Below, piece after piece: positions 1 through 37,729 of a DNA stretch of 37,729 nt; the stretch's first letter is position 1, and the number at the start of each line of letters is the position of its first letter. This stretch comes from an uncultured Anderseniella sp. (lineage in GTDB: Bacteria; Pseudomonadota; Alphaproteobacteria; Rhizobiales; Aestuariivirgaceae). The DNA is taken from the NCBI GenBank assembly GCA_938039915.1, contig CALHUA010000179.1:1-37729 (forward strand), read 5' to 3'. Made by a program: the position numbers and the translations under genes. Below the pieces are notes generated by a model. It was given only the letters and a program-made list of their open reading frames with translations, was not told the origin of the DNA and did no database searches.

Positions 1-1467
1 CAACCGGATCAGTCCAACAAGGTGAACCGCCAGGCCCGCCGCTATCTGCGCAACGACAAGAACGTGCGCAGGATGAACGACGATCAGTTACAGACCCGCA
101 TTCGCAATGGCCGCAACCTGTTGCAGAATGACGGTTTGCGCGGCAACCTCAAACGTCGGGTAAGTGAACAGGTTCAACTGGCTCGCGCAGAGCGGACCCG
201 TCGCGCAGACGCCGCGACACAACCGCAACCGGATCAGGCCGGCGATGTGAACCGCCAGGCTCGACGTTACCTGCGCAACGACAAGAACGTGCGTCGCATG
301 AATGATGGCGAATTGCGGACCCGCATTCGCAATGGGCGCAACCTGTTGCAGCGCGATGGTCTGCGCAACCGGCTTGAACGCCAGGTGCGCGAGCAGGTGC
401 GAGCTGCGCGATCGGAGGTTGAACGCCGGTCGCAGGTGACCCAACAACCGGCTTCCGATGTCAATCGCAGAGCCCGCAACTTGCTGGACGACAATCGTTC
501 ATCCGCCTCATTGCGTGATCCGCAATTGCGCCGCAGGCTCGAAAGGGCCCGCAATATCATGGCTGATCGTGACCTTAATCGCCGTCTGTTCAGGCAGGTG
601 CGTCGGCTGGCGCGCAATGATCGTGACGAATTACGTAATCGTGTTGCCCGTCGCGACCAGAATCAGAGCGAACGGCGCGAAGACAGGCTGGACGCCCGTG
701 CACTGTTGCGTGACAGGCGTGATGTGCGCGACCTGAACGACAGGCAGTTGCAGAGGCGTATCAAGTCTGCCCGTGATCTGCTGGCGTCTGACACATTGCG
801 CGCCGGCCAGAAAGAACGCCTGCGCGATCTGTTGCGCGAAGCCCGTCGGGAAAAGCGCCGCAGGTTGATTGCAGGGCGTGCCGACCGCAGGGAAAGACTG
901 CGCCGCAATCGCGACAACAACCAGATCGTCATCCAGATTCCGCCTGTTCGCATCGGTCCCGACCGGGATGACATTGCTGCAGCTGAAGCCGATGATGAAC
1001 TGCTGGAACAGCAACTGGTTGCGCCACCGCGCCGCCGCATTCAACGTAAGTTCTCGCGACAGGAGTTCCGCAGTGGACGGCCGTCATCGCGCGATTCCAT
1101 GCCGGCCATCGAAGTTGATACAATCCGCTTCGGGTTCAACGAGTCGTTTGTGCGCGAAGAGGAAATCCCTCAACTCGAGCGTATTGGCGAGATCATCGAG
1201 CGCATTGTTGCCGCAAACCCCAATGAGGTGTTTCTTATCGAGGGTCACACCGATGCGGTGGGCTCCGCCGCCTACAATCAGGGATTGTCATTCAAGCGTG
1301 CCAATGCAGTACGTGATGCCATGCTGCAGTTCTTCAACATCGAGCGTACCAACATCGAGACAGTTGGGTATGGCGAAGAGTTCCTCAAGATTCAGACCGA
1401 GGAAGAAGAGGCAGAAAACCGCCGTGTCACCATCCGGCGTATCACGCCGCTTCTGGCAAGCCGGTAG
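1..1467 (+). CDS. Arg-rich repeat protein with C-terminal OmpA domain (5' partial)
   Basis: The frame is open from base 1 and the residues before the GTG at 22 match the linker between later repeats, so the true start lies upstream of the window. The visible N-terminal part holds four related units of about 71-75 residues, each very rich in Arg, with a pattern like ARxLLxDxR...LxDxxLxxRIxxARxLL. The last ~110 residues form an OmpA/MotB-type peptidoglycan-binding domain: a beta strand in IRFGFNESF, then GHTDAVG, N and LSFKRA, containing the Asp and Arg that hold diaminopimelate in this family. The predicted role is an envelope protein that anchors to peptidoglycan. The strongly basic repeats could bind an acidic polymer, but that is inference. 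A strong terminator follows, so this is the end of its transcript. Confidence 0.8.
   Translation, partial: QPDQSNKVNRQARRYLRNDKNVRRMNDDQLQTRIRNGRNLLQNDGLRGNLKRRVSEQVQLARAERTRRADAATQPQPDQAGDVNRQARRYLRNDKNVRRMNDGELRTRIRNGRNLLQRDGLRNRLERQVREQVRAARSEVERRSQVTQQPASDVNRRARNLLDDNRSSASLRDPQLRRRLERARNIMADRDLNRRLFRQVRRLARNDRDELRNRVARRDQNQSERREDRLDARALLRDRRDVRDLNDRQLQRRIKSARDLLASDTLRAGQKERLRDLLREARREKRRRLIAGRADRRERLRRNRDNNQIVIQIPPVRIGPDRDDIAAAEADDELLEQQLVAPPRRRIQRKFSRQEFRSGRPSSRDSMPAIEVDTIRFGFNESFVREEEIPQLERIGEIIERIVAANPNEVFLIEGHTDAVGSAAYNQGLSFKRANAVRDAMLQFFNIERTNIETVGYGEEFLKIQTEEEEAENRRVTIRRITPLLASR
22..880 (+). repeat. Tandem coding repeats, about 213-225 bp per unit
   Basis: Four in-frame units begin near 22, 247, 460 and 685. 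The first two are nearly identical at both DNA and protein level (VNRQARRYLRNDKNVRRMND in each). The third and fourth have diverged but keep the Arg and Leu spacing. This suggests recent duplication of unit one or two on top of older repeats, and the array probably continues upstream of the window. Confidence 0.8.
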
Positions 1468-1485
1468 CACTACATCCAGGAGCAG

Positions 1486-1512
1486 GGGTGCCGCGTCAAA
1501 GCGGCACCCTTT
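1486..1512 (+). terminator. Rho-independent terminator after the OmpA-repeat gene
   Basis: A perfect 9-bp GC-rich stem (GGGTGCCGC / GCGGCACCC) encloses a six-base loop and is followed by TTT and a T-rich stretch. It lies 19 bases after the stop of the OmpA-repeat gene and about 95 bases before ndk, separating the two transcripts. Confidence 0.8.
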
Positions 1513-1607
1513 GCTGTTTCTAAGGCCGCTTGAAGTCTGGCGGCTGCGCGGCTATAAGCGCGCCAACTGAACAATCCTCAAAACCACTTTTTATGAAAGA
1601 ACGACCC

Positions 1608-2030
1608 ATGGCCGTCCAGCGCACATTCTCCATCATCAAGCCAGATGCCACCCGCCGCAATCTGACCGGCAAGATCAATTCCATGATCGAGGCAGCCGGC
1701 CTGCGCATCATCGCGCAAAAGCGTGTGAAGTGGTCCCAAGACCAGGCCAAGGAGTTTTATGCAGTTCACAAGGAACGTCCGTTCTACATGGACCTGGTCA
1801 ACTTCATGACCTCGGGCCCCGTTGTCGTGCAGGTTCTTGAAGGTGAAGACGCTGTTGCCGCTTATCGCACAGTCATGGGCGCAACCAATCCGGCTGACGC
1901 AGATGCCGGTACAATTCGCAAGGAATGTGCAGAATCCATCGAGGCAAATTCCGTGCACGGGTCCGACAGTGTCGACAACGCCGCCATCGAAATAGCCCAG
2001 AACTTTTCCGATGCCGAAATCGTCGGCTGA
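1608..2030 (+). CDS. ndk: Nucleoside diphosphate kinase
   Basis: This enzyme transfers the gamma phosphate of ATP to other nucleoside diphosphates through a phosphohistidine intermediate, keeping NTP and dNTP pools balanced in the cytoplasm. The 140-residue length is typical. The N-terminus [10 protein letters not shown] and the active-site segment NSVHGSDS, with catalytic His117, are diagnostic. The ATG at 1608 was chosen because it gives the standard family N-terminus; the frame is open further upstream (to 1530) but that sequence does not resemble the family. The gene stands alone between a terminator and a hairpin. Confidence 0.97.
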
Positions 2031-2044
2031 CATGAACTGAAAAC

Positions 2045-2068
2045 CGGGTAAGCGATCATGCTTACCCG
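2045..2068 (+). terminator. Hairpin after ndk, probable terminator
   Basis: A perfect 9-bp stem CGGGTAAGC / GCTTACCCG with a six-base loop starts 14 bases after the ndk stop. There is no T-tract, so it may be a weak or Rho-assisted terminator or an mRNA-stabilising hairpin. Confidence 0.5.
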
Positions 2069-2101
2069 CACAGCATTCACACCGGGAACGGCAAACCACA
2101 C

Positions 2102-2752
2102 ATGACATCAGTTGGCATGAAGATACATCAGTACATCATCGCCGTTACGGCAATGGCTGTCATCATCGCGGGGTCGAACTATCTCGTGCAGTTTCCGGTG
2201 CATGCAACGGTCGGCGCACTGAATCTGGCTGATCTGCTGACCTTTGCCGCGTTCACGTTTCCGGTGGCATTTCTGGTAACCGACCTGACCAACCGGCTGT
2301 TCGGTGCAGCCGCTGCCCGCAAGGTGGTGTTTGCCGGGTTCGCCATTGCCGTGCTGATCTCAATCATCCTGGCCAGCCCGCGCATTGCCATAGCATCGGG
2401 GTCAGCATTCCTGATTTCCCAGATGATGGACGTATCGATATTCGACAAGCTGCGGTCCGGCCAATGGTGGCAGGCGCCGCTGGTCTCGTCCATGGTCGGT
2501 GCGGTGGTCGACACGTTCATCTTCTTTTCATTTGCATTTGCTGCAAGTTTTTCCTTCCTGGGCGCAGGCCTGGACTTTGCAGTGCAACCGGCACCACTGC
2601 TTGGCGTGCTGGCAATGGAAGCGCCGCGCTGGCTATCCTGGGCACTGGGCGATCTGGTGGTCAAGGTGGTGATGGCGCTGGTGCTGCTGGCACCTTACAG
2701 CCTGTTATGGCGGCGTCTTGACCGGGCACTCGGCAGACCGTCTGCAGCGTAG
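2102..2752 (+). CDS. yhhQ: Queuosine precursor transporter, YhhQ/VUT family
   Basis: This is a 216-residue inner-membrane protein of the VUT/YhhQ (QPT) family, whose characterised E. coli member imports queuosine precursors (preQ0/preQ1) for tRNA modification. The sequence shows about six hydrophobic segments and the family-like stretches FPVAFLVTDLTNRLFG near residues 53-68 and the conserved WWQAPL / VDTFIFF region. The start could be the ATG at 2102 or the one at 2117 (MKIHQ). The gene is 71 bases after ndk with a hairpin between them. No other queuosine genes are visible. The substrate is assigned from the family only. Confidence 0.85.
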   Translation: MTSVGMKIHQYIIAVTAMAVIIAGSNYLVQFPVHATVGALNLADLLTFAAFTFPVAFLVTDLTNRLFGAAAARKVVFAGFAIAVLISIILASPRIAIASGSAFLISQMMDVSIFDKLRSGQWWQAPLVSSMVGAVVDTFIFFSFAFAASFSFLGAGLDFAVQPAPLLGVLAMEAPRWLSWALGDLVVKVVMALVLLAPYSLLWRRLDRALGRPSAA

Positions 2753-2764
2753 GGCGCTGCCCTT
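2744..2764 (+). terminator. Weak terminator-like hairpin after yhhQ
   Basis: GCAGCG / CGCTGC forms a 6-bp stem with a five-base loop and is followed by CCTTTAT. It overlaps the last codons of the gene. This is a modest candidate only. Confidence 0.35.
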
Positions 2765-2917
2765 TATAACGGCGACTGTTTCGCTGGCTGTTAATCATTC
2801 ATTAACCATAAGAGCGCAGGCTTTGTCATCAGACTGACAGGGACCGGCCTAGCAAATTCTATTGCATCTCGCGTGTGGCGGATAAACTGCTGCAAAGGGT
2901 GCAGGAAGGAGACGGTA

Positions 2918-3232
2918 ATGTCTTTAAGAGTCTACGCCTTGATCACTGCTGCACTCGTTCTTTTCGCCTGGGCCACTGCGCCTTCGCGGGCCAATGCGGG
3001 AGTGCGGTATTGCGCCGAACACGACATGATTACCGACAAGCTGACGGCAAAATACGATGAACAGCGCTCAGGCATGGGCCTCGTCGGTTCTTCCGGGATG
3101 GTTGAGCTGTTCACATCCGATACGGGCACATGGACAATTGTGGTAACCCAGGTGGACGGAACGTCCTGTATTGTTGCTGCCGGTAACTCATGGGCTGAGT
3201 ACAACCGCAGACCGAAATTGTCGGGACTTTAA
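2918..3232 (+). CDS. Small secreted protein of unknown function
   Basis: The product is 104 residues. A clear Sec signal peptide (basic start, hydrophobic residues 6-20, ANA before the likely cleavage at 27/28) precedes a mature domain of about 77 residues with two cysteines, Cys32 and Cys84, that could form a disulfide in the periplasm. The ATG at 2918 is supported by GGAAGGAG upstream. I recognise the type (short exported proteins with a YCAE...TGTWTIVVT...C layout seen in Hyphomicrobiales) but know no function. It is monocistronic, with 165 bases upstream. Confidence 0.75.
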   Translation: MSLRVYALITAALVLFAWATAPSRANAGVRYCAEHDMITDKLTAKYDEQRSGMGLVGSSGMVELFTSDTGTWTIVVTQVDGTSCIVAAGNSWAEYNRRPKLSGL

Positions 3233-3276
3233 TTCAGTTAATACAGCGACTTGTGGTCGTATTTTAATCTAGAATG

Positions 3277-3357
3277 TCAGACTATAGCCAGGCTGACAAT
3301 GAACGACAGACCGGCAAGCATGCCGAGTAACAGGATTACTTTGAGGTCGTAAGTCAT
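3277..3357 (-). CDS. 26-residue single-span membrane peptide
   Basis: Read on the minus strand from the ATG at 3357, the frame encodes 26 residues: a short polar start (MTYDLK) followed by about 20 hydrophobic residues to the end, so almost the whole peptide is one membrane span. AAAGGAGA sits at good spacing upstream of the ATG. The gap between the flanking genes contains no other plausible gene. Short length means chance is possible, but the ribosome site and all-hydrophobic composition favour a real microprotein. No function is recognised. Confidence 0.5.
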   Translation of the reverse strand: MTYDLKVILLLGMLAGLSFIVSLAIV

Positions 3358-3414
3358 GGCGCTTCTCCTTTGTCGGAGTTGTTGTTATTGGCGCCACTGT
3401 TCCACATGATCACA

Positions 3415-3449
3415 GAACCGTGAGTGAATGTCCCGTTCACCCACGGTTC
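3415..3449. repeat. 14-bp inverted repeat between two minus-strand genes
   Basis: GAACCGTGAGTGAA is followed after seven bases by TTCACCCACGGTTC, a stem with one mismatch. It lies 22 bases past the stop of the DUF2314 gene and upstream of the 26-residue peptide. There is no T-run on either strand, so it could be a Rho-independent-like hairpin of low strength or a regulator-binding dyad for the peptide gene. Confidence 0.5.
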
Positions 3450-3470
3450 ATGTTCGACTGTCGGGTTTGA

Positions 3471-3968
3471 TTATTCCGTCACCAGTATTGATCTGTAATA
3501 ATCGGCTTGTTCCTTAGACATGTGTTTGAGCAGTGCCCGGATAGTGCGACCACCCACGATTTTCCCATCTGCCCGTATATACATCCAGTCTGATATGATC
3601 TGAGGGTCAATCTCGACCCTCTGGCCTTCTTTTATATGCGTCACCGAAACCGGCGTGTTGGCGACCGTTGCCAGAATCTTGCCATTTCGCCTCTCCGGTT
3701 TGTTGCACCATATATGCTCCACATTGCCATTCTCACTGAATTCGACCTTGAGGGCGAAGCCTGTTGAACGGGCTGGCGGAGTCTCCACAGCTTGCCAGAA
3801 CTCAGCGAGGGATTTCCTTGCCGAATCCATGGCCAGGTTCATATCCCGATCATCTTCTGCAACTTGGGAAACATTGTCAGACTGGGCGATCGCAGTCGCA
3901 ACGGGGTGACTGAATTGCAATGCCACGGCCCAAATGAGGCAAATCAATAGGGAATATACTTGCTTCAT
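3471..3968 (-). CDS. Secreted DUF2314-domain protein
   Basis: The product is 165 residues with a signal peptide (hydrophobic 5-20, likely cleavage near AIA at 28). The mature part matches DUF2314 (YegJ-like): an ARKSLAEFW helix, FALKVEF, EHIWC, a variable loop, VEIDPQIISDWMY and GKIVGGRTIRALL. The biochemical function of DUF2314 is not established. The start codon lies only five bases after the stop of the upstream FAD/GcvT dehydrogenase, so the two are probably cotranscribed and translationally coupled, an unexpected pairing of an exported protein with a cytoplasmic catabolic enzyme. Confidence 0.8.
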   Translation of the reverse strand: MKQVYSLLICLIWAVALQFSHPVATAIAQSDNVSQVAEDDRDMNLAMDSARKSLAEFWQAVETPPARSTGFALKVEFSENGNVEHIWCNKPERRNGKILATVANTPVSVTHIKEGQRVEIDPQIISDWMYIRADGKIVGGRTIRALLKHMSKEQADYYRSILVTE

Positions 3969-3973
3969 GGTGG

Positions 3974-6394
3974 CTAAGCCTTCAAGCGTACGTTCTCCGG
4001 ATCCCAGGCGGGTTGCTCGATGATACGGGCAGGCTGCATTTCATCGAACATCATGATCTCGAAATCCTTGCCCATGTCAGCCTTCTTGGGATCAAGGTAG
4101 GCAAATGTCAGTGATTTTTTCACTGCATGCCCATAGGCACCACCGGTAGTAAGGCCGACAATCTCGCCGCCCTGGTAAATCGGCTCATTGCCGGCGCAGT
4201 CTGCATCGGTCGTTTCCACTTCCATGTAAACCAGTTGAATGCGTGGACCTTGTTGCTTGGAGGCCTGCGTGGCCGCCTTGCCTATGAACTCCTTGTCGAA
4301 CCGGCAGAAGCGTTCCATGTCGCCTTCAATCATGGTGATTTCCTGGGTCAGTTCGGTGCCCCATCCACGATAGGCTTTCTCCATGCGCAGTGAGTTCATG
4401 GCGTAGGCGCCGAACAGTCTCAAGCCCATTGGCTCACCGGTCGCCATCAGTGCATCAAAAATAGCCGGCAGGCCGGCCATCGGTGCGTGAATTTCCCAAC
4501 CCAGTTCGCCCACATAATTGACCCGCATCAAACGGACATCCTTGACACCGGCAACTTCGGTGATGGTGCCGCGCAACCAGCGCAATCCCTCATTGGACAG
4601 ATTCTGTGGCGTATGGGGTTGCAGGATGTCGCGAGACAGTGGCCCGGCCAGTGCCAGCACACCGAAATCATCTGTTACGTCTTCAATGGTAACAACTTCA
4701 TCCTTGTTGCGGCGCCAGCGAAGTGCATCCATGTCGTGCAACTGTGCAACAGCGGCGGACAGCACGTAGAAATGGTCCTCGCCAAGACGGGTGACTGTAA
4801 TCTCGCTTTCGATGCGGCCGCCTTCCTTGACCAGGTGGCCGAGCATGATGCCGCCAACTTTTTTCGGAATGCGATTGGCGCAAATGCGTTCCAGGAAGCT
4901 TTCGGCGTCCTTGCCCTTCACATCGAACTTGGCAAATGTCGTCAGGTCCATGAGGCCGGCGGTTTCGCGCACCGCCTTGCATTCTTCCGCCACCACATCA
5001 AACCAGTTGGACCGGCGGAAGGAATAATCCTCGCTGCTGCCGTCGGTTGAGAACCAGCGGGCGCGCTCCCAGCCGAACACGGCCTGTAACTGGGCACCGC
5101 GGTCCTTCAACCGGTCGTACAGTGAAGACGTGCGCAAGGGCCGCTTGTCCATGTGCTGTTCGCCGTGGCGGTAGCAGTAATACATGTGCTGATAGTCGAC
5201 GATTGACAGAGCCGTCACATAGTCCTTGTCGGCCCAGTCACCGAACCGGCGCGGATCGAACTCGGCCATGTTGATGTCGGTTGCGCCATGCACCATCCAT
5301 TGCGCCAGGTACTTGCCTGCGCCTGCGCCCTGGCAGATGCCGATGGAAGCACCGGTAGCCATCCAGTAGTTCGCAGGTCCCGGAGCCGGGCCCAGCAGGA
5401 AGTTGGCGTCCGGGGTATGGGTAATCGCACCGGAGATTACCGACTTGATGCCGGCATTGGCAAAGATCGGCATGCGCTCGGTTGCTTTTTCCAGCCACGG
5501 CATCAACCGGTCGAGCTCAGGCGTGATCAGTTCGTTTTCGAAATCCCAGGTCGGCGCGTTGCCGTCCCAGCACACATGGGCGCCTTCGGTTTCATATGGG
5601 CCGACCAGGACGCCGTTGGTTTCTTCGCGCAGATAGGAGTGGGAGTAGGGGTCGCGGACCACCGGCAGCTCATCTTTCAGGTCGATGAGTTCCTGCACCG
5701 GTTCGGTGATCAGATAGTGATGCAGCATGTTGCAGATCGGCACATTGTGCCCTGTCCATGCGCCCACCACGTCGGCATAGGAACCTGCAGCATTGACCAC
5801 GTGTTCACACACGATATTGCCCTTGTCGGTGACGACTTTCCACTCACCTGTCGGTAGCAGTTCGATGTTCTCGACCATTGTGCGGCGATAAATTTCAGCG
5901 CCGCCCTGGCGTGCGCCCGCTGCCATCGAATTGGTCACATCCGCCGGCGCCACGTGACCGTCGGTAACGGTCACATACGCCATCTTGACCCCGAAGGTTT
6001 CCAGATAGGGGTGATATTTCTTGATTTCGTCAGGCCCGATCAGGGCGGCTTCGTAGCCGATCAGCTTGGAAACGCCATAGACCTGCTTGAACCACTCGAC
6101 TTCGGCGTCGGTGATGGCGAGGCGCAAGCCGCCACAACCATGCCATGACACCGCTTCCCCGGTTTCTGCTTCCAGTCTGGGATACACCAGTGTACCTTCA
6201 TGATGGATTTTGGCCAGATTCAGTGAGCCGGTGAAATGCGGACACTGACCGGCTGCGTGCCAGGTAGAGCCTGATGTCAGTTCGCCCTTTTCCACCAGAA
6301 CCACATCGCTCCAGCCTTCCTTTACTAGAGAATACAACAGGCCGACGCCCATTACACCGCCGCCAACAATGACAACCCGCGCACTCGATTTCAT
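3974..6394 (-). CDS. FAD/GcvT dehydrogenase, dimethylglycine/sarcosine dehydrogenase type
   Basis: The 806-residue product combines an N-terminal DAO-type FAD domain (GGGVMG at 11-16, ribose-binding Glu35) with a linker and a C-terminal GcvT-like tetrahydrofolate-binding aminomethyltransferase domain from about residue 430 to the end. GSTWHAAGQ places His46 where dimethylglycine dehydrogenases attach FAD covalently. Enzymes of this architecture oxidatively demethylate N-methylated glycines (dimethylglycine, sarcosine), passing formaldehyde-level carbon to tetrahydrofolate. The exact substrate cannot be read from sequence. AAGGA lies five bases before the ATG. The DUF2314 gene follows after five bases. 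No sox or bet genes are adjacent. Confidence 0.9.
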   Translation of the reverse strand: MKSSARVVIVGGGVMGVGLLYSLVKEGWSDVVLVEKGELTSGSTWHAAGQCPHFTGSLNLAKIHHEGTLVYPRLEAETGEAVSWHGCGGLRLAITDAEVEWFKQVYGVSKLIGYEAALIGPDEIKKYHPYLETFGVKMAYVTVTDGHVAPADVTNSMAAGARQGGAEIYRRTMVENIELLPTGEWKVVTDKGNIVCEHVVNAAGSYADVVGAWTGHNVPICNMLHHYLITEPVQELIDLKDELPVVRDPYSHSYLREETNGVLVGPYETEGAHVCWDGNAPTWDFENELITPELDRLMPWLEKATERMPIFANAGIKSVISGAITHTPDANFLLGPAPGPANYWMATGASIGICQGAGAGKYLAQWMVHGATDINMAEFDPRRFGDWADKDYVTALSIVDYQHMYYCYRHGEQHMDKRPLRTSSLYDRLKDRGAQLQAVFGWERARWFSTDGSSEDYSFRRSNWFDVVAEECKAVRETAGLMDLTTFAKFDVKGKDAESFLERICANRIPKKVGGIMLGHLVKEGGRIESEITVTRLGEDHFYVLSAAVAQLHDMDALRWRRNKDEVVTIEDVTDDFGVLALAGPLSRDILQPHTPQNLSNEGLRWLRGTITEVAGVKDVRLMRVNYVGELGWEIHAPMAGLPAIFDALMATGEPMGLRLFGAYAMNSLRMEKAYRGWGTELTQEITMIEGDMERFCRFDKEFIGKAATQASKQQGPRIQLVYMEVETTDADCAGNEPIYQGGEIVGLTTGGAYGHAVKKSLTFAYLDPKKADMGKDFEIMMFDEMQPARIIEQPAWDPENVRLKA

Positions 6395-6509
6395 GCTTCA
6401 TGTCCTTCAAGGGAAAAAATACTGCCCCCATTAGACACATTATTTAAGTGTATCGGCAAGCGGCGACACATCGTGGTTCTGACAAATATTCCTCTCTGGT
6501 CGGAGCAAG

Positions 6510-6545
6510 GTGAAGGCGCTTCACCATCAGATGAAGCGCCTTCAC
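6510..6545 (-). terminator. Perfect 14-bp hairpin downstream of the DUF4399 gene
   Basis: GTGAAGGCGCTTCA and TGAAGCGCCTTCAC pair perfectly around an eight-base loop. It lies 12 bases past the stop of the minus-strand DUF4399 gene, the usual place for a terminator, although the bases after it (CTTGCTCC) are not a T-run. It also sits about 115 bases upstream of the dehydrogenase start, so an operator role is possible. Confidence 0.55.
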
Positions 6546-6557
6546 GCGTGCAACGTG

Positions 6558-6986
6558 TTATTTCACGGTTACAGTGATTTTTTCGGACATGACCGGCGGG
6601 TTGTGAGGAATATGGCTCCAGTCGCCGAGCACCAGTTGCAGGGTATGTGTGCCTGCCGGCAGTTCCAGTGTCTTCTCTGTCTGGCCGCCACCAAAGTGGA
6701 TATGCTGGTCATCGGCAGGAATGGGTTCGTTCAACTCTTCGCCTTCAATAGCCTCGTTGATGATCAGATGATGATGGCCGGTATGTTCCTTTTCAGTTCC
6801 CGCCGGCGCAACGCCCATGCCTTTCAGGCCAAACCGGATCGTTACCGGGTTGGTCAGCGTGTCTCCATCCTTGACGTTGATGAAGTAAACGCCGGCGCCT
6901 TCGGGAGCAGGGGTTTCGCCTGCGATAACCGTACCGGAAACGGCTATAGTGGCGGCGAGGCTTGCGATTGAGATGAGTTTGTTCAT
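6558..6986 (-). CDS. Secreted DUF4399-domain protein
   Basis: The product is 142 residues. A signal peptide (about residues 1-22) precedes one DUF4399 domain: VYFINVKDGDTLTNPVTIRFGLKG, then a His-rich HTGHHHLIIN, DQHIHFGGGQT and a closing beta strand. The family is exported and of unknown function; the histidine clusters suggest metal binding, which is inference. GGAGAG upstream of the ATG supports the start. The gene is divergent from an ECF sigma-factor gene, and a possible ECF-type promoter lies 26 bases upstream, so it could be a target of that sigma factor. Confidence 0.85.
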   Translation of the reverse strand: MNKLISIASLAATIAVSGTVIAGETPAPEGAGVYFINVKDGDTLTNPVTIRFGLKGMGVAPAGTEKEHTGHHHLIINEAIEGEELNEPIPADDQHIHFGGGQTEKTLELPAGTHTLQLVLGDWSHIPHNPPVMSEKITVTVK

Positions 6987-7011
6987 AGTTTCTCTCCTTT
7001 GGTAATGTCAG

Positions 7012-7037
7012 TACGACGTTGCGGTACTGTCGGATAA
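7012..7037 (-). promoter_or_regulatory. Candidate ECF-type promoter for the DUF4399 gene
   Basis: On the minus strand TTATCC is followed after 16 bases by CGTA, ending 25 bases before the DUF4399 start codon. The elements and spacing resemble ECF promoters of alphaproteobacteria (TGATCC/CGTA type), but the -35 match is partial. This is inference from a short match. Confidence 0.25.
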
Positions 7038-7078
7038 ACACCGCAAGGCAACGGATTATTCGATCGGCAAACAAAAAT

Positions 7079-7591
7079 TTGGGGTCTGAACATTTGCGCG
7101 ATGAACTGGAACAGCACCTGTCTGCCTTGTGGAGGTTCGCTCTTGTGCTCACCCGCGAGCCGGAGCGTGCCCGCGACCTCGTGCAGGCGACCTGTGTTCG
7201 CGCGCTGGAAAAAGCCGCGATGTACCATCCCGATACCAGGCTTGACCGCTGGTTGATGACCATGATGATGAATGTCTGGCGCAATGAGCTCAGGGCAGCA
7301 CGGGTGCGCACGGGCAGTGGCACGGTTGATGCGGAAAACGTGTTGAGTTTCGACGGATCTGCTCATGTGGAAACGAATATTTTTGCCTCCCAGGTGTTAA
7401 CTGCAGTAGCAGCGCTTCCTCAGGCACAGCGCGAGACGGTTTTGCTGGTCTATCTCGAAGGCTGGACATATGCCGAAGCAGCCAACGCACTGGACGTACC
7501 GATCGGAACGGTAATGAGCAGGCTAGCCGCAGCCCGGGCAAAATTGGCTGGTATGAACCCGCAAAACGATGCGGTCAGGAAGTCGAAATGA
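7079..7591 (+). CDS. ECF-type RNA polymerase sigma factor
   Basis: The product is about 170 residues. Region 2 is visible in WRFALVLTREPERARDLVQATCVRALEKA and the WLMTMMMNVWRNELR segment. Region 4 is visible in LPQAQRETVLLVYLEGWTYAEAANALDVPIGTVMSRLAAARAKL, with its helix-turn-helix. The start is uncertain because there is no ATG before region 2: TTG at 7079, TTG at 7094 and TTG at 7019 are all possible. A start at 7079 or 7094 gives the usual family N-terminus, and GGGG at 7081-7084 would suit 7094. The stop overlaps the ATG of the anti-sigma gene by four bases, so translation is coupled. Confidence 0.88.
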   Translation: MGSEHLRDELEQHLSALWRFALVLTREPERARDLVQATCVRALEKAAMYHPDTRLDRWLMTMMMNVWRNELRAARVRTGSGTVDAENVLSFDGSAHVETNIFASQVLTAVAALPQAQRETVLLVYLEGWTYAEAANALDVPIGTVMSRLAAARAKLAGMNPQNDAVRKSK

Positions 7592-8346
7592 AGATCACTC
7601 CGGAAATACTGACAGCCTACCTTGACAATGAGCTGGACGAACAACAGGCGCGGGAAGTGCGTGGGCGCAGCCTCGCCGATGCACAACTGGCCTCCGCGCT
7701 GGCGGCTTTGCAGATAGATCGTGAGCAGTTGAAGCAGGACTATCGCGCACTGGATAGTGACGCGCCGATTGGAGATCTGCGGTCTGTACTGGCCACTGGC
7801 ATGAAACAGGGGGGTGATGAAAAAACAGGTGGCGGAAACAGGAAACTGCTGGTGGCCGCAGCGTGCGTGGCTTGCCTCGTGGCAGGCGTGCTGGTGGGTT
7901 CGGGTGTCAGCAACCGGGCCGATGCCGACAAGTCCTGGCGCGAAGCGGTGGCTGAGTATCAGGCGCTTTACTCCGCGGAGACACTGAAGTGGAACGCCAT
8001 TGTTCCATCCGAAGTTGACATTACGCTGAAGCATCTGTCCGATCGCATCGGCGTGACGCTCAACCGCCAGGCGCTGAAGCTTCCGATTGCCGATTTCAGG
8101 CGCGGCCAGATGCTCACTTTCGGTGCGCGTCCATTGGTGCAACTGGCCTATCTGCATGAAGGTGTTACGCCGGTTGCCTTTTGCATCACGCCGAACGGGG
8201 CACCCAATTCAGACCTGGCAGCGGAGACCCGTGAAGGTCTTCCGATTGTACACTGGGCAAAGAACGGGACGAGTTACATGGTTATCGGTGACATTCCCAA
8301 AGAACAGCTCGTCGGCATGGCTGAAATCCTGCGCAGCAGACTGTAA
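7588..8346 (+). CDS. Membrane-bound anti-sigma factor without a zinc motif
   Basis: The 252-residue product begins with a short cytosolic helical domain (ITPEILTAYLDNELDEQQ) typical of anti-sigma factors. One transmembrane span follows at about residues 87-107, then a periplasmic domain of about 145 residues. Position directly after the ECF gene with an ATGA overlap defines the role: it should hold the sigma factor at the membrane until a signal releases it. The N-terminal region has no Cys and no HxxxCxxC, so it is not a redox-zinc (ZAS) type. The trigger is unknown; the periplasmic part suggests an envelope signal. Confidence 0.82.
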   Translation: MKITPEILTAYLDNELDEQQAREVRGRSLADAQLASALAALQIDREQLKQDYRALDSDAPIGDLRSVLATGMKQGGDEKTGGGNRKLLVAAACVACLVAGVLVGSGVSNRADADKSWREAVAEYQALYSAETLKWNAIVPSEVDITLKHLSDRIGVTLNRQALKLPIADFRRGQMLTFGARPLVQLAYLHEGVTPVAFCITPNGAPNSDLAAETREGLPIVHWAKNGTSYMVIGDIPKEQLVGMAEILRSRL

Positions 8347-8358
8347 CAATTGATCCTG

Positions 8359-9879
8359 CTAACCCATTTGCTGCAGCAGGAAGTACAGAAAGCCGGCCAG
8401 CACCGCGGTTGCCGGCACCGTGATGATCCATGCGGCGACAATCGTCATGAAGTGGGACCTGCGTACCAGTTTGCGGTAAACGATTTCATCTTCGCTGCGC
8501 TCTTCAGCCTGCGCTTTCGCAATCCCGGCATTGCCGGCCTTGCGGGCCAGATAGGTGCGCCGCCGTTTTGAGTGCGTTGTGTAGTATTCGCGCAGGAATC
8601 CGACACCAAAGACCCCGCCAACCGCTATGTGAGTGGAACTGACCGGCAGACCGAGGCCGGAAGCAATCAACACCGTGATGGCGGCGGAAAGGGCCACGCA
8701 GAACGCCCGCATCGGATTCATCTTGGTGATCTGCTCGCCGACCATCTTGATCAGTTTTGGTCCATACAGAAACAGTCCAAGGCTGATACCGAAGGCGCCT
8801 ATCATCATCACCCACAACGGAATGCCAACCTTTGCGTCAACCGATCCGGACTGGATTGTATGAAGGATGGCTGCAAGCGGGCCAACCGCGTTGGCAACAT
8901 CATTGGCACCGTGGGCGAACGACAACAGCATGGCCGAAAAGATCAACGGGATATGAAACAGCTTCCGCAGTGACTGATTGCGGTTTTCCATACCTTGCGA
9001 TTGCGCCCTGATAATCGGCCGCAGAACCAGTATCGACGTGCCGAACACAGCAATGCCGAGCATTGCGATAGTAGCCAGGTCCGGCTTCCATACTTTTTTG
9101 AGGCCTTTCATGACCAGGTAGCAGGTGAAGGCGGCAAGCATGATGGAGACCAGCACCGGCACCCATTTCCGCGCTGCGGCAATCTTGTCTTCCTGATAAA
9201 TGATGTTGGACTTGATGAACCACAAGAACAACGCGGCAATGCCGCCACCCAGCACGGGCGAAATGACCCAGCTGGCCGCAATCGCACCCATCACGCCCCA
9301 GTTCACCACGCTGAAACCTGCCGCCGCAATGCCGGCCCCCATCACACCGCCAACCACTGAATGGGTTGTGGACACCGGCGCGCCAAGCCAAGTCGCCAGG
9401 TTGACCCACATGGCACATGACAGCAGAGCCGCCATCATGGCCCACACGAAGGTATTGGCATCGGCTACCTGTTTGGGATCGACAATGCCCTTGGAGATGG
9501 TTGAGACCACGTCGCCACCTGCGATGATCGCACCTGCGGTTTCAAAAACCGCAGCGATGACCAGGGCCGCCATCAGTGACATGGCCTTCGAACCCACAGC
9601 CGGGCCTACATTGTTGGCGACATCATTGGCGCCGATGTTCAGTGCCATGTAACCGCCGATGATGGCGGCAGCGACAATCAACGCACTGTTTGGATTTTCA
9701 CCGGAATATGACGCAGCCAGCAATCCGGCACAGGCCAGAAACACGATTGCCAATCCCGGTGCCAGCAATTGCATGGACAGCGCCCTGGTCGCAGTTTCCA
9801 TGCTGGAAAGTTTTGACAGGTCCTTGTCGAGCGAAGTCTTGCGCAATTGAGGCGCAGCAGGTTGGGTGTCTTCACTCAT
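8359..9879 (-). CDS. pit: PiT-family inorganic phosphate transporter
   Basis: The 506-residue permease carries both PHO-4 signature repeats, GANDVANNVGPAVGSKA at 83-99 and GANDVANAVGPL at 324-335, and about ten membrane spans. PiT proteins import phosphate as a metal-phosphate complex driven by the proton gradient (some family members use sodium). It is longer than the ~330-residue rhizobial Pit because of a cytosolic N-terminal segment of about 35 residues and a central loop. The usual DUF47 partner gene is not adjacent. A candidate Pho box lies 24 bases upstream. No strong ribosome site precedes the ATG, so Met27 or Met36 are alternative starts. Confidence 0.93.
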   Translation of the reverse strand: MSEDTQPAAPQLRKTSLDKDLSKLSSMETATRALSMQLLAPGLAIVFLACAGLLAASYSGENPNSALIVAAAIIGGYMALNIGANDVANNVGPAVGSKAMSLMAALVIAAVFETAGAIIAGGDVVSTISKGIVDPKQVADANTFVWAMMAALLSCAMWVNLATWLGAPVSTTHSVVGGVMGAGIAAAGFSVVNWGVMGAIAASWVISPVLGGGIAALFLWFIKSNIIYQEDKIAAARKWVPVLVSIMLAAFTCYLVMKGLKKVWKPDLATIAMLGIAVFGTSILVLRPIIRAQSQGMENRNQSLRKLFHIPLIFSAMLLSFAHGANDVANAVGPLAAILHTIQSGSVDAKVGIPLWVMMIGAFGISLGLFLYGPKLIKMVGEQITKMNPMRAFCVALSAAITVLIASGLGLPVSSTHIAVGGVFGVGFLREYYTTHSKRRRTYLARKAGNAGIAKAQAEERSEDEIVYRKLVRRSHFMTIVAAWIITVPATAVLAGFLYFLLQQMG

Positions 9880-9902
9880 ATTTGGGGTCGATTCGCTGGT
9901 TT

Positions 9903-9920
9903 ATGACAGTTTGGTGACTA
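9903..9920 (-). promoter_or_regulatory. Candidate Pho box upstream of pit
   Basis: On the minus strand TAGTCAC, four bases, then CTGTCAT: the second half-site is a perfect CTGTCAT and the first matches 4 of 7, with the 11-base period of PhoB direct repeats. It ends 24 bases before the pit start, where PhoB would block rather than activate transcription. PhoB repression of pit is known in Sinorhizobium. Confidence 0.35.
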
Positions 9921-9983
9921 TCAAATGTGGCCTGTAGACTCCATCGCTGTGCGAAAGTTATGCCCGCCAATTATCAGGCCGCT

Positions 9984-10463
9984 TTATGCGGGCAAGCCGT
10001 CGGTTTGAAGCCTGAGCAGGACACTTTTCAGTCCGGGCTCATCCACTCGCTCTGCCGCCCTGCCTATGGTCAGCCACTTGATCTTGCGCTGCCCCAGTTC
10101 AGGAAATTTTTTTGCCTGCTTGGGGTCTATCAGCAGGTAAACATCAATGCGCACCGGAATTCCAATTCCCGGTTCAAGTTCTTTTGTCGCTGGATAGGAT
10201 GCATACAGGTCCGGACTTACCGTACCGGTCAAACCTGCCTCTTCCCAGGCTTCCTGTGCCGCCACCTCGATATGGGTGAGATCTGTTTCCGGCCATCCCT
10301 TTGGAACTATCCACCTGCCGCCGCCGCGAGTCGTGATCAGGCAAACCTCCAGTGATCCGTTTTTTGTGCGACATGGCAGGGCGCTGATCTGCAAGGCTGA
10401 GTTACGGGCAGAAAACATCTGCGCCGCGCCGGTAAGCCAGTCCCTGATCGACTTATATTCCAC
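9984..10463 (-). CDS. NUDIX hydrolase
   Basis: The 159-residue product has the NUDIX fold: SALPCRTKNGSLEVCLIT, WIVPKGWPETD, then the Nudix helix AAQEAWEEAGLTG. Measured against GX5EX7REUXEEXGU from Gly56, the essential EExG (74-77) is present, but the first Glu is Leu62 and the Arg is Gln70. The KGWP start is typical of the diphosphoinositol/diadenosine polyphosphate-type NUDIX enzymes, though the substrate is not determined. Translation starts at a GTG (10463). It lies 104 bases upstream of pit on the same strand, so the two may share a transcript, although pit has its own candidate promoter region. Confidence 0.87.
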   Translation of the reverse strand: MEYKSIRDWLTGAAQMFSARNSALQISALPCRTKNGSLEVCLITTRGGGRWIVPKGWPETDLTHIEVAAQEAWEEAGLTGTVSPDLYASYPATKELEPGIGIPVRIDVYLLIDPKQAKKFPELGQRKIKWLTIGRAAERVDEPGLKSVLLRLQTDGLPA

Positions 10464-10616
10464 TGGTCACTATCGCCCTTCGTGTCCAACGTATGTAGCT
10501 GAAGCATATAGGATCATGATGATTCGTGCTTTTCGCACCCCTCGCTGGTGGCCGAGCGGTATTCACATTGCAAGTATGATCTCAAAGACCGTTGGCGTAA
10601 CACTATCATGAAGTTA

Positions 10617-10664
10617 GATCAGGATGATGGCCGTTTGTCGCAACCGACCATCATGAACCTGATC
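10617..10664. repeat. Inverted repeat, first of two adjacent palindromes
   Basis: GATCAGG-ATGATGG pairs with CCATCAT-GAA-CCTGATC across a 17-base loop, two 7-bp stems with a three-base bulge. It lies in the 266-base gap between the divergent NUDIX and molybdoenzyme genes and resembles extragenic palindromes found in rhizobial genomes. There is no T-run on either side. Confidence 0.55.
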
Positions 10665-10676
10665 GCTGCTTAAGTG

Positions 10677-10719
10677 TTAGAGCAACTTTATGGGTTCAAG
10701 TGAACCCACGTTGCTCTAA
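10677..10719. repeat. Inverted repeat, second of two adjacent palindromes
   Basis: TTAGAGCAAC...GTTGCTCTAA (10 bp) flanks an inner TGGGTTCA/TGAACCCA (8 bp) with a two-base tip; the inner and outer stems are separated by four bases on one side and one on the other. The cruciform-like element ends 11 bases before the ATG of the molybdoenzyme, so it would lie in its promoter or 5' untranslated region. The terminal AGAGCA/TGCTCT is reminiscent of dispersed rhizobial extragenic palindromes. Confidence 0.65.
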
Positions 10720-10729
10720 TGTGTATATT

Positions 10730-12820
10730 ATGAACCTGCGCCCGAACATAAAGACAGCACACTCCGTGTGCCCGCATGACTGTCCGTCCACCTGTGCTCT
10801 CGAAGTCGAACTTCTGGATGCCGACACTATTGGACGAGTGCGTGGTGCGAAGGACAATCCCTATACCGCCGGGGTGATCTGCGAGAAAGTCGGCCGGTAT
10901 GCGGAACGTATCCACAACCCGGACCGGCTGCTGCACCCGATGAAGCGGAAAGGCGCACGCGGGTCTGGAGAATGGCGGCAGTTATCTTGGGACGATGCGC
11001 TCGATGAGGTTGCGGCAGCGATGTTGGCTGCCGAGGAAAAGCACGGGCCGGAGGCCGTGTGGCCATATTATTTCGCCGGCACCATGGGGCTGATCATGCG
11101 CGATGGCATGCATCGCCTGCGCCATGTGAAAAAATACTCCGGCATGTACGACACCATCTGCACATCGTTGCCGATCGCCGGTTATACGGCAGGCACCGGC
11201 AGCCTTTCCGGTACCAGTTCCAGCGAGATAGCCAAGTCCGATCTGGTGGTCTTGTGGGGCACCAATCCTGTCAATACACAGATCAATGTCATGACCCATG
11301 CTGCCGCGGCCAGAAAGTCCCGGGGCGCGAAAATCGCCGTGGTTGATGTCTATGAAACCGGCACTTTAAAGCAGGCCGATATGGGACTGGTAATCCGTCC
11401 CGGCACCGACGGCGCGTTGGCCTGTGCCGTCATGCATATCGCGTTTCGAGATGGCCATGCTGACCGGGCCTACATGGACAAATATACCGACGATCCGGCA
11501 GGGTTCGAAGCGCACCTGAAGGCAAAGACTCCGGAATGGGCAGCATCGATCACCGGGTTGAGTGTTGAGGAGATCGAGAATTTTGCCGGGCTGGTGGGCG
11601 GCACCAGAGCAACTTATTTCCGCCTCGGCTACGGCTTCGCCAGATCGCGCAACGGGTCTGCAAACATGCACGCGGTGACAAGCATCGCCGCTGTGATGGG
11701 CCATTGGCAATATGAAGGCGGTGGCGCACTGCATTCCAACTCCGGCATCTACAAGTGGAACAAAATGATGATCGAGGGGTTGGATGCCTTTGATCCAACG
11801 GTTCGCATGCTGGACCAGTGCCGCATAGGCGCGGTTCTCAACAACGACCCATATGATCTGCAGGGTGGACCGCCGGTCACTGTCTTGTTCACCCAGAATA
11901 CCAACCCGATCACGGTCGCGCCGGACCAGAATGCTGTGAAGCAGGGATTTGCCCGCGATGACCTGTTCATCTGTGTGCATGAGCAGTTCATGACCGAAAC
12001 GGCTGAACTGGCAGATATTGTGCTTCCGGCCACCATGTTCCTGGAACATGACGACGTTTATCAGGGCAGCGGACATCAGTTCATCCAGGTGGGACCAAAG
12101 CTGATCAATGCGCCGGGTGAATGCCGCAGCAACCATCAGGTGATCTGTGAACTGGCCGGCAGGGTGGGTGCCGAGCATCCCGGTTTCCAGATGAGTGAGC
12201 GGGAACTGATTGACTGGACGCTTGAAAACTCCGGCCGGTTGCGCATCGGCGATCTCGAAGCCGCCAGATGGAGCGATGTGCAACCGGACTTTGAAACCGC
12301 GCATTTCCTGAACGGTTTCGGCCATCCGGATGGCAGGTTCCGCTTCAACCCGGACTGGAAATCCGTCCGCCACAAGTCCCACGTCACCTCGAAGGGCCCG
12401 GTTGGCCAGATGCCGGGATTTCCCGACCATTGGAATGTCATCCAGGCTGCAGATGAGGCCCATCCGTTCCGGTTGGCCACCAGCCCGGCACGGACATTTT
12501 TGAACACCACATTCAACGAGACACCGGGATCGGTGAAGCGCGAAGGCCGGCCGGAAGTGCTCATGCATCCTGCCGACATGGACGCCAGCGGATTTTCCGA
12601 CGGCCAGAAGGTCCAGATCGGCAATGAACTGGGCGTCGTGACGCTGCATGTGCGCCAGCACGACAAGGTCAGGCGCGGAGTTGTGGTGTCTGAGGGCATC
12701 TGGCCGAACCGCAGTTTTGAAGGCGGTTGCGGAATCAATACGCTTGTTGGCGCAGACCAGCCGGCTCCGGTCGGCGGTGGTGCATTTCATGACAATCATG
12801 TCTGGATCAGAGCCGCCTGA
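10730..12820 (+). CDS. Molybdopterin oxidoreductase, DMSO reductase superfamily
   Basis: The product is 696 residues from the ATG at 10730. Cys14, Cys18, Cys22 and Cys51 form an N-terminal 4Fe-4S motif (CxxxCxxxC-x28-C). The bis-MGD-binding Molybdopterin domain follows, then a C-terminal molydop-binding domain around residues 580-690. ICTSLPIAGY at 143-152 aligns with the region that holds selenocysteine in E. coli formate dehydrogenase H, making Cys144 the likely Mo ligand. There is no Tat signal, so it is cytoplasmic. No electron-transfer subunit, chaperone or cofactor gene is nearby. Substrate is unknown; formate dehydrogenase-like and other COG0243 oxidoreductases are candidates. No ribosome site is visible. 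Confidence 0.9.
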   Translation: MNLRPNIKTAHSVCPHDCPSTCALEVELLDADTIGRVRGAKDNPYTAGVICEKVGRYAERIHNPDRLLHPMKRKGARGSGEWRQLSWDDALDEVAAAMLAAEEKHGPEAVWPYYFAGTMGLIMRDGMHRLRHVKKYSGMYDTICTSLPIAGYTAGTGSLSGTSSSEIAKSDLVVLWGTNPVNTQINVMTHAAAARKSRGAKIAVVDVYETGTLKQADMGLVIRPGTDGALACAVMHIAFRDGHADRAYMDKYTDDPAGFEAHLKAKTPEWAASITGLSVEEIENFAGLVGGTRATYFRLGYGFARSRNGSANMHAVTSIAAVMGHWQYEGGGALHSNSGIYKWNKMMIEGLDAFDPTVRMLDQCRIGAVLNNDPYDLQGGPPVTVLFTQNTNPITVAPDQNAVKQGFARDDLFICVHEQFMTETAELADIVLPATMFLEHDDVYQGSGHQFIQVGPKLINAPGECRSNHQVICELAGRVGAEHPGFQMSERELIDWTLENSGRLRIGDLEAARWSDVQPDFETAHFLNGFGHPDGRFRFNPDWKSVRHKSHVTSKGPVGQMPGFPDHWNVIQAADEAHPFRLATSPARTFLNTTFNETPGSVKREGRPEVLMHPADMDASGFSDGQKVQIGNELGVVTLHVRQHDKVRRGVVVSEGIWPNRSFEGGCGINTLVGADQPAPVGGGAFHDNHVWIRAA

Positions 12821-12912
12821 CATCCATGAGTTCAGAAATTACGTCATCTGCAAACGGCAAGTCGTTGAAAAGAATCATTTCCTGATTTCAAGAATCACGG
12901 CATCTTCTGCGC

Positions 12913-13023
12913 ATGATTTTTGTACGTACACGTTCTCCCCTGTTGGAACTGGTTTGCATCGCAGGCCTGATCGCCGTTGCAACGCTGGCCCCGCTGGCAG
13001 TTCTGGCCTCGGCACTGACCTGA
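12913..13023 (+). CDS. 36-residue putative membrane peptide
   Basis: An ATG frame of 36 residues reads as a basic N-terminus (MIFVRTRSP) followed by about 24 hydrophobic residues rich in Ala, Leu and Val, fitting one membrane span with an N-in orientation. It sits in the 252-base gap between the molybdoenzyme and the convergent GST gene. No ribosome site is clear, so the call rests on the composition and on the lack of any other content in the gap. Confidence 0.35.
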   Translation: MIFVRTRSPLLELVCIAGLIAVATLAPLAVLASALT

Positions 13024-13072
13024 CATCCCCGCCATTGTACGTCGCCTTGTGCAGGCAAGCGCTCGCGAAATC

Positions 13073-13777
13073 CTATGTCAGATCCGGATAAAACTCCGCC
13101 ATCATGCGCTGATTATAGTCCACCAGGTTTTTGTGTGAGCGCGCATGCGCCAGGACTTCGCTGTCAAATACAGGACACAAACTGCCGGCCACAAAGGGGA
13201 ACACCGATGCGTCGGCCCCGCACGCATGAGAGCCCATCAGGTATTTGTTGTCGCCCATAACGGCCGACAACGCCGTCAGCATGCGGGCAGCCAGCCGGCA
13301 GATTTCGGAACGTGAATGTCTGCCTGTGCCCTGACCCCACAGGTTGCGTATCACCTGTTTGCGGATCATTCGCACCAATATGCCACGCACCGGTGCCGGG
13401 ATACTGTCGAAGAACATTCGCGGGCCGCGGTCAAAATTCCCGTCTATCGCCCAGCGTTCATGCATGACGGCGAAATACAGGCTTTCCTCCAGCATTTTTT
13501 CGACCGACCAGGCAATTCCGCGCTCTCGTGCGGAAAGACCCTTGTCAAAATCTATGCCGTGATTGTCTTCCAGGTGAAACCGGATGAAAGTCGTATCCGG
13601 TATTGCCGTGTCGCCATCAACAAGCACCGGCATCTTGCCCTTCGGCGCCTTGCGCACATCACCGATTTCGGTTGTGTAATCGAGACCTGCCAGTTTGAGC
13701 AGCATTTCACCCTTCATCGCAAACGGGCTGGGATCCGGTAATCCAAATGCTGGGCCAAACATCTGTAATCTAAGCAT
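13073..13777 (-). CDS. Glutathione S-transferase family protein, metaxin/FAXC-like
   Basis: The 234-residue protein has a thioredoxin-like N-terminal GST domain (about 1-75: MFGPAFGLPDPSPFAMKGEMLLKLAGL, then GKMPVLVDGDTAIPDTTFI) and a helical C-terminal domain with YLMGSHACGADASVFPF, the GST_C_6-type ending seen in metaxin and failed-axon-connections homologues. The bacterial members have no established substrate. TGGAGTG precedes the ATG. It is a single gene, with 137 bases between it and purN. Confidence 0.85.
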   Translation of the reverse strand: MLRLQMFGPAFGLPDPSPFAMKGEMLLKLAGLDYTTEIGDVRKAPKGKMPVLVDGDTAIPDTTFIRFHLEDNHGIDFDKGLSARERGIAWSVEKMLEESLYFAVMHERWAIDGNFDRGPRMFFDSIPAPVRGILVRMIRKQVIRNLWGQGTGRHSRSEICRLAARMLTALSAVMGDNKYLMGSHACGADASVFPFVAGSLCPVFDSEVLAHARSHKNLVDYNQRMMAEFYPDLT

Positions 13778-13868
13778 AATACACTCCAGGCAGGTGATGA
13801 GAAGTCAAGTTGTTCTTCTTATGTTCCTGCATTTGAGTTGCTGTTTCAAGGTGTTTCTGATGCCGGTA

Positions 13869-13890
13869 ACGTCATCGTGTAAAATGACGT
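13869..13890. repeat. Short dyad ACGTCAT/ATGACGT
   Basis: Perfect 7-bp arms around an eight-base spacer lie 25 bases past the purN stop and 92 bases upstream of the GST start. It could be a weak end-of-operon hairpin for purMN or an operator. No T-run is present. Confidence 0.3.
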
Positions 13891-13914
13891 CTCAAGGTTT
13901 AGAGCGAGGTGAGG

Positions 13915-14562
13915 TTAACCGGTTGCCAGCAGGGACAGGCCGGCGGCAGCGTCGTCGGAAAATACGGCCCGCCCGTCTTCCAGCCGAATACGTCCTTCGG
14001 CCAGCGCATTCAGCACTGCCGGATATATCCGGTGTTCAACCGGCAGTACCCGGGCTGCCAGCGTATCGGCATCATCACCGGGCATGATCTTGACCACACC
14101 TTGCGCGATAATCGCACCTGCATCCAACTCGGCGGATATGAAATGCACCGAGCAACCATGTACCCGCACACCGGCCTGCAGAGCACGTTCATGGGTATTC
14201 ACACCTTTGAACAGGGGCAACAGGGACGGGTGGACGTTGATCATCCTGCCGTCCCATTTTGCAATGAAATCGCTGGTCATGATGCGCATGAACCCTGCAC
14301 AAGCGACCAGTTCAGCGTTATGAGCCAGCAAGGCTTCATGCACCGCAGCGTCCAGCGCTTCGCGTGTGCCCAAAGCCGTGTGATCCAGAGCAACAGCGGC
14401 GATGCCGGCACTTTCTGCAACCTGCAAGCCTTTTGCGTCGGGGCGGTTCGAGATCACGCATGCAATCTCGTAAGCGCAGGTTTCGGCTCTGGCTGCCTCA
14501 ACCAGCGACGCCATGTTGGACCCGCGTCCTGAAATCAGTATGCCAACCCGTTTGCGGCTCAT
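13915..14562 (-). CDS. purN: Phosphoribosylglycinamide formyltransferase
   Basis: This 215-residue enzyme formylates GAR to FGAR with 10-formyl-tetrahydrofolate, step three of purine synthesis. Visible markers are the phosphate loop VGILISGRGSN near the N-terminus, the active-site NVHPSLLPLFKG, and the SAELDAGAII segment with catalytic Asp. The ATG at 14562 was chosen because it follows the purM stop by one base and starts the family sequence directly; the frame extends upstream to a TTG inside purM. It forms an operon with purM. Confidence 0.97.
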   Translation of the reverse strand: MSRKRVGILISGRGSNMASLVEAARAETCAYEIACVISNRPDAKGLQVAESAGIAAVALDHTALGTREALDAAVHEALLAHNAELVACAGFMRIMTSDFIAKWDGRMINVHPSLLPLFKGVNTHERALQAGVRVHGCSVHFISAELDAGAIIAQGVVKIMPGDDADTLAARVLPVEHRIYPAVLNALAEGRIRLEDGRAVFSDDAAAGLSLLATG

Positions 14563-14563
14563 G

Positions 14564-15646
14564 TCAGCTTTTGTCCCCAAACGACAGCGAGCCGGTGAAC
14601 TTCACTCTGGCCTGCCGGTCGGTGCGGGTGACAATCTCTCCCAGTCGCACAACCTGTTCACCGGCGTCCGCCAGCGTCAGCATCACATCATCGGCCCTGG
14701 CTTCGCTAACCACCACAATCATGCCGATACCGCAGTTGAACGTGCGCAGCATCTCTTTCTGCGTTATGCCGCCATTGTCGGCCAGCCATCCGAACACCGG
14801 CGGTGCACTGACACTTGCCAGACTGATATGAGCCGCACATTCATCCGGCAACACGCGTGGGATGTTTTCTGTAAAACCGCCACCGGTAATGTGCGCCAGT
14901 GCCTTAATCGCACTATGTGCCTTCAACGCCGTCAAAATGGGTTTCACATAGATACGGGTAGGGGCCAGTAATGCCTCTCCCAGGGTCTTCGACGTGTCAA
15001 ACGGTGCCTTGTTCTTGTACTTCGCACCACTTATGTCGACGATCTTGCGGATCAGGGAGTAGCCGTTTGAGTGCGGTCCCGACGATGCCAGCCCAAGAAT
15101 GACATCTCCGGCGCCCACGCTCTTCTTGGGCAGGATCTTGCGCCGCTCGACCGCGCCGACGGCGAATCCCGCCAGGTCATAGTCGTCACCATGATACATG
15201 CCCGGCATCTCTGCGGTCTCGCCGCCAATGAGTGCGCAGCCTGCCTGTCTGCAGCCCTCGGCAATGCCGGCAACCACATCGCGGGCAATGGCAACATCCA
15301 GTTTCCCGGTTGCGTAGTAATCGAGGAAGAACAGCGGCTCGGCCCCTTGAACAATGAGATCGTTGACCGACATGGCCACCAGATCGATCCCGACACCGGA
15401 GTGAATACCGCTGTCTATGGCAACGCGCAGTTTCGTGCCGACGCCGTCGTTGGCGGCAACCAGGACAGGGTCTTTAAACCCGCACGCCTTGAGGTCGAAC
15501 AGGCCGCCAAAGCCGCCCAGCGCCGGATTGGAGCCTTTGCGCCTCGTGGAGGCTGCCAGCGGCTTGATGGCATCCACCAGTGAATTGCCCGCCTCGATGC
15601 TGACGCCCGCATCGCTATAGGTCAGTCCGTTGTGCTCATTTGTCAT
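14564..15646 (-). CDS. purM: Phosphoribosylformylglycinamidine cyclo-ligase
   Basis: The 360-residue product is AIR synthetase, which closes the imidazole ring of FGAM using ATP, step five of purine synthesis. [40 protein letters not shown] and [11 protein letters not shown] are all present. It is the first gene of the purM-purN operon and is divergent from the DUF2066 gene with 132 bases between them. Confidence 0.98.
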
Positions 15647-15708
15647 GTTTGTGCCTGCACACTACGCTTGAATTTTCTGTCCGCCGCTGCCATTGACTGT
15701 CGTGTTGG

Positions 15709-15738
15709 TTGACACTGGCAAGAAGGCCACCCTTATTG
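15709..15738 (+). promoter_or_regulatory. Candidate sigma-70 promoter for the DUF2066 operon
   Basis: TTGACA at 15709-15714 is followed after 18 bases by TTATTG. It lies 40 bases before the DUF2066 start in the purM/DUF2066 divergent gap. The -35 is perfect and the -10 is weak. Confidence 0.3.
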
Positions 15739-15778
15739 GGTGATTGAATGGGATGGTTGCAAGGAAAATCGCCGGGTA

Positions 15779-16984
15779 ATGAAATCATTTATCCACGACA
15801 CACCGAACCTGCGCGAAAGCTCGATTTCCGGGGTTGTTACCCACGGGCCTGCCAGGGTGGCTGACTGCGTGAAACAGGTTTGTCAGCAAACAGCCGCAGC
15901 CTGGTGGCTGGCGATTGCCTGTGTGGCACTGACCGGGTTGATCAGCCTTGTTGCTGTTCCGTCTGCGTTTGCCAGGGAAAATCCGTTGTACACGATTACC
16001 GGTGTTGAGGTGGACGTGCGGGCGGAAACCGCTGCCCAGGCCAAAAAACTGGCCATCACCGAAGCAAATGTGAAGGCATTTGCGCTGTTTGCCCGGCGCG
16101 TCGGCGGTGATGCGCTTGCCGGTAAACTGTCAGGCATTCCGGCCAAACAGATCAATGCGATGCTGGACAGTTTGTCGATCGAGGAAGAGCGGACCGGGCC
16201 GCAACGCTATATCGGCAAGCTCACGGTGCGGTTCCTGCCTGGCCCGATGCGCAAGATGATGGCCGATCTGGGTGTCAGTTACAGCGAGAAGCTGGCCCGC
16301 AAGACCGTCATCGTGCCGGTGTGGCGTACCCCAGATGGTGTGGTGGTGTGGGAAGACAATCCATGGCGCACCGCATGGCTGTCACTGAGGGCCGAAAATT
16401 CTCCTGTACCGTTGATCGTACCGCTGGGTGACCTGGCAGACACTGATACTCTGACTGCAGAACTGGCTGCCAGCCGCGATGAAGCGTCACTCGAGGCGAT
16501 CAGATTGCGCTACGAAGCAGATACCGTGCTGGTCGCGGAGGCGTCTCCTGTCGGTGAGGATACGGTTCAGGCGACCATGATCGGAGCCAGCGCGGTTGGC
16601 AGGCTGGAGTTCGACAAGGCCTATGTGGCGGAAAACGGCGGCGGTGTTGCGGAAGCTGCAAAAATTGCCGCGCTGCGTTTCCACCAGGTCATGCTATTGC
16701 GCTGGAAGAAGAAGAATGAAACCGGCCCTGTGACCCAGAGCCTTCCCGTTGCGACACTTCCAGTTGCCGTTGCATTTTATTCAACTGAGGAATGGTCGGC
16801 GCTGCGCGCCCGGATATTGTCAACGCCGGGTATTGCGGGGGTCGATATTTCGACGATTTCACAAGGCGGTGCCATCGTGCAATTGTCTTATGTGACGGGG
16901 TTTGAACAATTGCGCCAGTCGCTCTGGTCGGCTGGCCTGGCATTGCAAAACGTAGGTGGGACATGGGTGCTGCAGGCAAGTTGA
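15779..16984 (+). CDS. DUF2066 domain protein, exported or membrane-anchored
   Basis: The 401-residue product starts with a polar stretch of about 45 residues, then a hydrophobic segment (WWLAIACVALTGLISLVAV) ending in PSAFA, a likely signal peptide or anchor. The following DUF2066 region includes YTITGVEVDVRAETAAQAKKLAI and a later VWEDNPWRTAW. The function of DUF2066 is not established. It heads a run of close genes: the CDP-alcohol phosphatidyltransferase begins 31 bases after its stop. The long N-terminal extension could mean that a start nearer the hydrophobic segment is used. Confidence 0.8.
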   Translation: MKSFIHDTPNLRESSISGVVTHGPARVADCVKQVCQQTAAAWWLAIACVALTGLISLVAVPSAFARENPLYTITGVEVDVRAETAAQAKKLAITEANVKAFALFARRVGGDALAGKLSGIPAKQINAMLDSLSIEEERTGPQRYIGKLTVRFLPGPMRKMMADLGVSYSEKLARKTVIVPVWRTPDGVVVWEDNPWRTAWLSLRAENSPVPLIVPLGDLADTDTLTAELAASRDEASLEAIRLRYEADTVLVAEASPVGEDTVQATMIGASAVGRLEFDKAYVAENGGGVAEAAKIAALRFHQVMLLRWKKKNETGPVTQSLPVATLPVAVAFYSTEEWSALRARILSTPGIAGVDISTISQGGAIVQLSYVTGFEQLRQSLWSAGLALQNVGGTWVLQAS

Positions 16985-17015
16985 TGCCGAGGAACGGCTT
17001 GCCGGGGCATCGGCA

Positions 17016-17597
17016 ATGACACTCCCCAATTTCATCACCATTGGCAGATTGTTTCTGGTGCCGGTTATCGTGTGGCTGCTCTATCAGTCGCTTTATCCGG
17101 CGGCTTTTTTTGTTTTCGTGCTGGCCGGCATCTCAGACGCCGTGGACGGATTTCTGGCCAAGCAGTTTGATCTGGCTTCTGAACTTGGCGCCTATCTCGA
17201 CCCGATTGCCGACAAGGCGCTTCTGGTCACCATCTACGTGGTGCTTGGTATCTTTGGACACCTGCCGACCTGGATCGTGATTATCGTCGTCAGTCGTGAC
17301 GTGGCCATTGTCGGCGCCGTGATCCTGTCCTGGCTGATGGACCGGCCGGTCAAGATGGAACCGAACATGGTGTCAAAAGCCAATACGGTCATGCAGATAT
17401 TACTGGTGATAGCCTTGCTCGCCGCGCTTGCCTTCTCGTCGGTGAACGCGACCATGGTCCTGGTCGGCGCGTCGACCACGGCCGCCCTGACCCTGGCCTC
17501 CCTTGCGGTCTATCTGCGGGACTGGCTACAACATATGGCGAATGGGGGCGCCATTGCCCCGTCGGTCGGTTCTGCTGATGAAGGGGAAAAGCAATGA
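17016..17597 (+). CDS. CDP-alcohol phosphatidyltransferase family protein
   Basis: The product is 193 residues with about five membrane spans. It carries the family motif with exact spacing: Asp41, Asp44-Gly45, Ala48, then Lys49 in place of the usual Arg, Gly58, Asp62, Asp66. The family condenses a CDP-lipid with an alcohol (as in phosphatidylglycerophosphate or cardiolipin synthesis) at the inner membrane. Which alcohol is used cannot be told. The ATG at 17016 starts the family sequence; the frame is open upstream into the end of DUF2066. It overlaps the next gene by four bases (ATGA). Confidence 0.88.
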   Translation: MTLPNFITIGRLFLVPVIVWLLYQSLYPAAFFVFVLAGISDAVDGFLAKQFDLASELGAYLDPIADKALLVTIYVVLGIFGHLPTWIVIIVVSRDVAIVGAVILSWLMDRPVKMEPNMVSKANTVMQILLVIALLAALAFSSVNATMVLVGASTTAALTLASLAVYLRDWLQHMANGGAIAPSVGSADEGEKQ

Positions 17598-18688
17598 CTG
17601 TCCAGCGTCAGGTCTCGGTATGGCTGATTGTGCTCGCCGCGATGATTGCATTCATGTGGTTGTTTGCAGAAATAATGCTGCCGTTCATTGCGGGCATTGT
17701 GCTGGCGTATTTTCTGGATCCGGTCGCAGATGCGCTGGAACGTCTGAAGCTGCCCCGGTTGGCGGCAACCCTGGTGATCGTGCTGACCAGCGTGTTCTTG
17801 CTGGTGCTTGTCCTGCTGCTGGTTGTGCCGCTCATCGGAGATCAGATCGGCAGGTTTGCCGAGCGCCTGCCGTCCAATGTGTCGACCCTGGTGACGTTGT
17901 TCAACGACCTTGCACCGGTCTGGATGAAGGATGCACTGGCCAAGACAAGCGCCACCCTGCCTGCGTCAGGTTCCGATATCGCAGCCAAGGCTGCGGTGTG
18001 GATAGGTGGCCTGTTGCAGTCGATCCTGTCGGGTGGACTGGCATTGTTCAACCTTATGTCGCTTCTGATCATCACGCCGCTGGTCACTTTCTATATGCTG
18101 AACGACTGGGATCGGATGGTCGAACGGGTCGACAGCTGGATACCGCGTGATCACGTTGCGACGGTTCGTGGTGTTGCACGCGATATCAACTCGGCGATGG
18201 CAGGCTTCATCCGGGGGCAGGGCACCGTGTGCATGTTGCTCGGCCTGTTTTATGCCGTGGCGCTGATTGCCGCCGGATTGAATTTCGGCCTGCTCATTGG
18301 CCTGACCGCGGGCCTGTTGTCCTTCATACCGTTTGTCGGCGCTGCCATCGGCGGTGTCCTTGCCATCGCAACGGCCCTTGTCCAGTTCTGGCCGGATTGG
18401 ATACAGATACTCATCATTGCCGGCATCTTCGCTATTGGTCAGTTCATCGAAGGCAATTTTCTGTCGCCGAAACTGGTCGGCCAGTCGATCGGCGTCCATC
18501 CCGTCTGGCTGATGTTCGCCCTGTTGGCATTCGGCTATCTGTTTGGCTTTGCCGGCATATTGCTGGCAGTGCCGCTGGCAGCGGCCATTGGCGTGTTGTC
18601 GAAGTTTTTCCTGAACAAGTACCTTGGATCGAAACTGTATCTGGGGGTCAGGAAGCGACGCCAGCCAACGCCGCCGACGGGTGGTTGA
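17594..18688 (+). CDS. AI-2E family transporter (PerM/YdiK-like)
   Basis: The 364-residue membrane protein shows the AI-2E exporter layout: two N-terminal spans, an amphipathic central region (about 80-150), and a C-terminal membrane block with GLLSFIPFVGAAIGGVLA and GNFLSPKLVGQSIGVHP, both strongly conserved in the family. Substrates vary and are mostly unknown (some members export autoinducer-2, others act as sodium/proton antiporters). It overlaps the preceding gene by four bases and the DnaA-like gene follows immediately, so all are probably one transcript. Confidence 0.92.
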   Translation: MTVQRQVSVWLIVLAAMIAFMWLFAEIMLPFIAGIVLAYFLDPVADALERLKLPRLAATLVIVLTSVFLLVLVLLLVVPLIGDQIGRFAERLPSNVSTLVTLFNDLAPVWMKDALAKTSATLPASGSDIAAKAAVWIGGLLQSILSGGLALFNLMSLLIITPLVTFYMLNDWDRMVERVDSWIPRDHVATVRGVARDINSAMAGFIRGQGTVCMLLGLFYAVALIAAGLNFGLLIGLTAGLLSFIPFVGAAIGGVLAIATALVQFWPDWIQILIIAGIFAIGQFIEGNFLSPKLVGQSIGVHPVWLMFALLAFGYLFGFAGILLAVPLAAAIGVLSKFFLNKYLGSKLYLGVRKRRQPTPPTGG

Positions 18689-18693
18689 GTATC

Positions 18694-19395
18694 GTGCCTG
18701 CAAAACCTGCACACCAGCTAACGCTGGATTTGCCGCATCGGGTGGCGACGGGGCGTGATGATTTTCTGGTCTCCGGGGCCAACGAGGCGGCCGTGGCAGC
18801 AGTCGATGCGTGGCCGGACTGGCCGTCTCCCGTTCTCATTCTGGTCGGCGCGGCAGGATCCGGCAAGAGCCATTTGTGCGATGTGTGGTGCACCCGTGCC
18901 GAAGCCAGAATGATTCCCGCCGGTTCGCTGGAAACCTCTGCAGTGGCAGATCTGATGCGCACCGGTGTAGTGGCGGTGGAAGATGCTCCGGGTGACGGGT
19001 TCGACGAAGTGGCTCTGTTTCATCTCATCAACCTGGCACGGGAGACGTCAGGCAGCGTATTGATCACCTCCAGCGAGTATCCGTCACGCTGGAACGTCGC
19101 ATTGCCTGATCTTGTCTCGCGTCTGAAGGCGGCACAGGTCGCAAACCTGGGTGATCCCGATGACGACCTGCTGCGTGGACTGCTGGTAAAACAATTTGCT
19201 GACCGGCAACTGCAAGTCGATGAAGCCACCATCAGCTACATGGTCTTGCGCATGGAACGCTCGTTCGAGGCCGCCCGCTCGCTGGTTGCAAAAATCGATG
19301 TCCGCGCATTGGCTGATCGCGCTGAAATCACCCGGAACCTGGTTGCCCGGGTGATGCAGGACGATGCCGAGAAAAGCTTGCCGGAAGATGACTGA
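18694..19395 (+). CDS. hdaA: DnaA-like regulatory ATPase, Hda family
   Basis: The 233-residue product is a DnaA AAA+ domain without the DNA-binding domain IV. It has a clamp-binding motif near the N-terminus (QLTLDL, 8-13), Walker A GAAGSGKSH (52-60) and a Walker B-like VAVED (93-97). Hda proteins, when bound to the sliding clamp, promote hydrolysis of DnaA-ATP and prevent over-initiation (HdaA in Caulobacter). GTG at 18694 was chosen because GGGTGG lies nine bases upstream; a TTG at 18685 overlapping the previous stop is the alternative. It is the last gene of the DUF2066 run. Confidence 0.9.
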   Translation: MPAKPAHQLTLDLPHRVATGRDDFLVSGANEAAVAAVDAWPDWPSPVLILVGAAGSGKSHLCDVWCTRAEARMIPAGSLETSAVADLMRTGVVAVEDAPGDGFDEVALFHLINLARETSGSVLITSSEYPSRWNVALPDLVSRLKAAQVANLGDPDDDLLRGLLVKQFADRQLQVDEATISYMVLRMERSFEAARSLVAKIDVRALADRAEITRNLVARVMQDDAEKSLPEDD

Positions 19396-19519
19396 GGAAG
19401 ATTAACGCTCTTTGTGCTGTGTCACTGGGGTGGTTGTCATTGATGTGTTATATATCTCTATCAGACAGATGACCGACTGCAGTATTGGCGGCTCCTTTCA
19501 GCGCGCGGAACCAGGAAGC

Positions 19520-21724
19520 ATGAATCTCGAAAGCAAGGAATCCCAACAATTGGCGGACGCCAAACCGGCAGCCGGCACCGCGCACGATCATCAGGATCTG
19601 ATCAAATCCCCCAAACGCTTTTTCAACCGGGAACTGTCCTGGCTGGGCTTCAACTACCGAGTGCTCATGGAAGCGCGCAATACCGCTCATCCTCTGTTCG
19701 AACGTCTCCGCTTTCTGTCCATTTCCGGCAACAACCTGGATGAGTTCTACATGGTCCGCGTGGCGGGACTTGCCGCCCAGATACGCGAGCAGGTCACCGA
19801 CTTGTCGCAGGATGGCCTGACACCGGCCGATCAGTTGTCCAGCGTACGCGCAGAGGCTAGCGAACTGATGGGCGAGCAGGACAAGCGCTGGCATGCCTTG
19901 CGCGAAGAACTGCATGAAAACCGCGTTGAGCTCATCAATACCGATCAGCTTACCAGCCAGGACCGGACGTGGCTGGATGAGCGTTTTCACGAGCAGGTGC
20001 TGCTGGTGCTCACGCCCATCGCCATTGATCCGGCTCATCCGTTTCCGTTTCTGCCCAACCGTGGCCTGATGATTGCGCTTGAGCTTGTGCGCAAGTCTGA
20101 CGGTGAGCAGATGAAAGCGCTGGTGCAGGTGCCGCAGCAGCTTGAACGTTTCACCCGTTTGCCGGGCAACAAGACCCATGAAGACCAGCCGGTCGCACGC
20201 TTCATCATGATCGAAGACATGATCGCGCATTTCACCCCGCGGCTGTTTCCCGGATATCAATTGCAGGGCAGGGGCATATTCCGGATCCTGCGTGACAGTG
20301 ATATCGAGGTTGAGGAAGAAGCCGAGGACCTTGTGCGCTATTTTGAACGCGCCCTGAAGCGTCGCCGCCGCGGCAGTGTGGTGCGTCTTGAAGTTGATGG
20401 CGGATGTCCGGAAACCCTTCGTACCTTCATCGCCCGTGAACTCAACGCAGATGCCGAAGCAATTGTCATGTGTGATGGTGTTGTCGGGTACGCGGACACG
20501 TCTCAGCTCATTATCGATGATATGCCGGAACACAAGTTTCCACCTTACAACCCGCGCTTTCCGGAACGTATCCGTGATCATGGCGGCGACTGTTTTGCAG
20601 CCATTCGGCAAAAGGACATCATCGTCCATCACCCGTATGAATCATTTGACGCCGTGGTGCAGTTTGTCCGTCAGGCGGCTCGCGATCCGGATGTGGTTGC
20701 AATCAAGCAGACCTTGTATCGCACGTCCAACCAGAGCCCGATCGTTGAGGCACTGGTCATGGCGGCAGAGGCGGGAAAGTCCGTCATGGCGGTTGTTGAA
20801 CTGAAAGCCCGGTTCGATGAAGAAAAGAACATCCAGTGGGCGCGAAATCTGGAGCGTGCCGGCGTGCAGGTGGTGTTCGGTTTTGTTGAACTGAAAACCC
20901 ATGCCAAGACGTCGATGGTCGTCCGGCGTGAGGGCGGCCACCTGAGAACTTATGTCCATTACGGCACCGGCAATTATCATCCGATCACCGCGCGCATCTA
21001 TACCGACATGTCGTTCTTCACCTGTGATCCGGCTCTGTGCCGTGACGCGGCACGCCTGTTCAACTATGTATCAAGTTACGCCGAGCCGACCGAGCTTGAA
21101 CGCATTGCCTTGTCACCGCTGACGCTGAGCAAGCGCCTGATCTCGCACATTGAAGAAGAGATTGTTCATGCCAAGGCCGGCAGGCCGGCAGCCATCTGGG
21201 CGAAAATGAATTCTCTGGTTGATCCGGAAATCATCGATGCGCTGTATCGGGCAAGCAATGCCGGGGTTCAGATTGAACTGGTCATCCGCGGTATTTGCTG
21301 TCTGCGGCCCGGCGTGGCCGGATTGTCCGACAATATTCGCGTGAAATCGATTATCGGCCGTTTTCTGGAGCATTCACGCATTGTCTGTTTCGGCAATGGC
21401 GATGGCCTGCCAAGCGACAAGGCGCGCATTTACATCTCGTCGGCAGACTGGATGCCCCGCAACCTGCATCGCCGCGTCGAAACGCTGGTGCCGGTGGACA
21501 CACCGACCGTCCATCAGCAGGTCCTGGATCAGATCATGGTCGCCAACCTGAAGGACAACCAGCAAAGCTGGCAATTGATGCCCGACGGCAGCTCCCAGCG
21601 CATCGCACCTGGCCCTGATGAGGAGCCGTTTAACGCTCATGACTACTTTATGAACAACCCATCGCTGTCCGGACGCGGAAGTTCTTTGAAAGATAGCCTG
21701 CCACCTGCTATTGCCGGTCATTAA
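19520..21724 (+). CDS. ppk: Polyphosphate kinase 1
   Basis: The 734-residue enzyme reversibly makes inorganic polyphosphate from ATP. Domain order is as in E. coli PPK1: N domain with [17 protein letters not shown], the head domain, and two C-terminal phospholipase-D-like domains. The phosphohistidine motif HYGTGNYH begins at His480, and [10 protein letters not shown] and [14 protein letters not shown] follow. The ATG at 19520 has AGGAAG just upstream, closer than usual; an ATG at 19469 is the alternative. The 124-base gap after hdaA may hold its own promoter. ppx follows after 59 bases. Confidence 0.97.
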
Positions 21725-21783
21725 AGGCAATGAGCGGTCAGGAGGTGATTCTGATCGGCACTTCAGCAGCGGGACAGGTCTGA

Positions 21784-23295
21784 GTGAACCCGGCCAAGAG
21801 ACTCGACAGGATTGACGGTGCGCCACCGGTTGCAGTGGTGGACATCGGTTCAAACTCCGTGCGCATGGTCGTATATGACGGCCTGAGGCGCGCGCCATCG
21901 CCAATGTTCAATGAAAAGGTGTTATGCGCGCTCGGACGCGGTGTGGCTGAAACCGGTGCGCTGGACGATGAGGCGTCAGAGCGGGCCCTGAACGCAATCC
22001 GGCGGTTTCGCGCGCTGTGCAACCAGATGAATGTCAGCGAGATCTTTTCCGTGGCGACCGCTGCTGTCCGTGATGCTTCCAACGGCAGCGAGTTCATAAC
22101 AAGAGCCAAGAAACTGCTTGGCGCTGATATCGGTGTCCTGACGGGACGTCAGGAAGCGGCTTTCGCAGCCAAGGGCGTGCTGTCCGGCATTCCCGATGCC
22201 GAAGGTATTGTCGGCGACCTTGGCGGTGGCAGCCTGGAACTTGTCGATGTCTCGATGGGCAAGTTGCGCGATGGCATAACACTGCCGCTGGGGCCGCTGC
22301 GCATTCTGGGTGAAACCGGCCCGGACATTGAAGCCGCCACCAGGTACATCGATGCCCAGCTTGACCGGGCAAAGTTGTTGCAGAACCTGGACGGGCGCAC
22401 CTTTTACGGTGTTGGCGGGGCCTGGCGTAACCTTGCCCGGCTGCACATGGCTCAGATCCATTATCCGCTGATCATTGTTCAGGGCTACACGATGGACAGG
22501 TCAACGGCCCAGTCACTGGCTGACTTTGTTTCGAGACTGTCACCGGACACGCTCAAGGGCATTGAAGCGGTGTCCAAGAGCCGGTCTGAAACACTGCCGC
22601 TGGCGGCGTTGGTGCTTGAACGGTTGCTGGCCCGTACCCAGCCCAAGGACATGGTGACGTCGATTTATGGCGTACGTGAAGGCTTGCTGTTCGGCAAACT
22701 CAAAAAACGGGTGCGCGATTCCGACCCGTTGCTGAATGCCAGTTGGGATTTTGCAAAGCGCTATGCGCGATCGCCGAACCATGAACTGGAATTGTGCCAG
22801 TGGACCAATGCGTTGTTCACCAACGACAAGCACGCTGAAACCGAAGAAGAACGCCGCCTGCGCCATGCCGCCTGCATGATGGCCGACATCTCCTGGCGGG
22901 CAAATCCGGACTACAGGTCCGGCCGCGCGCTGACCATCATCTCGCAGGCCTCGATTGTCGGGGTCGATCACCCGGGGCGGTTGTTCCTGGCTCTGGCGGT
23001 CTTCTTCCGCTACCAGGGCATCAACGCGAAACACGCACCGCGCGAATTCGTCGACCTGATTCCGGAGGACTGGCTGGAGCGTGCCCGCATACTGGCCGGC
23101 GCCATGCGCCTTGCCTATGTGCTGACCGGTGCCATGACCGGACTTCTGCCCAAGATCAAATTGTTCATAGACGGCAAGAAACTGGTTCTGGACATGCCAA
23201 AGAAGCTGTCCGATCTTTATGGCGAGTCTGTCGCAAAGAAGCTGACTCAGCTGGCTGGAGCCATGGGTCTCGAAGCGGAAATACGTCGCGGCTGA
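21784..23295 (+). CDS. ppx: Exopolyphosphatase/Ppx-GppA family
   Basis: The 503-residue product is an actin-fold phosphatase that removes terminal phosphates from polyphosphate (and, in some members, pppGpp). VVDIGSNSVRMVVYDG and GDLGGGSLEL are the two phosphate loops. A C-terminal extension of about 190 residues resembles the HD-like domain of long Ppx proteins. Translation starts at a GTG that abuts an in-frame TGA. Adjacency to ppk makes a polyphosphate synthesis/breakdown pair. Confidence 0.94.
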   Translation: MNPAKRLDRIDGAPPVAVVDIGSNSVRMVVYDGLRRAPSPMFNEKVLCALGRGVAETGALDDEASERALNAIRRFRALCNQMNVSEIFSVATAAVRDASNGSEFITRAKKLLGADIGVLTGRQEAAFAAKGVLSGIPDAEGIVGDLGGGSLELVDVSMGKLRDGITLPLGPLRILGETGPDIEAATRYIDAQLDRAKLLQNLDGRTFYGVGGAWRNLARLHMAQIHYPLIIVQGYTMDRSTAQSLADFVSRLSPDTLKGIEAVSKSRSETLPLAALVLERLLARTQPKDMVTSIYGVREGLLFGKLKKRVRDSDPLLNASWDFAKRYARSPNHELELCQWTNALFTNDKHAETEEERRLRHAACMMADISWRANPDYRSGRALTIISQASIVGVDHPGRLFLALAVFFRYQGINAKHAPREFVDLIPEDWLERARILAGAMRLAYVLTGAMTGLLPKIKLFIDGKKLVLDMPKKLSDLYGESVAKKLTQLAGAMGLEAEIRRG

Positions 23296-23320
23296 CAGTT
23301 TTCGTGTCTTGCGGCGATTT

Positions 23321-23364
23321 GGCCCTGCGACAGTATCTGCCTACTCCCGGGATGGTCGCAGGCC
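23321..23364. repeat. Dyad between ppx and cydA
   Basis: CCTGCGAC at 23324-23331 pairs with GTCGCAGG at 23355-23362 across 23 bases, and the arms extend by GG/CC with one bulged C. It lies 38 bases before the cydA ATG. It may be a ppx end hairpin or an operator for cydAB; the spacing and GC content do not resemble an FNR site. Confidence 0.4.
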
Positions 23365-23402
23365 TATCTTGCAGTTGAAGCTGCTCCAATCGAAACAGGA
23401 AC

Positions 23403-24824
23403 ATGATAATGCTTGATGGCGTCTCCGCTGAATTGCTTGCGCGCTTTCAATTTGCGTTCACGGTTTCATTTCACATTGTGTTTCCGGCCTTTTCCATCGG
23501 CCTGGCGAACTACCTGGCGGTGCTGAACGCCCTGTGGTTGAAAACCGGCGACCAGACCTATCTGACATTGTTCGAATACTGGAAAAAGATTTTTGCCGTG
23601 GCGTTCGGCATGGGGGTCGTGTCCGGCATCGTCATGTCGTACCAGTTCGGCACCAACTGGAGCGTGTTTTCCGACAAGACCGGGCCCATTCTCGGCCCGC
23701 TGATGGCTTATGAAGTTCTGAGTGCGTTCTTCCTGGAAGCGGGTTTTCTGGGCATCATGCTGTTTGGGCGCAAACGCGTTGGTGACAAGCTTCACATGTT
23801 CGCAACGGCCGTGGTTGCCGTTGGAACCCTGATGTCGGCCACCTGGATTTTATCGGTCAATTCGTGGATGCAGACGCCCGCCGGATACTCGATCAATGAA
23901 GCAGGGCAGTTTGTGCCTGAAGACTGGTGGGCGATTGTCTTCAACCCGTCCTTCCCGTATCGGCTGGTCCATATGGTGCTGGCAGCGTTTCTCACCACCG
24001 CTCTGGTTGTCGGCGCGGTTGGCGCCTGGCATCTGCTCAGGGACCGGTCGCACAAGCCGGCCCGCGTGATGTTCTCCATGGCCATGTGGATGGCGGCGCT
24101 GGTGACGCCTGTCCAGATATTCGCCGGCGACCTGCACGGGCTCAACACGCTTGAACACCAGCCGGTCAAGGTCATGGCAATGGAAGGCCATTTCGACAGC
24201 TATCCCGAGGGTGCACCGCTGATCCTGTTCGGGATACCAAACGAGGCTGAAAAACGCATCGACTTCGCCATCGAAATCCCGAAACTGTCGAGCCTGATCC
24301 TCAAGCATGATCTGAATGCGCCGTTGGCGGGCCTCGATACGGTTGACGACAGGGACGAACCCCCGGTTGCCATCGTGTTCTGGAGCTTCCGTATCATGAT
24401 TGCGCTGGGGTTCGCCATGCTGGGGCTTGGCATTTGGAGCCTCTGGGCGCGCTGGCGCAACGTATTGTATCGTGACAGCTGGTTGCACATGGCAGCCGTT
24501 GCAATGGGCCCGACCGGATTTGTTGCCGTACTTGCAGGCTGGGTGACGACTGAAGTCGGCCGCCAGCCGTTTACCGTGTATGGTCTGCTGAGAACCAGCG
24601 AATCCCTTGCGCCAATTGCAGCACCGGCCGTTGCCACCTCCCTGATCGCCTTCATCATTGTGTATTTCTTCGTCTTCGGGGCAGGTGTGTTTTACATCCT
24701 GCGCATGATGAGCAAACCACCCGGTGGCGGCGGCAAGGAACTCAGCAAGGGGCCGTTGCGCAGCGCCGGCACGACACCCGCAGCGCAGATTGCCGAACAG
24801 GAGGGCGTTGGCCATGGAGCTTGA
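23403..24824 (+). CDS. cydA: Cytochrome bd ubiquinol oxidase subunit I, CioA type
   Basis: The 473-residue subunit binds hemes b558, b595 and d and oxidises quinol at the periplasmic side, reducing O2 without proton pumping. FTVSFHIVFPAFSIG carries the b595 ligand His24, and GRQPFTVYG is the conserved motif after the Q-loop. The Q-loop (about 255-310) is short, as in cyanide-insensitive CioA rather than E. coli CydA. ATG at 23403 or at 23409. The end overlaps cydB by 11 bases, so translation is coupled. Confidence 0.96.
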   Translation: MIMLDGVSAELLARFQFAFTVSFHIVFPAFSIGLANYLAVLNALWLKTGDQTYLTLFEYWKKIFAVAFGMGVVSGIVMSYQFGTNWSVFSDKTGPILGPLMAYEVLSAFFLEAGFLGIMLFGRKRVGDKLHMFATAVVAVGTLMSATWILSVNSWMQTPAGYSINEAGQFVPEDWWAIVFNPSFPYRLVHMVLAAFLTTALVVGAVGAWHLLRDRSHKPARVMFSMAMWMAALVTPVQIFAGDLHGLNTLEHQPVKVMAMEGHFDSYPEGAPLILFGIPNEAEKRIDFAIEIPKLSSLILKHDLNAPLAGLDTVDDRDEPPVAIVFWSFRIMIALGFAMLGLGIWSLWARWRNVLYRDSWLHMAAVAMGPTGFVAVLAGWVTTEVGRQPFTVYGLLRTSESLAPIAAPAVATSLIAFIIVYFFVFGAGVFYILRMMSKPPGGGGKELSKGPLRSAGTTPAAQIAEQEGVGHGA

Positions 24825-25818
24825 TCTTCCCCATATCTGGGCGGCTATCATTGCCTTTGCTGTCTTGATGTACGTCATACTGGACGGATTTGACCTGGGC
24901 GTTGGCATGTTGTTCGTCGTTGAGCCCGAAAAGCATGATCGCGACCTGATGATGAATTCCGTCGCGCCGGTCTGGGATGGCAATGAAACCTGGCTTGTTA
25001 TGGGCGGCGGCGGGCTGTTCGCTGTGTTTCCGCTAGCCTATGCAACCGTGCTGCCCGCACTCTACATGCCGCTGACGATCATGCTGCTGGCGCTGGTGTT
25101 CCGCGGGGTTGCATTTGAGTATCGCTGGCGCACCAAGCGCGGCCAGTTTTTGTGGAACTGGGGATTTGGGGGCGGCTCATTTGTTGCAGCCTTTACCCAG
25201 GGTATCGCGCTCGGGGCGCTGGTGCAGGGGATTTCGATTACCGAGCGCGCTTACTCCGGCGGATGGTGGGACTGGCTGACCCCGTTTTCGATTTTGACCG
25301 GTGTCGCGGTGGTGTTCGGGTACACCCTGCTGGGCGCCACCTGGCTTATTTATAAAACCGAAGGTCCGTTGCAGGAAAGAATGCAGTCTCGAGCCCGCAT
25401 TCTGGCGGTGATCACACTCGGCTTTATCGGGATCGTCAGCGCTGTCACGCCGTTTCTTGATCCGGTCTATGCACAACGCTGGTTTGCCTGGCCCACAGCA
25501 GCTTTTTCGGCGATTGTACCGGTGTTGCTCGCAGCTGCGGCGTGGAAGCTTTACACCGGTCTTCGCGACAAACACGACGTTACACCGTTTCTCGCATCAC
25601 TGGCGCTTTTCATTCTGAGTTTCATCGGTATCGGCATCAGCTTTTATCCGCACATCGTACCGCCGAGCCTGACCATTGCCGAAGCCGCAGCCCCGCATTC
25701 AAGTCTTGTCTTTACATTGGTCGGGGCAGTTGTTCTTGTGCCGCTGATCCTGGCCTACACGGCTTATTCGTACTGGGTGTTTCGCGGCAAGATGGACCCG
25801 GATGAAGGCTACCACTGA
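24814..25818 (+). CDS. cydB: Cytochrome bd ubiquinol oxidase subunit II, CioB type
   Basis: The 334-residue membrane subunit has the conserved start WAAIIAFAVLMYVILDGFDLG, WDGNETWLVMGGGGLFAVFP, and a C-terminal SFYPHIVPPSLT. It forms the heterodimer with subunit I. The ATG at 24814 has GGAGGG upstream and gives the standard N-terminus; the open frame before it lies within cydA. Its stop shares one base with the ATG of a small third gene. Confidence 0.96.
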   Translation: MELDLPHIWAAIIAFAVLMYVILDGFDLGVGMLFVVEPEKHDRDLMMNSVAPVWDGNETWLVMGGGGLFAVFPLAYATVLPALYMPLTIMLLALVFRGVAFEYRWRTKRGQFLWNWGFGGGSFVAAFTQGIALGALVQGISITERAYSGGWWDWLTPFSILTGVAVVFGYTLLGATWLIYKTEGPLQERMQSRARILAVITLGFIGIVSAVTPFLDPVYAQRWFAWPTAAFSAIVPVLLAAAAWKLYTGLRDKHDVTPFLASLALFILSFIGIGISFYPHIVPPSLTIAEAAAPHSSLVFTLVGAVVLVPLILAYTAYSYWVFRGKMDPDEGYH

Positions 25819-25922
25819 TGTCGTCTTCCGCAGCCAAACTGATGTGGTTTGCCGCCTACTGGCTGGCCGGCGTCGCGGTCGTCGGCAGCGTCGCGTGGCT
25901 CATCAAGCTGGTGCTTGTTTAG
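25818..25922 (+). CDS. 34-residue DUF2474-like third subunit of the bd oxidase
   Basis: The frame starts inside the cydB stop (TGATG) and encodes 34 residues: a short polar start, then LMWFAAYWLAGVAVVGSVAWLIKLVL, a single span with the W...YWLAGVA...LI pattern of DUF2474. Such peptides follow cioAB in many proteobacteria and play a CydX-like role in assembly or stability of the oxidase; the role here is inferred from position. It is too short for usual gene finders but the coupling to cydB makes it a confident call. Confidence 0.8.
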   Translation: MSSSAAKLMWFAAYWLAGVAVVGSVAWLIKLVLV

Positions 25923-25926
25923 GGCT

Positions 25927-27078
25927 CTAAGCGTTGAAAATATCCGGTTTGCCATCGCGGATGCCAATGGCCAGCTTGCCGGTTTTCAGACCTTGCGCCA
26001 CTTCGCCAAACAGTTCATGGCGCCAGCCGCGCATCATCTGCAGGTGGTCTCCGCCATTGCCGGCAAATTCCTCGATGTCGGCAGCATTGGCGATCAGGCG
26101 CGGGGCGATGTTTTCACGCTCGCACACCACCTTGAGCCCCAGTTTCAGGACATCGGCGATAGCCGATGCGCCTTCCGGCTGAGGGCCTTTCGACGGGGCA
26201 AGTGGCGGCAGCTTGTCTTTCGGCGTGGCCAGGCCGGTCTTGATGGCCCGCAGTATCTCATCACCCAGCCCGCCATCGGCCAGTCCGCGCGGCAGGGCGC
26301 GCAGTTTTGACAGGCCGGCCTTGTCTCGCGGGGCCTGGGTCGCCAGTTCGGAAATGGCATCATCCTTGATAATCCGGTTTCTCGGCATGTTCTTGGACTG
26401 CGCACGTTCTTCACGCCACTTTGCCAGGGCAACGGCAATGCCCATCTGCTTGGTGTTGCGCGGACGGAACTTCAGGCGTTTCCAGGCATCGTCCGGGTTG
26501 GAAATGTAGGTATCGGCAGAAGCGATAACCGCCATTTCCTCAGCCAGCCACGGGGTGCGGCCGTTTTCGCCCAGCATGTCGCGCAGCTTTTCATAGACCA
26601 CGCGCAGGTGGGTGACATCAGACAGGGCATAGGCGAGTTGCTTGTCGGTAAGGGGGCGCCGGGCCCAGTCGGTGAACCGGGACGACTTGTCGACCTGTTG
26701 ACCGGCCAGTTTGCGGACCAGGGCTTCATAGCCGACCTGATCGCCAAAGCCGCACACCATGGCGGCAATCTGGGTATCGAAAATCGGTGTCGGCGTGGCG
26801 CCGGTTGCCTCAACGAAAATCTCCACGTCCTGCCGCGCGGCGTGAAACACCTTCAACACAGCCTCATTGGCCATCAATTGATGGAATGGCGCCAGGTCAA
26901 TGCCGTCGGCCATCGGGTCGATAATGGCCTCTTCGCCGGTGCCGGCGATCTGGATCAGGCACAGGATCGGCCAGAAGGTATGCTCGCGCATGAACTCGGT
27001 ATCCACGGTCACATACGTGTCCGTGGACAGGGTTTTGCACAGGCGGGCGAGGTCGTCGGTGGTGGTAATTATTTGCAT
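25927..27078 (-). CDS. rnd: Ribonuclease D
   Basis: The 383-residue 3'-5' exoribonuclease matures tRNA and other stable RNA ends. The DEDD exonuclease domain fills the first ~190 residues (VDTEF with Asp26 and Glu28, a central VFHAARQDVEIF, and LSDVTHL), and a single HRDC domain follows at about 205-275. The ATG at 27078 gives the family start MQIITT; a TTG twelve bases earlier is possible. The gene ends five bases from the convergent small cyd gene. Confidence 0.95.
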   Translation of the reverse strand: MQIITTTDDLARLCKTLSTDTYVTVDTEFMREHTFWPILCLIQIAGTGEEAIIDPMADGIDLAPFHQLMANEAVLKVFHAARQDVEIFVEATGATPTPIFDTQIAAMVCGFGDQVGYEALVRKLAGQQVDKSSRFTDWARRPLTDKQLAYALSDVTHLRVVYEKLRDMLGENGRTPWLAEEMAVIASADTYISNPDDAWKRLKFRPRNTKQMGIAVALAKWREERAQSKNMPRNRIIKDDAISELATQAPRDKAGLSKLRALPRGLADGGLGDEILRAIKTGLATPKDKLPPLAPSKGPQPEGASAIADVLKLGLKVVCERENIAPRLIANAADIEEFAGNGGDHLQMMRGWRHELFGEVAQGLKTGKLAIGIRDGKPDIFNA

Positions 27079-27148
27079 GGGCAGGGACAAAGCCAGAATG
27101 TTGGGCGCAAATCAAGCGCATCGCTGCAATCTGTGGTTGAAAACACGG

Positions 27149-28393
27149 TCAATCGGGCTTGCGCGCCCCTTTGCTCGCAGCCTTGTGAGCCAGCCGGTAC
27201 ATCACCGGCGAGGTTCTCAGCAGCGTTGCGTAGCGCTTCTTCGCCTTCATGTCGGGTGTCCGGCGTACCGTCATTCTCCACAATGTCACGACAACGAGGC
27301 TCAGATGCACGATGCTGGTGTAGGTGAAGAAGAAGTCGGGACCGAAGACCGACAATACCTGGGCTGCCACGAACGGCCCGATCATGGCACCGAGCGAAAA
27401 GAAGAAGCTCAGCCCGGCTGCCACGATGACATATTGCCCTCGCTTGGCCCGGTCATTGGCGTGCGCCGCCGACAACGAGTAAAGCGGCAGCGCAAACGCC
27501 CCGAACATGAAGATACCGGTCAATGCCATCGAATGTGACGTTCCGGCTGCATAGGACAATAGGAAACCTGACGCAGCCGCACCCAACGTGGCGATGATCA
27601 GAACCCAGCGCCGGTCAAGCCGGTCAGACAGCCAGCCCAGCGGCAATTGCAACACCGCTCCGCCAATAATGCCGGCGCTCATGAAAGTCGCAACGCCGGT
27701 CGTGTCAAAACCGATGTCCGATGCATAGATCGGCCCCATCAGCCGGAATGTCGAGTTGGTCATGCCGATGGTGATGCAGCCGAAACAGGCCAGCGGCGAT
27801 ATCGCCCAGATACTGGCGACGGAAAACCGAAATTCGTCAGGTGGCTTCGGTGCGGTTCTGTCCATCAGCGATATCGGCACCAGCGACAGACAGGTCATGA
27901 TCGCTGCAATGGCGAAAATGGCGAACCCGTAGGCACCGAACACCGGCAGCAGGAACTGCGAGCCGGTCACGGCCGCAAGGTCCACCAACCGGTAGACGGA
28001 CAAGGTGCTGGCACGGTGTGCATTGTCGACGGAGGCATTGAGCCAGCTCTCGATAACCATGAACAGGCCGGCAAAGCAGAAACCTGACACAAATCGCAAC
28101 CCGACCCAGGCGACCGGATCGAGCCACAACACCATGGTCAGTGATGCCGATGCTGCAATCGCCGCCAATCCGGAGAACACGCGGATATGACCCACCGCCC
28201 GGATCAGACGGGCGGAAAACAGGCAGGACAGCATGAAGCCGGCATAGTAGCCGGTTCCCATGAGCCCGATCAGGGACGGATCGAACCCTTCATGCGCAGA
28301 ACGCAGGGCAATCAGTGTGCCCTGCAGGCCGTTGCCGGCGAGCAGAATGCCTGCTGCAGCAAGAAGGGGAGATAAAGGAAGCAGGAAGTTCAT
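27149..28393 (-). CDS. MFS transporter, YcaD-like
   Basis: The 414-residue product has twelve predicted spans and the MFS features GYYAGFMLSCLFSARLIRAVGHIRVF in the first half and LPLGWLSDRLDRRWVL between the halves, with a VIESWLN segment typical of the YcaD/YfkF subgroup. The substrate is unknown. rnd lies 70 bases downstream on the same strand and may be cotranscribed. aspS is divergent. Confidence 0.88.
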   Translation of the reverse strand: MNFLLPLSPLLAAAGILLAGNGLQGTLIALRSAHEGFDPSLIGLMGTGYYAGFMLSCLFSARLIRAVGHIRVFSGLAAIAASASLTMVLWLDPVAWVGLRFVSGFCFAGLFMVIESWLNASVDNAHRASTLSVYRLVDLAAVTGSQFLLPVFGAYGFAIFAIAAIMTCLSLVPISLMDRTAPKPPDEFRFSVASIWAISPLACFGCITIGMTNSTFRLMGPIYASDIGFDTTGVATFMSAGIIGGAVLQLPLGWLSDRLDRRWVLIIATLGAAASGFLLSYAAGTSHSMALTGIFMFGAFALPLYSLSAAHANDRAKRGQYVIVAAGLSFFFSLGAMIGPFVAAQVLSVFGPDFFFTYTSIVHLSLVVVTLWRMTVRRTPDMKAKKRYATLLRTSPVMYRLAHKAASKGARKPD

Positions 28394-28418
28394 GGACGTG
28401 CGCCTGCGCCGAGCAAAA

Positions 28419-28453
28419 AAGTGCGTACAACCGTCCTAGTCCTGTGCGCACTT
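28419..28453. promoter_or_regulatory. Dyad in the MFS/aspS divergent region
   Basis: AAGTGCGTACA and TGTGCGCACTT form an 11-bp inverted repeat with one mismatch across a 13-base spacer, starting 26 bases upstream of the MFS start. Position and symmetry fit an operator of a dimeric repressor, although no regulator gene is adjacent. Confidence 0.4.
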
Positions 28454-28470
28454 GTTCTCAAGCCAAAACC

Positions 28471-28476
28471 TTGACA
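28471..28476 (+). promoter_or_regulatory. Consensus -35 box likely serving aspS
   Basis: TTGACA lies 72 bases before the aspS ATG. The region 16-18 bases downstream (GCTTTT) is a poor -10, so the assignment is tentative. Confidence 0.3.
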
Positions 28477-28547
28477 AATAAGCTGCCTCGTGCGCTTTTC
28501 CCGCGCATTCCAACGCACAAGTTCAGTGTTTGCCAAGAGGGTTACCC

Positions 28548-30332
28548 ATGCACGCCTATCGCAGCCATTCCTGCGCTCAGCTTTCCAGGTCCAATGTAGG
28601 TGAAACCGCACGCCTTTCAGGCTGGGTTCACCGGGTGCGCGACCATGGGGGATTGCTGTTCATCGACCTGCGCGATCATTACGGCATGACCCAGGTCGTG
28701 GCAGATCCGGATTCACCCGCCTTCAAGACCGCCGAGGCGGTGCGCGGCGAATGGGTTATCCGAGTCGATGGCGACGTCAAGGCGCGTTCCGAAGAGACCG
28801 TCAACCCCAACCTGCCGACCGGCGAAGTGGAAGTGTTCGCGCGCGAAATCGAAGTGTTGTCGAAAGCAGCTGAACTGCCGTTACCGGTGTTTGGCGAGCC
28901 TGACTACCCGGAAGATATCCGTCTGAAATACCGCTTCCTGGACCTGCGCCGTGAGACACTGCACGCCAACATCATGAAACGGTCGGCCATCATTGCCAAA
29001 ATGCGTGCTGAAATGACCGATGCCGGTTTCAACGAATTTTCAACGCCCATACTGACGGCATCCTCGCCTGAGGGCGCGCGCGACTTCCTTGTGCCGAGCC
29101 GTATTCACCCTGGCAAGTTCTATGCGCTGCCGCAGGCGCCGCAGCAGTACAAGCAGTTGCTGATGGTGTCGGGCTTCGACAAGTATTTCCAGATCGCGCC
29201 ATGCTTCCGTGATGAAGACCCGCGTGCAGACCGTTTGCCGGGCGAGTTTTACCAGCTCGACCTGGAGATGAGTTTCGTGACCCAGGATGATGTGCTGGGC
29301 GCCGTTGAACCGGTCATGCGCAATGTGTTCGAAGCTTTTGCCGACGGCAAACCGGTGACACAGGAATTCCCGCGCATTGCCTATGCGGATGCCATTCGCA
29401 AGTATGGTTCCGACAAGCCCGACCTGCGCAACCCGATTGAAATGCAAAGCGTTACCGAACACTTTGCCGGTTCCGGGTTCAAGGTGTTTGCCGGCATGAT
29501 TGCGTCTGATCCCAAGGTGGAAATCTGGGCCGTTCCGGCAAAGACCGGCGGGTCGCGCGCGTTCTGCGATCGCATGAACTCCTGGGCGCAGGGTGAGGGA
29601 CAGCCCGGTCTGGGTTACATCTTCTGGCGCGGCGAAGGCGACAGCCTGGAAGGGGCAGGACCCCTGGCCAAGAACATCGGTCCAGAGCGGACCGAAGCCA
29701 TTCGCACCCAGATGGGGCTGGCGGACGGCGATGCCTGTTTCTTTGTTGCCGGTCTGCCGGAAAAGTTCGCCTCATTTGCAGGCGCTGCCCGTGACCGGGC
29801 AGGGGCTGAACTGAAGCTCATCGATGAAGATCGCTTTGAACTGGCCTGGATCGTCGACTTTCCGTTTTATGAATACAATGAGGAAGAAAAGAAGGTCGAT
29901 TTCTCGCACAACCCGTTTTCCATGCCGCAGGGCGAAATGGAGGCGCTGGAAAATCAGGACCCGCTCACCATCAAGGCCTACCAGTACGATCTGGTCTGCA
30001 ACGGTTTCGAGATCGCATCGGGCGGGATCCGCAATCACAAGCCGGAAACCATGGTCAAGGCATTTGAGATCGCCGGTTTGCCGAAAGACGTAGTCGAGGA
30101 ACGCTTTGGCGGCATGTATCGGGCGTTCCAGTACGGCGCACCGCCTCATGGCGGCATGGCGGCTGGTGTCGACCGGGTTGTGATGCTGCTGTGTGGCACC
30201 CGAAACCTGCGTGAAATCACCCTGTTCCCGATGAACCAGCAGGCAGCCGATCTGCTCATGGGCGCGCCTTCTGACGCAGAACCGCGCCAGTTGCGCGAAC
30301 TGCATGTGCGGTTGTCCTTGCCGAAAGAGTAA
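28548..30332 (+). CDS. aspS: Aspartate-tRNA ligase
   Basis: The 594-residue class II synthetase charges tRNA with aspartate. It has an N-terminal OB fold ([22 protein letters not shown]), class II motif 2 [10 protein letters not shown] (220-229), a GAD insertion domain, and motif 3 GVDRV (540-544). Length and layout are bacterial-type. Many alphaproteobacteria use a non-discriminating AspRS that also charges tRNA-Asn, which cannot be settled here. AAGAGG precedes the ATG at 28548. Confidence 0.98.
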
Positions 30333-30483
30333 GTCTCAACCCGGCCCATGGGGGGTGATTCTGTCCTGTTCGACGCAAGACAGGGCGCGGGAATCTATAC
30401 TGTGGAATGTCGTCTTACGCTGCTATAGGCTTGGCACCATAACAAGATCCGCCAGGACATGAATAACCGGAAGATACGCCCCC

Positions 30484-32790
30484 ATGCCACGTATTGTAAC
30501 TGACGAGCTGCGTGAAAACGCGCTGCATTACCATCGCAACCCCAAACCGGGAAAACTGGAGATCAAGGCTACCAAGCCCTTGTCCAACCAGCGCGACCTG
30601 GCGCTTGCCTATTCTCCCGGTGTGGCGGCTGCGTGCATGGAGATCCACGACAAGCCCGAAGAAGCCCATACGCTGACCGCACGCGGCAATATGGTTGCGG
30701 TCATCACCAACGGCACCGCGGTGCTGGGCCTGGGCGATATCGGCCCGCTGGCGTCCAAGCCGGTGATGGAAGGCAAGGCGGTCCTGTTCAAGAAGTTCGC
30801 TGACATCGATGTCTTTGACCTTGAGCTTGATGCCAAGGATTCAGATATCTTCGTCAACACGGTCGCGGCACTGGAACCGACTTTCGGTGGCATCAACCTG
30901 GAAGATATCAAGGCGCCGGAATGCTTCATCATCGAGGATGAGCTGAAACAGCGCATGAACATTCCGGTGTTTCATGATGACCAGCACGGCACCGCAATCA
31001 TCGTGGCGGCGGCGATCGTCAACGGCCTCGAGATTGCCGGCAAGAAACTGGAAGACTGCAAGATCGTGACGTCCGGAGCAGGTGCTGCGGCGCTTGCCTG
31101 TCTCAACCTTGTTGTCGGTATGGGGGCTAAACCGGAAAACATCTGGATTTCCGACATTGACGGTGTGGCCTATGAGGGCCGTGACGGCATCAACCAGTGG
31201 ATGGCGCCGTACGCCAAGAAAACCGAAGCGCGCACGCTGGGTGATATTATCGAGGGCGCTGATGTGTTCCTCGGTCTGTCCGCCGGCGGTGTGCTGAAAC
31301 CGGAAATGGTCGAAAAAATGGGCGACAAGCCGCTCATCATGGCGCTTGCCAACCCCAACCCTGAAATTCATCCCGATGAGGCGCGCAAGGTCAAACCCGA
31401 TGCGATGATCTGCACTGGTCGATCGGATTTCCCGAATCAGGTCAACAACGTCCTGTGCTTTCCATACATCTTTCGCGGCGCACTGGATGTCGGCGCGACG
31501 GCTATCAATGAGGAAATGAAGATTGCGGCCACGCACGCCATCGCAGCGCTGGCCCATGAAGCGGTTTCCGAACTGGCTGCACGTGCCTATGAGGGCGGCG
31601 TCTCGTCGTTTGGCGCGGATAGTCTGATCCCCAACCCGTTTGACCAGCGCCTGATCCTGCGCATCGCACCTGCCGTTGCCAGGGCGGCCATGGACTCAGG
31701 CGTGGCCACCAGACCGATTGATGACTTCGATGCCTATGTCGAACGCCTGACCCGGTTCGTGTTCCGTTCCGGCATGATCATGCGTCCGGTTTTTGCGGCG
31801 GCCAAACAGAACCCCAAACGCATCATCTACGCTGAGGGCGAGGACGAGCGTGCCATGCGTGCGGCATCGCTGGCCAAGGCAGATGGCTGGGCTATTCCCA
31901 TCCTGATTGGCCGGCCTGACGTGATTGAACGCCGCGCTGCCTCTTTCGGCCTCCATCTCAAGGCCGGCGCCGATGTGGAGGTCATCAACCCGGAATCCGA
32001 TCCGCGCTATCTGGATTATGTGAACACGCTGGTGGAGATCGCCGGCCGCAAGGGCGTCCCGCTGAACGCGGCCAGAACGCTGGTGCGCACAAACTCAACC
32101 GTCATCGCGGCACTGGCCATCAAGCGCGGTGATGCGGACGCAATGATCTGCGGTCTTGAGGGCAGGTTTTACAGCCATCTCGATCATATCCGCCGGATCA
32201 TCGGCATGGGACCGCGCACCAGTGATTTTGCGGCCATATCGGGCTGCATTCTTGACCGTGGCGTGTACTTCTTTGCCGACACCTATGGCAACGTGGATCG
32301 CTCGCCCGCCGAAATGGCGCAACTGACCCGGCGGGTGTCTGGCATCATCAAACGTTTTGGTGTTGAACCGAAAGTGGCGCTGTTGGCCAACTCAAGCTTC
32401 GGCTCAGCCGAATCGCCTGAGATACAACTAATGCGCGACACTGCCGACCTGCTGCACGAACAAGGCACCGACTTTGAGTTTGACGGCGAGATGCACGGCA
32501 ATACGGCCCTGAACGAAGACCTGCGCCAGAGGCTGTTTCCGGGATCCACCCTGAAAGGCGAGGCCAACGTGTTCATGTTTCCCAATTCGGATGCGGCCAA
32601 CCTGGCCTATCAGCTGGTGCTGGAACTGGGTGCCGGGACACCCATCGGCCCCATCCTCGTGGGCGCAGCGGCAACGGCTCATGTACTGGTGCCGGCCGCC
32701 ACCACCCGTTCGGTGGTCAATGTCTCCGCAGTTGCCGCCGTGGAAGTACAGGCGCGCATCGACTACGCCAATTCCATCACAAAGGCTTAG
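30484..32790 (+). CDS. maeB: NADP-dependent malic enzyme with phosphotransacetylase-like domain
   Basis: The 768-residue product fuses a malic enzyme (about 1-420: [41 protein letters not shown], and the NAD(P)-binding GAGAAAL) to a C-terminal PTA_PTB domain (about 430-768). MaeB-type enzymes oxidatively decarboxylate malate to pyruvate with NADP; the PTA-like part is a regulatory, acetyl-CoA-sensing domain rather than an active transacetylase. It is a single gene and its 3' end overlaps the convergent sitD gene by 14 bases. Confidence 0.96.
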
Positions 32791-33646
32791 GGTCAATCTT
32801 CGGAGGCGGGCGCCGGCTGAGCTTGGCAAACTGCATCTGCTGGCGGATGAAGGCGGCAATGAACAGGCCGGTCATGACCAGCACAATGGTCGGGGCGGGA
32901 GCAGAATCCAGGTGGAAGCTGGCAAACACGCCGGCGAGGCTGGAGCCGACCGCGACGGCGACAGCCACGGCCAGCATGGCTTCAAAGCGTCGCGTTACCA
33001 GGAATGCAATGGCGCCCGGCGCGATCAGCAATGCAATCGCCAGTATGATGCCGGATGCCTTCAGCGCACCGACAATGGCCAGCGAGATTGCAGCCAGGAG
33101 ACCGTAGTGCAACCACCCGACTTTCAATCCGATGGCGCGGGCATGCTGGGCATCGAATGCATGCAGCAGCAGGTCCTTGCGCCAGACCGCAAGCCCCAGG
33201 ATGCAGGTGATCGAGATAATGGCTGTTTCAATAACATCGCCCCAGGCCAGCCCGAGAATGTTGCCGAACAATATATGGTCGAGATGCACCTCGGTTTGTA
33301 TGGCGACATACATCACCAGGCCCAGTCCGAACATGCCTGAAAACACCACGCCCATGACAGTGTCCTGCTTGATCCTGGAATTTCGGTCCAGGAACCCGGT
33401 TGCCAGCGCGCATGCCATGCCGGCGGTGAACGCACCGGCAGCCAGGGGAGCGCCGATGATATAGGCAAGCACGATACCGGGCAGTACGGCGTGCGAGATG
33501 GCGTCACCCATCAACGACCAGCCTTTCAGCACCAGGAAGCACGACAGAACCGCCATCGGCACTGACAGCAGGATAGTGATGATGAAGGCCTTTTGCATGA
33601 ACTCGAACGCAAACGGTTGCATGATCCATTCCATGATCGCTGTCAT
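32777..33646 (-). CDS. sitD: Metal ABC transporter permease, SitD-like
   Basis: The 289-residue ABC-3 family permease has about eight spans and the family stretch LKGWSLMGDAISHAVLPGI near residues 40-58. It is the last gene of a four-gene set and overlaps the preceding permease gene by four bases. With SitC it forms the membrane channel of a manganese/iron (or zinc) importer. The Sit assignment rests on two different permeases in one operon and on the Fur/Mur neighbour. Confidence 0.88.
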   Translation of the reverse strand: MTAIMEWIMQPFAFEFMQKAFIITILLSVPMAVLSCFLVLKGWSLMGDAISHAVLPGIVLAYIIGAPLAAGAFTAGMACALATGFLDRNSRIKQDTVMGVVFSGMFGLGLVMYVAIQTEVHLDHILFGNILGLAWGDVIETAIISITCILGLAVWRKDLLLHAFDAQHARAIGLKVGWLHYGLLAAISLAIVGALKASGIILAIALLIAPGAIAFLVTRRFEAMLAVAVAVAVGSSLAGVFASFHLDSAPAPTIVLVMTGLFIAAFIRQQMQFAKLSRRPPPKIDPKPL

Positions 33647-34500
33647 GGTCGCGCCTCCAGGGCCGCACGTGCCTTGGTGCGTGCTGCCAGCATGCCGTGT
33701 TTGGGAGCCAGGAAGAATGCGGCCAGGAACACTGCCGTCATCAGGATCACGATGATCCCGCCGGTGGCCCCGTTGAGGAAGTAGCTGAGATAAGCGCCCA
33801 GGAAGCTGGTAACGGCTCCGATTGAGACTGACAGGATGATCAGCCGGGAAAACCGGTCAGTCAGCAGGTAGGCGGTGGCACCCGGGGTCACCACCATGGC
33901 AATCACCAGGAACGCCCCTACGGTCTGTAGTGCGGCCACCGTGCAGGCCGCAAGCAGAGTGAAGAACACCAGTCTCAGAGCTGTCGTATTCAGGCCGACC
34001 GAGCGGGCGTGGTTCTCGTCGAAAAACGTGACCATCAGGTCTTTCCATTTGAGACACAGCACCGTCATTGAGACAGCGCAGATAATCACCAGTTGCACCA
34101 GGTCTTCCGGTGTGATCGCCAGGATGTTGCCGAGCACGATGGTCTGGATGTTGACCGATGTCGGTGACAGCGACACCATGAACAGCCCCAGCGCAAAGAA
34201 CGATGTGAAGATCAATCCAATGATGGCGTCTTCGCGCAGCTTGGTCCTCTGGTTCAGAAACAGCATGGCCAGCGCCGCCAGGCCGCCGGAGAAAAACGCC
34301 CCGATCGAAAACGGCAGGCCCAGCATGTAGGCGCCTGCAACGCCGGGAACGATGGCGTGGGACAGGGCATCGCCGATCAGCGACCAGCCCTTCAACATCA
34401 GGTAGGCCGACAGGAAACCGCACACCGCACCCACCAGAGCACACGCCCACATGGCATTGACCATGTAGTTGTAGGTGAACGGTTCCAGCAGCAGGTTCAT
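33643..34500 (-). CDS. sitC: Metal ABC transporter permease, SitC-like
   Basis: The 285-residue ABC-3 permease carries [23 protein letters not shown] (about 36-58), nearly the same segment as in SitD, and [10 protein letters not shown] in a cytosolic loop. Two distinct permeases in one operon is the SitABCD arrangement. It overlaps sitB and sitD by four bases each (ATGA), so subunits are made in coupled fashion. Confidence 0.9.
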
Positions 34501-35393
34501 TTCTTTTTCCGCTCCGGTTCGTCTTCGCCGTCGCCATAAATGACGAACGGACGCTCGTCATCGGTGAGGACCGTAACTGTACGGGCGTCATCGTCGTCAT
34601 GCAGATCTTCACCACCCAGTGTGAACTGGCGCAGCACGCCGCCAAAGGCATGTTCGAGATTGGCCTGCGTGAACACCTGCGCGGTCGGCCCCTCGGCAAG
34701 TACGGTGCCCTTGATCAGAATGGCGCGGTCGCAGAACTGCGGCACCGAGCCCAGATTGTGGGTCGAGACCAGCATGATGTGCCCGTCGTCGCGCAGACCC
34801 TGCAGCAGCTTGACGATGGCGTCCTCGGTTTTCACGTCCACACCGGTGAACGGTTCGTCGAGGAGGATGATCTTGCCTTCCTGTGCCAGTGCCCGGGCCA
34901 GAAAGACCCGTTTTTTCTGTCCGCCCGAGAGTTCTCCGATCTGGCGCTTGCGGAACTCGCTCATGCCGACCCGTTCCAGCGCACTGGCAACCATTTCATG
35001 ATCACGGGCCTTCGGTATGCGCAGCCAGTTCATGTGGCCATAGCGGCCCATCATCACCACATCCTCGACCAGGACAGGGAAGTTCCAGTCGACCTCTTCG
35101 GACTGCGGCACGTAAGCCACCAGGTTGCGGTCCAGCGCCTGTTCCTCACTCATGCCGAGCATTCTCACATCGCCCTTGGCCAGCGGCACAAATCCCATTA
35201 TGGCTTTGAACAAGGTTGATTTGCCCGACCCGTTGACACCGACCAGTGCGGTGATGGTGCCAACCGGCAGCGAGAAACTGGCATCATAAAGTGCAGTGTG
35301 ACCGTTACGATATGTAACGGTCACATCCCTGACTTCGAGACCATCGTCGCTGTGGTGATCTGCATGTTGTTCTGCTCGGACCGGGTTCAGCAT
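34497..35393 (-). CDS. sitB: Metal ABC transporter ATP-binding protein, SitB-like
   Basis: The protein is about 298 residues and powers metal import. Counting from the GTG at 35396: Walker [10 protein letters not shown] at 53-61, signature LSGGQ at 156-160, Walker B IILLDEP at 176-182, H-loop His213. The N-terminus is His-rich ([10 protein letters not shown]) and the last 35 residues are charged, ending in KKK; both could bind metal or regulate transport, which is inference. The ATG at 35393 overlaps the sitA stop by one base and the GTG three bases earlier by four. Confidence 0.93.
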
Positions 35394-36286
35394 CACTTTA
35401 GCCCCGCCGCAATTGTTTCAGTTGTCACGCTCAGCAGATCGAGGTAGGTCGGCACCGGGCCATCCGGGCCGGACAGCGAGTCCACGTACAAGACGCCTGC
35501 ATAGCGCGCATCGGTTTCGCGTGCCACCTGCTTGGCGGCTGCGGGCGAGATGGTGCTTTCACTGAATACCGCCTTTATGTTGTTGGCGCGCACCTGATCG
35601 ATCACCTTGCGCACCTGCTGTGGCGTTCCCTGCTGGTCAGCATTGATTGGCCACAGGAACAGTTCCTTCAGATTGAAGTCGCGCGCCAGGTAGGAAAACG
35701 CACCTTCGCTGGTGACCAGCCAGCGTTCGTTGTCCGGAATGGCTGCAAGGGACTGGCGGATGGGGGCGACACGGGCCTCGATCTCGGCTTTGTATTTTTC
35801 CGCATTGGCTTTGTAGGTATCGGCATTGTCGGGGTCCTGTTCGGCCATGGCGCGGGCGATGTTGTCGACATAGACCTGCGCATCGGTCGGGCTCATCCAG
35901 GCATGCGGGTTGGGTTTGCCGGAGTAGGGACCTGCCACAATGCTCATCGGCTGGACGCCTTCGCTGATGACGGCCGAGGGCACATCGGACAGGTTGGCGA
36001 GAAATTTCTCAAACCACTGTTCCAGGTTGAGACCGTTCCACAGTATCAGGCCGGCGCCCTGCGCACGGACAATATCCTTCGGCGTCGGCTGGTAGTTGTG
36101 TATCTCCGCGCCTGGCTTGGTGATGGAGACCACCTCGGCGGTGTCACCGGCGACGTTGGAGGCCATGTCGGCGATGATGGTGAAGGTGGTGACGACTTTC
36201 AGTTTTGCCTGCGCGCCTTGCGCCATACCAAACATGGCGACTGTCAGCGCCGCCAGGATTGCGAACCAATTCAGTTTTTGAGGCAC
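35393..36286 (-). CDS. sitA: Metal ABC transporter substrate-binding protein, SitA-like
   Basis: The 297-residue product has a signal peptide (cleavage near AQA at 27) and the cluster A-I fold. Metal ligands are visible as His63 (EIHNYQPTP), His128 (NPHAWMS), Glu243 (FSEST) and Asp269 (YVDSL), the set used by manganese/iron-binding SitA/MntC proteins. There is no His-rich loop of the kind found in ZnuA, which argues for Mn/Fe over Zn. It is the first gene of sitABCD, transcribed from the AT-rich region shared with fur/mur. Confidence 0.93.
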
Positions 36287-36332
36287 GTATCTGTACTCCG
36301 GTAACGCGGTTGATCACCGACACTTTATGTAA

Positions 36333-36350
36333 ATGCAAATTATTTGCAAT
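36333..36350. promoter_or_regulatory. Candidate Mur/Fur operator, site 1
   Basis: ATGCAAATTATTTGCAAT contains a perfect GCAAAT-T-ATTTGC dyad in the sitA/mur divergent gap, 46 bases upstream of sitA. Its sequence resembles the operators used by rhizobial Mur at sit and mntH promoters. Confidence 0.55.
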
Positions 36351-36375
36351 AAGGAAATTCATGAGTGTATTTTGT

Positions 36376-36394
36376 TATTGCAAATGATTATCAA
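36376..36394. promoter_or_regulatory. Candidate Mur/Fur operator, site 2
   Basis: ATTGCAAATGATTATCAA shares the TGCAAAT half-site with site 1 and includes GATTATCA, like a Fur box. It ends 17 bases before the regulator start, so it could serve autoregulation. Confidence 0.4.
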
Positions 36395-36411
36395 CTTGCT
36401 AGGTTGCCGGC

Positions 36412-36840
36412 ATGCCAACGCCCCTCGACAGTGATGATCTTTTGAATGCGCTGCGTGACGCCGGTGCGCGCATCACCAAGCCGCGCAGGATCATCATCCA
36501 GATACTTGCCGACAAGGGTGACGAGCATCCCGATGCCATGGATATCTTCAGACGCGCCGTGCGGCAGGACAGCCGCATCTCGCTGCCGACGGTCTATCGC
36601 ACCCTGAAAATGCTGGAGGAGCACGGCGCCATCCAGCGCCATGCCTTCGTCGATGGCAGGTCGCGCTATGAACCGGCTGACGGGCCGCATCATGATCACC
36701 TTATAGACATGGACACCGGGGCGGTCATCGAGTTCCAGTCAGAGAAGATCGAACGCCTGCAGGAAGAGATCGCCCGTGAACTGGGGTATGAGATTGTCCA
36801 TCACAGGCTCGAATTGTACGGTCGTAAGACTAAAGTATAA
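36412..36840 (+). CDS. mur: Fur-family metal regulator, likely Mur
   Basis: The 142-residue protein has the winged-helix DNA-binding half ([30 protein letters not shown], then [13 protein letters not shown]) and the dimer/metal half with [11 protein letters not shown]. It has no cysteine at all, so the structural CxxC zinc site of many Fur proteins is missing, as in rhizobial Fur/Mur. Divergence from sitABCD with shared operators points to manganese-dependent repression (Mur). Annotation simply as Fur is equally defensible by sequence. Confidence 0.88.
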
Positions 36841-36988
36841 GGTTTTTGCCGACCGTGGCATTTATGCAACACTTTTCAAAATAATGCATTCACGCTTCGA
36901 CTCACCCTTGAACATCCGGCTTGGCCGCCTCTATGGTCTGGTCATCGAGAAGCTGATTGCTTCAAGGGATTCGCGAGCAGGAGGTTCC

Positions 36989-37636
36989 ATGCGGCGCACA
37001 CTACTAACACTTTCCGCGATTGTTTTCGCAGCTGCTGTGGCGATGCCAACAGCCAGCGCGGAATCGCGAAACGGCAAACAATGCAGTAACTTCATTGAAT
37101 GTATTTTTGGTGGAATAGGCAACAACAACGGCGACAGGAGCCGCCCCATTTTTGGGGGTGGTGGTGGAAACTACGGACCCAGCACGCGGAAACTGATCAA
37201 TTTTCCGCAAGGGGCCAAGCACAAGACGGGGACGATCATTGTCGATACGTCCGAACGCAACCTCTACCTCATACAACCCCGCGGAAAAGCCTATAAATAC
37301 CGCGTCGGCGTAGGTCGGCAGGGCTTCCAGTGGTCAGGAAGCGCCAGGATTTCCCGCAAGGCTGAATGGCCAAGCTGGACTCCGCCAAAGAGAATGATCG
37401 CGCGCGAAAAGAAAAAAGGCATTATTCTGCCGGCGCGCATGGAAGGCGGACCCAACAACCCGCTTGGCGCACGCTCGCTGTATATCGGCAGCTCACTATA
37501 CCGCATTCACGGCACCAACAATCCGGCATCAATCGGCGGCGCGGTATCTTCAGGCTGCATTCGCCTGACCAACACAGACATTATTGACCTGCACAAGCGC
37601 GCTCGCGTCGGTGCAAGGGTCATCGTGCGCCGCTAG
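36989..37636 (+). CDS. Secreted L,D-transpeptidase (YkuD/ErfK family)
   Basis: The 215-residue product has a signal peptide (cleavage near ASA at 24), a Gly- and Asn-rich linker (40-65), and a YkuD catalytic domain from about 80 to the end with His174 and the SSGCIR motif (Cys190, Arg192). Such enzymes form 3-3 cross-links in peptidoglycan or attach proteins to it, in the periplasm. AGGAGG four bases upstream fixes the ATG at 36989; the frame is open far upstream without a ribosome site. Two further cysteines (32, 38) may form a disulfide. Confidence 0.92.
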   Translation: MRRTLLTLSAIVFAAAVAMPTASAESRNGKQCSNFIECIFGGIGNNNGDRSRPIFGGGGGNYGPSTRKLINFPQGAKHKTGTIIVDTSERNLYLIQPRGKAYKYRVGVGRQGFQWSGSARISRKAEWPSWTPPKRMIAREKKKGIILPARMEGGPNNPLGARSLYIGSSLYRIHGTNNPASIGGAVSSGCIRLTNTDIIDLHKRARVGARVIVRR

Positions 37637-37691
37637 CAGGCAGCGCCCACACATAACTGGTTTTGCAGGGGAGCCTTGGGGGGTTACCCTG

Positions 37692-37729
37692 ACCCCGGAA
37701 CGCACGAGGGGGCTCAAGCGTTCCGGGGT
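37692..37729 (+). terminator. 12-bp inverted repeat at the window end, probable terminator
   Basis: ACCCCGGAACGC and GCGTTCCGGGGT pair perfectly around a 14-base loop, 55 bases past the transpeptidase stop. The window stops at the end of the right arm, so a T-run cannot be checked. Confidence 0.5.

Follow-up and report, generated by a model that had tools for sequence, protein, structure and literature searches.

A gene at the left edge of the window, meaning the whole 37,729-nucleotide stretch of DNA from an uncultured Anderseniella sp. analyzed here, encodes tandem arginine-rich units followed by an OmpA-like domain. The preferred explanation, with a probability of about one half, is that its product is an exported periplasmic arm anchored to peptidoglycan and, in the lineage of the window, also an electrostatic tether. 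The arm itself (exported, periplasmic, and bound to the wall) is probable, and the electrostatic tether is a tentative proposal. As far as the libraries and open-access literature searched go, the repeat unit is new and the anchor is ordinary. The protein would add an unnamed, lineage-restricted three-helix repeat to the set of OmpA-anchored proteins.

Gene architecture and the contig edge

The features of the gene and its downstream neighbor are as follows.

1..1467, forward strand: 3' portion of a gene encoding helical repeats followed by an OmpA domain (from the list of open reading frames; 5' end missing)
34..204, forward strand: repeat unit 1 (unit 3 of 6 once C81 is joined); 30.3 bits; three-helix bead in the model
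259..429, forward strand: repeat unit 2 (unit 4 of 6); 32.1 bits; single-unit model with pLDDT 94.1 and pTM 0.80
472..642, forward strand: repeat unit 3 (unit 5 of 6); 41.6 bits
694..864, forward strand: repeat unit 4 (unit 6 of 6); 44.6 bits; last helix extends to ~915
916..1110, forward strand: conserved neck from the repeats to the OmpA domain (DIAAAEADD..LLEQQLVAPPRRR..), from an alignment of 24 relatives
1129..1422, forward strand: OmpA-like peptidoglycan-binding domain (PF00691; Foldseek to OprF 5u1h, E 5.3e-6)
1252..1254, forward strand: Asp418, at the alignment position of the HTD Asp in A. baumannii OmpA (3td3); no variation among 24 sequences
1297..1299, forward strand: Arg433, aligned with the Arg of "lslaran" in 3td3; invariant in 24 sequences
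1608..2030, forward strand: nucleoside diphosphate kinase-like gene, presumably ndk from its sequence; downstream neighbor, used in tblastn searches

The open frame comprises 488 codons (1-1464, stop to 1467) and has no 5' end inside the window. Position 1 of the window is position 1 of contig C179, and the gene is cut by the contig edge. The genome assembly (G000) measures 3.37 Mb in 258 contigs and is 78% complete. Within it, contig C81 ends in 95 nucleotides that match the start of the window exactly, which is the pattern of a putative assembly break at a shared k-mer. C81 carries the 5' part of the gene, with a Sec-type signal peptide at the N-terminus (MKRVFQ.. to ..PVSATAQ) and two further units. 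The first-pass annotation had stated that the array runs off the window, and it was right: the frame is open at the left edge, and extension upstream through the C81 overlap yields six units and a signal peptide.

The joined protein has 761 amino acids and six full units, an exact match in length to the ortholog in G002, a genome of the same genus (635 identities, 122 mismatches, 8 gaps). Six units hold only if C81 is joined; the join fits the G002 ortholog, and the copy number is unproven. From the N-terminus, the signal peptide is followed by a stub that looks helical and matches the unit weakly and in part (4.7 bits), a stretch rich in Gln and Pro, the six units, the neck, and the OmpA domain. 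No second anchor (lipid, transmembrane helix, or barrel) was seen at the N-terminus. Assuming cleavage after residue 29, the mature protein contains 145 Arg and 21 Lys versus 98 acidic residues, for a net charge of +68 and a pI of 11.6.

The repeat unit

The four units of the window span residues 12-68, 87-143, 158-214, and 232-288, each ~57 residues long, with start-to-start distances of 75, 71, and 74. They score 30.3-44.6 bits against a profile built from 113 units of 28 proteins, all outside the genus; the top score among 500 shuffles of residues 1-330 is 10.8 bits. The array of tandem arginine-rich units before an OmpA domain, as described at first pass, is therefore real, and so is its very high arginine content. 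Arginine makes up 27.9% of residues 1-305 (net +46, pI 11.9), versus a median of 5.9% in the 28 other open reading frames of the window, which were called mechanically and some of which are surely not genes. The maximum among these, 19.9%, belongs to a frame at 6796-7263 (reverse strand) that is most likely no gene; it lies antisense to the frame at 7019-7591, which we take to resemble an ECF sigma factor.

The 57-position profile detects 148 domains at E<0.01. They belong to 37 of the 70 sequences scanned, namely 36 of the 69 OmpA-domain frames and the C81 fragment. The unit alignment retains 135 of 149 units; those dropped are short ones, near-duplicates from L026, and a few full-length units (L020, L055, L064). 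Hydrophobic positions 1, 4, 5, 14, 19, 23, 29, 30, 35, 43, 47, and 54 are common to the Arg-rich and Arg-poor sets, positions 1 and 57 of the unit being the edges of the profile.

AlphaFold models a single unit as helices at residues 2-11, 21-36, and 42-65, with a mean pLDDT of 94.1. The 488-residue model (mean pLDDT 82, pTM 0.50) contains four successive beads. Ten-residue pLDDT means are 79-95 over the units and fall below 50 at the linkers (74-77, 147-150, and 223-229); the last helix of unit 4 spans residues 268-305. The unit is thus predicted to be a three-helix bead, joined to its neighbors by flexible linkers. Structure prediction of the repeat region, suggested with the original observation, accordingly gives three-helix beads, at pLDDT 94 for the unit alone.

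Searches for a known family return little. Pfam finds only the OmpA domain at E<=1 in the 488-residue protein and no match for unit 1 alone. Among the 135 units of relatives, scattered weak Pfam matches occur in the 25 of 52 families listed, in a tally that carries no cut-offs. The best of those listed is Metal_resist (E 4.4e-4, one unit), and the commonest is LEM (7 units, best E 0.064). NCBIfam gives a best E of 0.0023, for one unit, among the 25 of 28 families listed, and the unit profile against PDB sequences gives a best E of 0.019 over 24 positions. Resemblance to Spy/CpxP-like periplasmic helices comes down to the one Metal_resist unit and one unit matching CpxP (E 0.52), with no such chain among the 20 PDB profile matches listed. 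LEM and DEK_C appear as weak scattered Pfam matches and are absent from the structural matches listed. No title on the repeat is present among the open-access literature matches listed. That the repeat belongs to no named family, as first supposed, holds as far as the Pfam, NCBIfam, and PDB sequence searches go.

Structural comparison of the bead alone by Foldseek finds nothing significant (best E 2.2). VIA-align reports Z up to 7.2 against BAG domains, ribosomal chains, and spectrin repeats, though such values may reflect merely a common helical arrangement, Z 6-7 being the range of unrelated bundles. The spectrin repeat is likewise a three-helix bundle in tandem, with Z 6.3 to the dystrophin repeat 3uun. 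It differs in its length of ~106 residues, longer than the ~57 of the bead, and the Z is within the range of unrelated bundles.

Wall anchoring and cellular location

The C-terminal domain was first described as a peptidoglycan-binding OmpA domain, and PF00691 agrees with a score of 60.3 bits (cut-off 27.2). For the whole model, the best 50 Foldseek matches are OmpA-like or wall-binding domains, judged by their titles, and the fold matches include the structure of A. baumannii OmpA in complex with a peptidoglycan pentapeptide. The HTD Asp and "lslaran" Arg of 3td3 are the residues that hold diaminopimelate (DAP). From its alignment with 3td3 and the A. baumannii numbering, Arg433 would be the DAP-binding position. 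In the accessible text on PapS of R. rubrum, mDAP binding depends on the arginine that corresponds to the DAP-binding one in A. baumannii OmpA (PMC11369160). From its sequence, the OmpA domain of the window should bind peptidoglycan.

The protein shares its C-terminal profile, its fold, and the Asp/Arg pair of the DAP pocket with OmpA-like proteins such as OprF (5u1h) and A. baumannii OmpA (3td3/3td5). OmpA porins have an N-terminal β-barrel, whereas the window protein has a predicted array of helical beads instead; no strand is present in residues 1-305 of the 488-residue model. An OmpA porin is rejected on these grounds, with a PRK10808 score of 29.1 bits versus a cut-off of 277 and no barrel in the model. 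A lipoprotein of the Pal/YfiB type is also rejected (Pal_lipo 53.4 bits, cut-off 125.35; YfiB 62.8, cut-off 128; no lipobox). No lipobox was flagged in the C81 N-terminus or in the other N-termini picked up, in a scan where the start codon of some rows was unpicked or wrongly picked.

The signal peptide, the lack of a flagged lipobox, the lack of a predicted barrel, and the conserved Asp/Arg pair together point to the periplasm of a Gram-negative cell. The surface location assumed at first pass is doubtful for the same reasons. Teichoic-like material, one of the ligands suggested with it, is to our knowledge not expected in a Gram-negative periplasm. An adhesin-like protein, exposed at the surface or released, would account for the export signal and the strong positive charge, but it is very improbable given that no barrel is predicted, no lipobox is flagged, and the OmpA domain belongs to the type that binds the wall in the periplasm.

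For a periplasmic arm anchored to the wall, the alphaproteobacterial precedent is PapS, which the available part of its description presents as an OmpA-anchored organizer of the envelope whose DAP-binding arginine is needed for function (PMC11369160). PapS is described there as a lipoprotein with one N-terminal domain followed by an OmpA-like domain at 156-273 (PMC11369160). By that description, the window protein differs in its signal peptidase I-type export, its six-bead array, and the lack of a lipobox.

Distribution and origin

The repeat is found in 55 of 69 genomes and all 10 genera of the window's family, and in 24 of 297 genomes and 8 of 123 genera in the sample of its order. The class sample gives 2 of 289, which are the window genome and one weak partial match (E 8e-4). 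In genus g3, which has small genomes, 8 of 11 are without a repeat match, yet G031 and G035 of this genus are among the most Arg-rich, at +11 per unit.

A tree of the OmpA domain and neck separates 36 repeat-bearing from 33 repeat-free proteins by one fully supported branch, with a midpoint root only and a warning from the tool about long branches. This split suggests a single origin or fixation of the unit in this OmpA-domain protein. The repeat-free proteins on the opposite side (Mesorhizobium, Nitratireductor, Aurantimonas, Tardiphaga, and others) have an arm of similar length, which is of low complexity and lacks the unit.

One set of related loci comprises the best 80 of 534 confirmed stretches, and a motif filter dropped 36 of these 80. 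A re-scan of 3963 open reading frames in the 80 loci places the repeat within an OmpA-domain frame in 12, none of them among the 36 filtered out; an extra match of 14.8 bits is in an unrelated frame of L118. Among the 15 of 91 records listed for distant plasmid-borne relatives, query coverage is at most 36%, and the match is either labeled "OmpA family protein" or without a gene entry.

Neighbors sought at other loci were ndk, the transporter after it, an AhpD-like gene, and a cytochrome-like gene. By tblastn, ndk is matched at 18 of 24 repeat-bearing versus 0 of 68 repeat-free loci, the flanks being unequal and the orthology of the two groups unestablished. The AhpD-like gene is matched at 8 of the 24 repeat-bearing loci.

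The window genome holds a further contig-edge gene (G000:C227:1-770, L006) with an OmpA/MotB-like C-terminus after short tandem repeats (GEKPNIGTGDKPNLG-like) and an open frame.

History of the array

Unit number varies, which was a point raised with the first observation: four same-genus genes (G001, G002, G003, and G004) carry 6, 6, 4, and 4 units, and the 36 proteins carry 2-7, some cut by contig ends. The first-pass annotation also called units 1 and 2 of the window nearly identical and took them for a recent duplication. Neither statement survives. The two units are 75% identical in amino acids and 70% in nucleotides, with dN 0.19 and dS 1.7, while the amino acid identity between window unit 2 and the fourth unit of the ortholog is 93% in G002 and 88% in G001. 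For window units 3 and 4, identity to the counterparts in G001, G002, and G004 is 81-82% and 86-96%, respectively. By these identities, the last units are orthologous across species. Since the cross-species counterparts are more alike than units 1 and 2 are to each other, the duplication behind this pair would predate these species, and a recent one is excluded by the identities and dS. A younger duplication is present in G003, where units 1 and 2 are 85% identical in nucleotides with dS 0.37. Tandem Repeats Finder detects no DNA-level array in the window, as expected for units ~70% alike.

The dN/dS of the last three units is 0.06-0.12 among G000, G001, G002, and G004 and 0.16-0.29 versus the more distant G003; the ratios are rough, given that several dS values approach or exceed saturation. 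They indicate purifying selection on these three units, less strict than that on the OmpA domain.

Charge across relatives

Arginine was initially treated as the defining trait of the repeat, which the relatives contradict. Mean net charge per unit ranges from -3.0 to +11.6 across the 36 proteins. Thirteen of them have +5.7 to +11.6 (the main gene of the genus, G014, G015, and genera g3 and g9); the remaining 23, to which a paralog from the genus of the window belongs, have -3.0 to +4.8. At L041 (G003:C93:20936-24537), two adjoining paralogs are found, one Arg-rich (+6.5 per unit) and one neutral (-0.3). The low-charge paralog is in G001 and G005 too, and none appeared in the incomplete window genome.

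High GC content was considered as a cause of the arginine and rejected. Arginine fraction does not correlate with the GC of the locus (rho -0.04, n=36), and in four genomes Arg/Lys is 2.8-12 in the units versus 0.75-1.5 in neighboring frames. Three of those four have loci of 47-49% GC, so arginine is favored over lysine there as well; in G027, the ratio is 5.0 in the units versus 0.75 in neighboring frames. In the Arg-rich lineages, the non-core positions 12, 13, 28, and 38 are basic and 18 is neutral, positions that are often acidic in other lineages. Their non-hydrophobic nature suggests that these charge-variable positions are at the surface of the bead. The pattern is suggestive of selection, in some lineages, for a basic surface that the scaffold itself would not require.

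The same data bear on the main competing explanation, a charge-indifferent spacer in which the beads set length or bulk to an N-terminal partner and the arginine is drift or a feature of solubility or stability. The family-wide range of -3.0 to +11.6 per unit is what such a spacer would allow, and the Pro/Glu/Gln/Ala-rich stretches of the repeat-free relatives have net charges between -90 and +62, computed from where the frame begins, at similar arm length. Part of the arginine may also be structural, as positions 9, 22, 27, 40, 44, 51, 55, and 57 are basic in most units of both the low- and the high-charge set. Three observations speak against indifference to charge. Despite only 72-82% identity between their first units, G000 (counted over its four window units), G001, G002, and G004 all stay within +9.2 to +10.8 per unit; their congener G003 is at +6.5; and arginine is preferred over lysine whatever the GC. 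We regard this explanation as possible but doubtful.

Proposed role

In the preferred explanation, a wall-anchored arm with an added electrostatic grip, the protein would resemble a string of beads whose C-terminal end is fastened to the wall. The OmpA domain would sit on diaminopimelate and the arm would point away from it within the periplasm. The basic job would be mechanical or organizational, with an arm of ~500-600 residues holding or spacing another envelope layer or partner. In the lineage of the window, arginine on the bead surface may add an electrostatic grip, most likely on anionic phospholipid of the inner or outer membrane, and with this grip the protein would be a non-covalent tether between wall and membrane. 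Because strong charge is not family-wide, a charge-dependent grip would not be common to the whole family, and high charge seems to be a local modification of the wall-anchored arm.

Arm length is consistent with this basic job. The distance from signal peptide to OmpA domain has a median of 532 in repeat-bearing proteins (n=29, CV 0.13), or 542 (n=26, CV 0.11) without the visibly miscalled starts of L015, L031, and L032, and of 554.5 in repeat-free proteins (n=30, CV 0.14). A start could be called for 29 of the 35 repeat-bearing and 30 of the 33 repeat-free proteins, and the Mann-Whitney p is 0.067 (n=29 versus n=30). Similar length despite different sequence fits a role in spacing or reaching, or may come from descent alone.

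Instead of a membrane, the basic beads could bind an anionic polymer, either soluble or part of the wall, as the first-pass annotation had suggested; anionic periplasmic glucan, polyphosphate, DNA, and peptidoglycan itself are candidates. We consider this alternative unlikely. The array has a suitable pI of 11.9, and the bead loosely resembles small ribosomal chains in VIA-align, which we take to be uL29, an rRNA binder, the output naming only ribosomes; these Z of 6-7 are, however, within the range of unrelated helical bundles. Polyphosphate kinase- and exopolyphosphatase-like frames are present in the same window, but 18-22 kb away, and enzymes of these types are not known to be periplasmic. 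The two frames lie on the forward strand at 19469-21721 (presumably the kinase-like one) and 21865-23292 (presumably the exopolyphosphatase-like one).

A membrane tether, as proposed here, may perform the same task as the tethers of Agrobacterium. The accessible part of PMC11527210 states that A. tumefaciens and related species are without Lpp and that outer-membrane proteins are tethered to the wall through LD-transpeptidases. Those tethers are described there as covalent, formed by outer-membrane barrels cross-linked to peptidoglycan (PMC11527210), whereas the window protein would be non-covalent and has no predicted barrel. A broader proposal is that electrostatic tethers of the Hyphomicrobiales, an order whose studied members are without Lpp, keep an arm of ~500-600 residues while bead number and charge (neutral to +11) are independently tuned, setting reach and grip; this extension is improbable as it stands.

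The relatives form a natural series on the same scaffold, from -3.0 to +11.6 per bead and even between paralogs in one genus, which would let the effects of charge, length, and the bead itself on wall-membrane spacing be told apart in relatives of the Lpp-less Agrobacterium. If the charge proves to be without a ligand, the protein would be an ordinary lineage-specific arm.

Elsewhere in the window, a frame for a PiT-like phosphate permease is located at 8359-9879 on the reverse strand.
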